Below are positions 1 through 64,000 of a stretch of 64,000 nucleotides of DNA, piece by piece. This stretch comes from Solibacillus sp. R5-41. GTDB taxonomy: Bacteria > Bacillota > Bacilli > Bacillales_A > Planococcaceae. The first letter of the stretch is position 1. Each line of letters starts with the position of its first letter. The stretch spans positions 4,044,001-4,108,000 of the forward strand of contig NZ_CP024123.1 in assembly GCF_002736105.1 (NCBI RefSeq). Reading direction: 5' to 3'. The notes beneath the pieces are model-generated. The model was not told the DNA's origin, did no database searches, and was given only the letters and a program-made list of their open reading frames with translations. A program made the position numbers and the translations under genes.

Positions 1-210
1 TTCTTAACTAAGTGGTGATTTCCCTGAAATTTGTTAAGAAATGCTAAGCACCTCTTTTTAAACGTTTAATTTATGCTATGCTCATTTGTTACAAAATTGT
101 AAAGATTCGTTCGCTTGAAGTAATTCTTGTGTCGAAATTGCAAAGATTTTGTTATGATTAGTGAGTAATTTTTTAGATACGATCAATAATATATATTCAG
201 GAGGCATTCC
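1..210. other. upstream region of the phosphate transport genes
   Basis: AT-rich non-coding DNA. Positions 1-8 and 33-40 are perfect 8-base inverted arms (TTCTTAAC/GTTAAGAA) around a 24-base loop. A TATGAT at 153-158 could be a -10 box, but no good -35 lies 16-18 bases upstream. TTACAA-AA-TTGTAA near 90-103 is a small dyad. I cannot assign a regulator; a Pho-type operator is possible but the expected direct repeats are not clear. Confidence 0.3.
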
Positions 211-831
211 ATGTTTAGTCCAAAAAAACAAGATCCATTCTTTTCAGCCCTTCATAAAATTGCTGAAAACATGCGCCAAGCTGTCCATTACGCGAATGAT
301 TTTCGCATTGAAACAGTCTCTGATTTAAAAGAAATTAGCGTCCGCATGAAGCAATATGAAACAGCTGGTGATAAATTAATTCATGAACTAATCGTCATGC
401 TTAATAAATCATTTATGACACCTATTGAACGGGAAGACATTTTAGCGCTAGCGATTCGCATGGATGATATTTTAGATGGCACTGAAGGCACGATTGCGCA
501 CTTTGAAATGTTTTCATTAGTAGAGATAGATGAATCAATGCGTAATTTCCTAAGCTATATTGTCAAATCAGCTGATGAAATCGTCAAAGCAATGGATTTA
601 CTAAATAAGAAGGATCTTGTAGGAATGCGTCAGCATGCGATTCTTATTAAAGATTACGAACGCGAATGCGATGAAGTATTACGCTCATCAATTAAGCAAT
701 TGTTTTTAAATGAAAAAGATCCAATCCGTTTAATTAAATTTAAAGATATTTATGAACAACTAGAAGAAATTGCTGACTATTGTCAAACAGTAGCCAACAC
801 GATTGAAACTATCATTATGCGCAATGCATAA
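211..831 (+). CDS. Pit accessory protein, DUF47 (PhoU-like)
   Basis: A soluble all-helical 206-residue protein of the DUF47/PhoU-related family that partners low-affinity phosphate permeases. The start is set by AGGAGG about 8 bases upstream. The sequence has the family's pattern of long amphipathic helices with acidic metal-binding positions (for example ETAGDKLIHEL near residue 50 and DYERECDEV near 150). The phosphate transporter follows 18 bases after the stop, in the usual Bacillus order (ykaA-ykaB), so the pair is almost surely one transcript. The role in regulating or gating the permease comes from the family, not from this sequence. Confidence 0.9.
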   Translation: MFSPKKQDPFFSALHKIAENMRQAVHYANDFRIETVSDLKEISVRMKQYETAGDKLIHELIVMLNKSFMTPIEREDILALAIRMDDILDGTEGTIAHFEMFSLVEIDESMRNFLSYIVKSADEIVKAMDLLNKKDLVGMRQHAILIKDYERECDEVLRSSIKQLFLNEKDPIRLIKFKDIYEQLEEIADYCQTVANTIETIIMRNA

Positions 832-849
832 TATTTGGGAGTCCTTATA

Positions 850-1866
850 TTGAATACACTTTTAATCATTACAGTTTTAGTCGTAATATGTGCTTTAGCA
901 TTCGACTTTATTAATGGTTTCCATGATACAGCAAATGCAATTGCTACTTCCGTTTCAACACGTGCATTGCCACCGCGTGTTGCCGTTTTAATGGCGGCGG
1001 TTATGAATTTCTTAGGAGCCATTACATTTGTTGGTGTAGCAAAAGCGATTGCATCAGACATCGTTGATCCATTTGCTTTATCGACGCCTGAGGCACCACT
1101 TATTGGCTCGGTCGTTATTTTAGCAGCTTTACTTTCCGCTATCACTTGGAATTTAGTCACATGGTACTTCGGCATCCCATCCAGTTCATCGCATACACTA
1201 ATTGGTTCGATAGCTGGTGCTGCAGTTGCTGCCTCAGGATTTGGCGTTTTAAATTACAGTGGCTTTAGTAAAATTATTATCGCTTTACTTGTTTCACCAA
1301 TCATTGCAATTGTTACTGGTTATTTAATGATGTCCTTGTTCAAATTTTTATTTAAAGATTTAAACCTTTATAAAACAAACAAAAGATTCCGCATTATGCA
1401 AATTTTCACAGCAGCCATTCAATCCTTTACACACGGTACAAATGATGCGCAAAAAGCAATGGGTATTATTACTATGGCCTTAATTGCTGCAAACTGGCAA
1501 ACGACTGATGATGTACAAGGCTGGGTGCGTTTAGCCTGTGCGATAGCAATGGGGTTAGGTACTTCTATTGGTGGTTATAAAATCATTAAAACAGTAGGCG
1601 GTAAGATAATGAAGATTCGCCCTGTAAACGGTGCAGCGGCAGACCTTTCTTCTGCTTCGATTATTTTCAGTGCAACATTAATTCATCTTCCCGTTTCAAC
1701 TACACATGTTATTTCATCTGCGATCATGGGTGTTGGTGCCGCTCAAAATGTAAAGGGCGTTAACTGGGGAATTGCTCGTAAAATTGTAACAACATGGATT
1801 ATAACAATGCCGATTTCTGCTGTCATGTCGGCAGTTATTTACTCCGTACTAAATCTATTCTTTTAA
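850..1866 (+). CDS. pit: inorganic phosphate transporter, PiT family
   Basis: An integral membrane permease that takes up inorganic phosphate, often as a metal-phosphate complex, driven by a cation gradient. It carries both PHO4 signatures: FINGFHDTANAIATS near residue 20 and HGTNDAQKAMG near residue 195, and about ten hydrophobic segments. An in-frame TTG at 835 is possible, but the TTG at 850 is preferred because GGGAG (837-841) sits 8 bases before it and it leaves a normal N-terminus running straight into the first membrane helix. It follows the DUF47 accessory gene and is closed by a strong terminator at 1891-1928. Confidence 0.92.
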   Translation: MNTLLIITVLVVICALAFDFINGFHDTANAIATSVSTRALPPRVAVLMAAVMNFLGAITFVGVAKAIASDIVDPFALSTPEAPLIGSVVILAALLSAITWNLVTWYFGIPSSSSHTLIGSIAGAAVAASGFGVLNYSGFSKIIIALLVSPIIAIVTGYLMMSLFKFLFKDLNLYKTNKRFRIMQIFTAAIQSFTHGTNDAQKAMGIITMALIAANWQTTDDVQGWVRLACAIAMGLGTSIGGYKIIKTVGGKIMKIRPVNGAAADLSSASIIFSATLIHLPVSTTHVISSAIMGVGAAQNVKGVNWGIARKIVTTWIITMPISAVMSAVIYSVLNLFF

Positions 1867-1890
1867 CTTACAATATTGAGCCCTATATAA

Positions 1891-1928
1891 AAAACATTCC
1901 GAAAAATCTCCATTCGGAATGTTTTTTT
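1891..1928 (+). terminator. Rho-independent terminator after pit
   Basis: Stem AACATTCCGAA / TTCGGAATGTT with a 9-base loop followed by a run of T. It lies 25 bases after the pit stop and ends the phosphate transport operon. Confidence 0.85.
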
Positions 1929-2110
1929 ATTTTTCAAAAATCCACAAAATTTTTCTACTCTCTCTATTACTGTTATACTTCATAACATCCATTTTCGGAA
2001 AGAATCTGTTATTACTATCTTGTTCTTTTGAAATAATTTACATCAATTTTTACATTCCCACTTAAAATCTATTACACTAGTAGTATGAGAAATAGAAAGG
2101 CGGAATATTT

Positions 2111-4222
2111 ATGAAGCAACTCGCACATTTCATCACGAAATTTGCAAAGCCAATTATAGTCATTTGGATTCTTTTCTTTATGATAATGATTTACTTTGCC
2201 ATTCAACTTCCTACTAAATTGCAAGGTGATGGCTTTTTTGTAGATGATGAACATATTCGTGTGACCGAAGAGCTTTCAGAAACATTCGATATCCCTGCTA
2301 AAACAATCTTTGTGCTATTTAAAAATAAAACAGATGCAGAAATCGAAAGTATGTTACAAAAGCTTGAGAAAATTGATCAAATGCAATCGATAACCTCTCC
2401 AATCGGAGTGGAGGAACTTAATCAAGACAGCTATGCCTATGCATTGCTCGAATTTGATAATACGATTGACGATTACTTCCCAATTATTGACGAGATTCGT
2501 ACCGTTATTGGCGATGAAAAGGGAATTTCCATTACCGGGGAGCCTGTCATTTCAAAAGACATTAATGTAGCCAGCCAAAATGATTTAATTAAGGCCGAAG
2601 CAATAGGCATTCCGATCGCATTAATTGTTTTACTACTTGCATTTGGTACGGTTGTTGCTTCACTTTTACCGATTTTTATTGGTGGGGCTACGGTAATCAT
2701 TGCACTTGGCATACTTACATTATTAGGCGATACGTTTAATCTTTCCATTTTTGTATTGAATATTGTACCGATGCTTGGTTTGGCACTTTCCATTGATTTT
2801 GCCTTACTATTCATTAACCGCTATCGTGAAGAACGTGTGAATTTTTCAGTCGTTCAATCCGTACAAACGGCTATTCAAACAGCTGGACGCTCCATTATCT
2901 TTTCCGCGCTCTGTGTCATGATTGGCCTAGGTGCAATGGTCGTCATTGAAGTAGAAATTTTCCAAAACATCGCACTCGGAGGCACAATTGTCGTATTTTT
3001 AGCTGTGCTATCTGGTTTAACTTTACTGCCAGCAAGCATTGTCTTGATAGGTGACCGACTAAACAAGGGTCAAATTTTGCGCATTAAATCAACTACTTCC
3101 CGTTGGCAAAGCTTTGCGGCATTTGTTATGAAACGTCCCGTGCTTATTATTTTTGTAGCTATTGGACTTTTAGGCATCGCGATGGTACCAATTAAAGATA
3201 TTGATTTAACGATTCCTTCAACGGATTCCTTGCCAGCCTCGTATGATGCAAGACAAACATATGACACACTAAATAAACAATTTGGCATAGGCTCTGAAAC
3301 ACCCGTTTTTTTACTAGCTGAAAACGATTCCGATTGGGATTCTACTGAAGGTCGTGAAAAGATTTTTGAAATTCAAGAAAAATTGCTCGCGGATCCACTT
3401 GTAAAAAGTGTCACTTCAATGTTTACAGTCGCGAATATGGATTCAGTTGATATGTGGGAAATGGCCAATAGTAATCCACAGGCACCGGGCGCACTGGATC
3501 CAATCGCTGAAAAATTTGTCCAGCATAATAAAATGTATTTAGTTGCTTATTTAACAGCGGACGGTGCCTCCTCAGAGGCGCAGCAATTTGTCCGCGAATG
3601 GTCTAAAAAGGATGTAGGTGTGGAAATTGGGATAGCGGGGCATTCGAAGTTCAGTCAAGAAATCTTTGATGAAATTTCAAATAAAATTATTCTTGCTTTA
3701 ACAATCATTATTACTTCTACATTTATTATTTTACTGTTTGCTTTCCGTTCCATTTTAATTCCATTGAAGGCCATCATTATGAACATTATTGGACTTGGCT
3801 CTACATTTGGACTTCTCGTATACATTTTCCAATACGGTCATTTTGGCTTATCAGAAGGAACGATTGTACTCATCATTCCCGTAATCGTATTTTGTCTCGT
3901 ATTTGGACTAAGTATGGACTATGAAGTTTTCTTAATTTCGCGTATTCAAGAAGAATATTTAAAAGGCTCTAGCAATACAAAAGCAACAGTGGACGGACTT
4001 GTTTCAACGAGTAAAATTATTACGTCTGCAGCGTTAATTATGATTGTTATTACAGGCGCATTTGCTTTCACAGATGTTATGCCGGTTAAGCAAATTGGTG
4101 TCGGAATTGCCATTGCCGTTGCGATTGATGCAACCATTATCCGTCTCATGCTCGTACCAAGCTTTATGAAACTATTTGGCGACTGGAACTGGTGGCTACC
4201 ATTTACGAAAAATAAGAAATAA
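2111..4222 (+). CDS. MMPL/RND family membrane transporter
   Basis: A 703-residue exporter of the MMPL branch of RND pumps, similar in size to Bacillus YdfJ. It has the duplicated layout: one N-terminal helix, an extracellular domain, five or six membrane helices, then the same again. The paired signatures LSIDFALLFINRYREE (about residue 225) and LSMDYEVFLISRIQEE (about 603) carry the acidic residues expected for proton coupling in each half. RBS AAAGGCGG precedes the ATG. It is monocistronic, with a terminator directly downstream. The substrate cannot be read from sequence; lipids, fatty acids or drugs are the family's range. Confidence 0.85.
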   Translation: MKQLAHFITKFAKPIIVIWILFFMIMIYFAIQLPTKLQGDGFFVDDEHIRVTEELSETFDIPAKTIFVLFKNKTDAEIESMLQKLEKIDQMQSITSPIGVEELNQDSYAYALLEFDNTIDDYFPIIDEIRTVIGDEKGISITGEPVISKDINVASQNDLIKAEAIGIPIALIVLLLAFGTVVASLLPIFIGGATVIIALGILTLLGDTFNLSIFVLNIVPMLGLALSIDFALLFINRYREERVNFSVVQSVQTAIQTAGRSIIFSALCVMIGLGAMVVIEVEIFQNIALGGTIVVFLAVLSGLTLLPASIVLIGDRLNKGQILRIKSTTSRWQSFAAFVMKRPVLIIFVAIGLLGIAMVPIKDIDLTIPSTDSLPASYDARQTYDTLNKQFGIGSETPVFLLAENDSDWDSTEGREKIFEIQEKLLADPLVKSVTSMFTVANMDSVDMWEMANSNPQAPGALDPIAEKFVQHNKMYLVAYLTADGASSEAQQFVREWSKKDVGVEIGIAGHSKFSQEIFDEISNKIILALTIIITSTFIILLFAFRSILIPLKAIIMNIIGLGSTFGLLVYIFQYGHFGLSEGTIVLIIPVIVFCLVFGLSMDYEVFLISRIQEEYLKGSSNTKATVDGLVSTSKIITSAALIMIVITGAFAFTDVMPVKQIGVGIAIAVAIDATIIRLMLVPSFMKLFGDWNWWLPFTKNKK

Positions 4223-4226
4223 CGAA

Positions 4227-4268
4227 CAAAAGGCAGAAACGTTGATTGAACAACATTTCTGCCTTTTA
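4227..4268. terminator. bidirectional terminator between MMPL gene and small membrane gene
   Basis: Arms AAAAGGCAGAAA and TTTCTGCCTTTT around a short loop give T-runs on both strands. It can end both the rightward MMPL transcript and the leftward transcript from 5126-4271. Confidence 0.85.
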
Positions 4269-4270
4269 CG

Positions 4271-4495
4271 TTAACTAATTTTAATTAGCTGCTCATAATG
4301 GTGGATAGCTGATTTTGTATAGCTTGGCTCTTTTGTTTCATCGTCTTGCTTTTCTATTTTTTTCTTTGGTTCCCATAACATATAAAAAGCTAGAATGACG
4401 ATTACAATAACAACCGATGCAATAATAATTGTCCCGATAATAACGGTCGCCATTTTTTTACCTGAAACTTCTTTTGATGTTTCTGCTTGTGCCAT
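4271..4495 (-). CDS. small single-pass membrane protein, unknown function
   Basis: A 74-residue protein with a cytoplasmic-looking N-terminus rich in Lys, one long hydrophobic helix (about residues 16-41) and a charged tail (EPKKKIEKQDDETKEP). GAGGGG lies 8 bases before the ATG, so translation is credible. It sits 19 bases downstream of the 153-residue gene and before a shared terminator, so the two may be one transcript. I do not recognise a family. Confidence 0.6.
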   Translation of the reverse strand: MAQAETSKEVSGKKMATVIIGTIIIASVVIVIVILAFYMLWEPKKKIEKQDDETKEPSYTKSAIHHYEQLIKIS

Positions 4496-4514
4496 ACTTT
4501 ATCCCCTCACTTTT

Positions 4515-4976
4515 TTATTTTGAAGGACGGAATCCCTCTTCACGTAAATAGGCTACCGCATCCTCACGCGTTCCAAATGATTCTTCCAAATTGCGCTGAT
4601 GATAAATATTCCATGAACGATTATTAAATTCCAGCTCTAGTTTCGTTCCTTCACGAGAAGCCCAAATTTCAATAACTGGCGAATCATCGATTTCCTCTGA
4701 TAAATAGTCAATTGCGTCTGTAAGAATTGCGCGTAATGCCGCCTCACTATAATCACGAATATTCACAAGTCCTTTGTCATTGGCTTCCTTTTCGTATTTC
4801 AATAAATCCCCGATAAAGACAAAACCGTTGCCGTTCGGGTGAAGCTTCTCTACCACTATAGATTTTTCATATAAACTTGCTTCAAAGTGATAATTTAAAC
4901 GCTTTAACGAAATTTCTTTTTTCGTTAGCGTTGGAAATGTTTCGATGATGGCTTGCTTTTGTTCAAATGTTAGCAT
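4515..4976 (-). CDS. conserved hypothetical protein
   Basis: A 153-residue soluble protein. The reading frame is open further upstream, but AAAGGAG lies 7 bases before the ATG at 4976, so that is the start used. The sequence is mixed alpha/beta with no membrane segment or signal peptide. It has an acidic middle (AIDYLSEEIDDSPVIEIWASREG) and ends REEGFRPSK. I do not recognise an enzyme motif. It is probably cotranscribed with the small membrane protein downstream. Confidence 0.65.
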   Translation of the reverse strand: MLTFEQKQAIIETFPTLTKKEISLKRLNYHFEASLYEKSIVVEKLHPNGNGFVFIGDLLKYEKEANDKGLVNIRDYSEAALRAILTDAIDYLSEEIDDSPVIEIWASREGTKLELEFNNRSWNIYHQRNLEESFGTREDAVAYLREEGFRPSK

Positions 4977-5073
4977 TGTTTGCTCCTTTAATGTTTCATT
5001 CTCAATTATTAAGTATAACGTGTTCGTCGTAAATAAAAAAGAGAAGCCCACGTTTGTCACACAGGCTCCACAT

Positions 5074-5174
5074 TTATCAATTATGCCTTGGCATAATTGT
5101 GTCCGGATTCGGCTTTGTGCAAGCACAAAGTCGAATCCGTGACATCCGCCGGAGGCTTAATTTCTTTCAGCGGA
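5074..5174. repeat. dispersed intergenic repeat, copy A (intact)
   Basis: About 100 bases starting TTATCAATTATGCCTTGG and ending CTTTCAGCGG. The core is a 16-base imperfect inverted repeat (5105-5120 with 5123-5138, one G-T pair) plus a small TTATGCCTTGGCATAA dyad. Related copies are near 9251-9359, 40932-41008 and 53684-53706. The element is intergenic, between two leftward genes. The flanks are conserved between copies while the hairpin arms vary but keep pairing, which is typical of a structured mobile repeat rather than a protein gene. Confidence 0.75.
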
Positions 5175-5198
5175 TATTTACACTCCCTCTGGAAGAAA

Positions 5199-6278
5199 TT
5201 ACACAGTTTTTGTTGCTGCTTCTTTAATCTTTTTACGCTCGTGATAAATATTTTGCACGATAACTTTAATGACTGCATACGTCGGAATGGCTACTAAAAT
5301 CCCAATAAAGCCCGCAATATTTCCCGCAGCAAGCACTAAAGAAATAACCGTTAGCGGATGAATATCCAATGATTTCCCCATAATATTCGGGGTAATTAAA
5401 TTGCTTTCAACTTGCTGAGCAATTAATGTAATAACACTTACCCATACGACCAACATCGGATCCTGAATGAGCGCCACAATAACAGCTGGTACAAGCGATA
5501 TCCATGGACCAATAAACGGAATCATATTCATGAAAAATGAAAAAATCGCGAGTAATATGGAATACTCTAAATCAATAATGAGGTATCCAATGAACATCAT
5601 TAAAGCGAGCAAAAAACTAACGAGTACTTGTCCTTGTACATAACTTCTTAATACTTTATCAATATCTTCCAATAGCTTTTTTAACCATGTACGACGCTCA
5701 CCCGAAAACACATTATAAATTTGTGGCGCAAACTTCTCATGATCCTTCAACATAAAAATAAAGAAGAACGGTACTAATATTAATGTAAACGTCGCTGAAA
5801 CCGCACCGCTTACAATCGTCACAAGATATTTACTACTCACAACCGCAATATTTTGAATGGAGCTCGTAATCGTTTCTACAAACTCCCCAATTTGAGGTGG
5901 TAGGTATTCCCAATTATTTAATACATAATTGATTGCCTCTTCTGTTTGATAAGCAATCGTTGGTGCATTTTCTACAAGATTATTTACTTGGTCCGCAACG
6001 GGTGTGCCAACTAATAATAATAGCCCTGTTAATACGCCAATTAGAAGGAGAACAATCGTCGTTAAACTTCCCCACCTCGGCATCCCTCGTTTTTCTAAAA
6101 ATCTTTGCAATGGTTCTGTCACATAGTAAAGTACACCACCGAGCAGTAGCGGAATTAAAATCGTCTTAAATATAATGATAATTGGATTAAAAATGGGATG
6201 GATTTCAATGAAGTATTTTACAATTAATAGCATAATGAGTATCCCAACGCCCACTTGGAACCATAATTTTCTCGTCAT
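5199..6278 (-). CDS. AI-2E family transporter (YueF/PerM-like)
   Basis: A 359-residue polytopic membrane protein of the AI-2E/PerM exporter family. It has N-terminal helices (about residues 8-70), a long amphipathic stretch with NLVENAP, and the conserved C-terminal block FMNMIPFIGPWISLVPAVIVAL followed by LITPNIMGKSLDIHPL, which is diagnostic. RBS GGGAGAAAG lies before the ATG. Members export small molecules or act as Na+(Li+)/H+ antiporters; the substrate here is unknown. Monocistronic by spacing. Confidence 0.88.
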   Translation of the reverse strand: MTRKLWFQVGVGILIMLLIVKYFIEIHPIFNPIIIIFKTILIPLLLGGVLYYVTEPLQRFLEKRGMPRWGSLTTIVLLLIGVLTGLLLLVGTPVADQVNNLVENAPTIAYQTEEAINYVLNNWEYLPPQIGEFVETITSSIQNIAVVSSKYLVTIVSGAVSATFTLILVPFFFIFMLKDHEKFAPQIYNVFSGERRTWLKKLLEDIDKVLRSYVQGQVLVSFLLALMMFIGYLIIDLEYSILLAIFSFFMNMIPFIGPWISLVPAVIVALIQDPMLVVWVSVITLIAQQVESNLITPNIMGKSLDIHPLTVISLVLAAGNIAGFIGILVAIPTYAVIKVIVQNIYHERKKIKEAATKTV

Positions 6279-6353
6279 AATCTCACTTTCTCCCTTTCAC
6301 TAAATTCTTCTTAGGTAGTTATGTCTAAGAATGCCACAAAGTGGGACGAATTA

Positions 6354-6381
6354 CAAAAATCCGCTCAAATAATTTGAGCGG
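6354..6381 (-). terminator. terminator of the M3 peptidase gene
   Basis: Perfect stem CCGCTCAAAT/ATTTGAGCGG followed on the minus strand by ATTTTTGT, 12 bases after the stop of the peptidase gene. Confidence 0.8.
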
Positions 6382-6392
6382 ACTCTTTATTT

Positions 6393-8093
6393 TTATAATT
6401 TTTTATCGTCTACCGAATTTAAATAGTCTTCAATTGTTTCAATAACTGATTCTACACAGCCCTCTTCAAATGGTGAGATCAATCCCGCTTCACGTACAAG
6501 ACCTGTAAATGATTGTGAACCACCTAGGCTGCATAAATTCGCATAATCTTTCCATGCGGCATCAAAATCTTCACGTGAACGTTTCCAAAATTGGAAGGCA
6601 CAAATTTGCGCTAATGTGTAATCAATATAATAGAATGGGCTATTGTAAATATGCTGCTGACGTTGCCACATAGCACCCGATTCTAAATACGCATGGCTAT
6701 CATATTTACGATGCGGTAAATACTTCTGTTCAATTTCTTTCCATGCCGCATTACGCTCTGCTGGTGTCATTTCTGGATGTTCATAAACAACATGTTGGAA
6801 TTCATCCACCGCAACCCCATAAGGTAAAAATAATAAGCCGCTACTTAAATGCGTGAATTTATATTTTTCTGTTTGATGCTCAAAGAATAATTCCATCCAC
6901 GGCCATGTGAAAAATTCCATACTCATTGAATGAATTTCACAAGACTCATACGTTGGCCATAAATATTCTGGAATGCCAATATCACGGCTTGAATATACCT
7001 GGAAAGCATGCCCAGCTTCATGTGTTAAAACATCGATATCTCCAGATGTTCCGTTGAAGTTTGAGAAAATATAAGGCGCTTTATAATCCTCGATAAATGT
7101 ACAATAACCGCCACCTTCTTTTCCTTTTTTCGCAACTAAATCCATTAAATCATGGTCAATCATAAAGTTGAAAAATTCCCCTGTTTCATTCGAAAGTTCC
7201 TCATACATCTTTTTACCATTCGCTACAATCCAGTCTGCATCCCCTTGAGGCGTAGCATTCCCTGTTAAAAATGATAAGCCTTCATCGTAAAACTTAAAGT
7301 CATCTACTCCAATACGCTCTGCTTGACGCTCGTATAGCTTCGTAGCAATTGGCACAATGAATTGGCGCACTTGCTCTCGGAAATTGGCTACCATGCTTGC
7401 ATCATAATCAATACGATTCATGTTCACGTAACCTAATTCCACATAGTTTTTAAAGCCTAGCTTTGTCGCAATTTCGTGACGTAGCTTTACTAATTGATCG
7501 TAAATTGAGTCAAACTGCTCTTTATTGCCTGCAAAGTAGTCCGCGCTTGCTTCACGTGCAGCTTTACGCATACTGCGATCTGTTGATTCTCCGTAAGGCC
7601 CTAACTGTGCCAGCGTTAATGTTTGCCCATCAAATTCAATTTGCGCAGAGGCCACAAGCTTGCTATATTCAGAAGTTAATTTGTTTTCCTTTTGTAATAG
7701 CTCGATCACTTCTGGCGAGAAACCTTTTAATAAATTTTCAGCTAGTGCAAATAATTGCGTGCCCCATTTCTCTTCTAACTGCTCGCGAAATGGTGATTTT
7801 ACTAGTTCCGTATAATAGTTAAAAGTTAGCTCCTCTGCTACGGGGCTTACCTCGTCAAAAAAATCTCGTTCTGCTTGATAAAAAGCATCGTTCGTATCAA
7901 CCGACGCGCGAATATAAACAAGATTTGCCATCGTTGAAAATCCGTTTCGCATGTTATTAAAGTTTTCAATCACTACGCTTTGTTCTTCTACTGTTGATGC
8001 CGCTTTAAACTGTTCGATTAACGCCGCTGAATCCTTTTTCATCTCATCCAGATTTGGACGTTTATATTCAAAATTTTCAAATGTATTCATCAT
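6393..8093 (-). CDS. M3 family oligoendopeptidase
   Basis: A cytosolic zinc metallopeptidase (566 residues) that cleaves short peptides. The zinc site is LTHEAGHAFQ (HEXXH) near residue 358 with the downstream glutamate in TYESCEIHSMSMEFF. The size and the N-terminal helical half match the M3 oligoendopeptidase (PepF-related) group. Two ATG codons are adjacent at the start, and the GGGGTG upstream fits the second slightly better. It is closed by a terminator at 6354-6381. Likely role: turnover of peptides taken up or produced by proteolysis. Confidence 0.9.
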   Translation of the reverse strand: MMNTFENFEYKRPNLDEMKKDSAALIEQFKAASTVEEQSVVIENFNNMRNGFSTMANLVYIRASVDTNDAFYQAERDFFDEVSPVAEELTFNYYTELVKSPFREQLEEKWGTQLFALAENLLKGFSPEVIELLQKENKLTSEYSKLVASAQIEFDGQTLTLAQLGPYGESTDRSMRKAAREASADYFAGNKEQFDSIYDQLVKLRHEIATKLGFKNYVELGYVNMNRIDYDASMVANFREQVRQFIVPIATKLYERQAERIGVDDFKFYDEGLSFLTGNATPQGDADWIVANGKKMYEELSNETGEFFNFMIDHDLMDLVAKKGKEGGGYCTFIEDYKAPYIFSNFNGTSGDIDVLTHEAGHAFQVYSSRDIGIPEYLWPTYESCEIHSMSMEFFTWPWMELFFEHQTEKYKFTHLSSGLLFLPYGVAVDEFQHVVYEHPEMTPAERNAAWKEIEQKYLPHRKYDSHAYLESGAMWQRQQHIYNSPFYYIDYTLAQICAFQFWKRSREDFDAAWKDYANLCSLGGSQSFTGLVREAGLISPFEEGCVESVIETIEDYLNSVDDKKL

Positions 8094-8420
8094 GTCACCC
8101 CATTAATTTATTCGGAATCCGAAATCACCTTAATTATTCATTATTAATCTAATAATTGCAAATATTTTCTTGTATAACTTTATCCTACAAGGTGAATCGC
8201 CATCCTTCCACCCCTCATCCTATCGAAACTGTATTATTCCCCTCTAGTATGTATCATTTGCAATACAATAGATTTTTCCCTACGGAAGCTGAATTTTTCT
8301 ATTAATTTGACAAATTACAAATTAGTATATCTTAGTTATATTTACAAAACTATATAAAAAATCACACTACACTTTTCCGAGACTTATGTTATTGCTCAAC
8401 CGTGATTGAAAATGTAATAT
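8094..8420. other. intergenic region, no gene seen
   Basis: About 330 bases of AT-rich DNA between two leftward genes. It should hold the promoter of the peptidase gene, but no convincing -35/-10 pair stands out. CGGAATCCG near 8111 is a small dyad. No ORF with an RBS is visible. Confidence 0.4.
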
Positions 8421-8421
8421 C

Positions 8422-8466
8422 TAAAAAAAAATCCAGAAGCATGTAAATACACTTCCGGATTTTTAG
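8422..8466 (-). terminator. terminator of the yeeN gene
   Basis: Imperfect stem AATCCGGAAG...CTTCTGGATT followed on the minus strand by nine T residues, 11 bases after the yeeN stop. Confidence 0.8.
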
Positions 8467-8476
8467 GAGTATTTTC

Positions 8477-9205
8477 TTATTCGCCTAAATCGGCGTTGTG
8501 GTAAACACGTTGCACATCTTCTAACTCTTCTAACGCATCGACCATTTTTTCAAATTTTGTTAAGTCATCGCCCGCTAATTCTACTTCTGTCATTGGTAAC
8601 ATTGTCAATTCAGCAACGGCGAATTCTTCCACACCCGCTGCTTTAAAGGCTTCTTGTGTTGCATGGAATTGATCCGGCTCTGTATACACAATAATCGTAC
8701 CTTCTTCATCTATAATATCGCGCGCATCTAAATCGGCTTCCATTAAGATTTCTAGTACCTCATCTTCTGATTTACCTTCTACTCCAAATACAGCTGTTGC
8801 TTGGAACATATGAGCTGCAGAACCACTGACACCCATATTTCCTCCGTTTTTACCGAATGCCGCGCGTACTTCAGAAGCTGTACGGTTAACGTTATTCGTT
8901 AATGCATCAACGATTACCATTGTACCGCCTACACCAAAGCCTTCATAACGCAGCTCGTCAAATTGCTCTTCGCCGCCACCTTTTGCTTTATCAATCGCTT
9001 TTTCAATAATATGTTTCGGTACAGAATACGTTTTTGCACGCTCTAATACTGTTTTTAGTGCGCGGTTTGATTCTGGATTTGGCTCACCCGATTTTGCTGC
9101 TACATAAATTTCGCGACCAAATTTAGCGTTGATACGACTTGTTGCTGCGTCTTTACCTGCTTTTTTTTCTTTAATGTTATTCCATTTACGGCCCACATTA
9201 TTCAC
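8477..9205 (-). CDS. yeeN: YebC/PmpR-family regulatory protein, YeeN type
   Basis: A 242-residue member of the YebC/TACO1 family, reading very closely to B. subtilis YeeN ([20 protein letters not shown] at the N-terminus, [17 protein letters not shown] in the middle, [14 protein letters not shown] at the C-terminus). Family members bind DNA or assist ribosomes at polyproline-like stalls; the YeeN subgroup is less studied. Starts with GTG at 9205 behind AAGGAAG; a GTG three codons later is also possible. Monocistronic. Confidence 0.9.
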
Positions 9206-9250
9206 TCTCTTCCTTAATATATAAAGTAACGTTTCCCTTTTTGAAAACAG

Positions 9251-9359
9251 TTAACCAACTACGCCTTGGCGTAATTGCGTCCAGATTTTTCGAGCACGCT
9301 CGAAAAGCTCCCCTTAAAAATCTATGACAACCACCGAGGCATTAACTTGATTCAGCTGG
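9251..9359. repeat. dispersed intergenic repeat, copy B
   Basis: Shares CTACGCCTTGGCGTAATTG and the 3' block ACCACCGAGGCATTAACTTG with copy A at 5074. The central hairpin is different in sequence (TTTTTCGAGC / GCTCGAAAA, then the outer arm AGATTTTT / AAAAATCT) but is again paired. Lies directly upstream of yeeN. The 50 or so bases after it to 9470 carry no gene. Confidence 0.75.
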
Positions 9360-9569
9360 AGTTTGAACCCCTACCGAATTTAGTGCATATTGCAATCATC
9401 CCACACTTATTGTGGAAGAAGACTTCTGCTGAAGCAAGGTAAAATATTATTTATACTTATTATTATACATAAAGAGTAAAAAAAGATAAATTACTACGCA
9501 AAAATTTATCTACGTTCAACAGAAAATTCCAACTTTTATGGTGAATGGGATATTCGTATTAATCATAAG

Positions 9570-9595
9570 AAAAAACACTCTCTAAATTGAGAGTG
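9570..9595 (-). terminator. terminator of plsC
   Basis: Perfect stem CACTCTC/GAGAGTG with a six-base loop, followed on the minus strand by TTTTTTCTT. It begins just at the plsC stop codon. Confidence 0.85.
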
Positions 9596-9596
9596 C

Positions 9597-10190
9597 TCAT
9601 GCATGTTTGGCTTTTAATTCATTAGTTAAACGTTCTAGCTCAGCTTCTAAATGACGGATTGATTCTTCACGTCCTTCTTTACCACCTTCAACAGAAAATG
9701 GTTTCCCGTAAACGAGATAGCCCTTTTCACGCTTAAATACTGCTTTCACATTTTTCGGACCAATGTAAGCTGCTGGGACAATTTGTGCTTTTGCAAGCTG
9801 TGCAATCGTCACTGCGCCCGCTTTTAATTCCGTATTTTCTGAGCTACGTGTGCCACTCGGGAAAATACCTACAATCTTACCGTCCTTAATTAACTGGCGC
9901 GGTACTTTAATAACACTTGGACCTGGATTTTCACGATCTACCGGAAAAGCATTTAACTTTGTAATGAGCCAGCCTAACCCTTTAATATCGAAAAGCTGCT
10001 TTTTTGCCATAAAATGAATTTCACGAGGCAATACTGATATTCCTAAATTACATATATCAATATAGCCATTATGTGTACAGGCAATAACAAATCCGCCTTC
10101 TTTTGGTACATTTTCAAGGCCATAAACTTTAGCTTTTGCTCCATTGACACCTAAAATTGCTTTGATAATACTTGCGATAAATTTATACAC
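9597..10190 (-). CDS. plsC: 1-acyl-sn-glycerol-3-phosphate acyltransferase
   Basis: A membrane-associated acyltransferase (197 residues) that makes phosphatidic acid from lysophosphatidic acid in phospholipid synthesis. The catalytic H-X4-D is seen as THNGYID near residue 40 and the substrate-binding block as FPSGTRSSE near 110, with GAVTIAQLAKAQIVP after it. GTG start at 10190 behind GGTAGGA. The length is that of the short Firmicutes PlsC. Whether it is the main PlsC of the cell or a paralogue cannot be said from one window. Confidence 0.88.
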   Translation of the reverse strand: MYKFIASIIKAILGVNGAKAKVYGLENVPKEGGFVIACTHNGYIDICNLGISVLPREIHFMAKKQLFDIKGLGWLITKLNAFPVDRENPGPSVIKVPRQLIKDGKIVGIFPSGTRSSENTELKAGAVTIAQLAKAQIVPAAYIGPKNVKAVFKREKGYLVYGKPFSVEGGKEGREESIRHLEAELERLTNELKAKHA

Positions 10191-10256
10191 GTTCGAATCC
10201 TACCTTATATTTATTCTCCCACTATTGTAAGCGAAAAATGACCTTTAATACAATGT

Positions 10257-11147
10257 CTACTTTTTTGGCGTCGTCTTTACAATCGCATCTACTAAAGTAG
10301 GGAGCCAATCCTTTAACTCGCTAAATGTGAAACCGGCTTGCTGTGCTTTTTCCGTTGTCATATACCATGTTGCAGGAATCGCATATGGAGAACGAATTTC
10401 TTCTGTTCCAAGCAGCGCTATTTTCGCACGTTCGCCTGTTGTTTCTTCAATGAGTTCAATTAATCGTTTTAATGAAATGCTCCCATTCGCCGTTGCATTG
10501 ATTGGTCCTTCTATATCATTCAATCCAACCCAAGCTAAAAATTTTGCTGCTTCGGACGCTTGAATAAATGACATTTCAGCATCCATATTCACAAAGCCAA
10601 TTGGTTCATTATTTACAATACGCTCAATATGGAAATGTAGGCGTCTCGTATAATCATCTTCCCCCATGACAATCGGGAAACGTACAGCTGCAACAGGGAA
10701 TTTTGCATGTTTATAAAAAACAGCCTCTGCTAATCGCTTGCCTTCCCCATAAGTAAAGTCTGCTGTATCTCCCATAACGATTTCATAGTGATACGGATCA
10801 AAATCCCCTTCAGCATGCGGCTTTCCATTTGCTTCATACGTCGAAAGTGTCGAAGTAAATACGAGCTTGCCAATCGAGCCGTTAAATATATTACAAAATG
10901 CCTTCGCTTCATTCGGTGAATAGCAAATATTATCGTAAACAACATCAAAGTGGCGACCTGCTACAGCAGCTTTGAACGCATCTTCATCTTGGCGATCTAC
11001 TTGCAAATGCTCGACCTTGTCACCAAATGGGTTTTTAGAAACACCTCTCGTCACAATCGTTACTTGATGATTTTGTTTCAATAATTCCTCCACTAATTTC
11101 TTACCAAAAAATCGTGTGCCACCGAGTACTAAAATCTTTTTCATCAT
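10257..11147 (-). CDS. NAD-dependent epimerase/dehydratase family protein
   Basis: A 296-residue short-chain-type Rossmann protein. The dinucleotide loop KILVLGGTRFFGKKLVE is at the extreme N-terminus. YGEGKRLAE near residue 155 supplies a Tyr and Lys separated by three residues, as in the family active site. The sequence resembles the NAD-dependent epimerase group annotated as isoflavone-reductase-like or CP41-like. Its start abuts the stop of the upstream RlmA-type methyltransferase, so the two are one operon. The substrate is unknown. Confidence 0.8.
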   Translation of the reverse strand: MMKKILVLGGTRFFGKKLVEELLKQNHQVTIVTRGVSKNPFGDKVEHLQVDRQDEDAFKAAVAGRHFDVVYDNICYSPNEAKAFCNIFNGSIGKLVFTSTLSTYEANGKPHAEGDFDPYHYEIVMGDTADFTYGEGKRLAEAVFYKHAKFPVAAVRFPIVMGEDDYTRRLHFHIERIVNNEPIGFVNMDAEMSFIQASEAAKFLAWVGLNDIEGPINATANGSISLKRLIELIEETTGERAKIALLGTEEIRSPYAIPATWYMTTEKAQQAGFTFSELKDWLPTLVDAIVKTTPKK

Positions 11148-11987
11148 CTATTCCCCCATGCCAATTAATAAATCGAAATCAATCGTAATTTCATTAAGCT
11201 GAATATTCTCTTTCTGTTCAATATGCCAGCCCATTGGTGTCATTTCAAGCAATTTGGATACAAGCTCTTCTTTTAAGGGCATCGTATACGTAATTCTTTT
11301 GACTACAGTATTTGCAAAGCTTTCCTTAAAGCGAGCGACCGTTTGTTCATTCGTATAGCTTTCTTTCGTAGAATCCGCAAAAGCTTGCATACGCAATTCT
11401 TTTAAGTAATTTTTCTGTGGGACAATTTTAAGTACTTTACCACCTGGCTTTAAGAGCCGTTTAAACTCCTCATAATTTGCTGGTGAGAGGATATTTAAAA
11501 TGGCATCGAACGACTGTGCGTTGTAAGGGCTATTTGCTAAATCACCAACACACCATATTTCATCTGTATAGTATTTCCCCGCTGCCATAATGCCTTCTTT
11601 TGCGATATCAATGCCGACACCTGTTGCCTGTTCAAGCTGCTGACAAATTCGATGTAGGTGAGAGCCTTCCCCGCAACCCGTATCCAAAATAATTGGGGTA
11701 GGCGCTGTAATTTCCTCAGCAAGGGCTTTTTGTACCATATTATACAATCCACTTTCAATGACTGCATGGCGTGAATCAAAAAGCGCTTTGCTATACATCG
11801 AATTGACTGGGCGATGCAATAAGTTAATATATCCTTGCTTTGCTACATCAAATGAATGATTATTTGGGCAACTCATTTTTCCTTCTTTACTCATCGCCAT
11901 TTGTTGTTTACAAATAGGACAGGCAAATAGTTGAATTTGTTGATTAATTTGTTGAATCGTTAATTCTCGTTTTGATAATAGACCCAT
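11148..11987 (-). CDS. rlmA: 23S rRNA (guanine-N1)-methyltransferase, RlmA family
   Basis: An SAM-dependent rRNA methylase (279 residues). The N-terminal zinc finger of the RlmA/TlrB type is visible as CPICKQQM...CPNNHSFD (residues about 18-45), followed by QGYINLL, a family hallmark. The SAM-binding loop is ILDTGCGEGSHLHRI and a catalytic-region ILNILSPANYEE follows. Members methylate G745 or G748 in hairpin 35 of 23S rRNA; TlrB-type members alter tylosin/mycinamicin susceptibility. Which base is used here cannot be told. Confidence 0.88.
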   Translation of the reverse strand: MGLLSKRELTIQQINQQIQLFACPICKQQMAMSKEGKMSCPNNHSFDVAKQGYINLLHRPVNSMYSKALFDSRHAVIESGLYNMVQKALAEEITAPTPIILDTGCGEGSHLHRICQQLEQATGVGIDIAKEGIMAAGKYYTDEIWCVGDLANSPYNAQSFDAILNILSPANYEEFKRLLKPGGKVLKIVPQKNYLKELRMQAFADSTKESYTNEQTVARFKESFANTVVKRITYTMPLKEELVSKLLEMTPMGWHIEQKENIQLNEITIDFDLLIGMGE

Positions 11988-12057
11988 GATAAATTCTCCT
12001 TAATACTTGTTCGATTTTATCGTACCATAATCCTGGACATTACCAAAAATTCAAACG

Positions 12058-12105
12058 AAAAAAACCATCACTTATAAATTGTCTTGAAGGACCGTAAGTG
12101 ATGGC
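12058..12105 (-). terminator. terminator of the polysaccharide deacetylase gene
   Basis: Stem AGCCATCACTTA / TAAGTGATGGTT followed on the minus strand by TTTTTTCG, directly after the deacetylase stop. Confidence 0.8.
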
Positions 12106-12111
12106 TATTAA

Positions 12112-12993
12112 CTATGTTTGTAATTCTACTATTTCACTCGCTGTTACAAATTCATAATCTTGATTGATTAAATAGTTAATGACCGCATCTAAAGACTCCG
12201 CCGTTTCACTATGAATATCATGCATTAATATAATTCCGTTGTCTTTTGCTTGCTCTTTTACGTAAGCAACGGTTTTCTCTGGTGTACGATGTTTCCAATC
12301 CATTGTATCAACACTCCACATGACGGCTTCCATTGATGTTTGGCTGCGCACACTAGCATTAGTCGCTCCATATGGTGGGCGATACATGTTCGGATATTTT
12401 CCTGTTACTTTGTAAATTGCTTCATTCGTTTTAGTTAGCTCTTCTGTAATTTGTTCATCTGAGAGCTTCGTAAAATTGGCATGGCTCCAGGAATGGTTGG
12501 CTATTTCATGACCTTGTTCTGCCGCTCGACTTACGACTTGTGGGTGTTTTTCAACATTTTGTCCGAGTACAAAAAAGGTTGCCTTTATATCATACTGAAG
12601 AAGCACTGCTAATATTTGCTCCGTCACTTCTGGATGAGGGCCATCATCAAATGTCAGCGCTATTTTCTTCTTTTCACGATCAACTTCATCTGGATTTTTT
12701 TGCGGCTCTTCCATTTCCTTTTTTTCGATAACATCAGTTGGGTTGCGATATTCCTTCAGCTCATAGAAGGGAATCCGTGCTACTTCACTTTGACGGATTG
12801 CTATTTGTTTCGCATCAATAGTATCTGCTGAGTCGTTTAAAAATGCGAGAAATGCAAGCTGTTGGGTTAAGCTTGGATGTGTGAGATTTAGTGCATTTCC
12901 CTGCGGTTGCGGGCTTGCTTCTATGTCTATTTGTAGAAAAACTACAAACATTAATCCGAGCATCGCAACAAATGCCCCAATTTTTTTACTCAT
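12112..12993 (-). CDS. polysaccharide deacetylase family protein (NodB domain), secreted
   Basis: A 293-residue protein with an N-terminal hydrophobic signal or anchor (KIGAFVAMLGLMFVVFLQ), a linker of about 80 residues, then a NodB homology domain. The metal and catalytic motifs are present: LTFDDGPHPE (about 113), HSWSHANF (about 170) and RPPYGATN (about 208). These enzymes remove N-acetyl groups from peptidoglycan or chitin-type sugars at the cell surface. The NodB core is C-terminal, as in Bacillus PdaA-like and YlxY-like proteins. Monocistronic. Confidence 0.88.
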   Translation of the reverse strand: MSKKIGAFVAMLGLMFVVFLQIDIEASPQPQGNALNLTHPSLTQQLAFLAFLNDSADTIDAKQIAIRQSEVARIPFYELKEYRNPTDVIEKKEMEEPQKNPDEVDREKKKIALTFDDGPHPEVTEQILAVLLQYDIKATFFVLGQNVEKHPQVVSRAAEQGHEIANHSWSHANFTKLSDEQITEELTKTNEAIYKVTGKYPNMYRPPYGATNASVRSQTSMEAVMWSVDTMDWKHRTPEKTVAYVKEQAKDNGIILMHDIHSETAESLDAVINYLINQDYEFVTASEIVELQT

Positions 12994-13087
12994 TTTTGAC
13001 CTCCGAATATGTATTACCCATTAGACGTATCAAGAGGTCAAAAAGTTGATAATAGAGCAAAAAAAATTATGTTTTACCAACATCCTA

Positions 13088-13137
13088 TAAAATAAAGGAT
13101 GCCATCTTGATTTTCTATCAAAATGACACCCTTCATT
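13088..13137 (-). terminator. possible terminator of the SDR gene
   Basis: An imperfect hairpin between GGATGCCATCTTGAT and ATCAAAATGACACCC with several mismatches. The gene that would use it stops at 13180. The T-run is weak, so this is tentative. Confidence 0.35.
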
Positions 13138-13179
13138 TATCGATTTTCTTCTTACATATTTGTTTAGCAAAAAAACATT

Positions 13180-13938
13180 TTAATACGCTGTCCACCCAGC
13201 ATCTGCTGTAATGACAACACCATTTACAAAATCAGAATCAGCCGACGCTAAAAATAACGCGACACGAGCAATATCTTCTGGCTCGCCATTTCTTGGATTA
13301 AAATTAGCACCCGCCATCGCACGTGATACTCCGTGCTCATTAGGATTTTGGAAGCTTGCACTAATATTTGTATTCACGCCTCCAGGTGCAATCGCATTAC
13401 ATTTAATACCTTCCGTTGCATATTGAAAAGCGGTATTTTTCGTTAATCCAACAACTGCATGCTTAGCTGCTGTATAAGCTGCTCCAGCACGTGATCCATA
13501 TAAACCACCAACAGAGGCAATATTAATAATTGTCCCTGCGCCTTTTTCAAGGAAAATTGGCATCGCTTGGCGGGTAGCACGCATTACCCCTTTTACATTC
13601 ACATCAAAAACTCTATCCCATAGTTCATCTTTTATATCACCAACTGGAGAGAAGTCATCCATAATACCGGCATTATTCACTAAAATATCTAATGTACCAT
13701 AGCTGTTTTGTGCGGCTTTAATTAGCTTATGAATATCCGCTTCTATCGCTACATTAGCGGTTACAGCTGTTGCTACTCCACCAAAAGCTGTAATTTCAGC
13801 AACTGTATTGCCCGCCCCTTCAAGTGTTAAATCCGATACAACTACTTTTGCTCCCTCTTTCGCAAACAGAATGGCAATTGCTTTTCCCATTCCTGATGCA
13901 GCACCCGTTACAACGGCAACTTTATCTTGTAACCTCAC
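13180..13938 (-). CDS. SDR family NAD(P)-dependent oxidoreductase
   Basis: A classical short-chain dehydrogenase of 252 residues. The cofactor loop TGAASGMGKAIA, the NNAG motif (LVNNAGIMDD) and the catalytic YTAAKHAV are all seen, with a catalytic Ser in NIASVGG. Family length is normal. RBS AGGAGG precedes the ATG. It stands alone between the deacetylase and the NERD gene. Related proteins are often annotated as glucose 1-dehydrogenase or 3-oxoacyl reductase; the substrate cannot be assigned. Confidence 0.85.
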   Translation of the reverse strand: MRLQDKVAVVTGAASGMGKAIAILFAKEGAKVVVSDLTLEGAGNTVAEITAFGGVATAVTANVAIEADIHKLIKAAQNSYGTLDILVNNAGIMDDFSPVGDIKDELWDRVFDVNVKGVMRATRQAMPIFLEKGAGTIINIASVGGLYGSRAGAAYTAAKHAVVGLTKNTAFQYATEGIKCNAIAPGGVNTNISASFQNPNEHGVSRAMAGANFNPRNGEPEDIARVALFLASADSDFVNGVVITADAGWTAY

Positions 13939-14013
13939 GAAAAAAACCTCCTCAAAGAAATGCTTACTAATTCCCTCTATTAAACATTTATCATAAAAAT
14001 TCCTTTTTTACAC

Positions 14014-14050
14014 AAAAAAACCAAGTAAATTATTTATAATCTACTTGGTT
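14014..14050 (-). terminator. terminator of the NERD gene
   Basis: Stem AACCAAGTA/TACTTGGTT followed on the minus strand by TTTTTTTGTG, just past the NERD gene stop. Confidence 0.8.
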
Positions 14051-14059
14051 ACGCTAAAT

Positions 14060-14740
14060 TTAATTTGAAGAAAGAACGGTTTTCTTTACTTTTGGTGCGT
14101 TATTTTTCACTTGCATCATGCCTTCTAAAGCAGAATAAATTGTTTGAATGTCCGTTTCACTTAAACGCTGCTGTTGCAAGTTTTTCGTCCACTTTTTAAT
14201 GGCCGACGATTTAATCACGTCTACATTCTCAGAAAAGAGCTCGATATTTTGGAAAGAGCAATCATTTGAAAATAAAACGAGTGATTCAAATACTTCTTCA
14301 TTCACTTCAGCTAAATAATCCCGTAAAGCAAAGTTTAATCTTTTCGTTTCATGTACCGGATTATTAAACAATTTTGATTTATCTTTATGTAGTAGTTGCG
14401 TCCACTGAAGATCTTGTTCACGCCCATTAATCCAACCGGACATTTCTAGTATATTGATTACATAAATACCCGTTTCATGAATAAACACAGCATCAATTGG
14501 TTGTAATGCTTCATTTGTAGGAAGTTGTACATTTACTACTATTTTATGTGGACCTTTCACTTCATCCAATATCCCTACAAGCTTATGTGATGTACGAACT
14601 TTTTTATTTGTCCACACATCTAAATAGGAATAACCCGTCAATTTATAAAAGGTTGTATTGTCATGTTGATAAGTCTTCATCGCAAAAAAGCCTAAAATAG
14701 CAATAAGTACGACCATAAAAAGTAACGTCATCGTGCTCAC
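14060..14740 (-). CDS. NERD domain-containing membrane-anchored protein
   Basis: A 226-residue protein with an N-terminal membrane helix (about residues 3-20) followed by a NERD (nuclease-related) domain: IDAVFIHETGIYVINI, then SGWINGREQDLQWTQ and VHETKRLNFALRDYL. The GIYVIE-like strand normally carries a catalytic acid; here it reads GIYVINI, so activity is uncertain. The fold and order match NERD proteins of Bacillus. Function in this group is unknown; nucleic acid processing is proposed from the fold. Confidence 0.72.
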   Translation of the reverse strand: MSTMTLLFMVVLIAILGFFAMKTYQHDNTTFYKLTGYSYLDVWTNKKVRTSHKLVGILDEVKGPHKIVVNVQLPTNEALQPIDAVFIHETGIYVINILEMSGWINGREQDLQWTQLLHKDKSKLFNNPVHETKRLNFALRDYLAEVNEEVFESLVLFSNDCSFQNIELFSENVDVIKSSAIKKWTKNLQQQRLSETDIQTIYSALEGMMQVKNNAPKVKKTVLSSN

Positions 14741-14856
14741 TCCTTATATGCATAGTTATCCATTAGTTTATCAAATATCTTAACCCTTTACTATGCTCCT
14801 ATGGACTACATTCTCTCGGTCATTTGACAAATAAATCTTGTGAGACAATCAAAAAG

Positions 14857-15579
14857 TCACTGTTTTCCCGTAATTTTTTGTAGAGAGTTTGCCCCTTCTA
14901 ATATTGGATATAATTGTGATAGTGTATCAATCACATAAGTTGGTTGAATCATAGCATGCGCCTCTTTACGTGTAGGGTTCAACCAGCATGTATCAATTCC
15001 CGCCCCTGCTCCACCTATAATATCCGCGCTATAAGAATCTCCAATGATCATCGTTTTCGCAGAATCAAATTGTGGAATGCGTTCAAAAACATAATCGAAA
15101 AATGGTTTCATCGGCTTTTGATAGCCTGTATCCTCCGAGACAAACACTTGTTTAAAGTACGGTGCAAGCCCCGTTACTTGCATACGTTTTACTTGAGTAT
15201 CTGAACTACCATTGGATGTAATATATAGCTCATAATTCGGTGCAATGGATTGAATCAATTCAAACGCACCTTCAACAAACACTTTACTTTCTGTTAAATA
15301 GCTACGGAACTCTGCATCTAACGCACGACCGTCTACCTTTTCTCCGAAATACTCAAACGTTTTCGCAAATCGAATTTCCATTAATTCTTCTCGCGTAATT
15401 TGTCCCTCTTCAAGTGCCTGCCAAAGCTCTGCATTAATTCCTTTATACACTTGGCGAACTTCCTCTGTAAGTGGGAATTGATGTGCTTCAAACAATTTCG
15501 GTAAAGCGATTTGTTCCGCCGCATTAAAGTCGAGCAATGTATCATCTAAATCAAATAATAAAAATTCATATTGTTTCAT
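14857..15579 (-). CDS. HAD-superfamily noncanonical pyrimidine nucleotidase, YjjG family
   Basis: A 240-residue HAD phosphatase. Motif I is FDLDDTLLDF at residues about 9-18, motif II is YITSNGSSD near 120, and motifs III/IV appear as QKPMKPFF and MIIGDSYSADIIGGAGAGID. The cap domain sits between motifs I and II. Length and motif wording match YjjG-type 5'-nucleotidases, which remove noncanonical pyrimidine nucleotides. Monocistronic by spacing. The substrate is inferred from family similarity. Confidence 0.85.
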   Translation of the reverse strand: MKQYEFLLFDLDDTLLDFNAAEQIALPKLFEAHQFPLTEEVRQVYKGINAELWQALEEGQITREELMEIRFAKTFEYFGEKVDGRALDAEFRSYLTESKVFVEGAFELIQSIAPNYELYITSNGSSDTQVKRMQVTGLAPYFKQVFVSEDTGYQKPMKPFFDYVFERIPQFDSAKTMIIGDSYSADIIGGAGAGIDTCWLNPTRKEAHAMIQPTYVIDTLSQLYPILEGANSLQKITGKQ

Positions 15580-15789
15580 TTTATATCTCCATTTCCAATC
15601 ATCTAACTTATTAAAGTTATCTTATTTTTTAAATCGTTCAACTATTTGCACTGTTTCTATTTACTTTATTCTATATTTCAGATAGCATTTCTTTATCTTC
15701 ACTTAGTGGAACTCTAGCAAACATTCTATATTAGAATAATATCAATTACTCTAAGGTGCAATGGATTACATAGAAAGAAGGTATTACAT

Positions 15790-16560
15790 ATGGGGTTTGA
15801 ATTAGATCCACAGCTTATCATTATTTTAATTTGCTTTGGCTTTCTTGCTGCATTTATTGATTCAGTTGTTGGCGGCGGCGGGCTTATTTCCTTACCTGCC
15901 TTACTATTCACTGGAATGAGTCCTTCTGCCGCGGTCGCAACGAATAAACTGGCAGGTACGATGGGTTCTTTAACAAGTACCATTTCATTTTATCGCTCGG
16001 GAAAACTCGATATTAAATCCGTCATCAAGTTTTTCCCACTCACATTTTTCGGTGCAATGATTGGGGCATGGATCGTTCATTTACTTGATCCCAATTTACT
16101 CAAGCCATTGATGCTTATTATGTTAGCTTCGGTTGCTATTTTTACTATTTTCAAAAAAGATTGGGGCAATATATCAGCGGTAAAGAAACTCTCAAAAACA
16201 AAGTTTATTTTATTTTTGATCGTTATTACCCTCATCGGATTTTATGATGGCTTTTTAGGTCCAGGTACAGGTACTTTTTTAATTTTTGCTTTTTTAATCG
16301 TAGGCTATGATTTCCTAAAGGCTGCCGGAAATGCCAAGTTATTAAACTTTGGCAGTAATATAGGGGCTCTTTTAATGTTTATTAGCCTCGGACAAATTAA
16401 TTATGCCGCTGGTTTTATTATGGGAGCAGCGCAAATTGCAGGGGCCATTGTAGGTTCCCAATTTGCGATTCGACGAGGAAGCGGCTATGTACGTATCCTG
16501 TTTATCGTTGTTACTGTAACGCTCCTTATAAAAAATGCATATAATTATTTTTTAAAATAA
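15790..16560 (+). CDS. TSUP (TauE/SafE) family anion transporter
   Basis: A 256-residue polytopic permease with the duplicated TSUP arrangement. It has DSVVGGGGLISLPALLFTG in the first half and GFYDGFLGPGTGTFLIFAFL in the second, both diagnostic. The start ATG at 15790 has AGAAGG 8 bases upstream. Members move sulfite, sulfonates or other organic anions across the membrane. No sulfur gene is adjacent, so the substrate is not indicated. A strong terminator follows. Confidence 0.88.
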   Translation: MGFELDPQLIIILICFGFLAAFIDSVVGGGGLISLPALLFTGMSPSAAVATNKLAGTMGSLTSTISFYRSGKLDIKSVIKFFPLTFFGAMIGAWIVHLLDPNLLKPLMLIMLASVAIFTIFKKDWGNISAVKKLSKTKFILFLIVITLIGFYDGFLGPGTGTFLIFAFLIVGYDFLKAAGNAKLLNFGSNIGALLMFISLGQINYAAGFIMGAAQIAGAIVGSQFAIRRGSGYVRILFIVVTVTLLIKNAYNYFLK

Positions 16561-16597
16561 TCTAGCTTCCTATATTTACATCCGCGACATGCAAGTT

Positions 16598-16638
16598 AAA
16601 CTCCCACCCACACTTGCTTGAATTGAAGTGGGAGTTTT
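16598..16638 (+). terminator. terminator after the TSUP gene
   Basis: Stem AAACTCCCAC/GTGGGAGTTT followed by TTAC on the plus strand, 37 bases after the stop. Confidence 0.75.
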
Positions 16639-16680
16639 ACTGCTCGTTTAGGCAAAATCAATTTCTACTAAACTATAAAC

Positions 16681-16712
16681 AAAAACCCCGGGCCAATTTA
16701 GCCTGGAGTTCC
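16681..16712 (-). terminator. terminator of the DinB gene
   Basis: Stem ACTCCAGGC / GCCCGGGGT with a mismatch and six-base loop, then TTTTTGTTT on the minus strand, 8 bases past the DinB stop. Confidence 0.7.
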
Positions 16713-16719
16713 ATAATAA

Positions 16720-17190
16720 TTATTGCATTTCTTGAGTTGGGCCCATAACTGGAGGTACTGTTAATCCCGATTGGCGAAGTAAAACCGTCATTTGTCCACG
16801 GTGATGTGTTTGGTGATCAACTAATACTCGTAGTAGTTGTCCACGTTTCATCATCCCACCAAACGCTGAAACTTCTTCCACAAGCTGTTCTGCTGTTAAT
16901 GCGCTAACCTCAACTTTGTATGCTTCCATAACTTTTTCATAGGCTTCAATAATCTCAGCCATTGTCTCTGGCTGCTTCATATTTGGTCCTGGTGCTGGAA
17001 TTTGTAGTCCTGCAAAATGACCAAATGCACCCGCTACCCCTACTAAATGCCAAGATAACCAACCAAGTGAATTATGCCCATCTACAATGGCAACATCCAT
17101 TTTGTCATTTGGAATTGCCTGCATTACCTTTAACGTGCCTTTTGCTGATGCGTTCCAATCTGAAATAAAGTCTTCTGTGTTACGATACAA
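16720..17190 (-). CDS. DinB family protein
   Basis: A four-helix-bundle metalloprotein of the DinB/YfiT group. The three-histidine metal site is visible as WHLVGVAG (about residue 50) and DHQTHHRGQMTVLL (about 130). The open frame reaches 17208, but GAGGGAG sits 9 bases before a TTG at 17190, giving the typical DinB start (L/M)YRNTEDFISDW, so that start is used. DinB relatives include thiol-dependent S-transferases; the reaction here is unknown. Confidence 0.8.
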   Translation of the reverse strand: MYRNTEDFISDWNASAKGTLKVMQAIPNDKMDVAIVDGHNSLGWLSWHLVGVAGAFGHFAGLQIPAPGPNMKQPETMAEIIEAYEKVMEAYKVEVSALTAEQLVEEVSAFGGMMKRGQLLRVLVDHQTHHRGQMTVLLRQSGLTVPPVMGPTQEMQ

Positions 17191-17248
17191 ACATATCATC
17201 TCCCTCAATATTGAATATTCTAATCATAGCGAAATCCAATTAATTTCG

Positions 17249-17752
17249 CTATAAATATGGCTCCATGCTCTTCCATATCATTATTTTTTGCTCGAATGTT
17301 TTAATATTCTTTCCTGGAATCGGACTTGTTGATGGCATTTTTTCATACGCACGCCCATTTAAGGTCGCAAGTCCAACTCGTTTTCTATAAACATCAAAAG
17401 ATTTACCACCATTAAATAAGATAAGTTCGATTTGCGGATACTGCGAAAAGAGCAATTCAAAATTATTAGGTATTTCATTTTTGATCGTAGCATCTAAGCT
17501 CCCTTTACGTTCGCAGCTTTGAATTGAATCCCATAAACCTATGTGATGCTTACATAGCAATTGAATGCGCTGATCATAATCTTTAGGAATGACTACTTTC
17601 AAAATTTCCCCGATTATTGGCCAAAAATGATTGCGTGGATTGCCGTAGTACTGTTGTTTTTCTAAAGACTGCTGGCTAGGCATAGAGCCCACAATTAGTA
17701 TTTTCGTCTGCTGATTAACAATGGGTGGTAATACATTTTCTATGGGCTGCAT
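17249..17752 (-). CDS. DNA-deoxyinosine glycosylase (uracil-DNA glycosylase superfamily)
   Basis: A 167-residue base-excision enzyme that would remove hypoxanthine from DNA. The UDG-fold signature is ILIVGSMPSQQSLEKQQYYG (about residues 18-37), followed by RNHFWPIIGEIL. The C-terminal catalytic-loop equivalent is STSPIPGKNI. The length and wording fit the family 6 hypoxanthine-DNA glycosylases. Downstream of it is a short gap, then the DinB gene; the two could be cotranscribed. Confidence 0.82.
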   Translation of the reverse strand: MQPIENVLPPIVNQQTKILIVGSMPSQQSLEKQQYYGNPRNHFWPIIGEILKVVIPKDYDQRIQLLCKHHIGLWDSIQSCERKGSLDATIKNEIPNNFELLFSQYPQIELILFNGGKSFDVYRKRVGLATLNGRAYEKMPSTSPIPGKNIKTFEQKIMIWKSMEPYL

Positions 17753-17827
17753 CGAATCATTTCCTTTCTAATACATTTAGTATACAAAAATTGCACATCG
17801 ATTTTTCAGTTAATCGGCTGTATCGTG

Positions 17828-17866
17828 AAAAAATGCTATCTTTGATCGAAATCAAGATAGCATTTT
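17828..17866 (-). terminator. terminator of the peptide-binding lipoprotein gene
   Basis: Near-perfect 16-base stem AAAATGCTATCTTGAT / ATCAAAGATAGCATTTT followed by T-rich sequence, 34 bases past the stop at 17900. T-tracts occur on both sides. Confidence 0.8.
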
Positions 17867-17899
17867 CTATGGGCTGATGAAAAACAGCTTTTGGAATTA

Positions 17900-19516
17900 T
17901 TATTTTGAAATTTTCACTTTGTGCAACTGATAAATTCCCGTAGCATCCACAGAGAAACCAGAAACATTTTTACTGTAGCCTGTTAAATAAGCTTGATGGT
18001 GAACAAATGCAGCTGGTGCTTCTGCATTAATAATTTCTTGTGCCTCTTTATAAATTGACTCACGTTTTGTATCATCTGTTTCCACCCGTCCTGCTTCCAA
18101 TAGCTTATCTAGCTCTGGATTTGAGTAACGTGTACGGTTGTTATTACCGATGTCCGATGAATGGAATAATGGATAAAGCGCGCCATCTGCATCCCCAGTT
18201 GACGGTGCCCAGCCAAGCATGAACATATCATGATCGCCTTTAGATGTTTTTTCTAAATATGCACCCCACTCCATTACCTCAATGGAAACGTCAATTTTTA
18301 ATTGCTTTAATGTTTCTTGTAATATAATCGCAATTTGTTGACGTTGAGGATTGTCATTTGTCCAAATTGTTGTTTTGAAGCCATCTTTAAAGCCTGCTTC
18401 TTCTAATAACTTTTTCGCTTCTTCGATATTAGTATCTTGGTGTGTCACATCTTCTGTATAGCCCCAAACCATTGGAGATAATGGACCAAATGCTGCAACA
18501 CCGAAGCCATCGTAAACACCATCAATAATAGATTTACGATCTAAAGCTTTTGAAATAGCTTGTCGAACTTTTGCATTATCAAATGGTGCTTTTTCTGTAT
18601 TAAAACCTAAATATGAAATAGATACAGAAGGTTGATTAATCATATTTGCAAAGCCTTCTACAAGTGGTACTTCAGTTGGCTGTACTGGGTCAATAATATG
18701 TGCATAGCCAGCCTCTAAATCTGCTGCACGTGTTTGACTTTCAGGAACTGTTTTGAATACAACCGAATCATAGGCTACTTGCTCGCCCCAATATTCTGTG
18801 TTTTTCACTAAACGAATTTCTTGACCCGGAATCCACTTATCTAATTTCACAAAACCTGTTCCGATTGGATTTTCATTTCCGTATGCGCGAGCTTCTCCGC
18901 CGCTTTCCATACGCTTGTAGTCTTCTTCAATAACTGCTGGGCTCATCATATTTCCACCTGGGTGTGTTAATGTGAACAATAATGGACCATATGGCTTTTC
19001 TGTTTTAATTTGCACAGTGTAATCATCTATTATTACAATCTCTTTAATTGGTTCAAAGTTTGAAAGGCGAGGAGATGCGATGTTTGGATCAAGAATTCGA
19101 TCTAAGTTCGCTTTTACTGCTGAAGCATTAAAATCTGTTCCATCATGAAATTTTACACCTTGACGAAGCTTTAACTGTAAAGTTAATTCATCAATGTACT
19201 CCCAAGATTCTGCCAACAACGGCTCAATATCACCTGTTTCAAAATTACGAATAACTAGTGTTTCAAAGATGTTACGCTGAACATTATTAGAAGGAACGTC
19301 ATTCGAGCCATGTGGATCTAACTCAACTGCTTCTGATAATACTTCTACAATTAACTCGCCGCCTGATTCGACAGTTTCGTCAACATTTGTATCAGTTTGG
19401 ACACTTGAATCCGATTTTTCCCCTGTTTTAGTGTCATCCTTATCATCGTTACATGCAGCCAACATTAAAACGAATACAACCATAAATAATAGCATGCCTA
19501 TACGATTTAGCTTCAT
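17900..19516 (-). CDS. ABC transporter substrate-binding lipoprotein, family 5 (oligopeptide/glutathione type)
   Basis: A 538-residue extracytoplasmic binding protein. The N-terminus is a lipoprotein signal with lipobox LMLAAC, followed by an acidic linker. The SBP_bac_5 body is clear: SWEYIDELTLQLKLRQGVKFHDG and later VRQAISKALDRKSII and LGWAPSTGDADGALYPLFHS. Such proteins deliver peptides, glutathione or nickel complexes to an ABC importer. No permease or ATPase genes are next to it, so it is an orphan that must work with a transporter encoded elsewhere. Confidence 0.9.
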   Translation of the reverse strand: MKLNRIGMLLFMVVFVLMLAACNDDKDDTKTGEKSDSSVQTDTNVDETVESGGELIVEVLSEAVELDPHGSNDVPSNNVQRNIFETLVIRNFETGDIEPLLAESWEYIDELTLQLKLRQGVKFHDGTDFNASAVKANLDRILDPNIASPRLSNFEPIKEIVIIDDYTVQIKTEKPYGPLLFTLTHPGGNMMSPAVIEEDYKRMESGGEARAYGNENPIGTGFVKLDKWIPGQEIRLVKNTEYWGEQVAYDSVVFKTVPESQTRAADLEAGYAHIIDPVQPTEVPLVEGFANMINQPSVSISYLGFNTEKAPFDNAKVRQAISKALDRKSIIDGVYDGFGVAAFGPLSPMVWGYTEDVTHQDTNIEEAKKLLEEAGFKDGFKTTIWTNDNPQRQQIAIILQETLKQLKIDVSIEVMEWGAYLEKTSKGDHDMFMLGWAPSTGDADGALYPLFHSSDIGNNNRTRYSNPELDKLLEAGRVETDDTKRESIYKEAQEIINAEAPAAFVHHQAYLTGYSKNVSGFSVDATGIYQLHKVKISK

Positions 19517-19631
19517 TCTCTCATTCCCCCTTTTTAAAACTGAATTTTCAGTTTTTTATATTTTACCTATTTATTCTAAGCATTACAATATTATTTTCAC
19601 ATAATTTGTATAGACTTACTTTGTTTTAATA

Positions 19632-19672
19632 TTAAAAAAACACAACCTTACTGTATAAAATAAAGTTGTGAT
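19632..19672 (-). terminator. terminator of the amidohydrolase gene
   Basis: Stem CACAACTTTA / TAAGGTTGTG (one mismatch) followed on the minus strand by TTTTTTTAAT, 11 bases after the stop at 19683. Confidence 0.75.
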
Positions 19673-19682
19673 TAACCTTCTA

Positions 19683-21269
19683 TTAATTTGTGTTTCTATT
19701 AAAGACAACATTACCCGCTACTACGGTTTTTAATGCTTTGGCTTGCCGCATATCTTCTGTCGTACCTGCAAATAAATCGCGGTCAAAAATAGTGAAATCC
19801 GCGTCATAACCCACTTTAATTTGGCCGCGCTTATGCTCCTTACAAATAGCTTGCGCACTGCCTACTGTATACATTTTTACTGCCTCAAAGCGCGATACTT
19901 TTTCTTCGGGAATATATCCATCATGGGTATCACCCGATTTTTTACGCTCTACGGCAGCATAAATTGTTTCCATCGGGCTAATCGCTTCAATCGGCGCATC
20001 AGTTCCCGCAGCACACATAAGACCTTCATCTATAAATGTCTTCCAAGCATAAGCTAAGGACGTGCGTTGTGAACCAATTTTTTCTAACACCCACGGAAAA
20101 TCAGAAGGCACAAACGCTGGTTGCAAGTCTAAAATAACTGGTAACTTTTTCATTCGTTCGATTTGTTCTGGTGTGACTAAACAACAGTGAATGAGTCGAT
20201 CACGTTTCCCAGGAAATACCGGGTGCTTTTCTAACAATGCAAGAACTTGCTCTACACCCGCATCTCCAATCATATGAATCGCAACAGCTTCCTGATGGTC
20301 TCGAGCAAGCTTAATAAGTTGCTCCATTTGTTCATCTGTATGAATGAGCATCCCTTTACTATTTTCATCATTTGCATAGGGTGATAGCAACGCCGCTGTC
20401 GAACCACCAAAAGATCCATCTGCAAAAATTTTCATTGCACCTAGTTCTACAAAAGACTCTTGAACATCTTCATACGCATCCATCATTTCTTGGAACACAT
20501 TATGATGACGAAGTAGATGAACACGGAAGTTTTGCACATTTCCTATGACGCGCTGATACGCGGTTAATGGGTTTGTATAGGGACCAAAGTAGCTCATTTC
20601 CTCGGTATGTCCACCCGTCAATCCGTGAGAAAGCATATTGTCCACCGCTTGATACAATGCTGTTTCCAAGGAGTTTATATAAGCTTCTCCTTCTTTTGGT
20701 ATCGCATCCGTTATTATATTAATCGCAAGTTCATACAGTAAACCATTTAAATTCCCATCCGCATGACGTCCAATTTTACCACCAAGGGGATCACTTGTTT
20801 GCGCTGTTATATGGCCGGCAGCTAAAGCAGTTGAATTCGCTAGCACAACATGATGACAGACACGCGTCAATAGTATCGGAACTTTTGAAATTTTATCTAG
20901 CTCTTCTTTTGTAGGAATAAGCCCATCATAAAAATTATTTTCATTCCAGCCTTCACCCAATAGCCATTGTCCTGCTTCTAGTGTTTTTGCAGCTTCACTT
21001 ACGAGTGCTAGTATTTGCTCGGCGGATGTTGCCTGTGATAAATCGAGACGTTGTAGCTTTTCACCATGGGCTATCATATGCAAATGGCTATCCACAAAAC
21101 CTGGATACATCGTTGCACCATGTAGATCAATAACTTCATCCGCTTGATTTTTCAATGCTTCAAATGTTCCCACAGCTCGAATTTCACCTTCTTCTACAAG
21201 GACCGCCTCTACTGTTGAAAATTCACTTTCCATTGTATAAATGATGCCATTTGTCCAAAGTTGGTTCAT
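19683..21269 (-). CDS. amidohydrolase, YtcJ-like
   Basis: A 528-residue metal-dependent hydrolase of the amidohydrolase superfamily. Metal ligands are seen as FVDSHLHMIAHG (about residue 58), IHMIGDAGV (about 330) and the catalytic aspartate in CAAGTDAPIEAISPM (about 438). The N-terminal beta strand LWTNGIIYTME and the C-terminal KVGYDADFTIFDRD close the small composite domain. Length fits YtcJ-type enzymes. The substrate is unknown. The lipoprotein gene upstream ends 13 bases before it, so the two are probably one operon. Confidence 0.86.
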   Translation of the reverse strand: MNQLWTNGIIYTMESEFSTVEAVLVEEGEIRAVGTFEALKNQADEVIDLHGATMYPGFVDSHLHMIAHGEKLQRLDLSQATSAEQILALVSEAAKTLEAGQWLLGEGWNENNFYDGLIPTKEELDKISKVPILLTRVCHHVVLANSTALAAGHITAQTSDPLGGKIGRHADGNLNGLLYELAINIITDAIPKEGEAYINSLETALYQAVDNMLSHGLTGGHTEEMSYFGPYTNPLTAYQRVIGNVQNFRVHLLRHHNVFQEMMDAYEDVQESFVELGAMKIFADGSFGGSTAALLSPYANDENSKGMLIHTDEQMEQLIKLARDHQEAVAIHMIGDAGVEQVLALLEKHPVFPGKRDRLIHCCLVTPEQIERMKKLPVILDLQPAFVPSDFPWVLEKIGSQRTSLAYAWKTFIDEGLMCAAGTDAPIEAISPMETIYAAVERKKSGDTHDGYIPEEKVSRFEAVKMYTVGSAQAICKEHKRGQIKVGYDADFTIFDRDLFAGTTEDMRQAKALKTVVAGNVVFNRNTN

Positions 21270-21282
21270 TTCCTTAGTCCCC

Positions 21283-21765
21283 TTACTCCATTTTGAAGTT
21301 TTCTCGATTATACGGTTCGCCGATCATCATGTGATCCAAAATCGATTCGTATGAGCCTTTATGAATAAATGTGACTTCCTGTAATTTTGGGAAGTTTTCA
21401 AAATAAGATTTGACTAATGTCTCTACAAACATACTTGCCCCTGCTGAGCCTTGAATTGTGTAAATATCATCACCTAAATTTAATACTAAACTTTTATTAT
21501 CTTGTTCAAATTTGTAATCAATAAGCGCGACTTCATGCTCATTCACTTTATCAAATATAAATTTCACCAAATCTTTATCTTTACTCGGATATTTTTCTTC
21601 AAACGGCATCGTAAACTCGGCATTAGCATCCGATTTGTATAATACAATTGTTTTATCTTTAGCACTTCCTTGTGTGTTATCTTTTGGCTCCGATGATTCC
21701 GTTCCGCAAGCCACCAATAACAACATGACCATCATTAGCATTACTAACTTTTTCATACTATCCAA
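21283..21765 (-). CDS. lipoprotein with GerMN-like domain
   Basis: A 160-residue putative lipoprotein: signal peptide with lipobox LLLVACG, acidic linker, then a domain with LVLNLGDDIYTIQGSAGASMFVETLVKSYFENFP, which reads like the GerMN domain, ending HMMIGEPYNREN. GerMN proteins are extracytoplasmic and often associated with spore or envelope functions. The gene lies 13 bases upstream of the amidohydrolase and likely shares its transcript. The GerMN call is by pattern and moderate. Confidence 0.65.
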   Translation of the reverse strand: MDSMKKLVMLMMVMLLLVACGTESSEPKDNTQGSAKDKTIVLYKSDANAEFTMPFEEKYPSKDKDLVKFIFDKVNEHEVALIDYKFEQDNKSLVLNLGDDIYTIQGSAGASMFVETLVKSYFENFPKLQEVTFIHKGSYESILDHMMIGEPYNRENFKME

Positions 21766-21847
21766 CTCCTTTTGTTATTTAATTTTCTATTAATAACCAT
21801 AGCGAATTCATCATACTTTTTCAAATACGTGAACATTACTGTCCTCT

Positions 21848-22448
21848 TTAAAATATGCCACTTAAAAGATAAATCGCTGTTCCCCAAATAAATAGCGCAG
21901 AAATTTTATTAAATAAGGCAAAAACAGTCATAGAAATTTTCATCTTTTTTAGTAGCGCCCCTGTGGACATTAAACCCAAAAACCATAGCCATGAAACGAG
22001 CACACAGGCCAAAATAAATAGCCATTGTTCATTTCCACTATATTTCACAGCATTCGTACCAATCACACCGATTGTATCAAGTAATGCATGTGGATTTAGT
22101 AATGACACGGACAATGCAAAAAGTACTTGTTTTTTTATCGGCATCGCCTGCTGATTTTCAATCTTTGCTGGATCAGAACGCCAAATAATAAATCCTATAT
22201 AGCCTAGAAATAAAATACCTCCAATTAATAAAATAAGACGTAACCATTCGAATTGCAGCACAATTAAAGATACACCTAGACTTGCTAACACAATTAAAAT
22301 TGTATCACTAATGGCGGCTGTAATCGCTGCTGGTAACGCGCGTAAAAGCGTTGGCTGCATCACACCTTGCGTAAAAACAAACACATTTTGTACACCACGG
22401 CAAAATTAATCCAAATGCTAAAATAATTCCATGAAATATTGGTTCCAA
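21848..22448 (-). pseudogene. LysE/ArgO-family amino-acid exporter, frameshifted
   Basis: The C-terminal 178 codons (21848-22384) encode a LysE/ArgO-type permease (LLNPHALLDTIGVIG is the family motif). The first 17 codons lie in another frame: a TTG at 22448 behind GAGGGGTG starts (M)EPIFHGIILAFGLILP. A single extra base near 22397 (T on the coding strand, CCG-T-GGTG) separates the frames. Removing it restores PGVQNVFVFTQGV, the normal family sequence. Either the gene is inactive or this is a sequencing error. An ATG-led short form would lack the first helix. Confidence 0.82.
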
Positions 22449-22533
22449 GAAATTCACCCCTCTCAAAAACAATGTTAGAAAAATAAAAAGTAAAACACAA
22501 TACAAACAGAATATAAAATATTTTCAAAAAATA

Positions 22534-22562
22534 TTGACAGTTATAATCCATTCAACTAATAT
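22534..22562 (+). promoter_or_regulatory. sigma-A promoter of the bmrCD leader
   Basis: TTGACA at 22534-22539 and TAATAT at 22557-22562 with a 17-base spacer. It is upstream of the leader ORF and no other plus-strand gene lies between. Confidence 0.75.
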
Positions 22563-22606
22563 TAAGGGACACTAAATAATGTAAAAAGGAAAAGGAGGCT
22601 ATGACG

Positions 22607-22693
22607 ATGATGAATACAGTAATTGTTAACTCGCAACACAACTATACAATTTCATATCGTCCAAGCCAAAACTACTTATTATGTTATGCATAA
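22607..22693 (+). CDS. leader peptide upstream of the drug exporter (BmrB-like position)
   Basis: A 28-codon ORF reading MMNTVIVNSQHNYTISY and ending NYLLCYA, with AAAGGAGG at 22591-22598. ATGs at 22601 and 22610 are alternatives; 22607 has the best spacing. Two intrinsic-terminator hairpins follow before the exporter genes. In B. subtilis the bmrCD operon is controlled by translation of the upstream leader bmrB, through ribosome stalling and attenuation. The peptide here is not one I recognise, but position, strong RBS and hairpins support the same role. Confidence 0.7.
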   Translation: MMNTVIVNSQHNYTISYRPSQNYLLCYA

Positions 22694-22711
22694 GCGCGTA
22701 ATCAGAAGGTA

Positions 22712-22748
22712 GCACAGGTATGGACTTACCTGTGCCCTTTTTCGTTTT
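22712..22748 (+). terminator. leader attenuator hairpin 1
   Basis: Perfect 8-base stem GCACAGGT/ACCTGTGC with an 8-base loop followed by CCTTTTTCGTTTT. It starts 19 bases after the leader ORF stop, a distance at which a stalled or paused ribosome could affect folding. Confidence 0.75.
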
Positions 22749-22785
22749 GACACCTATTCGGAAAATCGGATTGGTGTCTTTTTTG
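22749..22785 (+). terminator. leader attenuator hairpin 2
   Basis: Stem GACACC-ATTCG / CGGAT-GGTGTC with one bulge, followed by TTTTTTG. A second terminator in tandem with the first, both before bmrC. Confidence 0.7.
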
Positions 22786-22857
22786 TTGGATAAATCATTG
22801 ATTCAACAAATTACTCGACGCTACATTAGTGTAAAAACACTTTAGGAGGGCTCTGCT

Positions 22858-22914
22858 ATGAAAAATTGTATGCAAAGAAAACTATTAAGAAACGATCGAA
22901 CAGATGATGGGTAG
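22858..22914 (+). CDS. second short leader ORF, 18 codons
   Basis: ATG at 22858 behind AGGAGGG encodes MKNCMQRKLLRNDRTDDG. It ends 34 bases before the bmrC start. The strong RBS argues for translation. It is basic and unlike any known domain, and could act as a second sensing or coupling ORF. No homology is claimed. Confidence 0.5.
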   Translation: MKNCMQRKLLRNDRTDDG

Positions 22915-22948
22915 CACATTTACAACTACGGGGAGAGAAGGTTAAAAC

Positions 22949-24691
22949 ATGTTTAGCGTACTTTTTAAATTAAAATGGTTTTTCAAACAATACCGAAAGC
23001 AATATACGATTGCTATCACCTTACTTATGATTGCGAGTGTAGTCGAAGTATTGCCTCCATGGATTTTAGGTGAGGCAATCGATGCAATGACAGAAGGTGA
23101 AATGACAAGTGAACTTTTAGCTAAATATATCGCATTTATCTTAGGGGCAGCTTTAATTAGTTATGCACTTAACTATGTATGGCAATATCAATTATTCGGT
23201 GGCTCCATTACACTCGATCGAATCTTACGTAAACGGTTGATGCAACAATTTTTAAATATGACACCTACGTTTTATGAAAAAAATCGTACGGGTGACTTAA
23301 TGGCCAAAGCAACAAATGATCTAAACTCAGTCACTTTAACAGCTGGTTTCGGGATTATGACACTAATTGATTCCACTGTTTTTATGGGGCTTATTATTTT
23401 AGCAATGGGCTTCTTTATTTCTTGGAAGCTGACATTTTTTGCGATGCTACCAATTCCAATTATGGCCGTCATCATTCAATATTTAGGGAAAATCGTACAT
23501 GAACGTTATATGACTGCACAGCATGCATTTGGTGAGATGAACGATAATGTTCTAGAATCTGTTGCTGGTACACGTGTTATTCGTGCCTATGTTCAAGAAA
23601 AAGAGGATGAACAACGTTTCGCTGATATGAGTGAGGATGTTTTCAATAAAAACATGCACGTTGCCTATATTAACGGGATGTTTATGCCGATCACGAAAAT
23701 CGGAACAGGTATTTGTTATGTCATTGCACTTGGCTATGGGGCTGTACTAGTTTCTCATGGGGAGCTTTCAGTAGGTCAGCTTGTTTCATTTAACGTTTAT
23801 TTAGGTTTGGCGGTATGGCCAATGTTCGCAATTGGTGAGCTTATTAACGTGATGCAGCAAGGGAGTGCTTCTTTAGACCGGGTTCAAGAGACGCTTGAGT
23901 ATGAGGCAGATGTTCAAAATCCAGCATCGCCAAAATCATATGCGATCCCAAATTCAATTGGATTTGATAACTTCACATTCCAATATCCACTATCTCAAAT
24001 GAAAAATTTACAGCAAATTTCACTGAACTTGAAAAAAGGGCAAACGCTTGGCATTGTCGGAAAAACAGGTGCGGGTAAAACGACATTCATTCGTCAATTA
24101 CTACGTGAGTATCCCCTTGGTGATGGAAACATCATCATCAATGATACGAACATTTCGAATATGACGAAAGAACAAGTTTTAGACTGGATTGGCTATGTTC
24201 CACAAGATCACACACTATTCTCACGTACCATTCGTGAAAATATATTGTTTGGTAAGGAAGATGCAACATCTGAGGAAATTAATGAAGCAATCCGACTTGC
24301 TGACTTTAAAAAGGATTTAACGAATTTACCGATGGGTATTGAAACGCTTGTTGGTGAAAAAGGGGTTTCCCTATCCGGCGGACAAAAGCAGCGTGTTTCG
24401 ATCGCTCGCGCCTTAATTAAAGATCCGGAAATCTTAATTTTAGATGATTCATTATCTGCTGTTGATGCGAAAACGGAATCAAAAATTATCGAAAATATTC
24501 AAACAGAGCGTGCTGGTAAAACGACGATTATTTCAACACACCGTCTCTCAGGTATTCAACATGCCGACGAGGTAATTGTGCTAGATGATGGCATGATTGT
24601 AGAACGTGGTACACATGAACAGCTCCTTACTTTAGGTGGTTGGTATAAAGAGCAATTTGATCGCCAGCAGCTAGAGGAGGTGAGCGAATGA
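22949..24691 (+). CDS. bmrC: heterodimeric ABC multidrug exporter, BmrC subunit
   Basis: A 580-residue half-transporter: six membrane helices (about residues 18-310) and a nucleotide-binding domain with Walker A GKTGAGKTT (about 371), signature LSGGQKQR and Walker B ILILDDSLSAVD. The residue after Walker B is Asp rather than Glu, the known mark of the degenerate ATP site in BmrC/LmrC-type subunits. The N-terminus MFSVLFKLKWFFKQYRKQYT and TPTFYEKNRTGDLMAKATND read closely to B. subtilis BmrC (YheI). Overlaps bmrD by 4 bases. Expression probably depends on the upstream attenuator. Confidence 0.88.
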   Translation: MFSVLFKLKWFFKQYRKQYTIAITLLMIASVVEVLPPWILGEAIDAMTEGEMTSELLAKYIAFILGAALISYALNYVWQYQLFGGSITLDRILRKRLMQQFLNMTPTFYEKNRTGDLMAKATNDLNSVTLTAGFGIMTLIDSTVFMGLIILAMGFFISWKLTFFAMLPIPIMAVIIQYLGKIVHERYMTAQHAFGEMNDNVLESVAGTRVIRAYVQEKEDEQRFADMSEDVFNKNMHVAYINGMFMPITKIGTGICYVIALGYGAVLVSHGELSVGQLVSFNVYLGLAVWPMFAIGELINVMQQGSASLDRVQETLEYEADVQNPASPKSYAIPNSIGFDNFTFQYPLSQMKNLQQISLNLKKGQTLGIVGKTGAGKTTFIRQLLREYPLGDGNIIINDTNISNMTKEQVLDWIGYVPQDHTLFSRTIRENILFGKEDATSEEINEAIRLADFKKDLTNLPMGIETLVGEKGVSLSGGQKQRVSIARALIKDPEILILDDSLSAVDAKTESKIIENIQTERAGKTTIISTHRLSGIQHADEVIVLDDGMIVERGTHEQLLTLGGWYKEQFDRQQLEEVSE

Positions 24692-26421
24692 GTACATCAA
24701 AAAGATTGTATTTATACGCTATAAAATTTAAATCACCGATACTAATCGGTTTAATCTTATTAACGCTTGCAGTAGTAGCGGATATCATGGGACCGTTCAT
24801 TGCGAAATATATCATTGACAACTATATGGCGCCTGGTAGCTTACAGGCTGAACCGATTATTTGGCTACTTTCTGTATTCTTCCTGCTTGCTGTAATGACA
24901 GCGGTGTTCCGTTATTTTATGAACATCTACTTACAGCGCGGGGCTAACCGTGTCGTACAGCAATTGCGTAAAGATGTTTTTGGACATATTCAAAAGCTTC
25001 CAATCGAGTACTTTGACAACTTGCCTGCTGGAAAAGTTGTTGCCCGTGTTACGAACGATACAGAAGCAATTCGTAATCTTTATGTGACAGTACTTTCCCA
25101 GTTTGCTACAAGCTTCATTACTATTGCAGGGGTTTATGTGGCACTGTTTATCTTAAACTGGAAAATGGCACTTGTTGCACTTATTTTAATTCCGATTGTG
25201 TATGCATGGATGATTTTATACCGTAAATATGCCTCTCAATACAATCATGTTATCCGCACAAAAATTGCGGATATTAATGCCATGATTAATGAATCGATTA
25301 ACGGCATGACAATCATTCAAGCATTCCGTCGTGAGGAACAAATGAAGCATGAGTTTGATGAAATGAACAATGAACATTACGAATACCATCGTAAATTACT
25401 TGTCCTAGACTCGGCTACTTCTCATAACTTAGTAAATATTTTACGTTTAGCGATGTTTGCTGTGTTTGTATTTTACTTTGGTACACAATCGATGACGTTA
25501 CCAGAAGCTGTTTCTGCAGGAACGCTATATGCTTTTGTTGATTACATTACACGTCTTTTTAATCCCATCACAAACTTAGTGAACCAATTTTCACAGCTAG
25601 AGCGTTCACTTGTTGCTGGTTCTCGTGTATTTGAGCTGTTAGAGCAACCCGGGGAAAATGTAAGTGAAACACGTATTGAACGCTACACAGGGAATGTTGT
25701 GTTCGATAATGTTTCATTCGCTTATAAAAACGATGAATACGTATTAAAAAACATCCAATTCGAGGCAAAACAAGGGGAAACAATTGCACTCGTTGGGCAT
25801 ACAGGTTCAGGAAAAAGTTCGATTATGAATTTATTATTCCGCTTCTATGATCCACAAAAAGGTCGCATCATTATTGACGGGCAGGATATTACAAAGCTTC
25901 CTCGTCAAGCAATTCGCCAGCATATGGGGATCGTTTTACAAGACCCTTACTTGTTTACAGGTACGATTGAAACGAATGTTAGCTTAAATGATGAACGTAT
26001 CTCGCGTGAAACCGTGGAAAAAGCACTTGCTGCAGTTGGTGGAGATCGTGTTCTAGCAAAACTAGAACATGGCATAGATGAGCCAGTTATTGAAAAAGGA
26101 AGTACGCTTTCTTCTGGTCAGCGTCAGCTTATTTCATTCGCACGTGCGCTTGCCTTTGATCCAGCAATTTTAATTTTGGATGAAGCGACATCAAATATTG
26201 ACTCCGAAACTGAGGAAATTATTCAGCATGCGATGGACGTTTTAAAGCAAGGACGCACAACATTTATCATTGCACACCGACTTTCAACGATTAAAAATGC
26301 AGATAAGATTTTAGTGTTAGACCGCGGTGAAATTGTTGAGCAAGGTTCACATGATGAACTCGTTGCATTAGGTGGGAAATATGAGCTGATGTATCGTTTA
26401 CAATCTGGGGCACTTGCTTAA
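24688..26421 (+). CDS. bmrD: heterodimeric ABC multidrug exporter, BmrD subunit
   Basis: The partner half-transporter, 577 residues. Membrane domain at about residues 15-310, Walker A GHTGSGKSS, Walker B ILILDEATSNID with the catalytic Glu, and a signature reading LSSGQ. PIEYFDNLPAGKVVARVTND and QDPYLFTGTIETNVSLNDER read very closely to B. subtilis BmrD (YheH). It is about 95 residues shorter than that protein because the extracellular insert after the first helix is missing here. Together with BmrC it would expel drugs, with one active and one degenerate ATP site. Confidence 0.88.
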   Translation: MSTSKRLYLYAIKFKSPILIGLILLTLAVVADIMGPFIAKYIIDNYMAPGSLQAEPIIWLLSVFFLLAVMTAVFRYFMNIYLQRGANRVVQQLRKDVFGHIQKLPIEYFDNLPAGKVVARVTNDTEAIRNLYVTVLSQFATSFITIAGVYVALFILNWKMALVALILIPIVYAWMILYRKYASQYNHVIRTKIADINAMINESINGMTIIQAFRREEQMKHEFDEMNNEHYEYHRKLLVLDSATSHNLVNILRLAMFAVFVFYFGTQSMTLPEAVSAGTLYAFVDYITRLFNPITNLVNQFSQLERSLVAGSRVFELLEQPGENVSETRIERYTGNVVFDNVSFAYKNDEYVLKNIQFEAKQGETIALVGHTGSGKSSIMNLLFRFYDPQKGRIIIDGQDITKLPRQAIRQHMGIVLQDPYLFTGTIETNVSLNDERISRETVEKALAAVGGDRVLAKLEHGIDEPVIEKGSTLSSGQRQLISFARALAFDPAILILDEATSNIDSETEEIIQHAMDVLKQGRTTFIIAHRLSTIKNADKILVLDRGEIVEQGSHDELVALGGKYELMYRLQSGALA

Positions 26422-26545
26422 ATTAAATTTTTGAGACTTTCACTTTAAAATAGTCTAAGAAATGTTTGGAGGTTACATTTTGTTACTGTACTTTTGAAAT
26501 ATATCATCTATCTCATAATTGTATTAATTAATTAGGAGCTGATAT

Positions 26546-26962
26546 ATGATGATATACAAAAATGATGTTGTTGGCATTTCGTCTACTATGTTGAATGGCT
26601 TTTTCGTGGATTGGCCTAATCCTCCAAATCCACAAACGCACTTAAAACTATTGAAAAATAGCAATAAAGTGGTCATTGCGTTCGATGAAGATACAAATCA
26701 AGTTGTTGGATTTATAACTGCAATTAGTGATGGCGTTCTATCAGCCTACATTCCGTTCCTTGAAGTTTTACCAGCGTATAAAAACACAGGTATTGGCAAG
26801 GAATTAGTAAAACGCTTGTTGAAAGAACTTGATGATATTTATATGATTGATCTGTGCTGTGATGATAACTTAATTCCTTACTATGAAAACTTTGGAATGA
26901 TAAAATCAAACGGCATGCTCGTAAGGAATTATGAAATGCAATCTGGAATTTCAAACAAATAA
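26546..26962 (+). CDS. GNAT family N-acetyltransferase
   Basis: A 138-residue acetyl-CoA-dependent acetyltransferase. The core is FLEVLPAYKNTGIGKELVKRLLKEL, which carries the Q/R-x-x-G-x-G/A acetyl-CoA loop (here KNTGIGKE), followed by the C-terminal YYENFGM. The start has AGGAG 7 bases upstream. It lies 124 bases after bmrD and is closed by a terminator, so it may be partly cotranscribed with bmrCD. Substrate unknown. Confidence 0.8.
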   Translation: MMIYKNDVVGISSTMLNGFFVDWPNPPNPQTHLKLLKNSNKVVIAFDEDTNQVVGFITAISDGVLSAYIPFLEVLPAYKNTGIGKELVKRLLKELDDIYMIDLCCDDNLIPYYENFGMIKSNGMLVRNYEMQSGISNK

Positions 26963-26963
26963 C

Positions 26964-26996
26964 CAAAAAACGCTCGGATATTCTCCGAGCGTTTTT
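26964..26996 (+). terminator. terminator after the GNAT gene
   Basis: Perfect stem CGCTCGGA/TCCGAGCG with a five-base loop and TTTTT. Confidence 0.85.
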
Positions 26997-27025
26997 GTGT
27001 GCTTCTTAAACGGGCTATATCCCCA

Positions 27026-27616
27026 TTATAAAAGCTGTAATGTTGTAATGCATGTACCATCTTCTTCAAAAGTTGTAAATCCACCCTCTACTTTTTTACC
27101 GTCATGCTCGATTTGAATAATGTATACCTGATTACGAGGTAGCCATAAATCGAAGAAACCATTTTCTAACGTCGTAAGTTTCTCGTCTACAATGATTTCT
27201 CCTTTTTCATTTTCAATAAATACATCAAATTCCTTACTGACTAATTCACCTTGACACCCTGTTAAGCTATGGTTTGTACATGGATGTGTTTGATTAATAT
27301 ACGGTGCAATCGAAACGAAAAACTCTTCCTCTGGTAAATCATATGTCGTCTCATTACCATCTTTATCCGTTACGATTAACTGTGTTGATGTAATCGAAGC
27401 TTGCTCATCTGTTATTTTATTCGAGCTATAACTTGCTACTAATGCCTTAATATCCTCTGTTTGCCCTTGTGTCGTTGTAGGTTCTTTAGTTTCAGGTTGT
27501 GACGTAGAAGGTTCTACTGGTGCTGGAGATTGTCCTCCCTCTGTCCCTTTTTCCTCACCACATGCTGCGAGTATACCTACCGCGAGCAATGCTACTGATA
27601 ATAATTTAATCTTCAT
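27026..27616 (-). CDS. CueP family copper-binding lipoprotein
   Basis: A 196-residue lipoprotein (signal peptide with LAACGEE, then a Thr/Pro/Glu-rich linker to about residue 55) followed by a CueP domain. The metal ligands are grouped in THPCTNHSLTGCQGEL (about 110-125), with a third cysteine in EDGTCITTL at the C-terminus. In Salmonella CueP sequesters periplasmic copper and supplies superoxide dismutase; Gram-positive versions are membrane-tethered. Monocistronic; no copper operator is recognised upstream. Confidence 0.88.
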   Translation of the reverse strand: MKIKLLSVALLAVGILAACGEEKGTEGGQSPAPVEPSTSQPETKEPTTTQGQTEDIKALVASYSSNKITDEQASITSTQLIVTDKDGNETTYDLPEEEFFVSIAPYINQTHPCTNHSLTGCQGELVSKEFDVFIENEKGEIIVDEKLTTLENGFFDLWLPRNQVYIIQIEHDGKKVEGGFTTFEEDGTCITTLQLL

Positions 27617-27786
27617 TAAAATATCCCCTTTCTAGCCTTATCCAACTCATTGTAAATCAAACTGTCTGAAATTGTTGTGGAAAATTGGTGAACTTCACGT
27701 AAAGGAAAAAACATATCTCGTACTTAATAGCGCTTGATCTGTCTTTCATTTAACGCTAAATTTTTTTTCGGTCCCTTAGTCAACAT

Positions 27787-28095
27787 CTACTTTTTAGTTA
27801 GAAAAGCGAGTTGGGCATCTTGTAGTGCTTTTCTTAATGTAGGCATTGTTGCCGGTCCAACACCGTGTAGCTTCAAAATTTCCTTTTCTGAAAACCCCGA
27901 TAAGTGTTCTAACGTCGTAATTCCTTCATGCTCCAACGCTCTTCTTGCAGGTGCTGAAAGTGTTGCTAAAAATCCCGCTGTTGGTTTTTTCGCTGCTTCA
28001 CAAACAGGACATGTTGGGCAGTCACTGCTTTTATAATAATTATGTCCTTGTGGGCATGTTCTTACTGTTTTTTCGGATTTCATCATATTCGTCAC
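27787..28095 (-). CDS. zinc-finger plus helix-hairpin-helix (RNAP alpha-CTD-like) protein
   Basis: A 102-residue protein. The N-terminus has a zinc-ribbon-like set (CPQGHNYYKSSDCPTCPVCE). The C-terminal half reads LSAPARRALEHEGITTLEHLSGFSEKEILKLHGVGPATMPTLRKAL, the helix-hairpin-helix fold of the RNA polymerase alpha C-terminal domain. Such stand-alone proteins are common in Bacillales and are annotated by that domain. It probably binds nucleic acid; no function is known to me. RBS GAGGTGA precedes the ATG. Confidence 0.8.
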   Translation of the reverse strand: MTNMMKSEKTVRTCPQGHNYYKSSDCPTCPVCEAAKKPTAGFLATLSAPARRALEHEGITTLEHLSGFSEKEILKLHGVGPATMPTLRKALQDAQLAFLTKK

Positions 28096-28160
28096 CTCAA
28101 CTTATTTTTATGTAACTAGTACTGATACAACAATCATATCAAATGTCTGGACAATGAAGG

Positions 28161-28193
28161 AAAAAAAGGAACCCTCTTTACGAAGGCTCCCAC
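28161..28193 (-). terminator. terminator of ahpF
   Basis: Stem GGGAGCCTTC / GAGGGTTCC with mismatches, then TTTTTTTCC on the minus strand, a few bases beyond the ahpF stop. Confidence 0.65.
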
Positions 28194-28206
28194 TACTTCT
28201 ATTCAA

Positions 28207-29766
28207 TTATACGCCCATTAATTCGGATTCACCTGATGTATGGCGAATCATATAATCGAATGCGCCAAGTGCTGCTGTAGCACCAGAGCCCATTGAAATA
28301 ATAATTTGTTTATAAGCTGCATCTGTACAGTCACCTGCTGCAAAGACACCTGGCATATTTGTTGCGCCGTGCTTATCTACAATAATTTCACCATGTGCGT
28401 TCATTGTAATTGCACCTTGTAAAAATTCTGTATTTGGTAGTAAACCGATTTGGACGAAAATACCCTCTAGTTCTACATGGTGTTCCTTGCCTGTAACCTT
28501 GTCTATATATGTTAAACCGTTTACTTTATTAGTACCTGTAATTTCTTGCGTGAAAGCATTCGTAATAACCGTTACGTTTTTCAAGCTACGTACACGTTCT
28601 TGTAAAACTTTATCCGCTGTTAGTTCTTCACTGCCTTGTAGTAAAGTAACGTGGTTAACAATACCCGCTAAGTCGATTGCCGCTTCAACGCCAGAGTTAC
28701 CGCCACCAATAACCGCAATATTTTTCCCTTTAAAAATAGGACCATCACAGTGTGGACAGTATGCAACACCTTTATTTTTAAACTCTTGCTCACCAGGTAC
28801 ACCAAGCTGACGGTAGCGCGCACCTGTAGAAAGGATCACTGCTTTCCCTTTTAATACCGCGCCATTCTCTAACGTTACTTCCACGAAATCCTTCTTCTCA
28901 ATTTTCGCTGCACGCTGAGATTTCATCACATCGATCGCATAATCGGCAACATGAGCTTCTAAGTTTGAAACAAATGCTGGGCCTTCTGTTGCCTTTGTCC
29001 CAATAATATTCTCAATTGATAATGTATCATTTACTTGCCCACCGAAGCGCTCTGATACGATTCCTGTGCGAATTCCTTTACGCGCTGAGTAAATGGCCGC
29101 TGCAGCTCCCGCAGGACCACCACCAACAACTAACACATCAAACGGTTCAACGTTAGCAAATTCAGAGCCATCTGATTTACTACCAATTTGATTTAAAATT
29201 TCTTCAATATCCATTCGACCACCTGCAAAGTTCTTACCATTTGCAAATACAGTTGGTACAGCCATAATGTCACGCTCTGTTACTTCATGCTGGAACGCGC
29301 CACCTTCGACCATTACATGCGTAATATTCGGATTTAATACAGACATAATATTTAATGCTTGTACAACATCTGGACAGTTGTGGCACGTCAAGCTAACAAA
29401 AGTTTCAAAATGCATCGGCTCTTTAATCGCTTGTATACGTTTAATAACCGATTCATCTACTTTCGGCGCACGACCTGAAACTTGTAGTAATGCTAGTACT
29501 AATGACGTAAATTCATGTCCAAGTGGTAAGCCTGCAAATACAACACCAGAATCTTCTTCACCTTTTTTATTCACACTAAAACTTGGTGTACGCTCTAGAA
29601 TTGTATGCTCGAGTGTAATACGTGGAGACATTTTCTCAAGCTCCGTTACTAATTCAAGCAAGTTTTGAGAAACTTTATCATCTCCCGCACTTACCTTTAA
29701 CACTAAATCGCCTTCAAGCATTGTTAAATATTGTTGTAATTGTGCTTTAATTTGATTATCTAACAT
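28207..29766 (-). CDS. ahpF: alkyl hydroperoxide reductase subunit F
   Basis: The flavoprotein disulfide reductase that regenerates AhpC using NADH (519 residues, normal length). The N-terminal thioredoxin-like domain has the redox pair CHNC near residue 130. The flavin domain has VVGGGPAGAAAAIYSARKG, the second redox pair CPHC near 337, the NADH site VIGGGNSGVEAA and the C-terminal FAAGDCTDA. It is 323 bases downstream of ahpC and probably on the same PerR-controlled transcript by read-through of the intervening terminator. Confidence 0.95.
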   Translation of the reverse strand: MLDNQIKAQLQQYLTMLEGDLVLKVSAGDDKVSQNLLELVTELEKMSPRITLEHTILERTPSFSVNKKGEEDSGVVFAGLPLGHEFTSLVLALLQVSGRAPKVDESVIKRIQAIKEPMHFETFVSLTCHNCPDVVQALNIMSVLNPNITHVMVEGGAFQHEVTERDIMAVPTVFANGKNFAGGRMDIEEILNQIGSKSDGSEFANVEPFDVLVVGGGPAGAAAAIYSARKGIRTGIVSERFGGQVNDTLSIENIIGTKATEGPAFVSNLEAHVADYAIDVMKSQRAAKIEKKDFVEVTLENGAVLKGKAVILSTGARYRQLGVPGEQEFKNKGVAYCPHCDGPIFKGKNIAVIGGGNSGVEAAIDLAGIVNHVTLLQGSEELTADKVLQERVRSLKNVTVITNAFTQEITGTNKVNGLTYIDKVTGKEHHVELEGIFVQIGLLPNTEFLQGAITMNAHGEIIVDKHGATNMPGVFAAGDCTDAAYKQIIISMGSGATAALGAFDYMIRHTSGESELMGV

Positions 29767-30089
29767 GTTTTCGCTGCTGCATGATTTCCACCGATTATTT
29801 TTATTTTCACGCCCCTACTATTTGGGCAATTTAAAGGAATCAGTAGTACCTCACTCTCTATACAGTCAGCTTTTCACCTCATTTCAATTCAAAATAAAGG
29901 CAGAGAGTAATACCTAAAAAAAATAGAACTTTGTTAAGAATTAGAATACCTCTTCTAGCACAAAATGATACGGGATGTTATCCATTTAAAAACAGAGCGA
30001 CAAAAATCAATCACAATGATTGTTCTTTGCCGCTTGCTTTGTTTGTAGCTAAAGTGTTGCTACAGGATTTATTTTCTTATCGAAAGAAC
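29767..30089 (-). other. ahpC-ahpF intergenic region
   Basis: Non-coding, 323 bases. It holds the terminator at 29987-30034. The rest is AT-rich and has no ORF with a ribosome binding site. It separates two genes that are usually close, so partial termination between them is expected. Confidence 0.5.
29987..30034 (-). terminator. terminator between ahpC and ahpF
   Basis: A long imperfect stem on the minus strand (GCGGCAAAGAACAATCA with TGATTGATTTTTGTCGC) followed by CTGTTTTTAAA, about 55 bases after the ahpC stop. It would reduce ahpF relative to ahpC. Confidence 0.7.
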
Positions 30090-30653
30090 TTAGATTTTAC
30101 CTACTAAGTCTAAGCTTGGAGTTAATGTTGCGCTACCTTCTTCCCATTTAGCAGGGCAAACCTCACCTGGATTGTTACGAACGTATTGTGCTGCTTTAAT
30201 TTTGTTTAAAATAGTAGAAGCATCACGGCCGATACCACCTGCGTTGATTTCTAATGCTTGTACAACGCCATCTGGATCGATGATGAACGTACCGCGCTCT
30301 GCTAATCCATCTTCTTCATTTAAAACATCGAAAGCTTTAGAAATTGTGTGAGATGGGTCACCAATCATAATATATTCAATTTTACCAATTGCATCAGAAG
30401 TGTCATGCCATGCTTTGTGCGTGAAATGTGTATCAGTTGATACTGAGTAAACTTCTGCGCCTAAAGATTTTAATGCAGCGTATTCATTTTGTAAATCTTC
30501 TAATTCAGTTGGGCAAACGAAAGTGAAGTCTGCTGGGTAGAAGCATACTACTGACCATTGTCCTTTGAAGTTTTCTGAAGATACGTCGATGAATTCACCT
30601 TTTTGGAAAGCTTTTGCTGAGAATGCTTGAATTTCTTTACCGATTAAAGCCAT
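30090..30653 (-). CDS. ahpC: alkyl hydroperoxide reductase subunit C (peroxiredoxin)
   Basis: A 187-residue two-Cys peroxiredoxin that reduces hydrogen peroxide and organic peroxides in the cytosol. The peroxidatic Cys is in [12 protein letters not shown] (about residue 47), the resolving Cys in [10 protein letters not shown] (about 166), and the C-terminus DLVGKI is typical. AGGAGG precedes the ATG. The promoter and a perfect PerR box lie directly upstream, so induction by peroxide is expected. Confidence 0.96.
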
Positions 30654-30691
30654 GTGTTATTTCCTCCTAATAATAGAAAAGTTTATCGTAT

Positions 30692-30706
30692 TTATAATTA
30701 TTATAA
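30692..30706. promoter_or_regulatory. PerR box upstream of ahpC
   Basis: TTATAATTATTATAA matches the PerR consensus TTATAATnATTATAA at all defined bases. It sits about 40 bases before the ahpC start and downstream of the -10 box, a position that blocks transcription. Predicted peroxide-sensing operator. Confidence 0.88.
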
Positions 30707-30729
30707 AATAATTATTATTACCGTTTAAA

Positions 30730-30758
30730 ATTATCTTATATTATCGATTATTCGTCAA
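30730..30758 (-). promoter_or_regulatory. ahpC promoter
   Basis: On the minus strand TTGACG (30758-30753) and GATAAT (30735-30730) with a 17-base spacer, immediately upstream of the PerR box. Confidence 0.7.
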
Positions 30759-31072
30759 CCTTCAGTGTTCAAATCACCAAAATCGTTGATTATATAAGAA
30801 TAAACTGTGACAACAGTGCCTTTTTTATACACAACTTCAATTGAGAATCCGACATTTAAATTGCAATCGAACAAGAATATTCTAATAAAAGTTAAATTTT
30901 CTTACTAAAAGGCGATATTCTGTCAATACAGTTTGAATTGTTGATATTTTGTTTTTTATTCAATAAAAAAAAGAACTGCCCAGTATAAATTAGGACAATT
31001 CTTTATTCCATTCTCACTTACTACTAACTCTTTTGAAAATGGAGAGTTTATTTGTTAATATTTTTTGGTAGT
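30759..31072. other. intergenic region upstream of ahpC
   Basis: AT-rich, no gene seen. An imperfect hairpin at about 30964-31004 (AAAGAACTGCCC / GGACAATTCTTT) between the convergent-ended GNAT gene and this region may end the leftward GNAT transcript. Confidence 0.45.
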
Positions 31073-31618
31073 TTATTGGTTTTTCCACTCATTTACCAAT
31101 ATCCCGTATACGACATGATCGACGTAATGATCATATAACCATTCTGCACTTCGGATACAACCCTCATTTACATAGCCTAATCGTTCCGGAATACTTCGAC
31201 TTTTACTATTACCTTCTGCCGCGCGAATTTCGACTTTGTTCAATTTCAACTCTGAAAATGCATACTCCGTTAGTGCTTTCGCAACACGCGTCATTATGCC
31301 ACAACCTTGATAAGGCTCCCCTAACCAATAGCCAATATATGCTGTACGGTTCGACCAATTTATGTCATTAAATCCTGCAATACCAACGATTTCTCCTTTA
31401 TAGATAATCGCTGTATTTAACCCTTTATTATTCGCAAAAATTTGATGTGTAAATTTGATGTAATTTTCCGTATCTTGTACCGTTTTCGTTGTATCAAGCC
31501 ATGGGAGCCACTGTTTTAAGTAAGTGCGAGATACGTCCGTTAATTCAAAAATTCTCGGTGCATCTTGAATTGTTACGAGCTTTAATGCTAGCTCCTCATC
31601 TATTTTGTATGTAAACAT
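31073..31618 (-). CDS. GNAT acetyltransferase, RimJ/RimL type
   Basis: A 181-residue acetyltransferase close in wording to Bacillus YdaF/RimL-type ribosomal-protein serine acetyltransferases: ELTDVSRTYLKQWLPWLDTT at the N-terminus, GEIVGIAGFNDINWSNRTAYIGYWLGEPYQGCGIMTRVAKAL across the acetyl-CoA site, and KVEIRAAEGNSKSRSIPERLGY near the C-terminus. RBS AGGAGGGG precedes the ATG. The actual acceptor is not known. Confidence 0.85.
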   Translation of the reverse strand: MFTYKIDEELALKLVTIQDAPRIFELTDVSRTYLKQWLPWLDTTKTVQDTENYIKFTHQIFANNKGLNTAIIYKGEIVGIAGFNDINWSNRTAYIGYWLGEPYQGCGIMTRVAKALTEYAFSELKLNKVEIRAAEGNSKSRSIPERLGYVNEGCIRSAEWLYDHYVDHVVYGILVNEWKNQ

Positions 31619-31803
31619 CCAAACCCCTCCTCCTGTAAGTTGATAGAAATTGTAACATATTTTTACATTATAATACGGTAAATTTAGAATTTTCTTTCAT
31701 ATACATACATATAAACAAATTATTGGTACATGACTTCATGAAAGGATTTTTCAGGCTACTCATACTTTCACTTGTAATGGGTATAGAAATTCAGGGGGTG
31801 CAA

Positions 31804-32517
31804 ATGAAAAAAATCATACTAGGCCTAGGTGCATTCGGTAGTGTGGCTTGCTACACCGTATTACCAACTATTTTCATTCGAACTTTTTCTAAACGAATTG
31901 TAAAAACTACATCACAAAATGGTCTATTATTGACGTTTGATGATGGTCCAAACCCACAATATACACCGCTACTATTAGATTTACTAAAAACGTATAAAAT
32001 TAACGCAGTATTTTTTGTTGTTGCAAAAAAAGCATTACAACATCCAGAACTCATTAGACGAATGCAGGCAGAAGGACATGTTATTGGCATCCATCACTAT
32101 ACGCATCAATCAAGCTTTTTCATGACACCAGCTATGCAAATAAAACAATTATTTAAGAGCAAGCAAATCCTAGAGAGCATTACAAATGAGCATGTCTCAC
32201 TTTATCGTCCGCCTTGGGGGCATTTCAATGCGGCAACACTTAAAAACGCAAATAATTTTCAAATCATGATGTGGACTTCTATTTTCGGTGATTGGAAAGT
32301 GCAAACATGCAAAACCTCATTACTCCAGCAGCTTCATCAGGCAAGATGCGATGGGGCGATTTATGTTTTACATGATTGCGGTCAAACTTTCGGAGCGGAT
32401 CAAGATGCACCTGCCCATATGCTACAAACATTACATCACTTTTTAGAGCAAGCTATGCAAGAAGGACAAGCTTTTACAAATCCGCATGATTGGAAGAGGC
32501 AGTATGTTCACAGTTGA
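31804..32517 (+). CDS. polysaccharide deacetylase family protein
   Basis: A NodB-domain protein of 237 residues. The frame is open back to 31723, but GGGGGTG 5 bases before the ATG at 31804 and the signal-like N-terminus MKKIILGLGAFGSVACYTV favour that start. Catalytic motifs: LTFDDGPNPQ (about residue 43), HHYTHQSS (about 98) and RPPWGHFN. It opens a three-gene operon with a DedA protein and a UgtP-like glycosyltransferase (each overlapping the next), which points to envelope polymer or glycolipid work. Confidence 0.85.
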   Translation: MKKIILGLGAFGSVACYTVLPTIFIRTFSKRIVKTTSQNGLLLTFDDGPNPQYTPLLLDLLKTYKINAVFFVVAKKALQHPELIRRMQAEGHVIGIHHYTHQSSFFMTPAMQIKQLFKSKQILESITNEHVSLYRPPWGHFNAATLKNANNFQIMMWTSIFGDWKVQTCKTSLLQQLHQARCDGAIYVLHDCGQTFGADQDAPAHMLQTLHHFLEQAMQEGQAFTNPHDWKRQYVHS

Positions 32518-33100
32518 AAATGTTCTCAATCTTATACAGCAATACGGGGCAATTATCATCTTTATTTGTTTGTTCTTTGGTATTGTTGGCATCCCTGCCC
32601 CTGAAGAAACACTGTTATTCATTATTGGGATTTTCATTCACTCGCAAAAATTGAATGGCATGACCTCAGTTATGGGTGCACTTTTAGGCGCATATCTCGG
32701 CATGGTTGTCGCATATTGCATTGGGCGTTATGCAGGGGCGCCCGTATTTCAAAAAGTGGTAAAACAATTAAAACTCAATACATTTCAAGCTCAGGCTTGG
32801 CAAGAAAAATATCAAAGTAATTATAAAAAGGCACTAGTCATTGGTTTTTTTATCCCAGGCGCTAGGCAGATGAACCCTTATATTGCAGGGTTATCTCATA
32901 TTCCTGTGCTTTCCTTTTTATTTTATAGCTTCATTGGGACACTTCTTTGGACAGTGCCATTTATTACATTAGGCTACATGTCCGGCAATTTATTTCATAT
33001 TCCATATAAATATTTACCACTTATCGGGCTTGGGATTGCGCTACTGTTCGGAATTTACTATCTTCTTAAAAAAAAAATCTTAATTCGTAAAAGGACGTGA
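32504..33100 (+). CDS. DedA family membrane protein
   Basis: A 198-residue polytopic protein of the DedA/SNARE-associated group, linked in other bacteria to lipid flipping (undecaprenyl phosphate or phosphatidylethanolamine). Features seen: FGIVGIPAPEETLLFIIG near the N-terminus, GAYLGMVVAYCIGRYAG, and FIPGARQMNPYIAGLSH, the family's charged re-entrant region. The ATG at 32504 (GGAAGAGG upstream) is chosen over an earlier one at 32486; it overlaps the deacetylase gene by 14 bases, and its own end overlaps the next gene by 4. Confidence 0.88.
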   Translation: MFTVENVLNLIQQYGAIIIFICLFFGIVGIPAPEETLLFIIGIFIHSQKLNGMTSVMGALLGAYLGMVVAYCIGRYAGAPVFQKVVKQLKLNTFQAQAWQEKYQSNYKKALVIGFFIPGARQMNPYIAGLSHIPVLSFLFYSFIGTLLWTVPFITLGYMSGNLFHIPYKYLPLIGLGIALLFGIYYLLKKKILIRKRT

Positions 33101-34257
33101 AAATGATGATTCTAATTCTACCCTTTATGCAAATGAAATCTGGGCATCATCAGGTGGCGGATGCATTAGAAGCGCATATTTATCAGCAAAATCCACATGT
33201 TAGCGTAGAAAAAATTGATATTTTTCATTACACATTGCCAAGATTGGAACGGATTGTTTCTAAATGCTATTTAACATGGATTCAGCAATATCCTAATTCC
33301 TACAGTCGTTTTTATAAGAAGAATTTTAATGCAAATGACTATCAAGTTCGGTTATTTCAGCCATTTGAATATATGATGCAGCAGGCACTTGAGAAAATCA
33401 TTTTGGAAAAACAACCAGAGGCAATCATTTGTACACATAGCTTTCCATCTCATGCCGCTAGTCGTCTTAAGCAGGCCGGGAAAACCCAAGTTCCGATTAT
33501 TAATGCCTATACAGATTTCTTTACTAGTGGTGTTTGGGCAAAGGATGGTGTTGATTTACATTTAGCACCCTCTACACATGTAGCCAAACATTTAATGGAA
33601 CAATTTCATGTGGCAGAAGAAAAAATCGTCATTTCAGGCATTCCCATTCACCCAGAAATTCGTCCTGTTACAAAACGTAAAGTAAAGCACCCGTTACATA
33701 TTTTAATCGCGGGCGGTAATAGTGGATTAGGCAATATCAAATCGCTCGTCAACCAATGCTGTGGGCTAAGAAATACTCAGTTTTCCGTACTATGTGGAAA
33801 CAACAGAAAATTATTACAGGAGCTTCAAAATCTTTCACTCCCTAACGTGACACCACTCTCTTATATTGAGAGCCGCGAACAGATGAACGCTCTTTATGAT
33901 CAGGTCGATGCCATTATTTCAAAGCCTGGTGGTGTAACAGTAGCAGAGGCTCTTTCGAAAAAAATTCCGACTTTCATCGAATCCGAATTACCTGGTCAAG
34001 AGCAAATTAATATGGATTATTTAGTTCCTGCACAGCTCGTTTTTCAAACTACCGACTGCGACCATTCCTTGTTAGAGGTATACAGCATTTTAAATAATGA
34101 AACGGAGATGAAAAAATTTGAGCGTGCAATTCAAATGTATGAGCAAGATTTTGATTTGCATTTGGCAGAATTGATACACAAAATACTTGGGAATTTGCCA
34201 CATGCAAAGCAGCCTTATCATTGTGAGCCGTTCAATCGTCTTGCTTTGCTTTCATAG
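33097..34257 (+). CDS. glycosyltransferase, MGDG synthase/UgtP-like
   Basis: A 386-residue family 28-type glycosyltransferase. The N-terminal MGDG-synthase domain has SGHHQVADALEAHI (the GHxxxA acceptor loop) and the C-terminal UDP-sugar domain has ILIAGGNSGLGNIKSL and ISKPGGVTVAEALSKKIPTF. B. subtilis UgtP uses UDP-glucose to build di- and triglucosyldiacylglycerol, the anchor of lipoteichoic acid. A diacylglycerol or other lipid acceptor is inferred from this similarity and from the DedA neighbour. Last gene of the operon. Confidence 0.85.
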   Translation: MKMMILILPFMQMKSGHHQVADALEAHIYQQNPHVSVEKIDIFHYTLPRLERIVSKCYLTWIQQYPNSYSRFYKKNFNANDYQVRLFQPFEYMMQQALEKIILEKQPEAIICTHSFPSHAASRLKQAGKTQVPIINAYTDFFTSGVWAKDGVDLHLAPSTHVAKHLMEQFHVAEEKIVISGIPIHPEIRPVTKRKVKHPLHILIAGGNSGLGNIKSLVNQCCGLRNTQFSVLCGNNRKLLQELQNLSLPNVTPLSYIESREQMNALYDQVDAIISKPGGVTVAEALSKKIPTFIESELPGQEQINMDYLVPAQLVFQTTDCDHSLLEVYSILNNETEMKKFERAIQMYEQDFDLHLAELIHKILGNLPHAKQPYHCEPFNRLALLS

Positions 34258-34265
34258 TCAAGTTA

Positions 34266-34304
34266 AAAAAAGACCTGAATTCGAATTTCGAACTCAGGTC
34301 TTTC
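34266..34304. terminator. bidirectional terminator
   Basis: Stem AAAGACCTGA / TCAGGTCTTT extended by TTCGAA dyads, with T-runs on both strands. It ends the rightward glycosyltransferase operon and the leftward tandem small genes. Confidence 0.85.
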
Positions 34305-34310
34305 TCGTAA

Positions 34311-34433
34311 TTAGTTTGTAAAAGATAATACTGCGTTTGTATATTTCGCTAATGTTTGTGATGCTTCGTTTTTACTTGTATATTCGAACATACGAATGTC
34401 GTTTTGATTATTAAATACTGTTACTACCCACAT
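34311..34433 (-). CDS. 40-residue small protein, tandem copy 1
   Basis: A short gene reading MWVVTVFNNQNDIRMFEY then TSKNEASQTLAKYTN and ending VLSFTN. AAAGGAG stands 8 bases before the ATG. It is the downstream member of a tandem pair; the second copy starts 15 bases upstream and differs at only about five residues. The sequence looks like a compact beta-beta-alpha domain with no signal or membrane segment. I do not recognise the family. Confidence 0.75.
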   Translation of the reverse strand: MWVVTVFNNQNDIRMFEYTSKNEASQTLAKYTNAVLSFTN

Positions 34434-34448
34434 GTGTATTCGCTCCTT

Positions 34449-34571
34449 TTAGTTTGTATATGATAATACCGCGTTTGTGTATTTTGCTAATTTTTGTGCT
34501 GCCTCATTTTTACTTGTGTATTCGAACATACGAATATCGTTTTGATTATTAAATACCGTTACTATCCACAT
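34449..34571 (-). CDS. 40-residue small protein, tandem copy 2
   Basis: Paralogue of the gene at 34311-34433, reading MWIVTVFNNQNDIRMFEY then TSKNEAAQKLAKYTN and ending VLSYTN. It has its own AAAGGAG RBS. Nucleotide changes between the copies are mostly silent, which shows that both proteins have been under selection. First gene of a two-gene transcript that ends at the terminator at 34266-34304. Confidence 0.75.
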   Translation of the reverse strand: MWIVTVFNNQNDIRMFEYTSKNEAAQKLAKYTNAVLSYTN

Positions 34572-34908
34572 GATTCATTTCTCCTTTTACATCCAAATTG
34601 TGTACTAGAACACTTTTACATTACCCAATGACTTTGTTAATTGTTATATAACATGTTTCTTGATTCCTATTCTACTCCGATTTTTATAAAAAGAAAGTGA
34701 TTTGTTGACAATTTCACAATGTATTCATATTTGTAGCACTTTCTTTGAACACTTTGTGACATCAGTATTTTCAAGGTCTAAAGCTCATTTTTAGTAAATT
34801 ACTTCCCAAACGAGCAACTTCTGTTGTAGTACAGAACGCAAGAGGTTTCATCGATCCACTTTTCCTTAATTATTCAATTTTTATGGTGCTAAATTCGTTA
34901 TACACACT
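34572..34908. other. intergenic region upstream of the tandem small genes
   Basis: AT-rich, no ORF with a ribosome binding site seen. A TTGACA at about 34702 on the plus strand has only a weak TATTTG 17 bases on and no gene to serve. The promoter of the small-gene pair should be here on the minus strand but is not obvious. Confidence 0.35.
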
Positions 34909-34950
34909 AAAAAATGCCACATCATTTTTACACTTGATGTGGCATTTTTT
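34909..34950 (-). terminator. terminator of the DUF948 gene
   Basis: Stem AAAAAATGCCACATCA / TGATGTGGCATTTTTT with a 9-base loop; symmetrical T-runs. It lies 40 bases beyond the stop of the leftward DUF948 gene. Confidence 0.85.
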
Positions 34951-34989
34951 ATTCAATTGTTTATGTCGATTTTTCGAACAGTCAGTTTT

Positions 34990-35394
34990 TCAGTTCGCCT
35001 TGCGATTTAACAAGCTTATTGCTGTATCCGTCCATCGTTTTACTTGCGCTTGCTTTTCCTCATCACTTTGAAATTGCTTCACAACAGCTGTTGTCGCTTT
35101 TTGCGAGGAATCATTTAGCTCATTCAATGCCGTTCCAACATCTTTTACTGATTGGACAACGGATTGAAACGATTGCTTTTTATAGTCTATATCCGTTTTC
35201 ATTTTATCCATCGTCGCAGTCAATGCAATTGCTTGCGTTTGGATTCCCTCAAGTTGCTTTTGAATGCCTTGCATATGCGCCAAAATAACGGTAATTACAT
35301 TTTTTAATGGAAAAATAACAGCGACGATGCATCCTACAAACACAATGACTGCCACTATAAGAACAATGACTGTCGCTAAAAGCCACACATTCAT
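34990..35394 (-). CDS. DUF948 domain-containing membrane protein (YtxG-like)
   Basis: A 134-residue protein with one N-terminal membrane helix (about residues 3-28) and a long amphipathic helix suited to coiled coil (QGIQKQLEGIQTQAIALTAT, then VQSVKDVGTALNELNDSSQ). This is the DUF948 layout of Bacillus YtxG, a general-stress protein. The ATG at 35394 is preferred over the upstream one at 35409 because GGGAGGCG precedes it at the right distance. Function unknown; often linked to envelope stress. Confidence 0.8.
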   Translation of the reverse strand: MNVWLLATVIVLIVAVIVFVGCIVAVIFPLKNVITVILAHMQGIQKQLEGIQTQAIALTATMDKMKTDIDYKKQSFQSVVQSVKDVGTALNELNDSSQKATTAVVKQFQSDEEKQAQVKRWTDTAISLLNRKAN

Positions 35395-35532
35395 CAAAAC
35401 GCCTCCCATTCCTTTTGCATTTTCCTTTATCTTAATACATTTCCCCTGGAACTTGCTAATTTATTCACATAACATAATTTCAAATTTTATAGACAATCTT
35501 TTAACGATGCCTCTGGATGAAATTTCCCATCT

Positions 35533-35655
35533 TCAAAACCTATCGTTATTTGATTGGAAATTAATGTATTGATTGAAGTCATCTGTAAAAAGCTGCGCCT
35601 GCACAGTGGCCATCGCTCCTGTTAAAAACAAACATACCACAACAATTTGAACCAT
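35533..35655 (-). CDS. possible small secreted peptide
   Basis: An open frame of 40 codons beginning MVQIVVVCLFLTGAMATVQA, which looks like a signal peptide with an AxA cleavage site, then a short polar tail. The only ribosome-binding-like sequence (GGGAGAGAG) is too far from the ATG, so translation is doubtful. It could be the remnant of a longer gene. Low confidence. Confidence 0.3.
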   Translation of the reverse strand: MVQIVVVCLFLTGAMATVQAQLFTDDFNQYINFQSNNDRF

Positions 35656-35709
35656 CAACTTAGGAATTATTTTCTCTCTCCCGTACAAATAATTGAAATA
35701 ATGGGGGAT

Positions 35710-36156
35710 TTATTTTAAGTCCTTTTTCAATATAACCATATGCTTTAATTGCTTGCCATTTTCAAAAATAGGATGATCATAATTTTTTATGAAATAGTTT
35801 TCAAGTTGATGTGAAATAATAAAACCGCATGATTCATAGAAAGGTATTGTTAAAGGACTGTCCCCTGTTCCAACAAGCATCGTATGCCCTTTTTGTTGAT
35901 AATGAGCAAACATAGCTTGAATCATTTTCCTGCCATAGCCTTTTCTTTGATGTAAAGGGTCCGTAGCAAGATTTTTGATTTCAAAATGACCGTCCCCTTC
36001 ATCTGTCACAACACATACGCCCTTCACTCCATCATCCTCTAAAACATATAGATCCCCTCTATCCAAATAACAATCAATCATACTTTCTTGCTCATCAGCT
36101 AGCAGCAACAACTCTATAAACTGCTTTTTATTTTCTAAAACTCGTTTTATTTCCAT
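35710..36156 (-). CDS. GNAT family N-acetyltransferase
   Basis: A 148-residue acetyltransferase. The acetyl-CoA motif is NLATDPLHQRKGYGRKMIQAMFAHY and the C-terminal FYESCGFIISHQLENYF is typical. An open frame extends to 36171, but GGGGATGGGA lies directly before the ATG at 36156 and gives MEIKRVLENKK, which is a normal start. Substrate unknown. Monocistronic. Confidence 0.8.
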   Translation of the reverse strand: MEIKRVLENKKQFIELLLLADEQESMIDCYLDRGDLYVLEDDGVKGVCVVTDEGDGHFEIKNLATDPLHQRKGYGRKMIQAMFAHYQQKGHTMLVGTGDSPLTIPFYESCGFIISHQLENYFIKNYDHPIFENGKQLKHMVILKKDLK

Positions 36157-36213
36157 TATTCCCATCCCCATAGTTAAGATTTATTATTATATGCACTAGA
36201 TTGGGGCAATCAA

Positions 36214-36689
36214 TTATCCCCTATACCATATTCGGTTAACTTCTTTTAGCTTTTCATTTTCAAAAGTTAGTTTGTAAATATCCGGCATATCAAGGTTAGC
36301 CCAGAATTTAAAATCATATTTTCTATCAAAATAATTCATAATAAGAACTTGTATATTACCATGCGTTCCTATAACAATATTTTTACCTTTATAAGCTTCT
36401 ATTATTTTTAGAGTAGCCCTAACTCCCCGTTTTTGGGCAGTAATATTGGACTCACTACCTTCCCAAGCAAAGGTAGGTTCCTCCCAAACTTTTGTTATTG
36501 CCAAATTAAAATTCTCAACAGGTTGTTCGGACAATTTCCATTTTTATCCCACTTAATCTTAATATATTTCTTTCTATGTTCATAGCCGGCTTGCATAATT
36601 TCTTCATCGAAACAGTCAATCCCCTCGCCTTCAGGAGCAATAGAGAAATGTGGCTTCGCAATATTAAATTCAACAATAAACGCCCACAT
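36214..36689 (-). pseudogene. histidine phosphatase family remnant plus an unidentified fragment
   Basis: 36214-36534 encodes the C-terminal half of a phosphoglycerate-mutase-like histidine phosphatase: GKNIVIGTHGNIQVLIMNYFD holds the second catalytic His, followed by FWANLDMPDIYKLTFE. The N-terminal half with the catalytic RHG motif is absent. A second frame (36495-36689) overlaps it and encodes unrelated sequence of 64 residues with no domain I recognise. There is no good RBS for either. The likely history is a deletion that fused two broken genes. Confidence 0.6.
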
Positions 36690-36871
36690 TCCCCTACATA
36701 TTGGTTAATTAACTATATTTACCCTTACATATGAGAAATATTTTCTCTACACATGATAGAACTTCATTACTCATTGAGGTGTTAGCCAGGGTTTGAAGCT
36801 GCACTTATAAAAGTAGAGAACCTCTGTTGGAAAAAGTTAATAAATTTAAGTAGTTTTATGATAATAATCTA
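36690..36871. other. intergenic region
   Basis: Part of the 291-base gap before the nucleosidase gene. It has small dyads (GAGAAATATTTTCTC near 36731) but no gene. Confidence 0.35.
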
Positions 36872-36900
36872 TTGCAACTATTCAATTGCTGTTATATACT
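36872..36900 (+). promoter_or_regulatory. promoter of the nucleosidase gene
   Basis: TTGCAA (36872-36877), 17-base spacer, TATACT (36895-36900). The transcript would start just before the inverted repeat described next. Confidence 0.6.
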
Positions 36901-36908
36901 ATCGAAGG

Positions 36909-36953
36909 AAATGCGAACATTCTTTACATCAAATGATTTTAATGTTCGTGTTT
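36909..36953. promoter_or_regulatory. PurBox-like inverted operator
   Basis: Two inverted 13-base boxes, AAATGCGAACATT (36909-36921) and the complement of AATGTTCGTGTTT (36941-36953), 19 bases apart. The B. subtilis PurBox consensus is AWWWCCGAACWWT; box 1 fits 12 of 13 positions and box 2 fits 11 of 13, both with the central CGAA. The usual spacing is slightly shorter (16-17). Placed just after the predicted transcription start of a purine-salvage enzyme, this suggests PurR repression. Confidence 0.55.
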
Positions 36954-36980
36954 TAGGTGTATTAGGAGGAATGAATTTTA

Positions 36981-37844
36981 ATGAAGAATAAATCAAATGT
37001 TAAATATGTTGTCACTCTTTTAATGTTGGTTTTAATGATGGTTGGTTGTTCAGACAATGTGAAGAATAACGATGAATCTTCAGTAAGCGAAAAGGGTGCA
37101 GATACAACTATAGGTGAAAACAAACAAACGAATGAAAAAGTAATTGGTATTATTGGTGCGATGAGTGAAGAGGTTGAAATCCTTCGCGGGAAAATGGAAA
37201 TTGAAAATACTAAAAAGATTGCAGGAATGGAGTTTTATCAAGGTACATTAGATGGAGAAAATATCGTACTAGTGCAATCGGGTGTTGGAAAAGTCAATGC
37301 AGCGGCATGTGCACAAGTGTTAGCGGATCATTTCGGTGTAAACTACCTTATTAACTCAGGTGTTGCCGGTGGACTAAACCCGGATGTGAAAGTAGGAGAT
37401 ATCGTTATATCTACTGATGCTATTCAACATGACGTAGATATTACTGCACTAGGGGAAAAGCCTGGTGTTATTTCTCGAATGGAAACAAGTGTATTTACAG
37501 CTGACGAGAAATTAATTCAACTAGCAGAAGAATCAGCAAAAGCGTTATCTGAGGATATTCATGTTTTCAAAGGCCGAATCGCAAGTGGGGACCAATTTAT
37601 TGCAAGTAATGAACAACGAGAAAAAATCGCAAAAACATTTGCTCCATATGCAGTAGAAATGGAGGGTGCAGCGATTGCACATGTTGCGCAATTAAATAAC
37701 ATCCCATTTGTAATTATTCGTGCAATTTCAGATGATGCTAACGGTGAATCGAATGTTAAATATGTTGACTTCGTCGGAGTAGCAGCTGAAAACGCGAGCC
37801 AAATGATTGAACAAATGATTAAAGATTTTAACACTAATATGTAA
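36981..37844 (+). CDS. MTA/SAH nucleosidase with lipoprotein signal peptide
   Basis: A 287-residue protein. Residues 1-25 form a lipoprotein signal with lipobox LMMVGC, residues 26-52 a polar linker, and the rest is a full 5'-methylthioadenosine/S-adenosylhomocysteine nucleosidase (GIIGAMSEEVEIL; SGVGKVNAAACAQ; INSGVAGGL; catalytic Asp in IRAISDDANGES; VEMEGAAIAHVA). It hydrolyses MTA or SAH to adenine plus the thiosugar. The normal enzyme is cytoplasmic, so a membrane-tethered exported copy is unusual and implies salvage of extracellular nucleosides. RBS AGGAGGA precedes the ATG. Confidence 0.86.
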   Translation: MKNKSNVKYVVTLLMLVLMMVGCSDNVKNNDESSVSEKGADTTIGENKQTNEKVIGIIGAMSEEVEILRGKMEIENTKKIAGMEFYQGTLDGENIVLVQSGVGKVNAAACAQVLADHFGVNYLINSGVAGGLNPDVKVGDIVISTDAIQHDVDITALGEKPGVISRMETSVFTADEKLIQLAEESAKALSEDIHVFKGRIASGDQFIASNEQREKIAKTFAPYAVEMEGAAIAHVAQLNNIPFVIIRAISDDANGESNVKYVDFVGVAAENASQMIEQMIKDFNTNM

Positions 37845-37857
37845 TCGTTCAACTATG

Positions 37858-37903
37858 AAGGGAGTCCCTTGCTTGCGAATAAGCAGTAAAGGTCTCCCTT
37901 TTA
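37858..37903 (+). terminator. terminator after the nucleosidase gene
   Basis: Stem AAGGGAG/CTCCCTT with an internal TTGCTT/AAGCAG pairing, followed by TTTACG. Confidence 0.7.
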
Positions 37904-37965
37904 CGTTTTATATAAGTCCATCCCCCCCCCTCAATATGACTATCATCATTTTTACATACCAAAAT

Positions 37966-37985
37966 AAAAAGCCTAGCACTAGGCT
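37966..37985 (-). terminator. terminator overlapping the stop of the 118-residue gene
   Basis: Perfect stem AGCCTAG/CTAGGCT with a two-base loop, then TTTTTATTTTGG on the minus strand. Confidence 0.7.
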
Positions 37986-38340
37986 ACGCTTTTAAATGGG
38001 CAAACTCTATTTTTTTATTATGCTTCTTCAGTAAATCCAACACTTCGTTTAACTTGGCCAGTTCATCCTTTTCGACCATAAATGCATTTTCATCATGCTG
38101 CGCCACATAGGAGCTACTTGGATATTCTATATTTTCATTCGTAATTAGACGCACATAACCGAATGTCATGCCAGACTCTTTATAGTCTACTCGTGAAATT
38201 CCTTCAAACGGAATCACTTTCGTACGTGGCTTTGCCTTTGTAATAATCCACCATTTCTCACCCAAATATTCAATCTTCATCTCTTTTTGATCTATGTAAA
38301 TGTTGTAACCGCCAAATAACTTAAAGCTAAATGTTTTCAT
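37984..38340 (-). CDS. conserved hypothetical protein, PH-like beta domain
   Basis: A 118-residue protein. Residues 1-75 read as seven short beta strands ending in a loop, like bacterial PH/DUF4429-type domains (KVIPFEGISRVDYKESGMTFGYVRLITNENIEYPS). The C-terminus is a helix (KDELAKLNEVLDLLKKH). RBS AAGGAG precedes the ATG. No catalytic motif is visible. The domain call is by pattern and moderate; function unknown. Confidence 0.6.
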   Translation of the reverse strand: MKTFSFKLFGGYNIYIDQKEMKIEYLGEKWWIITKAKPRTKVIPFEGISRVDYKESGMTFGYVRLITNENIEYPSSSYVAQHDENAFMVEKDELAKLNEVLDLLKKHNKKIEFAHLKA

Positions 38341-38636
38341 TTACTAAACTCCTTTTCAAAACGTCGTTAAGTAAATTATACGAATGTTTTTGTAGAATTT
38401 CTAATTTAAGGGGCTGTGTTGCACTTTGGTCGGGATTGCACACTGGCGGAATTAGGGGAATCCCTTAACTGTATAGATTTTTTAGCTACTTGCACCACCC
38501 TCTCCATACATTAACGATGCTAGGTCTAGAAAAGATGAAATGAAAAAAATACTCATACCGTCCATCAATTAACTATATTATTTTCACCCAGCAATTTCAT
38601 ACTTTCGGAAAAAATTTATAAACTTAGTACTCTTTT
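38341..38636. other. intergenic region
   Basis: About 300 bases between two leftward genes. No ORF with an RBS, no clear promoter and no repeat copy is seen. Confidence 0.35.
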
Positions 38637-39107
38637 TTACCATTCAATATCCACTACTCCTGCGATTTGTTGAAAGTGCTTTATATCATGCTCCTTTAAT
38701 CCATTAAAATAACTTGCTAACGTAAATTCGAATGAACCAAGCATAAATTCATCTTCCCAAAACTCATCCTTTACCTCTGTTAGATTTTTTACCAGCCTTT
38801 TCCGAGCATTTACAAATTCTTTAATGATGAATTCCTTTGTATTTTCTCTGGAAATTTTTGCGGATTCATTATTTAAAATATTTGTATCCGGTGCTTTTGG
38901 TAAACCAGCTTGTTGAAATAAATAAGGTACGCGTTGATTGAGTATAAATTCATCCCACGGTTTAAAATGACCAATTACTTCTGCTACCGACCATTTGTCC
39001 AGTCCAACTGGTTTCCGCCAATCATTTTCATTTAATTCTATTAAGCTTTCTACCCAATCAATAGAATATTCTAAATGCGCTATTACACTTTTCTTTTCTA
39101 AAAGCAT
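38637..39107 (-). CDS. DinB superfamily protein
   Basis: A 156-residue four-helix protein of the DinB_2 type: W-S-V-A-E-V-I-G-H-F near residue 40 and EHDIKHFQQIAG near 145 give the histidines of the metal site. Starts at ATG 39107, 9 bases after GGTAGGTG. The gene ends a short leftward run with the TPR gene. Its role is unknown; the family includes thiol transferases and stress proteins. Confidence 0.72.
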   Translation of the reverse strand: MLLEKKSVIAHLEYSIDWVESLIELNENDWRKPVGLDKWSVAEVIGHFKPWDEFILNQRVPYLFQQAGLPKAPDTNILNNESAKISRENTKEFIIKEFVNARKRLVKNLTEVKDEFWEDEFMLGSFEFTLASYFNGLKEHDIKHFQQIAGVVDIEW

Positions 39108-39152
39108 GCTAATCAACACCTACCTGACTTATTGTTTTTGAGGTATTCAAAA

Positions 39153-39638
39153 TTAATTCCAAACTTCATCCAGCTTATCCGCGTAGAAATCAATTGCCCT
39201 TTTATAATTTTCTATGTTTGCGTCTGATGTCGTTTCTACTAAACATTTTAGTAAAAATTCCATAGCTGTTTTATGGTCATTTAAATTGTACAAAGTCATC
39301 GAAAAAAACACTTGTATCGCTCGATTATTAGGAAATAAGGTGACTCCTTGTTGGAATACTTCCCTTGATTTTTCATATTCACCTAATGTTCTGTATGTAC
39401 TACCAAGTCCTAAAAGTGCATTTTCTAAGTCTTCTCCAGCTAACCCATTTTGAATGGCTTTTTCATAGAATGGAACAGCTCTTGATTCTTCACCTAACAC
39501 ATCTAAACTCCATGCACATTGGTAATTTAAATAAGCATCTTGTGGTTCTTTATTAATCATTTCTAATAATAGTTGATTGGATTCAATTAATTCCCCCTCT
39601 TGTCTTAATTTAATCGCTAATTCAAGTTGTGCTTTCAT
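39153..39638 (-). CDS. tetratricopeptide repeat protein
   Basis: A 161-residue all-helical protein with four TPR-like units: ESNQLLLEMINKEPQDAYLNY, ESRAVPFYEKAIQNGL, YEKSREVFQQGVTLFPNN and HKTAMEFLLKCLVETT. No signal or membrane segment, so it is cytosolic and likely a protein-binding scaffold. GGGGATA lies before the ATG. Gap of 46 bases to the DinB gene downstream suggests an operon. Partner unknown. Confidence 0.8.
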   Translation of the reverse strand: MKAQLELAIKLRQEGELIESNQLLLEMINKEPQDAYLNYQCAWSLDVLGEESRAVPFYEKAIQNGLAGEDLENALLGLGSTYRTLGEYEKSREVFQQGVTLFPNNRAIQVFFSMTLYNLNDHKTAMEFLLKCLVETTSDANIENYKRAIDFYADKLDEVWN

Positions 39639-39753
39639 TACCTTTTAATATCCCCTTTCCAAACTCAGCACCATTCGCACCGTTTTTAATAGATGTCCAT
39701 CAAAGTTATCATCAAATTCATTCACAATTTTAAACCAATAATTAAAATGATTA

Positions 39754-39951
39754 TTAATCTCCCAAAAGAAAAGCCAAATAGAGAACCGCGTATAATGGAA
39801 GAGCGATTGAAGTAAGAATATACATGGTCATTTCGCCTTTAGTAAGCTTTCTTCTCCACTTTGTAAGTTTTAGTTGCCTACAATACATGGCGCTAGAAAG
39901 GATAATAATCAGAAGGGCTAGCTCTTGTATATCTTCTAAAATGGAAATCAA
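39754..39951 (-). CDS. small membrane protein, unknown
   Basis: A 65-residue protein with two hydrophobic segments separated by a basic loop (KLTKWRRKLTKGE). The frame is open to 39987, but AAAGGAG lies 8 bases before a TTG at 39951, which is taken as the start. No family recognised. Confidence 0.55.
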   Translation of the reverse strand: MISILEDIQELALLIIILSSAMYCRQLKLTKWRRKLTKGEMTMYILTSIALPLYAVLYLAFLLGD

Positions 39952-40035
39952 ATGATCAGCTCCTTTAAGTAATCCGCAAAATAGCAATCATACAATTGCG
40001 TAAACTTAATTCTACGGAAAAACGACCGTACATAT

Positions 40036-40566
40036 TCATAGTTTCATTTTCTCAAAAATAGATTTTACAAATTGTTCTTTATAATCTGTATAGGAATTGA
40101 TGCCACTTAAGTCCGTTTGAAAAAAGGATTCCTTTAAGTGCTCATACTGTTTTTTAGCCTCTTCATTTCTTTTTAAGTAATCTCTGAAAAATATTAACTG
40201 CTGCCATTTCACACTTTCATACTGAACAATGTGAATAAAATGCGTTTTCACTTGAAACGTTTCATCGAAAAATTTAGCACAAACAATTTCATTTGGACGC
40301 ACCACTCGCAATTTATAAAATCCAGCCTTCTCTAAGTCTTTGAAGAAAGGTCTTTCAAGTGTTTCTAAATTTTCTACCCCAACTAAAATATCAATAATTG
40401 GCTTTGCTCGTATTCCTTCAATTGACGTACTTCCAATATGCTCAATCTGATTACTTGTTAATTTTGTACAACTCAAAAGCTCGTCTTGAATTCGCGTAAA
40501 TTCAACTTTCCAAGCTTCATCATAAGGCACAAGTAAAACTTCATCATTGTTCAAACCAAGTCTCAC
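40036..40566 (-). CDS. GrpB family protein
   Basis: A 176-residue protein of the GrpB/UPF0157 family, which has the nucleotidyltransferase fold. Signature stretches: PYDEAWKVEFTRIQDEL near the N-terminus, IEHIGSTSIEGIRAKPIIDILVGV (about 40-63) and FIHIVQYESVKWQQLIFFRDYL. In some proteins this domain is fused to dephospho-CoA kinase; here it is alone. Function in Bacillales is unknown. Monocistronic. Confidence 0.85.
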   Translation of the reverse strand: MRLGLNNDEVLLVPYDEAWKVEFTRIQDELLSCTKLTSNQIEHIGSTSIEGIRAKPIIDILVGVENLETLERPFFKDLEKAGFYKLRVVRPNEIVCAKFFDETFQVKTHFIHIVQYESVKWQQLIFFRDYLKRNEEAKKQYEHLKESFFQTDLSGINSYTDYKEQFVKSIFEKMKL

Positions 40567-40716
40567 CTTTCATTCCCCCTACATTTGTATAAGATTATAA
40601 ATGAAACTTCAGTACGCTACACAAGTCTATTATTAAATCGTACATCATCATTACGTGGAGTTAATTTCGATTTAAAATTTGGCAAACAGTACATTACTTT
40701 TTCAATTCTTCCCCTG

Positions 40717-40884
40717 TTAAAATTTCATACAAGCTTGTGGATCTTGCTTTGTTAATTTCACTTGTTTATGATTATCCGTAACAATCTCTAAATTTTCGCC
40801 ATTTGGGGTAACCCAAAGTAAATAAGAGGCAATTTTACTTTCACTACACTGGTTTCCCCCTTTTTTAGCGGCAGCCTACTCCAT
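40717..40884 (-). pseudogene. 55-residue small gene with an amber codon at position 3
   Basis: A strong AGGAGGAGA precedes ATG 40884, but the frame reads ATG GAG TAG. After the TAG it continues without interruption for 53 codons: AAAKKGGNQCSESKIASYLL, then WVTPNGENLEIVTDNHK and CMKF. The intact frame and RBS suggest a real small gene recently broken by a single base change, or a sequencing error. No later start with an RBS is visible. Family unknown. Confidence 0.5.
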
Positions 40885-40931
40885 TATTCTCTCCTCCTAA
40901 CATTAGATTCCACAATAAATAGGTTAATACC

Positions 40932-41008
40932 TTTATCAATTACGCATCAAAAAATCCATTTAAAAATCTATGATATCCACCGAGATTTTAACCTCCATTG
41001 GATTCAGT
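40932..41008. repeat. dispersed intergenic repeat, copy C (degenerate)
   Basis: Starts TTTATCAATTACGC and ends CCATTGGATTCAG, with AAAAATCTATGATATCCACC in common with copy B. The central hairpin is reduced to AATCCATTT/AAAAATCT. Lies between the broken 55-residue gene and the cupredoxin gene. Confidence 0.6.
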
Positions 41009-41078
41009 AAAAATATGGAATTTCGTTAATACAAGTTAAATCCATTTAATCGCGATGTATTATCTCCGTTAAAATAAA

Positions 41079-42002
41079 TCATCTGACAATTAATCGTCCG
41101 ACCATACCAGACTCCTTATGTCCAGGAACTGTGCATACAAATTCATATGTCCCTGGCTCAGTCGGCGTAAAAGTTGAGGTTACTGTATTATTTGGCTCAG
41201 CATGAAGAAGTGTCCTATTATATTCTGTCCCTTGATGGTGTATAGATTCATTATCAATTGGAAGGACTGGAGCATTAATTTCAACGTAATGATCGATTTG
41301 GTCTCGGTTAGAAAATGTTAAATGGACAGTTCTATTTTTCTCTACAACAATTTGATTGGTCGAGTACTTCATTTCATCAGCTTCTATAACAATAACTTGT
41401 TTTTCGGCAGCAGTATCATCTGTTGATGTATATGATGGGGGATGATGACCATTTAATGAATCCGCGCTGCTAAAGTTCTCAAAGTTTTCTGCTAAAGAAT
41501 TACCTACAATGATATATACACTTAGTAAAATCGAAAGGACAATTGGTTTTAATATCCATCTTTTCGTAGTCACTTGAGCATTTTTTGGGTTTTTCAACAC
41601 GCCCATAATAAAAATTGTACAACCCGTGAGAAATAAAAATAGCTGGATCAAACTAAACGACTGCTCTACACGAATCATCTCTCCTAGCATTGCCCCCATC
41701 ATACCGCCCATCAAACCAGCCATTAGCCCCTCTAACACTGAGAGTAACCCAAAACATAAGCCGCACACCGAGCCGGCAAGTACACCAATAGCGAGAGATA
41801 AAATTGTCGAGTGAAATAAATTACCTTGGTACGTAACACCAAATAAAACACCTACCGTCAAACCTACATTCATTCCGAAGAACATGGAAATAATCATTCC
41901 GTGCATCGTTCGAAATTTTTTTCTCCAAATGATTCCCATCGCTACAACTACTATTGTTAACAAAACCAATGAAATTAATATAAATAATTGATAATTCCCC
42001 AA
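41079..42002 (-). CDS. membrane protein with C-terminal cupredoxin domain
   Basis: An N-terminal part of about 180 residues with five or more membrane helices, including a glycine- and methionine-rich one (GLMAGLMGGMMGAMLGEM), then an extracytoplasmic cupredoxin domain. The type-1 copper ligands are in FVCTVPGHKESGMVGRLIVR at the C-terminus (Cys, His, Met), with the first His earlier in DQIDHYVEIN. The TTG at 42002 with GGTGGGGG upstream is preferred to the ATG at 42092 because it begins the first helix. Probably a copper-handling or electron-transfer protein. Confidence 0.75.
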   Translation of the reverse strand: MGNYQLFILISLVLLTIVVVAMGIIWRKKFRTMHGMIISMFFGMNVGLTVGVLFGVTYQGNLFHSTILSLAIGVLAGSVCGLCFGLLSVLEGLMAGLMGGMMGAMLGEMIRVEQSFSLIQLFLFLTGCTIFIMGVLKNPKNAQVTTKRWILKPIVLSILLSVYIIVGNSLAENFENFSSADSLNGHHPPSYTSTDDTAAEKQVIVIEADEMKYSTNQIVVEKNRTVHLTFSNRDQIDHYVEINAPVLPIDNESIHHQGTEYNRTLLHAEPNNTVTSTFTPTEPGTYEFVCTVPGHKESGMVGRLIVR

Positions 42003-42237
42003 TAATCCCCCACCTTTTTTATTTGCTGTAAATGCTTTTTTCATGTTAAAGCTCAAATCTATATACCTTGTAAGGGTATGCGTATTAAACAAGCAACATG
42101 AATATCATGAAGAAATAACAGTAAGCATCTACAAGCGCTTTACAGTCCGAGAAAATTAATTATTAATGGAATTTGTTATGATAATATTAGTGTTAATATT
42201 CAAACATTTAAAAACCATACATGGAAGGAGTGGGAAG

Positions 42238-43161
42238 ATGACGGTCATTTCATTACAGCATGTCACAAAGGATTATGGACATGGACGAGGGATTTTTGAT
42301 GTTTCATTTCATGTTAATAAGGGGACGGTGTATGGCTTTCTTGGACCAAATGGAGCTGGGAAAACGACAGCTATTCGGCATATTATGGGCTTTTCAAAAC
42401 CACAACAGGGTGTCGTAACCGTAAATGGACTGGATAGTTGGAAAAATGCGAGTACGATTCAAGTAAAGCTTGGCTATTTACCTGGAGAAGTCGCATTACC
42501 TGAACATTTAACAGGCAAACAATTTATTCAAATGATGATGGATTTAAGAAAGGTAAAAAATGATACGCATTGTAAAAAACTACTCGATTTCTTTGAGCTA
42601 GATGCTTCAAGTAAGGTGAAACGAATGTCACTTGGTATGAAAAGAAAATTAGCGATTGTGACGGCATTCATGCATGATCCAGATGTACTTATACTCGATG
42701 AGCCGACTAGTGGGTTAGATCCGATTATGCAGCAACGTTTTATCGATTTCGTAAGAGATGAAAAAAGGCGTGGCAAGACCATTTTACTTTCCAGTCATAT
42801 TTTTACTGAAGTCGATGCTACTTGTGATGAAATTTCGATTATTAAAGATGGGCATATCATTTCTTCATTTAATAAACAAGAATTATTAAAAATGACAGAA
42901 AAGGTCTTTCATGTGACAGTCGAAAACAACATGTACTATACACAGCTTGTGCAACAAATTGAAGCAGATGTAAAATTCCATTTACTCCTTAAAAATGAAC
43001 AAACATATGAGCTTCAAATTGGCTGCTGTCCTAAAGACTTATCACAGCTCATTAAATTAGTAGCCAATTTCCCTGTCTCAAGTTTCAGCGAAGTGACTTT
43101 TAGTTTAGAAAAGCATTTCATGGAATTTTACGATCGCCGTGTAGGAGGGGGATTATCATGA
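42238..43161 (+). CDS. ABC transporter ATP-binding protein (first of two)
   Basis: A 307-residue ATPase with Walker A GPNGAGKTT, signature LSLGMKRK-type (MSLGMKRKLAIV), Walker B LILDEPTSGLD and a switch His in LLSSHIF. The ATG at 42238 has GGAAGGAGTGGGAAG directly upstream; an upstream ATG at 42166 lacks an RBS. Overlaps the next gene by 4 bases. Two different ATPases plus one permease form the operon, as in B. subtilis yhcGHI. Substrate unknown; drug or lantibiotic export is the family's range. Confidence 0.85.
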   Translation: MTVISLQHVTKDYGHGRGIFDVSFHVNKGTVYGFLGPNGAGKTTAIRHIMGFSKPQQGVVTVNGLDSWKNASTIQVKLGYLPGEVALPEHLTGKQFIQMMMDLRKVKNDTHCKKLLDFFELDASSKVKRMSLGMKRKLAIVTAFMHDPDVLILDEPTSGLDPIMQQRFIDFVRDEKRRGKTILLSSHIFTEVDATCDEISIIKDGHIISSFNKQELLKMTEKVFHVTVENNMYYTQLVQQIEADVKFHLLLKNEQTYELQIGCCPKDLSQLIKLVANFPVSSFSEVTFSLEKHFMEFYDRRVGGGLS

Positions 43162-44054
43162 CAATGATTGAATTAGTTAATGTAACGAAAGATTACGGAA
43201 ATAGTCGAGGCATTTTCACGATTAATCTTGCTATTGAATCAGGTGAAGCTTTTGGATTTATCGGTACAAACGGGGCGGGCAAAACAACTACAATACGCCA
43301 TTTGATGGGATTTTTAAAGCCACATTCCGGTACAGTGAAAATTAATGACATGGATGCGTGGAAAAATGCTGCGGAAATTAAGCAGTGGATTGGCTACATC
43401 CCTGGAGAAATTGCCTTTCCGGATGTCTCCACTGGTTGGGATTTCATTCATCAACAAGCCGCGCTATTACAGCTAACAGATTTAAGCTATGCAAATGAAT
43501 TAGTAAATCGGCTACAGCTTGACCCCTCTGCAAATATTAAACGGATGTCAAAAGGAATGAAGCAAAAAACAGCCATTGTTGTCGCGTTGATGGCTGACTC
43601 TCCTATTCTAATTTTAGATGAGCCGACTACTGGACTGGATCCGTTAATGCGTGCAGAGTTTATACAAATTATGAAAGAGCAAAAAGCAAAGGGCAAAACG
43701 ATTTTTATGTCGAGCCATATGTTCGAGGAAATTGAAGAAACCTGTGATAAAGTAGCGATGATTAAGGACGGTAAAATCATTACAAATACTCCAATTTCAA
43801 CAATTACGTCATATAAATCGCAAAAATTTATTATCGAGTTTAGCAATGCGCAGGACTGTTCGCGTTTTGTTCAAGAGAATCTCAATTCAATTTGTATTAG
43901 TCATTCAACGGTTTCTGTCACGGTTGAGAACAATTCATTGAATGATTTTTTAGCAATTTTATCAACATATTCATTCGATAACTTAACCGAGCAAAAACAT
44001 ACGCTTCAAGAATATTTCTATCAATTATATACAGGAGGTCATACTCATGTTTAA
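43158..44054 (+). CDS. ABC transporter ATP-binding protein (second)
   Basis: A 298-residue paralogue of the gene before it, with Walker A GTNGAGKTTT, signature MSKGMKQK, Walker B LILDEPTTGLD and FMSSHMFEE. The N-terminal halves of the two ATPases are clearly related (RGIF, FGFIGTNGAGKTT/YGFLGPNGAGKTT). They may form a heterodimer. Overlaps the permease gene by 8 bases. Confidence 0.85.
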   Translation: MTMIELVNVTKDYGNSRGIFTINLAIESGEAFGFIGTNGAGKTTTIRHLMGFLKPHSGTVKINDMDAWKNAAEIKQWIGYIPGEIAFPDVSTGWDFIHQQAALLQLTDLSYANELVNRLQLDPSANIKRMSKGMKQKTAIVVALMADSPILILDEPTTGLDPLMRAEFIQIMKEQKAKGKTIFMSSHMFEEIEETCDKVAMIKDGKIITNTPISTITSYKSQKFIIEFSNAQDCSRFVQENLNSICISHSTVSVTVENNSLNDFLAILSTYSFDNLTEQKHTLQEYFYQLYTGGHTHV

Positions 44055-44832
44055 TAGTACGATTTTCAAACAAACTTTGCGTGCTAATATAAAGCTTTGG
44101 CTTATTTTCACTCTTGTTTTAACTTTATTGCAAATCGTAATGGTCTCTGTTTTCGATGATAGTATGATAACAGATATTAGTCATATGGTAGAAGGTACGC
44201 CATTTGCAGGATTTTTTGCACAAACGACATTGCTGAGCATGCTTGCTTCTACATTTTATTCGATTCACGGTGTTATTTTTCCAATTATTTATATCATTAT
44301 GACTGCAAATAGTTTAATTGCTGCTCAAGTTGATCGTGGCTCCATGGCTTACTTATTATCAACACCTACAAAACGCTCAACAATAATTGTGACACAGGCT
44401 TCTTTCTTAGTTATCGCTTTAGTTGTGATGTTCAGTATTGAAACAGCTGCTGGCTTCATTGCGCTTCAAGTATTTCAATCTGATGTGGATGTTGTAATAG
44501 CTGATTTTATGATGTTGAATGTTGGTTTATTTTTATTAATGTTTGCCATTAGCGGCATTTCGTTCTTCTTCTCAAGCTATTGCAACTTATCGAAAAACTC
44601 GCTTGCTTTTGGAGCTGGTATTCCCATCGCTTTTTTCTTATTTCAGCTACTAAGTTCCGTTGACGAAAGCCTTGATGTACTCAGCTATTTCACAATGAAT
44701 GCACTATTTGATACAGCCGCTATTTTAGAAGGCTGTAACTATTGGTGGAAGTTTGGCATTCTTTTAGGTGTTGGCATTGTTCTTTATATTGCGAGTTTAG
44801 AAGTATTTAAACGAAAAGATCTTCCGCTATAA
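44047..44832 (+). CDS. ABC transporter permease
   Basis: A 261-residue membrane protein with six hydrophobic segments, including FPIIYIIMTANSLIAAQVDRGSMAYLLSTPTKR, typical of ABC-2 export permeases. It is the only membrane gene in the operon, so it probably acts as a homodimer with the ATPase pair. RBS AGGAGG lies upstream within the preceding gene. Substrate unknown. Confidence 0.85.
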   Translation: MFNSTIFKQTLRANIKLWLIFTLVLTLLQIVMVSVFDDSMITDISHMVEGTPFAGFFAQTTLLSMLASTFYSIHGVIFPIIYIIMTANSLIAAQVDRGSMAYLLSTPTKRSTIIVTQASFLVIALVVMFSIETAAGFIALQVFQSDVDVVIADFMMLNVGLFLLMFAISGISFFFSSYCNLSKNSLAFGAGIPIAFFLFQLLSSVDESLDVLSYFTMNALFDTAAILEGCNYWWKFGILLGVGIVLYIASLEVFKRKDLPL

Positions 44833-44895
44833 TTTTTTAAAATTATTTGGAGCAGCCCCCCAAATGATTGAGGCTTTTCCACCTTGGAATAGAAA

Positions 44896-44934
44896 ACAGC
44901 GAGGATTCCACTAGTTTTGTAGAATCCTCGCTGT
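44896..44934. terminator. hairpin after the ABC operon
   Basis: Perfect 13-base stem ACAGCGAGGATTC / GAATCCTCGCTGT with a 13-base loop. The T-run is weak on the plus strand, but it lies about 65 bases past the permease stop and is the only strong hairpin. Confidence 0.6.
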
Positions 44935-45053
44935 GTAAAGCTAACAATATCTTGCAAACGTTTCTGTTGTTGTTAATTCATCATCTTCTACAATTTACGT
45001 ATCTTCTTTAATTCTAATTTCCCCAACATCTGTGATTGTTTCAGTTACTTTTT

Positions 45054-46258
45054 TTAGAAAAAAATTGGTGCCGAGTCTACATTTTTTAACCACCGATTTT
45101 CTAGACCATCAATTCTTTCTTTAATCCAAACATCTCCTTTGTTTTCTTTAGCAGATGTTCGATACCAAGTAATAGTTGAACCAACCACTTGAGGTGAATT
45201 ATCTATTTTATTGTTAATTGGAAAGGTCAGCTGCTTTTGTTCTCCTGATTTAATATTAATTACATATAGCGCTGTAAACAAAGCTGGAACTGGTCCCTCA
45301 TTCCACTTTTTATTTTCTTTTGCCCGAGCAACAATTATCTCATCCGGAGAAAACCACTCTAAATCAAGGTCAACATAACCTTTTGGTGTGTATTCTTTAG
45401 GTTTATTCTCGAATGGAATATCAGCAACTGCTGCATTTTTGTTTTCAACGTAAAATCTCCCTTCACCTGATATAAAGGCTAGTTGATTTTTTGTAGGGGA
45501 CCACTTTATCCAACTTTCATTCCCAAGCATTTTTCCTATAACTTGAAAGTTGTCTCCTACTGATGAAAGTACAGATAGTGTATTGCTATCAGCGGACCAA
45601 GATGCAGTGGGTGTTAATAGGAAGCTAACCCATTTTCCATCAGGACTCCATTTGAAATATTCTGCATCAATCGCAAATAAGTCAGATGTATTTGTTTGAA
45701 CGGTGTAAAAAGGTTTTATTTTATTCGAATCAAGATTTGCATCTACGGGCACCTTAAAAAGATGAACTGGTTCCCATCCAGTAGGTAGCAGATTAGATTG
45801 AGATGAAACGATAAACTCTTTTCCGTTGGGGAACCATTCAAAATCACTAACACCTAGAGATACATTTTCAAAACCTTGTGGTCGACCATTTTTTGTTTTT
45901 GTAACATTTAAGACACCACCCGAAGTGTACGCTAGTTGATTGGATGTTGGTGACCACTTATAATTACTCGTTTCAATTGAGATATATGGCAAATAGTTTT
46001 CCTTTTTCTTCAAATCATAAATAAATTGGTGTTTTCGCCATTTTTATCACCTGCTGTATACGCAATAAATTGACCATCTTTTGACCACTGTGGATTAGAT
46101 ACATAAGTGTTTTTTGTAAGTTGCGTTTCTTTATCGCCCTCCTTCATCCAAAGTTGATGATCTCTTATAAAGGCAGCTTTAAGTGGAACTTCAGCTGATG
46201 CACCTGTTGTAAAACTAATACTAACAAATAGTAGTAATAATAAAATCCTAATTGCCAA
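45054..46258 (-). pseudogene. TolB/PD40 beta-propeller-like secreted protein, split by a frameshift
   Basis: Two reading frames, 46258-46010 (signal peptide FVSISFTTGASA, then PQWSKDGQFIAYTAGDKNGENTNLF) and 46013-45054 (KWSPTSNQLAYTSGG; SPDGKWVSFLLTP; repeated W-S/F-P motifs), form one protein with PD40 repeats. They meet at a (TTTA)2 tract; restoring one TTTA gives NLFIYDLKKKENY and joins the frames. TTG start at 46258 behind GGAGG. Exported, probably a surface binding protein. Whether this copy is dead or the sequence has an error is unclear. Confidence 0.7.
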
Positions 46259-46450
46259 TAAGGACACCTCCTAATTATAAGGTGTCCTTATGAAAGATAT
46301 ATATTCGTCCATTGAACATAACATTAGCTGGTACCACTCATCATTTTATATAAAGGGAAACATCCACTTTTTCAAACTTCCCCATTTCATTATCTTCATT
46401 GATTAATAGCGTGAACACTATTTAGTTCCACAATATAACTCGATGCCACG

Positions 46451-48100
46451 TTATTTTCCATGCTTAAGCGGAACACGTAGTACATCGTCGCGCTTATGGG
46501 TTGTATAATTCGAAATGAAAATGTCGAGCTCGGTCTTATCGAAATTCTCATACACATCCATATTTTTATTATTATCATCGCCAAATATCCCCAACATCGC
46601 AGGCGTTCCATACTCCCGCTCTTTACCGTCTAGATAATAGGTTTGAACGACTCCCCCGAATGTTGAGTCTGAGCTTAAGGATTCCACATAGAGGTTATTG
46701 TCCTTCATATAATAAGTCCATGAAATCGGATAACCCCCAATGTGAGTGGTTAAGTTTTGAGGTTCCGCTGATATGCCGGTCAAGCGTATCGGATTGTTGT
46801 CGCCATCAGCTTCATCGACGCGGCGCTTGGCGATAAACGTCATGGGTTGATTTACCAAACTCATCGCATCAATTCCAGTCATTTCAAAACGTAGCTCCAT
46901 ATTGTTAGGTTTTCCTTCTATACTCCATACACGCCCAGTTAATAGAGTCCCTCCTACATCCAGTTGATAGTCCCTATAAGGGAATGTGTAATATCTACCT
47001 CTACCTTCGATAATGAGGCGAACTTGAGTTGGTGTAACTGTCATCTCACGAATTTCCCTTTCGCCAGGCACATCAACCAGAGGGATATTTAACACTTCCT
47101 TAAATGATCCGTTTTCCAAATGTTTTTTAGACAAAGCTAAATTTAAGCTCCAGTTACCTTCAGTAGTTTCTAGTGTGTGAACATAAGTTAGCTGGAATTT
47201 GGTGCCCTCCTCACGTAAGGCGTCAGATTTGAATATTTGGCGGTTTACTTCTTCTCCTGTCGCTGTTCGAGTTCCGAAGTAAGATGTTTCTGCTTCTGTA
47301 ATAGATTTATTCGTGTTATCAATAGCTTCAATGCGTACCCAACTTTTACCTACCATCTCAGGGTTTGTAAATGTTACGGTTGATCGAAGAAGCACTTTAT
47401 CTTCCGGCTGTTCAAATGTTTCCATCGTTACGCTACCAATCCCGCCTTTCTGAACTTGAAACACTTGCTTATTGGGGTCGTTAGGGTCGTAGTTAATTGG
47501 CTGACTCGTATCGCCAATTAACTTAATATTCTCTATAACAAACTCAACATCAGCCGTCTTTCCTTTTGCAACCCAATCAGTCTCAAAATAACCTTGGAAC
47601 ATACCGAGCTCATCATTCCACTTATGTGTATATCTTCCTTCTATTAAATTACCCTTAAGATCCTTCAGCCCGATTTGTTCAAAGCTTACTTCCTTTCCAG
47701 CCCATGATGTGCCAGGTTTCAAACTATACAGTAGGACGGTTCTGTTATCGTCTAAAAATGCTGTATGCACGGTTAGCTTTATGTCGTTCTTTGTAACGGA
47801 TTGCTCGATTGATTGTCCAAGTCCTTGTTCTAACGCTGTCTGAATACCCTCTCTATAAGAAAGGATGTTGGACCAGTCATAAGTTAGTGCTCCATAAACG
47901 GGTGTTGCCAATAAAGCGACAGTTAACCCCGCTATTAAGGCAAATCGTTTTCGTCTTCGAGGAACAATTACAACTGGTTTGCCTCCATTAGTCTTCAGTT
48001 CATCCTGCTGAATATCGTTCCACATTTGATCAAAATCTGGATAAGATATATTATCCGGTTCCTTCATTTCATTTTTAATCTTCTTTTCAAAGCGTTCCAA
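46451..48100 (-). CDS. anti-sigma factor, DUF4179-type membrane protein
   Basis: A 549-residue protein with a short cytoplasmic N-terminus (MERFEKKIKNEMKEPDN, WNDIQQDEL), one membrane helix (RFALIAGLTVALLATPVYGAL, about residues 52-72) and a large extracytoplasmic beta-rich domain. The DUF4179 start (SYREGIQTALEQGLGQSIEQSV) follows the helix. It overlaps the ECF sigma gene by 14 bases, the usual sigma/anti-sigma layout. TTG start behind GGGGGAG. It would hold the sigma factor inactive until an envelope signal arrives. Confidence 0.82.
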   Translation of the reverse strand: MERFEKKIKNEMKEPDNISYPDFDQMWNDIQQDELKTNGGKPVVIVPRRRKRFALIAGLTVALLATPVYGALTYDWSNILSYREGIQTALEQGLGQSIEQSVTKNDIKLTVHTAFLDDNRTVLLYSLKPGTSWAGKEVSFEQIGLKDLKGNLIEGRYTHKWNDELGMFQGYFETDWVAKGKTADVEFVIENIKLIGDTSQPINYDPNDPNKQVFQVQKGGIGSVTMETFEQPEDKVLLRSTVTFTNPEMVGKSWVRIEAIDNTNKSITEAETSYFGTRTATGEEVNRQIFKSDALREEGTKFQLTYVHTLETTEGNWSLNLALSKKHLENGSFKEVLNIPLVDVPGEREIREMTVTPTQVRLIIEGRGRYYTFPYRDYQLDVGGTLLTGRVWSIEGKPNNMELRFEMTGIDAMSLVNQPMTFIAKRRVDEADGDNNPIRLTGISAEPQNLTTHIGGYPISWTYYMKDNNLYVESLSSDSTFGGVVQTYYLDGKEREYGTPAMLGIFGDDNNKNMDVYENFDKTELDIFISNYTTHKRDDVLRVPLKHGK

Positions 48101-48620
48101 ATTGATTCTCCCCCTTCAACCATGAGCTGTTATTGGATTCAAGCTTTTTGCGCAAAATTTTCAATGCCTTATGAAGCCTCGACTTCACTGTGCCTACAGG
48201 TATTTTTAAGATTTCTGCAATTTCCACCATCGATAACTCGCCAATATAGCGGAGGGTAACAACTGCCATCAACTTATCTGGAAGCTGCTTCAAAAGTTCC
48301 TCCCATTCAGCTGCAACTGTTTTCTCTAATAGGATAGTGTCTACCGATTTAACCGATGCCGTAGTCTGTTCATGGGACCATTGAATCTGCTCCTGCTTTT
48401 CACGCTGGGTTTGATTCCTTTTTAGTAAATTTAAGCAATGATTCATCGCGATGCGCATAATCCATGCCCGTGTATGCTCAACATCTTTCCAATCTTGGCG
48501 AAAAATTGTGACAAACACGTCATGGCAAATATCCTCTGCATCTTGTTTGTTCCGCAGCATGTAATAGCAGGTGCGGTATACATCTTTGTTATATGCATCG
48601 AATAATTCTCGTTCGGTCAA
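48087..48620 (-). CDS. ECF-type RNA polymerase sigma factor
   Basis: A 177-residue sigma-70 protein of the ECF class. Region 2 is seen as CYYMLRNKQDAEDICHDVFVTIFR and region 4 as LPDKLMAVVTLRYIGELSMVEIAEILKIPVGTVKSRLHKALKIL. TTG start with AAAGGGG upstream. It overlaps the anti-sigma gene, so both are made together. Its own promoter probably includes TGAACTTTTT at about 48680 on the minus strand, which resembles ECF -35 elements; the -10 is not clear. Confidence 0.88.
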   Translation of the reverse strand: MTERELFDAYNKDVYRTCYYMLRNKQDAEDICHDVFVTIFRQDWKDVEHTRAWIMRIAMNHCLNLLKRNQTQREKQEQIQWSHEQTTASVKSVDTILLEKTVAAEWEELLKQLPDKLMAVVTLRYIGELSMVEIAEILKIPVGTVKSRLHKALKILRKKLESNNSSWLKGENQFGTL

Positions 48621-48866
48621 TTCGAGGCACCCCTTTCTTCACGTTATACTTTATAAACAAATGACTCTTGGAAAAAGTTCACTTTTATTGGATATTGAGG
48701 TAGTTATTCTCAATTGTTACTGAAGTGCTTTTTGTAAACTTTGTCGTCTATGTTAAAGTAACCCGTTTAAAACACCTTAATTTTCCATTCCACTTCGTTA
48801 CTTTAATAATAACTCTACACCGTCATCATTTGGATAACTTGTTCCATTTACAATCGCGACCACACA
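48621..48866. other. intergenic region upstream of the ECF sigma gene
   Basis: AT-rich. Carries the TGAACTTTTT element about 65 bases before the sigma start, a candidate autoregulatory promoter part. No gene seen. Confidence 0.35.
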
Positions 48867-48903
48867 CAAAATAAGACCACCCATCAGAGTGGTCTTATTT
48901 TGT
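48867..48903 (-). terminator. terminator of the LytTR/ABC operon
   Basis: Stem AAAATAAGACCAC / GTGGTCTTATTTT with an 8-base loop, about 40 bases beyond the permease stop. Confidence 0.8.
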
Positions 48904-48941
48904 ATTTATGCAAATGCAATACGTTTCTTAAATAGTCGTTT

Positions 48942-49817
48942 CTATTTATTCTTCTTTTTAAATATAAGTATGGATAACACTGCTAGTACAATTGTTGTGA
49001 CTAATATAACAAGCAAACTCGTAGTAGAAGCTAGTAATTTGCCATTCATTTCATAGACGATGCCATAGTTTATTTTATAAGCCTCTACCTGTGCATCTGG
49101 TGCCCCTGCAAAAACAGTTTGTATTGAGTTATGCATAAATGCCTCGCGTAAAAGAACAGTCGTATGACTGATTGGAAAATACATAATCAGGTTTTGTGCA
49201 AATCCAGGCAATACCCCAAAAGGAACATACACACCACAGAGAAACCCTATTACTGTTCCAACAATTGTAGTTAATGTAGAATACGCATTTTGTGAGTGAA
49301 CAAATAATACGAGAAACATATTAAATGTACTTGCTAATAGGACAGATAAAATTAATATCCCTATCACTTTCACCATTTCCGTACTATTTAATAGCTGACC
49401 ACCTGTTGCAACAATAAAAACTTCGCATGCAATAAAAGCTATGAATGAAAAGATAAATCCGATGAAAAAAGCATTTATTATATAACTAAGTTGAATTTTT
49501 GCTCTTGAAATAGGTGCCGTTAAAAAATCGGCTGCTGATTTAGATTCAAGATCTTGTATAGCGATTCCAAATGCACCAAGTGTCGTTGTCACCGCAATCA
49601 TTGATAATAAACCCGCAACTAACCATTCATTTACCATTGTTATTGTTTCTGGAGTAGCTTTAGTCACCTGTTCAATGGAATCAACTTGCATCTTTTGTAG
49701 AAAGATACCGTATAAAGCAATCACAATGATGATAGATAATAATGAAAAGAATACTTGTGTTTTATCTCTTCGAAACATTTTATTATTCCGAGCTACTAAA
49801 CTAATTAATGCTTCCAT
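48942..49817 (-). CDS. ABC-2 type permease
   Basis: A 291-residue permease with six membrane helices. The helix-loop region IAIQDLESKSAADFLTAPISRAKIQLSYI is typical of the ABC-2 family, with a periplasmic loop of MNNSIQTVFAGAPDAQVEAY type near the C-terminus. It shares a single-base overlap with the ATPase gene. Likely drug, lipid or peptide exporter. Confidence 0.85.
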   Translation of the reverse strand: MEALISLVARNNKMFRRDKTQVFFSLLSIIIVIALYGIFLQKMQVDSIEQVTKATPETITMVNEWLVAGLLSMIAVTTTLGAFGIAIQDLESKSAADFLTAPISRAKIQLSYIINAFFIGFIFSFIAFIACEVFIVATGGQLLNSTEMVKVIGILILSVLLASTFNMFLVLFVHSQNAYSTLTTIVGTVIGFLCGVYVPFGVLPGFAQNLIMYFPISHTTVLLREAFMHNSIQTVFAGAPDAQVEAYKINYGIVYEMNGKLLASTTSLLVILVTTIVLAVLSILIFKKKNK

Positions 49818-50734
49818 TAAACCGCATCCCCCTCATGCATAATATGAATAAATACGTCGTCCATCGTGCCTTTAATCACCTCAAATGATGCAATCAATGG
49901 TTCCATTTGTTTTAATAATGCTAAAGCATGCATGGTAGAAGTAACTCGAATCGAAAAAACACAATTTCGTACAGTAAAGGTTACCCCATTTTGTTGTAGC
50001 CACTTTTCCCCTTCAGCTATATTTTGAAAAACAATTTCTAGCTGGTCATAGGCATATTTCGTTTTTAATGCATCCGGTGTCCCTTCGGCAACAATTTCCC
50101 CATTTTTCAAAACAACAACCTGATTTGCAACGGCAGCTTCCTCCATATAATGAGTTGTTAAAAACACCGTCATATTTGTTTCCTCTTGCAATCTTTTAAT
50201 GGCCTGCCAAACAAATTGACGCGTTTGAGGGTCTAACCCAGTAGTTGGCTCATCTAAAAATAATATTTTTGGGCGATGAATTAACGCTCTTGCAATATCG
50301 GCCCGTCTCTTTTGACCACCTGATAATGCACTGTATTTTTTCTGCTCAATATCATCTAACTGTAAATAGGTCGAAACAAATTGATAATTTTGCTGTAACT
50401 GAACTTTCGATAGACCATACATTTTTCCTCGATGTATAATATTTTCATAAACCGTTAATTTGTCATCTAACAAGCTTTGTTGAAAAACAACACCAATTGA
50501 CTTTCGGATATTCGCTTGATTATTCTCATCTAAATCATAGTCATTAATACGAACCGTACCACTTGTTTTTTGCAATAATGTGCATAAAATTTCAATTGTA
50601 GTAGATTTGCCAGCACCGTTTGTTCCTAAAAAAGCAAAGAGCGTACCTTCTTCAACTGTAAATGAAATACCTTTTACAGCTTTATGCTGACCATATGTCT
50701 TCTGCAAATTTTCAACTTGTATAATCCTTTTCAT
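49817..50734 (-). CDS. ABC transporter ATP-binding protein, export type
   Basis: A 305-residue ATPase: Walker A GTNGAGKSTT, signature LSGGQKRRADIA, Walker B ILFLDEPTTGLD and switch His in FLTTHYMEEA. The C-terminal extension (about 90 residues) is normal for BcrA/CcmA-like drug-resistance ATPases. It overlaps the DUF3021 gene upstream by 4 bases and the permease downstream. Confidence 0.87.
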   Translation of the reverse strand: MKRIIQVENLQKTYGQHKAVKGISFTVEEGTLFAFLGTNGAGKSTTIEILCTLLQKTSGTVRINDYDLDENNQANIRKSIGVVFQQSLLDDKLTVYENIIHRGKMYGLSKVQLQQNYQFVSTYLQLDDIEQKKYSALSGGQKRRADIARALIHRPKILFLDEPTTGLDPQTRQFVWQAIKRLQEETNMTVFLTTHYMEEAAVANQVVVLKNGEIVAEGTPDALKTKYAYDQLEIVFQNIAEGEKWLQQNGVTFTVRNCVFSIRVTSTMHALALLKQMEPLIASFEVIKGTMDDVFIHIMHEGDAV

Positions 50735-51153
50735 TTCATTTCACCTCTTCTCTTTTTAATCGTTTTATTCAATTCATCTACATCTTTTTTCACTAAGTTT
50801 TGCATACCCCACCACGTACCACAATAAATGATTATTGTTATGATCAACACAACCATAATCGTCGATACATTCGATATGTCATACCAATTCCCAATAAAAC
50901 CTGCTGTAAATACACAGACTAGAATTCCTAAAAAATGCAACAATAACTGCCCTATAAATGGTATTTGTTCAACCTTAAAAATTTGTGAAATTACACTAAT
51001 CGCTAACCCCAACGCGATTGCGATGATGACTTCTACTATTAATTGCTGCCCATTCATTACGCCATTTGATGTGAAAATCATCGATGACATAATGATATAA
51101 GAGCAGCTTAGCGAGATGAGTACACTAATTATTACACTACGAAAAAATTGCAT
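50731..51153 (-). CDS. DUF3021 family membrane protein
   Basis: A 140-residue protein with four membrane helices and a charged C-terminal tail (NKTIKKRRGEMK). The ATG at 51153 is used because GAAAGGGGT precedes it. DUF3021 proteins are almost always encoded between a LytTR regulator and an ABC export pair, as here, and may sense the substrate or control the regulator. Confidence 0.8.
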   Translation of the reverse strand: MQFFRSVIISVLISLSCSYIIMSSMIFTSNGVMNGQQLIVEVIIAIALGLAISVISQIFKVEQIPFIGQLLLHFLGILVCVFTAGFIGNWYDISNVSTIMVVLIITIIIYCGTWWGMQNLVKKDVDELNKTIKKRRGEMK

Positions 51154-51154
51154 G

Positions 51155-51607
51155 TTAGTACCCCTTTCCAATTCCTAATTGTACTTTCAATTCTTTTAAA
51201 TATTTTCGGCTAATATGTATCGAAACGCCATTATCTAAAAGAACTTGAGTCGTTCCAATCGTCGCTAATTGAATCGAGGTAATTTTATTCAGATTAATAA
51301 GTGTAGATTTATTCACACGAACAAAATCCTTTGCAAATTGTACTTCAAGCTCATACAATTTTTTCTTCGCCTCAAACTCCTGCTCCTCTGTTTGTAAATA
51401 GACTTTTGATCCATCCGCATAAATCGAATAAATTTCATCAATCTTGAGCATGTGGATTTCTTGTTTTAAATAACCATCAATCATCTTTGAAACCTGTGTC
51501 GATTGTAATTGCCTCATCAATTGTTCAATTTGCTCATTGTACTCTTTTACATGAATATGAATTTCAGTTTCTTCAAGCTCATTATTAATTACTAAGTGAA
51601 TTTTCAT
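51155..51607 (-). CDS. LytTR-family DNA-binding regulator
   Basis: A 150-residue protein without a receiver domain. The C-terminal two thirds is a LytTR domain: DEIYSIYADGSKVYLQTEEQEF and FVRVNKSTLINLNKITSI, then VHISRKYLKELKVQLG. The first 50 residues form a helical region. It is first in the four-gene operon and probably binds its own promoter upstream. RBS TGGAGGAAT precedes the ATG. Its target and signal are unknown. Confidence 0.85.
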   Translation of the reverse strand: MKIHLVINNELEETEIHIHVKEYNEQIEQLMRQLQSTQVSKMIDGYLKQEIHMLKIDEIYSIYADGSKVYLQTEEQEFEAKKKLYELEVQFAKDFVRVNKSTLINLNKITSIQLATIGTTQVLLDNGVSIHISRKYLKELKVQLGIGKGY

Positions 51608-51905
51608 CCATATATTCCTCCATTACCATAATTTTACCACATGAATTTCCTAACAATGTAAATTCAATAATAAGTGGTTACTAAAGCATAATAAGAGGTA
51701 TCTTCCTTTTCATATGTGGAAATTTATGATTTCGCTTATCCAATTACTTCTAAGAATACCGCCTTGAAAATTAATTTAAAATATTGATACACTCCTTTGA
51801 TCATTGCATTCTTTTCCATTAAATGAATAAACGATAAAAATTAAATAAATTAATAATAAAATTAATATTATTGATTTTTATTTAAAATAAAATAAAATAT
51901 TTCAA
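51608..51905. other. divergent intergenic region
   Basis: About 350 bases, extremely AT-rich near 51830-51900, between the leftward LytTR operon and the rightward DUF2089 operon. It contains no ORF with an RBS. LytTR regulators bind imperfect direct repeats; none is clear enough to report. Confidence 0.4.
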
Positions 51906-51934
51906 TTTACACATTCAATTATCTGCTATATAAT
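51906..51934 (+). promoter_or_regulatory. promoter of the DUF2089 operon
   Basis: TTTACA (51906-51911), 17-base spacer and a perfect TATAAT (51929-51934), 30 bases before the ATG at 51964. Confidence 0.75.
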
Positions 51935-51963
51935 TAAAGCAATTAGAAGGAAGGGATTTCATT

Positions 51964-52326
51964 ATGGCATATAAAGTAATTACAAATTGTCCTGTCTGCA
52001 GTAAAACGTTGAAAATTACAAAGTTACATTGTTCGCATTGTCACACTACGATTGAAAATGAGTTTGAATTATCTAAGCTAGCATCTTTATCAAAGGATCA
52101 GCTTCATTTTGTAGAAGTATTTTTAACATGTAGAGGAAGTATTAAAGAAGTTGAAAAGGAATTAGGAATTTCGTATCCAACAGTTCGTGGTAAGCTAACA
52201 GACATCATTGAGTCCCTTGGATACGAGAAGAAGAAAAATAAAGTAGATGAGAAAAAAGTTGTAACAATGTTGGAAAATGGCGAAATCACAGCAGAAGAAG
52301 CCATTAAGCTCTTAAAAGAAGATTAG
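51964..52326 (+). CDS. DUF2089 family protein (zinc ribbon plus HTH)
   Basis: A 120-residue protein with an N-terminal zinc ribbon (CPVCSKTLKITKLHCSHC) and a helix-turn-helix region ELGISYPTVRGKLTDIIESLG, which is the DUF2089 layout. The C-terminal MLENGEITAEEAIKLLKE is a short SHOCT-like helix hairpin also found at the start of the next protein. RBS GAAGGAAGGG. It probably regulates the operon and may interact with the partner protein through the shared helix pair. Confidence 0.82.
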   Translation: MAYKVITNCPVCSKTLKITKLHCSHCHTTIENEFELSKLASLSKDQLHFVEVFLTCRGSIKEVEKELGISYPTVRGKLTDIIESLGYEKKKNKVDEKKVVTMLENGEITAEEAIKLLKED

Positions 52327-52338
52327 GGGGATTCGATT

Positions 52339-52728
52339 ATGAAAGAGGAAATTACAAAAGTATTAAAAATGGTTCAAGAAGGCAAAATTGATGCTGAAAC
52401 AGGATCAGAACTGATTCAAGTATTAAAAGAGAAAGAAGAAATAGGTAATAATGTACCCGAAAAATCGGATAACTATTTTGATAAAACATTAAAAATCCGT
52501 GTAGTATCAGCTGAAAATGATAATGTTGCGGTCAATTTGCCTATCAAGCTTGTCAAAGTCGTATTAATGGCTGGACATAGCATCGCTGCAAGCATTCCGC
52601 AATCGGAAAAATACGTTAAAGACTTAGACATCAACCTTATTATTGAAGCAATTGATAACGAATTAGTAGGACCAATTGTAGATGTTAAATCAGCAAACGG
52701 CGATACCGTTTCAGTCATCATTGATTAG
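52339..52728 (+). CDS. SHOCT-like helical plus beta protein, operon partner
   Basis: A 129-residue protein starting with the helix hairpin VLKMVQEGKIDAETGSELIQVL (SHOCT-like), followed by a beta domain TLKIRVVSAENDNVAVNLPIKLVKVVL and ending VDVKSANGDTVSVIID. This domain is repeated in the next gene (VKVKSKGVRFTIPIPYAVL, ending VDVKAQDGTEVKV). The set resembles the yvlB-type proteins of Bacilli. Function unknown. 12 bases after the regulator gene. Confidence 0.7.
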   Translation: MKEEITKVLKMVQEGKIDAETGSELIQVLKEKEEIGNNVPEKSDNYFDKTLKIRVVSAENDNVAVNLPIKLVKVVLMAGHSIAASIPQSEKYVKDLDINLIIEAIDNELVGPIVDVKSANGDTVSVIID

Positions 52729-52738
52729 TGGTTTCCTT

Positions 52739-53020
52739 ATGATACATGTAAAAGTGAAATCAAAAGGCGTTCGATTTACCATCCCCATTCCATATGCCGT
52801 TTTAAACATTGCAATTTCAATTTTGTCTTCAAAACTTTTTCAGCGCAATTTAAACAAATGGACTAAAGAGTCCTTCAAAAGAAAAAAACTGGACTTTTCT
52901 TTTCCACTAATAGATAAAAAATTGCTAAAGCCTATCGTCAAAGAACTGAAAAATTATAAGGGCATCATGCTAGTAGATGTCAAAGCTCAGGACGGTACGG
53001 AGGTTAAGGTAAGACTATAA
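52739..53020 (+). CDS. conserved hypothetical protein, operon partner
   Basis: A 93-residue basic protein related in its start and end to the protein encoded just upstream (domain duplication). The frame is open to 52682 inside the previous gene, but the ATG at 52739 gives MIHVKVKSKGVRF, and stands 10 bases after the preceding stop. The RBS is weak, so translation may be coupled. Function unknown. Confidence 0.65.
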   Translation: MIHVKVKSKGVRFTIPIPYAVLNIAISILSSKLFQRNLNKWTKESFKRKKLDFSFPLIDKKLLKPIVKELKNYKGIMLVDVKAQDGTEVKVRL

Positions 53021-53056
53021 TGTATCTTCACTCAGCACAATACTCCTTAAAAGTAA

Positions 53057-53096
53057 TACATCCGCTCGCTTATTTTAATTATAGGCGAACGGATGC
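53057..53096 (-). terminator. terminator between the DUF2089 operon and the GNAT gene
   Basis: Stem CATCCGTTCGCC / AGCGAGCGGATG with a 13-base loop, between the convergent ends. Confidence 0.65.
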
Positions 53097-53104
53097 ATCA
53101 AGAT

Positions 53105-53638
53105 TTATTCTGAAAAGGCCTCTGAATACTGAACGATTCCTCTAACACTTTCAAGACATTTTTCAGTTAGTTCAATCGCCATAAATACTTCATCTGGAAC
53201 ATCAAAAGGCGCTTTTATATCCCATAGTTTCGCTTGTTTAAAACCAAATTTCGGATAATATTCGCTATGTCCTAAAACAATTACTGAATGAAAGCCCGCT
53301 TCTTCCGCCTTTTTTAAAACCTCTTTTATTAATTGGCTGCCAATTCCCTTCTTTTGATATTCCGGTAACACGGAAACTGGAGCAAGAGCCAAAGATTCAA
53401 CCGCTTTTTCACCATCAACTATTTTTATTTTTGATAAAAGAATATGCCCTACAATGCTTTCGTTTTGATTTAATGCGACTAATGAAAGCTCAGGAATAAA
53501 TGCTTCAGTCTTCCTAATTCGATGTACAAGTTCATGCTCTTTCTTATCACTATATTCTTCATCTAAAAATGCGCTTTTAACAACTTCTTCGGTTTTGCTA
53601 TAGTCTTCAGGACGCTCTTGTCTAATTGATATTTCCAT
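53105..53638 (-). CDS. GNAT family N-acetyltransferase (YhbS-like)
   Basis: A 177-residue acetyltransferase. IRQERPEDYSKTEEVVKSAF at the N-terminus and LAPVSVLPEYQKKGIGSQLIKEVLKKAEEAGFHSVIVLGHSEYYPKFGFKQA in the core match the YhbS group, which includes putative toxins' partners and amino-acid or tRNA-related acetyltransferases. RBS AGGAGAC. Substrate unknown. Confidence 0.82.
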   Translation of the reverse strand: MEISIRQERPEDYSKTEEVVKSAFLDEEYSDKKEHELVHRIRKTEAFIPELSLVALNQNESIVGHILLSKIKIVDGEKAVESLALAPVSVLPEYQKKGIGSQLIKEVLKKAEEAGFHSVIVLGHSEYYPKFGFKQAKLWDIKAPFDVPDEVFMAIELTEKCLESVRGIVQYSEAFSE

Positions 53639-53683
53639 TTATAGTCTCCTATTCTTTTAGTAAAATTTTATTTCTTCAAGCCA

Positions 53684-53706
53684 TTTCGCCTCGGCATAAT
53701 TGCGTG
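53684..53706. repeat. dispersed intergenic repeat, copy D (fragment)
   Basis: TTCGCCTCGGCATAATTGCGT matches the 5' block of copies A and B (GCCTTGGCATAATTG / GCCTTGGCGTAATTGCGT). The rest of the repeat is missing. Confidence 0.55.
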
Positions 53707-53881
53707 GCCCTCAATAAATATGATCTCAGAAATTAATACTTCTAGTTTTTTTAATGCTCTAATAATTATTTGAGTATCCTACTTTTTAATCTCTTCTCAT
53801 TTTAACACTAATATGGCTTTGTTACGTTCCCGGACATATCCCAAAGATTTCTATAACTAAAAATGAAATTGTAAAGCCCAC

Positions 53882-53946
53882 TTGACATACCGCACAATGT
53901 AAAGTAAGCTTTACTTATCAACAAATGTACAGTTTACTTTACATTG
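53882..53946 (+). promoter_or_regulatory. promoter/operator of the XRE regulator
   Basis: TTGACA at 53882-53887 is a good -35; the -10 is weak. CAATGTAAAGTAA (53895-53907) and TTACTTTACATTG (53934-53946) are perfect 13-base inverted arms 26 bases apart, with a third GCTTTACTTA half-site between them. The second arm ends 14 bases before the regulator ATG. This is the expected binding region for the regulator encoded right after it. Confidence 0.7.
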
Positions 53947-53960
53947 AATAAGGAGGCTTT

Positions 53961-54164
53961 ATGAAAAACAAAATTCGCGAATTAAGGAACTTGAAGAAGA
54001 TTACGCAGGAAGAATTGTCTAAACAAGTTGGCGTTTCAAGGCAATCAATCATCGCAATTGAATCCGGAAAATTCAATCCATCTATAGAGCTTGCATACAA
54101 CATTTCCAAGGTTTTCAACTGCACAATTGAAGAAGTGTTTCTATTCGAAGAGGAGGGAATGTAA
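53961..54164 (+). CDS. XRE-family transcriptional regulator (short)
   Basis: A 67-residue helix-turn-helix protein: MKNKIRELRNLKKITQEELSKQVGVSRQSIIAIESGKFNPSIELA is a complete Xre/Cro-type domain, and the C-terminus is VFNCTIEEVFLFEEEGM, the typical tail of YozG/YvaO-type small regulators. AAGGAGG precedes the ATG. The next gene starts 2 bases later. It probably represses its own promoter through the inverted repeat at 53895-53946. Confidence 0.87.
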   Translation: MKNKIRELRNLKKITQEELSKQVGVSRQSIIAIESGKFNPSIELAYNISKVFNCTIEEVFLFEEEGM

Positions 54165-54166
54165 TT

Positions 54167-54649
54167 ATGGAAATTTCTATCGGAGGTATGATTGGATTAT
54201 ACGGAGGCATGCTTTGTGGGCTTCTTGGATGGTGGTTCGGACGGAAAAAGGCAAGAGAAAACAGAGGTTTAGATGAGTTGTACTACCATATTTGGCAAAG
54301 GGCGAGATCTTATTCATGGTATTTGACACTATGCGCGATTTACGTTTTCTTTTCGCTCATTATGTTTGGAGTTGAATTAAGCACCGCAATGGTTCTAGGT
54401 CTTATTCTTTTAACGCACTTGGGGAGTTGGGCGATAATTGGGATAGTTTTGACAATTAACATGACCGTTTCACCATCTAAACAACTTTCCCGTGCAAAAG
54501 TTGGCTTAATTGTCGTTGCTTGTTCATTTACTTTTTTTACAACCCTCTCTATCGTGACGGGCAACTGGCTGTTTTTATTATGGAGTATTTTGCCTAATGT
54601 AGTTGTACTAACTACCACACTAATACCAGCTCGAAAGAATACCGAATAA
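54167..54649 (+). CDS. four-helix membrane protein partnered with the XRE regulator
   Basis: A 160-residue protein with an N-terminal helix (GGMIGLYGGMLCGLLGWWFG), a basic loop and three more membrane helices up to residue 150. GAGGGAATG lies at the end of the regulator gene, 9 bases before the start. This small-regulator/membrane-protein pairing is widespread in Bacilli (similar to DUF-type proteins next to YozG). Function unknown. Confidence 0.7.
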   Translation: MEISIGGMIGLYGGMLCGLLGWWFGRKKARENRGLDELYYHIWQRARSYSWYLTLCAIYVFFSLIMFGVELSTAMVLGLILLTHLGSWAIIGIVLTINMTVSPSKQLSRAKVGLIVVACSFTFFTTLSIVTGNWLFLLWSILPNVVVLTTTLIPARKNTE

Positions 54650-54683
54650 ACTTGCTGTAGATTTCAAGTAAGGTCGTACCGGT

Positions 54684-54720
54684 TCCCCCTTTGGATCTTA
54701 TTATCTGAAGGGGATTTTTA
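54684..54720 (+). terminator. terminator after the XRE-membrane pair
   Basis: Stem TCCCCCTT / AAGGGGA followed by TTTTTA. Confidence 0.75.
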
Positions 54721-54884
54721 TAGTGAAAAGAATATCTGAATTGAAAGATTGATTACGAACTGTTTAGTGACAATAAAGTTATTCTCCTTGTGTTAAATGG
54801 TTATCCAAAGGCGGAAAGCATCGTATCTTTTTTATAAACATCGTGCCTTTATTTTAGCGGACAATCCTCAATTTCGGCATAAAA
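54721..54884. other. intergenic region
   Basis: About 160 bases with no gene seen. Sequence AT-rich; no operator or repeat recognised. Confidence 0.3.
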
Positions 54885-54931
54885 ATAGACCTCATATTTG
54901 AACAAAGTTTGATCAAAATACGAGGTTTTAC
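54885..54931 (-). terminator. terminator of the kinase-like gene
   Basis: Stem ACCTCGTATTTTGATCAAAC with its mirror GTTCAAATATGAGGT, followed by TATTTTTATG on the minus strand. Confidence 0.7.
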
Positions 54932-54966
54932 CTATTTCACAAATATTTTAATTAGAGTTAGTTCAA

Positions 54967-55641
54967 TTATTTTTTATATAGAAGTTTTAAAATAGTTTTT
55001 GTAAATTCTTCATATGAAGAGGCATTCTTCCCCTGCTGGTTATACCACTTCCGAATCGTTTCTACCAACCAAAATGGAACTGAATTTCCATCTACTAAAT
55101 GATAGTATTGCTCATATCCCTTTTTTAAATGCTCCCATCGAAAATCATTACCTGGAAGTGCATATTCAGAGACATCAATTATTTTCGCTCTGCCATTTTG
55201 TAATAAAATATTTTTCAAATGGATATCACGTGGGTTTAGTCCCTTATCCCGAGCATGTTTCCTTGCTTCCTCCACTTCATTTACAACCGTTTCTGGAATG
55301 TGAATACCTTGTAAAATGCAGTCAAAGAGCGTTTTCCCATCTTCGTAACTTAAAACGAGGAAATCGTCATATGAGGCAAAGCATGTTGGAAAGAAAGGCG
55401 AAACCCCTAGCATTTGATAAACATTTGCTTCAATTTTTACTTTGTTTACTTTGTCCTTGGCATATAATTTAAATGCATAAGCTGGGGTGGAAAGTGACTG
55501 AAAAACAGCCGCATCTGTCCCGACACCTATACACTTCAAATCATCAGGGACACCACTTATAGTTACTGGCGCGTTATTTTTATTTGACAAAACTTTTATT
55601 CTTGAAAGAGAGCCTATCACTTTATCCCAATCATTTTCCAT
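54967..55641 (-). CDS. serine/threonine protein kinase-like protein
   Basis: A 224-residue protein with a reduced kinase fold. A glycine loop GVGTDAAVF (about residue 37), a lysine in AFKLYAK, a catalytic loop GLNPRDIHLKNILL (about 131-144, replacing HRDxKxxN with PRDxHxxN) and a D-x-S metal motif KIIDVSEY. This resembles Bacillus YrzF-type kinases. The altered loops may still work, as seen in lipopolysaccharide-core-type kinases. Monocistronic, target unknown. Confidence 0.75.
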   Translation of the reverse strand: MENDWDKVIGSLSRIKVLSNKNNAPVTISGVPDDLKCIGVGTDAAVFQSLSTPAYAFKLYAKDKVNKVKIEANVYQMLGVSPFFPTCFASYDDFLVLSYEDGKTLFDCILQGIHIPETVVNEVEEARKHARDKGLNPRDIHLKNILLQNGRAKIIDVSEYALPGNDFRWEHLKKGYEQYYHLVDGNSVPFWLVETIRKWYNQQGKNASSYEEFTKTILKLLYKK

Positions 55642-55833
55642 ACAAACTCTCCCTTCATTCGCGTAGAAAAAATTAAGCTACGCAATTACTATAATAGTAA
55701 TTTTATTTTACTCTTGATAAAAATATGATTTCCCTATTGTTTTTTTATTTTATCACCTAATGGCTTGTTCAACTATTTTGCGCCACTAGTTTAAATATAT
55801 TTCTTCACAACTTTGATAATGCTAGCCAATGAA
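55642..55833. other. intergenic region
   Basis: Upstream of the kinase-like gene. AT-rich with no gene; the promoter is not obvious. Confidence 0.3.
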
Positions 55834-55880
55834 AAAATCATCTCTCCACTAAGATTTTTTTAGGGGAAAGATGATTTTAT
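55834..55880 (-). terminator. hairpin after the truncated gene
   Basis: Stem AAAATCATCTCTCC / GGGGAAAGATGATTTT. Lies about 70 bases beyond the stop of the leftward 102-residue ORF. Confidence 0.55.
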
Positions 55881-55945
55881 TAAGATTATCAAAATTTATT
55901 ATCAATTATTGAAAATACAACGCAAAATTCCAGTAGACCTTCCAT

Positions 55946-56254
55946 TTACTTAAATGTAGTTAACTCTTCTGAAATATCATTTAAAAAATCTTTCTCAAAC
56001 CTATATATGTGTTTACCTTCAGTAATACTTAATATTATTACGTCTGATATCATTCCATCACTTAAAGAAACCGATTTTATAGAATTAATTTTTATTTGAT
56101 TCTCTAACAACGAATCAAGCGATACATTGGCTTCTATTTGAGTAAACAGGTCTTTTAATTGTGTTTGTGGAATTTCGTTTTCTGTTTTATTCATAACAGC
56201 ATTTATTAGATTTAATAGGTCTTCTTCATCTAAGATTCCCTCTGTAGCAGCCAA
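55946..56254 (-). pseudogene. 5'-truncated gene of unknown function
   Basis: An ORF of 102 codons with no family I recognise; it reads TEGILDEEDLLNLINAVMNK with a C-terminal helix FLNDISEELTTFK. The TTG at 56254 lacks an RBS, and the frame stays open upstream for about 18 codons (VEKQSLDRPLAATEG) before a stop, with no ATG or RBS. It looks like the 3' part of a longer gene cut off close to the Tn7-like end, presumably by deletion within the older element or its flank. Confidence 0.5.
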
Positions 56255-56312
56255 CGGTCGGTCTAAACTCTGCTTTTCTACGTATGTCTTAAAACGTCTT
56301 CAATTGGAATTA

Positions 56313-56346
56313 AAAAACTCGACCCATGAAAGGATCGAGCTTTTTT
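56313..56346. terminator. terminator beside the older Tn7-like end
   Basis: Stem AAAAACTCGACCC / GGATCGAGCTTTTT (one mismatch) with T-runs on both sides. It is 48 bases inside the left-facing end and separates it from the truncated gene. Confidence 0.8.
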
Positions 56347-56393
56347 AATTTGCTGTAATCAATTTATTTATATGACGCATGTTGTCGAATGTC

Positions 56394-56420
56394 AGTACCC
56401 GACTTTGTTGTCATTCTACA
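56394..56420 (-). mobile_element. end of an older Tn7-like element, facing left
   Basis: On the minus strand from 56420: TGT, six bases, then ACAACAAAGTCGGGTACT. This is the same layout as the right-facing end at 56426 (23 of the first 30 bases agree) and as the ends of Tn7 itself (TGT, six bases, ACAAAATAGTTGGGAACT). Only one TnsB-type site is found on this side, so the element behind it seems mostly deleted. Confidence 0.75.
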
Positions 56421-56425
56421 ATCGT
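56421..56425. other. 5-bp spacer between two Tn7-like ends (ATCGT)
   Basis: Exactly five bases lie between the two facing terminal TGT/ACA ends. Tn7-family insertion duplicates 5 bp of target, so this is the expected target site duplication of the second insertion. The matching copy at the far end is outside the window. Confidence 0.7.
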
Positions 56426-56560
56426 TGTTCAAAGACAAAAAAGTCGGGAACTTAGAAACGCTCAAAACCGCATTCTTACGTTTTGTGAAACACTTCACGA
56501 AAAAGAAAGTCAGGAACTAGGATTTTTTCAACATGACAAAAAAGTCGGGAACTAATGAAT
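56426..56560 (+). mobile_element. left end of the resident Tn7-like transposon
   Basis: Terminal TGTTCAAAGACAAAAAAGTC at 56426. Three TnsB-type sites in the same orientation: 56434-56452 (GACAAAAAAGTCGGGAACT), 56499-56518 (one base longer, AGTCAGGAACT) and 56535-56553 (identical to the first). Three separated sites is the Tn7 left-end arrangement. The element extends to the right past the window end and includes the nuclease gene, two TniQ genes, tnsC and tnsB. Confidence 0.85.
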
Positions 56561-56661
56561 CATATGCCCCTGAAAAATCATGGTATGGAATCCTAGCGAA
56601 TTTAAAAAAATTAAATGGTGAAAATAAAATTCATTTGCTCACTTTATAAAAAAGTGAAAGA

Positions 56662-56683
56662 CGTGGAGTAACCACGTCTTCTA
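56662..56683. terminator. hairpin inside the transposon left end
   Basis: Perfect stem AAGACGTGG / CCACGTCTT with a five-base loop; T-rich only on the minus strand. It may keep leftward transcripts from running out of the element. Confidence 0.5.
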
Positions 56684-56899
56684 ATGCTATGTGCTTTTAC
56701 CAGCTAGCTAAAAATAAACTCTCACTGTTACAGAACTATGCGGATACTTAAATAATTATTTCCATTAGTTTAATAATTTTAATAATTAGTATATAATTAA
56801 ATTTATATAGGTTATTTTTACTATAAAGAGTAATTTCATACATATGAAAGTGGAGTATCTACTTTTGTTAATAAATTTAAATTAAAAGGAGAGATAATT

Positions 56900-57766
56900 A
56901 TGGGTAGTTTAACCGAAGATGAAGTAATAGTATATTCACCTGTTCAACCAGAGGGAAATTCAAGAGAGGAAAATGTTGGTATCTTCATCGATTATGACAA
57001 TGTGTATTGGACTTTAATGAACAATCATAAACATAATCCTAATTCTAATGAATCAGAAAAAAATATTTTTGAAAAACTATGGAATACATACGGAAGAGAA
57101 AATGTTAGAACATTTAAAGCATATGCTGATTTCGATAAGGTCGATACTAATTTAACAAGCCTCCAAAAGAAACGAGTTCAAATACGTCATGTTTATTCCA
57201 ACGGAAAAGATGAAGACAAACGAAAAAATTCGTCAGATATAGAACTTAGCATTGATGTAATTGAAAGTACATATCGTGAATTAAATATCAATCGCTATGT
57301 TATTGTTACGGCTGACAGTGACATGATTCCATTAGTAAGTCGTCTTATGTATAAGGGTAAAATCGTTGATCTTTATTACTTAGAAGACGCAGTTTCCGAT
57401 GGAAAAAATAACATAACAACTTATGCAAATAATTTTTATAACTTATATGATTTTTTAGGATTAAGTATCATAGAATATAAAGCAGAGGAATATGTAGATG
57501 CTGCAATTGGCATTATCTACAACTGGAGTTTAGAAACAAGAAATCAGGATTTTGCGTTAGGCTATAAAATTTTGATTAATACGTTAGAAAAGAATTTAAA
57601 TGTTCCTACCAATACCACAAAAGAAATTATTTCTATTTTGGAAAAAAATAACCACATTTTAGACGAGGATAAAAAAACTTCTAAAGGAACATACAAAGGA
57701 AAGATTTTAAATCTTGAATCAGAAAAAGTTAAAGAAGTAATTTCGGAAGAACTTTCCGTCAAATAA
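56900..57766 (+). CDS. NYN domain-containing nuclease (cargo gene)
   Basis: A 288-residue protein with an N-terminal NYN/PIN-like domain (about residues 25-185). The conserved acidic residues are in VGIFIDYDNVYWT, KNSSDIELSIDVIEST and VIVTADSDMIPLVSRLMYKGK. The C-terminal 90 residues form a winged-helix/LOTUS-like region (EIISILEKNNHILDEDKKTS). NYN proteins cut RNA, and in mobile elements they often serve defence or addiction roles. It is the only gene between the left end and the tniQ genes, read toward them. RBS AAAGGAGAG. Confidence 0.8.
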   Translation: MGSLTEDEVIVYSPVQPEGNSREENVGIFIDYDNVYWTLMNNHKHNPNSNESEKNIFEKLWNTYGRENVRTFKAYADFDKVDTNLTSLQKKRVQIRHVYSNGKDEDKRKNSSDIELSIDVIESTYRELNINRYVIVTADSDMIPLVSRLMYKGKIVDLYYLEDAVSDGKNNITTYANNFYNLYDFLGLSIIEYKAEEYVDAAIGIIYNWSLETRNQDFALGYKILINTLEKNLNVPTNTTKEIISILEKNNHILDEDKKTSKGTYKGKILNLESEKVKEVISEELSVK

Positions 57767-57782
57767 ATTTTCAGGAAATTGC

Positions 57783-57811
57783 TTGACTTTGAATTTAATA
57801 CCCTGTATATT
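57783..57811 (+). promoter_or_regulatory. strong promoter-like sequence inside the nuclease 3' flank
   Basis: TTGACT (57783-57788), 17-base spacer, TATATT (57806-57811). No ORF with an RBS follows before the terminator at 57891. Confidence 0.5.
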
Positions 57812-57817
57812 TATGGT

Positions 57818-57930
57818 AATATTAGTTGTTGGTAAAGTTGATGGGTAATAAAGTTGATTTGGTTTAGTTTGATTGGTGAAAAATTGATGGAAGAAAGAGA
57901 GGTATTTGGACCTCTCTTTCTTATTTTTTT
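57818..57930 (+). ncRNA. candidate short non-coding transcript
   Basis: Between the promoter-like sequence and a strong terminator are about 110 bases, purine/T-rich with three AAAGTTGAT-like repeats and no start codon preceded by an RBS. It may be a small RNA or a nested 3' transcript of the nuclease gene. Prediction only. Confidence 0.3.
57891..57930 (+). terminator. terminator after the nuclease gene
   Basis: Perfect 12-base stem AAGAAAGAGAGG / CCTCTCTTTCTT with an 8-base loop and TATTTTTTT. Confidence 0.88.
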
Positions 57931-58038
57931 GACCTTTTTTAAATGACATTTTAATGTTAAATTTCGTTTTTGGTTACCATAAGTGAAATATGACTTTTCA
58001 CTTCACTCGAAACCCTGCTTTTTTGTCCATTTCCTAAT

Positions 58039-58063
58039 GTTCCATGAAAAAAGTCGGTAACTA
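58039..58063 (+). other. degenerate TnsB-like site beside the tniQ stop
   Basis: TGTTCCATGAAAAAAGTCGG continuing TAACT resembles the terminal 27 bases at 56426 but is two bases shorter. It lies 63 bases outside the tniQ stop codon. It could be an older or internal end, with the nuclease gene added between it and the present end. Confidence 0.4.
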
Positions 58064-58125
58064 AAATTCGTAAAATAATGGAAATATGGCAATAACGTAA
58101 AAAGAAAACGGTTTAATCATAAATG

Positions 58126-59997
58126 TTAATATTTTATAGTGAATATATCCCTTAACTTTTCTTCAATTCTTGGTGTGATATTTGAAATGCAAATTTTCTC
58201 CAAGATTTTCGTTTTCGAAATGCCTTCTCCTTTGTCTAAACTATCTTTTACAAACCAATCAATTCGGCGAAGGTTGAAGTTTTCGTAATCTTCTAATCGA
58301 CTATTTATTAATTGATTTGATAAAGGTAATTTACTTGTATATCTTTGAAAAAAGCCAATATAATTAATTTCCTTTTCGATTGCACGTTTAGTAATGCGGA
58401 TGGGAGGGGAAATTGCGTATAATTTTTTAATAGTTTCGTTAATTTTTTTTACAAACTCCAGGTCAAGTTTACTCCAATCTTTCTTATCGTAAGTAGTTCG
58501 ATCTCTTTTTTTCCTTGATTTAAAAGTGACTTCCACTGGTTCAGGAAAATGATTTTCGAGCCATTCTCGATCATTGTAAGATATCCATTGGTACTCTTTG
58601 GGATGTTTACCTTGAAAGAAAGAACGAGTTTGTTGCGGGTTTTCTTTAATTTTTCCCTCCCAAAATTTCCGCATTTCGTTTCGTTTCTTTTTAAAATCAA
58701 TTTCATCTTCTAAATCATTTTGCCAACGCTCGTACCACGCTTTTAAGGTTTTAGAATCCACATTGAATACTCTGGAAATTGCTGAAAAATTAAAATCATA
58801 CTTTGGAACAAGAAAGAGAAGTTCCTTTTTAAAAAGGCTTCCGTAATTCAAGACTCTAGAGCGATTAAATTTTTCTTCATTACTTTTTTCGGGTCCTTTT
58901 CGCATATAGGTGAATTCGCAATAAGGGCATTCAAAAATGCCTAATGGAAGCCCGTCTTTTTTATTTGTTTTAATTTCAATATCCTTTATATAAGGCTGAT
59001 TATAAAAAAGACACACAGAACTTTGACAAATCCAAGGACCACACCCAAATGGTGTAAATTTTTTAATATCATCATAAAAAGCCTCTTTTAAAGAAGCACC
59101 CAACGTATAATTTAATGCCAAAATACGAATAGGATGCACAAATACCCTATAATTTTTTGATAGCAGATTAGCAATCCAATCAACTTCATTAGGATCTAAT
59201 TTATTCTGTTCGATAAAGGTTTTAGGTAAAGTAGTATAGAGCTCTTTAACAAATTTTTGTCGATTGAATATAGAATTTAAATTCATCCACGATCTTTCCA
59301 TAAATTTTTGCACATACCAATCGTGTACTTTTTTATGCGAGATTGCCTGAAAAGGTTGATTAAATAGGTAACATGTTTCGTTCGCTAAATAAATATAGAA
59401 ATCTTTTTCATCATCAGGAATCCACTCATTTGCTATAACCTTCATGTTTTCTGTTAATGGAATAAAAATTTGCTTTCGGATTTTTGTATTTACAGGAACA
59501 TCAGAAATGGAAAGATAGTTGTAATGAATATGACACATACGAACGCTAGGGAGTTGGTGCATTATATTCCAGTACCCTTCTCCATGTTTTTCTATTGATT
59601 CTTTCAAACATCTATCACAAAAACGTAGATACTTTAAATTTTCAATTGAACTTGAGGCTAAACCAATATAGTGAGATAATTTCCCCGTGATCAAAGTTTC
59701 GTTTTCAATGGATTTTGATATCTCATCAAACTTTTTGGTGGTTAAGAATGGAGTGTAGTAAAGAATACTTGAATGATTGAACAACCAATCTTTGAATGTA
59801 TAAGGATGTTCGAATCGTAAGTTCCTTTGAATTTGTTGCAATTGGACTGGAAACTCTACGTTTCCAGGGTTAACCCTTTTTTCATAAAGAAAATCAATGG
59901 TGGTAGAATCTTTTAACGAACCAATACGAACATGAAATCTAGAAAGTAAACTATGAAAAGTTTCATTCTTATAAGGTGTGGGGAAAAAACTGATCAT
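58126..59997 (-). CDS. TniQ/TnsD-family target-selection protein (second copy)
   Basis: A 623-residue Tn7-type target selector. The TniQ domain starts FFPTPYKNETFHSLLSRFHVR. Zinc ligands are in LRFCDRCLKES followed by VRMCHIHYNYL, and a second cluster is in CGPWICQSSVC and FECPYCEFTYMRKGP. Its ATG overlaps the stop of the first selector by four bases. Such proteins bind an attachment site and recruit TnsC. Two different selectors in one element suggest two target pathways. Confidence 0.85.
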   Translation of the reverse strand: MISFFPTPYKNETFHSLLSRFHVRIGSLKDSTTIDFLYEKRVNPGNVEFPVQLQQIQRNLRFEHPYTFKDWLFNHSSILYYTPFLTTKKFDEISKSIENETLITGKLSHYIGLASSSIENLKYLRFCDRCLKESIEKHGEGYWNIMHQLPSVRMCHIHYNYLSISDVPVNTKIRKQIFIPLTENMKVIANEWIPDDEKDFYIYLANETCYLFNQPFQAISHKKVHDWYVQKFMERSWMNLNSIFNRQKFVKELYTTLPKTFIEQNKLDPNEVDWIANLLSKNYRVFVHPIRILALNYTLGASLKEAFYDDIKKFTPFGCGPWICQSSVCLFYNQPYIKDIEIKTNKKDGLPLGIFECPYCEFTYMRKGPEKSNEEKFNRSRVLNYGSLFKKELLFLVPKYDFNFSAISRVFNVDSKTLKAWYERWQNDLEDEIDFKKKRNEMRKFWEGKIKENPQQTRSFFQGKHPKEYQWISYNDREWLENHFPEPVEVTFKSRKKRDRTTYDKKDWSKLDLEFVKKINETIKKLYAISPPIRITKRAIEKEINYIGFFQRYTSKLPLSNQLINSRLEDYENFNLRRIDWFVKDSLDKGEGISKTKILEKICISNITPRIEEKLRDIFTIKY

Positions 59998-61896
59998 ATC
60001 TTCTCCCCTTTGTTTTTTGCTGTGGAATACTCTGAAACCTTTAACGAAATAAAGCGTTTTACCTTATTTGATAATCCAGTATGTCGTAAACCTGCTTTTC
60101 TGTATATTTGCCATTCAATAATCGGTTCGCACCCATGTTTTAATTTATCAATAATAAAGTTTGCCCGCCGTATTTGAAACGATTCCATACTTTCTTGAAC
60201 TTCATAAATGTAATTCATAGTTTTCGGTAGCTTATCCGCTTTTTTCTGTAATAATGATAACCTATCCATTTTCCTTCCAACAGAAGCGATTGTTATTCTT
60301 TTTAGTTTTTCAACGACCACATCCCAATTTTGAACCACTTTCATAACTTGATTTACCAATTCCATATCCCGTTTTTCCCAATCAATCCGCTGATTTGGAG
60401 GGTGATTTCTTTTCCCTTTGGGAGAAAATTCGTTAAGCCATTCCCAATCATTTCGATATAAAAAGGCGTAAACATTAGGTGCAATTTTTCGCAATTCTGT
60501 TTTTGACCTTTCAGGAAATTCCTCCTGAAGTTCTAACCATATATTTTTCCTCTCAAGCAATTGTTTGTTCAATTGCCGCAAAACAGTGTCTCCGTTCTTT
60601 TTTTCTACATTCGGAAGTTTCCACGAAACACTTAATTCCAACTCGACAGCATATTTTTTGATTGTAGCACGGTCTGCCTGCATTTCCTTCGCAATTTCTG
60701 TAAGAGAGTATTCTTCATTAACCAACTTCACAATTTTTTCTTTCCAAACATGACCGAAATCTTTAATTGTCCCAATGCGGTAACGGTCACCCTTATTTAT
60801 GTCAGGTCCCCTTCTTGAAAATACAAAGCCGCATTCGCATCGGAATGTTCCTACTGGATTTCCTGTGTCGTAACACCTTGTGATCGCTAAATCTGTTATA
60901 ACTGGTTTATGGGAATTTGGACATGCAACATTTAAGCATAGCCAAGGTCCTTTTCCGAAAGGATTATATTCCTCCTTATCAAAAAAATGTTCCAAATCGG
61001 TATCCAAAAACATCATGACTAGTAGGTGCCGAATTGGATGAAAAGATTTGCGGTGTTTTTGAAAAATCATCGTTAGCCAATCCGATTCCTCAAAAAATAT
61101 AGGTGATTGCAATAGTTCTAAGCTGCGGTCGGAAAATTTCGAACCAAAACTTTGGTACAACTTGTCCCGTTTCAAAAAGCCATTGACGCTCGCATATCCC
61201 TGTTGCTTCAATAACTCCAAGTATTTATTTCGAATCGTATTTTCCATTGATTGGAGGTAAATGTTTTTTAGTAGAGATTCAGTTGCTTTCGCCAGCTTTA
61301 TCAAAAGATGAACCTCATTTTTATTTAACCAATTAAGATTAACCTTTTTTCTTTCAATAAATGGTGAAGCGACAATATACTCATGTTGGTTTTGAATTTT
61401 CATGGAAACGATTGTTTCCTCTAGTGCCGTTTCATGTTTCGGGCAGATAAAGACACCTGGAGCCTGATGAACTCGACGCCAATACGTTTCACCATAAGCA
61501 TCCATATCTTCTTTGATACAATCCCCGCATACCCAAAGGTTGTCCTTTAATTTCACATTGCTTGCTACTACTCCTATTCGAGTGTGGATGGCTCCACCCT
61601 TATTCCCCATCATAGATTGCTTAACTTGCTTTGCTTGTTTTGGAAGCAGGAAGGCAGAGTAATAAGGATACATTGTATAGTTGAAAATTAATTGTTCTGC
61701 ATCCCAATAATCTCCTGTATTCCTTAAGAAGGTATTTAAATTAGCAGGTAAGCCCCAAACTGCTCTAACTGTCCTTTTTCCAAACAGTTCTTCTGTTGTC
61801 ATTTTAGGACTCGTATTACCAGACCTAACATGGTACCTTGCTAGAACACTGTATAATAATTCATCAGGATATGGCGTTGGAAACCAATGCAGCATG
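59994..61896 (-). CDS. tnsD: TniQ/TnsD-family target-selection protein (first copy)
   Basis: A 633-residue protein whose start MLHWFPTPYPDELLYSVLARYH is the TnsD/TniQ hallmark. The frame reaches 61961, but GGAGGAGGG 8 bases before ATG 61896 fixes the start. Zinc ligands: LWVCGDCIKED, then FICPKHETALE; second cluster in FGKGPWLCLNVACPNSHKP and FRCECGFVFSRRGP. The C-terminal half has a helix-turn-helix (SLTEIAKEMQADRATIKKYA). It overlaps tnsC by 33 bases. It probably directs insertion to a fixed chromosomal site. Confidence 0.87.
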
Positions 61897-63573
61897 TTCA
61901 CCCTCCTCCCAGAACTCTTCTGAAGGTTGTTTAACAATATTTTTTTGGAGAAACAATTCATGAACAGATAGCTTCTTCTGTCTTGCTTCTTTCATTAGAC
62001 CACCTAAATAATTTCCACTTATTTGGCTAACTTTCTTTTTCTTATTTGTGTTCTCCGTCTTTATTTCATCCTTATCAATAAGGAGTTTTACTGCTTCTTT
62101 TAGCAACGTCGGTTTTTCGACATCCTCTCCAAATTTGTTTAATACGCTCTTTACAGCACGCTCAATTTCCTTTGAATCAAAATCCATCGATAACAGTTGC
62201 AAGGTCACATCTTCTAAAAGAGATTGTTCCGCTTTCTCTCTTTTTTGTTGCTGTAATTTCTTTTGAATGCGAATTTTTTCTTGCAAGTCAACGGAAGCTT
62301 TGTATCTTTCCATTTCTTCATCTATATCAATGGGACGAATATCCTCATACTTGGCAATTTCACTTGGAATACCTGACTTCAAGGCATCTAACATTGGTTT
62401 AACTAATCTTAAACTATCATTCGCCACTTTTTTCATGATTTTCTTACTTATTTTTTCTGTGCCTGTCGAAATCGCACTGACCTGAGATAACATAAAAAGT
62501 TTGATTGCAATATCAATAATTCCCTGACTTTCTTCGTAAATAAAATCACTGAGTTCCTCAGTCAAAGGTGTGTAATTTGCCGTCCATTGATACTCCCACA
62601 TTCCCTCCACAAATAACTCCCATGACATATCTTTTGGCATTTGTGACCAGACCATATCTCCTTGACCGCTTCCACGTCTTGCTTGACGAAATTCACTTTG
62701 CAAAATAGAAATCGCTTTATTGGTACCGACCATCAACACAGGAATGCCAATGGTATTTACCAACGTAACAAAAAAGTTTAGCATTTTATCCGAACCGCCA
62801 CTTTTACTAAGGCTAAGGTGCTGAATTTCATCAATAATCAGCAAACCAACCCCATGAAGGCTTGCAAGGTGTGCCATTCGTTGAAGCATTAAATCTGTCG
62901 TATTTCTTGAGGCTCCGAACTTATTTAGATAGTTGGAACCTAATAGTCGGTCTAATTCAGAGAAAAAACTTATACATAATCCTTTTAACGACCCATCAAA
63001 TGGGCACTCTAACTTCAGCCAACTAATTTGTGTGAAAATGAATGGTTTTCCCTTATATTCACGATGCTTAATTAATTGTGGATAAAAAGATAAAACACGT
63101 TCAATTGCGGTTGATTTTCCAATACCCGAAAGACCAATAATCGTAAATCCAGCAGCTGTCCGTTTTGCTTCTGTTTGATAGTTTTTTAAAAAGTTACCCG
63201 CTTTTATCGCTTGATAACTTTCGTGCACCCTCATGACTTCTTCTCTCTGCATTGGATTTCGGTGTAAATAACCTTGGCGAATTGCCCTTGAAATTCGTTG
63301 TTCTAAATCCAAGTGTGTTTCAAACGGTTGAAAGTATTGAAATAATCTCTGGACACAATGAAAACGGTAATTAGAGTTTAGAGCACGTTCTTTTTCATCA
63401 AACGATGGGAAAACTGATAATTGTTCGATTACTTCATCCTCCGTAAATATTGGCGGCAGTGCCTCAATTAAAGGATTAAATTCATAATCTTGTACAATTT
63501 GTTCACTATATATAGCATCTACCATTTCTTTTCCGTACAATAGTTGCCTATCATTAGTGACTAACTCTTGCAT
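61864..63573 (-). CDS. tnsC: TnsC, AAA+ transposition regulator
   Basis: A 569-residue AAA+ ATPase. Walker A GLSGIGKSTAIERV is near residue 146 and Walker B LLIIDEIQHLSL near 243, with a sensor MVGTNKAI and arginine-rich RQARRGSGQGD. The N-terminus (YSEQIVQDYEFNPLIEALP) and Lys-rich C-terminal tail fit Tn7 TnsC, which is 555 residues. It passes the target signal from TniQ/TnsD to the transposase. Overlaps tnsB by 20 bases, so the transposition genes are one transcript. Confidence 0.9.
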   Translation of the reverse strand: MQELVTNDRQLLYGKEMVDAIYSEQIVQDYEFNPLIEALPPIFTEDEVIEQLSVFPSFDEKERALNSNYRFHCVQRLFQYFQPFETHLDLEQRISRAIRQGYLHRNPMQREEVMRVHESYQAIKAGNFLKNYQTEAKRTAAGFTIIGLSGIGKSTAIERVLSFYPQLIKHREYKGKPFIFTQISWLKLECPFDGSLKGLCISFFSELDRLLGSNYLNKFGASRNTTDLMLQRMAHLASLHGVGLLIIDEIQHLSLSKSGGSDKMLNFFVTLVNTIGIPVLMVGTNKAISILQSEFRQARRGSGQGDMVWSQMPKDMSWELFVEGMWEYQWTANYTPLTEELSDFIYEESQGIIDIAIKLFMLSQVSAISTGTEKISKKIMKKVANDSLRLVKPMLDALKSGIPSEIAKYEDIRPIDIDEEMERYKASVDLQEKIRIQKKLQQQKREKAEQSLLEDVTLQLLSMDFDSKEIERAVKSVLNKFGEDVEKPTLLKEAVKLLIDKDEIKTENTNKKKKVSQISGNYLGGLMKEARQKKLSVHELFLQKNIVKQPSEEFWEEGEHAALVSNAIS

Positions 63574-64000
63574 TTTTTAATTTCTCCTTTTGTTTTTGAC
63601 GTAACAATTCAATCTTTGAAACGCTTTGTTGGGTCGTTGTTTCTTCTATAATCAAATCAGGTACATCCGATTGCTCAAGTCGATTTGTATCCGCCAATAA
63701 AAAGGCTTCCTCTTTCCGCTTTGCTTCTTTTTCCATTGTTCGATTATCGCGAATACCTTTAACTTTTTGATTGTTACTCATATTAACTTTTTCTCCATTT
63801 AAAGATTTCTTTGCCTTTTGGGCAATGTGTTCAATATCACTTGTTAAATCAACTTTGTGTTGAGTTTCTTCATGTGCATATTGTTGTTTCTTTAACAATT
63901 CGTAATCAAAGTAATACTCCACATCTTCCATTGTCTTATCTACATATTTCTTATGATGATCTAGTAAAGTGGCTACTTCATAACTTTTACCATCTTCACT
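63554..64000 (-). CDS. tnsB: TnsB transposase, C-terminal part (runs off the window)
   Basis: The frame is open to the window edge and reads SYEVATLLDHHKKYVDKTME before VEYYFDYELLKKQQYAHEE. The visible 148 codons are the charged C-terminal tail of a TnsB-type DDE transposase, ending in the Gln/Lys-rich stretch RQKQKEKLKNARVSH that is known in Tn7 to contact TnsC. The catalytic core lies beyond 64000. Identity rests on position, on the tail and on the tnsC neighbour. Confidence 0.8.
   Translation of the reverse strand, partial: SEDGKSYEVATLLDHHKKYVDKTMEDVEYYFDYELLKKQQYAHEETQHKVDLTSDIEHIAQKAKKSLNGEKVNMSNNQKVKGIRDNRTMEKEAKRKEEAFLLADTNRLEQSDVPDLIIEETTTQQSVSKIELLRQKQKEKLKNARVSH

What the first reader, a model, noticed from the sequence alone, without database searches (positions are those of the whole stretch)
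56394..56452. Two Tn7-like ends back to back with exactly 5 bp between them
The sequence shows TGT + 6 nt + ACAA-type ends in opposite directions, at 56420 (minus) and 56426 (plus). They agree at 23 of 30 bases and are separated by ATCGT. Tn7-family transposition makes 5-bp duplications, so this reads as a second insertion directly beside an older element at one attachment site. The older element is represented only by one end, a terminator and a truncated gene. Tandem stacking implies that target immunity did not block the second insertion, or that the elements were divergent enough to ignore each other.
Basis: partly seen in the sequence, partly recalled or inferred. Interest (0 to 1): 0.85.

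Follow-up and report, generated by a model that had tools for sequence, protein, structure and literature searches.

The report
Transposon landed on a predecessor's stump
A Tn7-like jumping element sits beside the gene glmS at exactly the place where an older relative had landed, and a stump of that relative's end is still there; such layering is common in related bacteria and offers a way to study when Tn7-type elements stop excluding one another.

Summary
Two Tn7-type ends face away from each other at 56420 (minus) and 56426 (plus) with ATCGT between. Beyond the window, the resident's far end (window coordinate 71068) is also followed by ATCGT, 19 bp from the glmS stop codon. So one 14,643-bp Tn7-like element (tnsABC plus two tnsD) occupies attTn7. 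The left-facing end is not part of it: it is the right (glmS-facing) end of an earlier insertion at the same place.

Two corrections. The truncated gene is chromosomal (last 102 aa of a LytR-CpsA-Psr-type gene, intact in relatives); the older element survives only as 120-166 bp. Its end keeps one TnsB-type site where the resident has five.

Stacking is common: 8 (perhaps 10) of 21 resolved glmS elements in the family abut an older right end, mostly of a foreign type. G000, and apparently G199 in another genus, are near-homotypic, both on single-site ends. Right ends with tns genes carry 4-5 sites (6 of 6); of 28 right-type ends without a tns set, 27 carry one. I read this as tandem-array collapse in dead elements, which may also release target immunity (inferred). 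The event is of a known kind.

The parts
55946..56254 (-). C-terminal 102 aa of a chromosomal LytR-CpsA-Psr-type gene, N-terminal part lost; not part of the older element
   Evidence: Open frames of 342-352 aa match it in the 15 other genomes held for the genus; nucleotide homology to G011, G001, G002, G012 and G008 stops at 56253 in each; the G011 homologue is PF03816, E 1e-23; the 102-aa piece itself has no Pfam hit
56255..56300 (.). 46 bp of unassigned sequence at the joint between the chromosomal gene and the old right end
   Evidence: Homology to the chromosome stops at 56253; homology to the resident's right end starts near 56302
56301..56420 (-). Remnant of the older element's right end: terminal TGT, one TnsB-type site, TGACATTCGAC, hairpin CTCGATCC...GGGTCGAG followed by a run of T
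   Evidence: Aligns with the resident's right end once four 20-bp repeats are left out, 87 of 113 aligned positions; one site against five; hairpin -19.4 kcal/mol, z -5.4 (the simple terminator scan did not list it)
56421..56425 (.). ATCGT, 5-bp target duplication, left copy
   Evidence: Right copy at L004 17069-17073 = window coordinates 71069-71073
56426..56575 (+). Left end of the resident element with three dispersed TnsB-type sites (offsets 9, 75, 110)
   Evidence: near-identical spacing in G014, G233 and G156
56900..57766 (+). Cargo: NYN-domain protein
   Evidence: Pfam PF01936, E 1.2e-16
58126..59997 (-). Second tnsD/tniQ gene of the resident element
   Evidence: PF15978 and PF06527; no separate counterpart in the stretches read of five sister elements
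59994..61961 (-). tnsD, probable glmS selector
   Evidence: PF15978 E 1.2e-104; PDB Tn7 TnsD E 3.6e-35; 63-71% identical to the only tnsD of five sister elements, which lie at glmS
61864..63573 (-). tnsC
   Evidence: PF13401, PF05621
63554..64000 (-). tnsB, running past the window to coordinate 65728 (L004 9554-11728); then tnsA at L004 11761-12558, right end with five tandem TnsB-type sites at L004 17068 (window coordinate 71068), ATCGT, glmS at L004 17093-18934
   Evidence: PDB Tn7 TnsB E 3.9e-114; TnsA E 1.4e-49 with E, D and K at the aligned catalytic positions (which positions are catalytic is recalled); glmS by Pfam; sites

Best explanation
attTn7 downstream of glmS was used twice. Shown by sequence: the resident Tn7-like element is bounded by ATCGT on both sides, and immediately outside its left ATCGT lies the right end of another element pointing the same way. 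Inferred: an older relative inserted first, its right end next to ATCGT and glmS. It then lost its body; everything from about 120-166 bp inside its right end into a chromosomal gene was deleted. Its tandem array of TnsB sites shrank to one, while the hairpin just inside the end stayed. TnsD, whose binding site in the end of glmS is not touched by insertion, later directed a second element to the same place, between glmS and the stump, duplicating ATCGT. Target immunity did not stop it, most likely because one variant TnsB site is too weak to hold enough TnsB (inferred, not tested).
For: ATCGT at both ends, 19 bp from the glmS stop. Sister elements also have matching 5-bp flanks: G014 GCGAA, G233 CGAGT, G156 TTATA, A. 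thermarum CCATG, and the more distant G125 TCATC (no glmS hit in its stretch). For G014 the unoccupied sequence is visible in G006, nearly so in G005. The old end is of right-end type: TGACATTCGAC and the hairpin match the resident's right end; left ends look different. Single-site right ends of this type lie next to glmS in G059 and G160 with no tnsABC hit in about 16 kb on the inside, and in G143, where the contig ends 0.7 kb inside, so such stumps exist without this resident. Other stacks: of 21 elements with a resolved left end (of 30 with glmS in view, of 43 stretches read) 8 have an older right end 3-7 bp away at 18/26 or better, against 9 of 8400 control positions; 2 more are weaker.
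Against: No left end of the older element was found in the genome (up to 2-3 mismatches) or in window and L004 (up to 5), and no second TnsB at E <= 1e-80, so its former completeness is inferred. No intact copy of it was found in relatives. No tandem array of its site variant (AACAAAG...GTAC) exists in 261 genomes (up to 3 mismatches), so an ancestral multi-site array is inferred from relatives with the other variant. G059 holds two such ends 97% identical over 343 bp, which could mean that a single-site end can move or be copied.
Confidence: 0.92

Rival explanations
1. Single element: the left-facing motif is a duplicated or outer part of the resident's own end.
For: The two right ends of G000 are related (87 of 113 aligned positions). 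G199 in another genus also has a left end of the resident's type abutting a single-site right end.
Against: The 5-bp duplication brackets the resident without the left-facing motif. Sister elements G014 and A. thermarum show no TnsB-type end outside their left ends; G156 and G233 show none either, though G156 has an inner right-end hairpin of a foreign type there and G233 a weak hairpin match. The same motif lies next to glmS in G059, G143 and G160. Most other stacks join ends of unlike types.
Confidence: 0.03
2. The single-site right end with its hairpin is not the remnant of a full element but a small unit in its own right: a non-autonomous element end, or a hairpin kept as the terminator of glmS.
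For: A conserved site variant in several genera (17 of 261 genomes match the old-end pattern, some of them by resident-type ends; none in the reversed controls) and no multi-site array of that variant. Duplicated 343-bp copy in G059. G257 has a 1.8-kb element with no tns hit, a 3-site left end, a 1-site right end and TTTAC on both sides. The hairpin folds well in both G000 ends. Hairpins without any TnsB site remain outside the left ends of G156 (91% over 57 bp to a foreign right end) and G041 (97% over 31 bp to its own right end).
Against: Single-site ends occur in the resident's site variant too (G073, G158b, G142b, G233int, G156int). G158b looks like the start of a first site joined to the end of a last one (by eye). 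No unit of constant length was seen. Retention of the hairpin for glmS would not conflict with the best explanation.
Confidence: 0.12
3. Chance resemblance.
For: None found.
Against: 0 of 100 shuffles with up to 3 mismatches; the two-ended pattern is matched in 2 of 261 genomes and its reversed control in none.
Confidence: 0.005

Closest known systems
Tn7 and Tn7-like elements at attTn7 (glmS)
   Same: TnsA, TnsB, TnsC, TnsD, 5-bp duplication, TGT ends, tandem TnsB-type sites at the right end and dispersed ones at the left, right end towards glmS
   Different: Two tnsD genes; tandem 20-bp sites where Tn7 has four partly overlapping 22-bp sites (PMC11406308, passages). Dual tniQ-tnsD loci are themselves common (PMC10293859, passage)
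Genomic islands made of several Tn7-like elements at one site
   Same: One element beside another, with several left and right ends. [quoted passage not shown]
   Different: Here the older partner is reduced to one single-site end, and the two insertions share one 5-bp target
Tandem insertions by CRISPR-associated transposons
   Same: The target site is not destroyed by insertion; tandem products are limited by target immunity, and orthogonal systems evade it (PMC11702153, passages)
   Different: Natural, protein-guided, at glmS; the older end has decayed

Membership tests
Tn7-like transposon (resident element) | TnsA endonuclease | tested here: met
   Pfam PF08722/PF08721; PDB 1f1z E 1.4e-49
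Tn7-like transposon (resident element) | TnsB transposase | tested here: met
   PDB 7pik Tn7 TnsB E 3.9e-114
Tn7-like transposon (resident element) | TnsC AAA+ regulator and TnsD/TniQ selector | tested here: met
   PF13401, PF05621, PF15978, PF06527; PDB TnsD
Tn7-like transposon (resident element) | 5-bp target duplication at both ends | tested here: met
   ATCGT twice
Tn7-like transposon (resident element) | Insertion downstream of glmS with the right end proximal | tested here: met
   19 bp after the stop; tnsA is the tns gene nearest the glmS end and the tns genes read away from it
Tn7-like transposon (resident element) | Several TnsB sites at each end, tandem at right, dispersed at left | tested here: met
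   5 and 3 sites by motif; binding itself not tested
Tn7 proper | TnsE | not tested
   No TnsE profile was run; not claimed as Tn7 proper
Tn7-like transposon (older element) | Right end with TGT and TnsB-type site at the attTn7 position | tested here: met
Tn7-like transposon (older element) | Own left end, tns genes and second duplication copy | tested here: not met
   No left end of this type beyond the resident's; no second TnsB at E <= 1e-80 (other tns genes not sought genome-wide); so it is filed as a remnant of a Tn7-like end, not as an element

The most novel reading that the evidence does not exclude
The tandem TnsB array of the right end is the switch that closes and reopens attTn7. 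While an element lives, selection keeps four or five sites and immunity holds. Once its tns genes die, the 20-bp repeats collapse by slippage, typically to one site, while the dispersed left-end sites mostly stay. Immunity is gone, so even close kin can insert at the same place. glmS neighbourhoods are then layered records, with site number as a rough clock of death, and the hairpin inside the end outlives the rest, perhaps because it serves as terminator of glmS.
Probability: 0.3. Interest if true: 0.6.

Novelty: new member of a known kind. Interest (0 to 1): 0.45.

Why it matters
Target immunity is established in the laboratory, but how it fails or expires in nature is less clear. This site and its relatives give a natural experiment: the stacks found mostly join unlike types, and the near-homotypic ones sit on a right end reduced to one TnsB-type site. 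That makes a simple prediction testable (immunity as a function of site number), and it warns that element boundaries at glmS must be checked for older stumps before cargo is assigned.

Tried and rejected
Older element's left end elsewhere in the genome: only the three known ends match exactly; hits with 1-2 mismatches are as frequent as with the reversed control, and the one 1-mismatch hit at 620666 (L008) was judged by eye to be coding-like. The segment between the LytR-type gene and glmS in G011 as an intact flank: its genes are scattered in G000, so it does not date the deletion, and downstream of glmS in G011 other repeats occur, so no ATCGT empty site was seen. G156 as a second clean case: its junction lies inside a larger element with outer duplication TTATA and unequal inner 5-mers, so it is not counted as a stack. 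The first idea, that old ends are random decay, was dropped in that form after the same single-site variant turned up in several genera. An array of that variant: none (0 of 261). The search for related loci in genome contigs gave only an Anoxybacillus thermarum sister (78%) and a distant Bacteroidales hit. In one search three left-end candidates (G033, G154, G015; 7-11 of 26) were dropped as chance and six elements had none. In one search G070 (16/26 at 2 bp) was dropped because G052 and G064 share that flank, so it looks chromosomal; the G058 score there is in a register shifted by 2 bp. Of the 47 rows, G099 and G127 were dropped as chance, one G140 row (C56) was not examined, and 11 are left-type; its reversed control gave 4 hits in 261 genomes.

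Full report
Place. The window is G000:C1:4044001-4108000 of a 4.28-Mb single-contig genome. I took the following 10 kb (L004 = G000:C1:4098001-4118000; window coordinate = L004 + 54000).

Observation. A right-type end faces left from 56420 and a left-type end faces right from 56426, with ATCGT between. The pattern is not chance. The resident's other end is at L004 17068, followed by ATCGT and, after 19 bp, the glmS stop. The resident is 14,643 bp: NYN gene, two tnsD, tnsC, tnsB, tnsA, about 4.5 kb of small ORFs, right end. TnsA, TnsB and TnsD match solved Tn7 proteins. Orientation is the Tn7 one: the right end, upstream of the tns genes, is next to glmS.

The left-facing end. It is a right end. 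Its inner part (TGACATTCGAC and a hairpin) matches the inner part of the resident's right end, and left ends look different. When four of the resident's five 20-bp repeats are left out, the two ends align along their length, 87 of 113 aligned positions identical. So the old end carries one TnsB-type site, with two variant bases (AACAAAG, GTAC).

What is left of the older element. The ORF at 55946-56254 is the last 102 aa of a chromosomal gene; matches lie in open frames of 342-352 aa in the 15 other genomes held for the genus, and the G011 copy is of the LytR-CpsA-Psr family. DNA homology stops at 56253 against each of five relatives. The older element is therefore at most 56255-56420, and 56301-56420 can be assigned. 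A deletion joined the inside of its right end to that gene.

Is stacking general? In 261 genomes of the family, TnsB relatives (E <= 1e-80) occur in 48 genomes, 52 matches. I read stretches for 42 of these genomes plus Anoxybacillus thermarum: 43 stretches (not read: G034, G140, G145, G150, G198, G241). glmS was in view in 30; a left end sharing the right end's 5-bp flank was resolved in 21 (three further candidates rejected, six had none). Of the 21, eight have an older right end 3-7 bp from the left end with 18 or more of 26 bases matching a panel of right ends (G000, G058, G056, G077, G142, G072, G066, G149), against 9 of 8400 random positions. Two more are weaker (G176 17/26, G148 16/26; 67 of 8400 controls reach 16). 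Read by eye, the spacing is 5 bp in five of the ten (G000, G058, G176, G056, G148) and 3, 3, 4, 6 and 6 bp in the others, as expected if TnsD placement varies by a base or two. Of the other 11, compared with inner right-end sequences, G156 has a foreign right-end hairpin 9 bp outside its left end (91% over 57 bp) and G041 a hairpin 97% identical over 31 bp to its own right end's; both lack TnsB sites there. G233 and A. thermarum give weak matches and seven give none. In G041 the glmS side begins with the other half of that hairpin (by eye), so there the element may simply have split a terminator, as in G014.

Types. In the TnsB-site part the old end of G000 matches its resident at 16 of 18 bases; the other nine stacks give 6-12 of 18 (G058 in a shifted register). 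So stacks are mostly between unlike types, which fits the statements that orthogonal systems evade immunity (PMC11702153, passages) and that TnsB bound at the ends confers it (PMC4321384, passages; the same paper found multicopy mini-Tn7 insertion at closely spaced sites, against strict immunity). G000 is the near-homotypic one of the ten. G199, in another genus, has a like join (left end of the resident's type against a single-site right end, 3 bp), but only tnsD fragments were found there, and its 5-bp flank was not matched next to glmS.

Site number. Right ends with a tns set of this clade: G000 5, G014 4, G233 4, G236 4, G156 4, A. thermarum 5 by the count (four in tandem plus one at offset 102): 6 of 6 have at least four. 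The 47 rows hold 28 right-type ends without a tns set on their inner side. Of these 20 were scored in the panel (one site each; the second site counted for G142a is G142b), six more in the first part of that call (G083, G084 twice, G248a, G257a, G223) also have one, G241 has two, and G199 (second base changed) has one by eye: 27 of 28 with one. How much of the inside was seen differs: about 5-18 kb for most, but 0.1 kb in G083, 0.7 kb in one G143 end and 1.5 kb in G223; for G233int and G156int the resident's tns genes lie on the other side. These ends share ancestry, so the counts are not independent events. Left ends: with tns sets 3, 3, 3, 3, 2; without 3 (G257), 3 (G199), 3 (G142), 2 (G156 inner), 1 (G143). 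Tandem repeats are lost, dispersed sites mostly kept, which points to repeat slippage after selection ends. Older ends of other types, by eye: about 1 (G176), 2 (G058, G056, G077), 3 (G066, G148), 4 (G149, where tnsA and tnsB are still beside it); G056 (older tns set present, tnsA split) is an exception to a simple link with tns loss.

Against the simple collapse story. The old end's variant is shared by ends in several genera, yet no tandem array of that variant exists in 261 genomes. G059 has two copies 97% identical over 343 bp, one followed by sequence that looks like part of another right end (by eye). G257 has a 1.8-kb element with no tns hit, TTTAC on both sides and a one-site right end. 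These leave room for a non-autonomous class or copying by recombination.

Mechanism. Shown: two insertions sharing one 5-bp target, decay of the first, one site where the resident has five. Inferred: TnsD targeting of glmS by the first tnsD gene (the only tnsD seen in five sister elements, all at glmS); repeat loss as the cause; loss of immunity through loss of TnsB sites. How Tn7 immunity depends on site number is not known to me from any call.

Literature. Passages seen: PMC11406308, PMC10293859, PMC12452197, PMC8649781, PMC4321384, PMC11702153, PMC8190619. In the listings of six paper searches (open-licence papers only) I saw no title or abstract start on right-end site collapse in remnants; that is a limited search. 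Parks and Peters' papers on Tn7 islands are recalled, not read.

Verdict. Real, correctly read in its main point, and an instance of a known kind of event; the added value is the measured frequency of stacking, the bias towards unlike types and the site-number contrast.

Noticed in passing
58126-59997: Second TnsD/TniQ gene with only about 25% identity to the first; the five sister elements show a single tnsD. Its target site is unknown.
   Followed up: partly
L004 13366-14070: Cargo ORF of 234 aa with a near-exact internal duplication of about 90 aa.
   Followed up: no
L216 (G059:C4:9001-29000): A 343-bp copy of a single-site right end, 97% identical, lies next to glmS and runs into what looks like part of a different type of right end.
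   Followed up: partly
L262 (G257:C37:150001-163000), 157500-159297 of the contig: A 1.8-kb element with no tns hit at glmS, TTTAC at both sides, three sites left and one site right.
   Followed up: partly
L085-L087 (G156:C18), contig 256434-256597: Inside the resident element a 153-bp pair of left and right ends remains, flanked by further end-like sequences.
   Followed up: partly
L126/L127 (G056:C51) and L128-L130 (G149:C8): Two Tn7-like elements in tandem beside glmS: two tnsABCD sets in G056; in G149 the older one shows tnsA and tnsB before the contig ends.
   Followed up: partly
L059 (G011) 8600-15990 against G000: Genes between the LytR-type gene and glmS in the nearest relative are scattered over several places in G000, so the glmS neighbourhood looks like a rearrangement hot spot.
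   Followed up: partly
L263 and L264 (G084:C2): The same single-site right-type end with hairpin occurs at two loci with the same flank and no glmS or tns hit in 13-14 kb.
   Followed up: no
G041 and G156 left flanks (stretches L137/L138 and L085-L087): Hairpins nearly identical to inner right-end hairpins remain outside the left ends without TnsB sites; right-end hairpins may serve as glmS terminators.
   Followed up: partly
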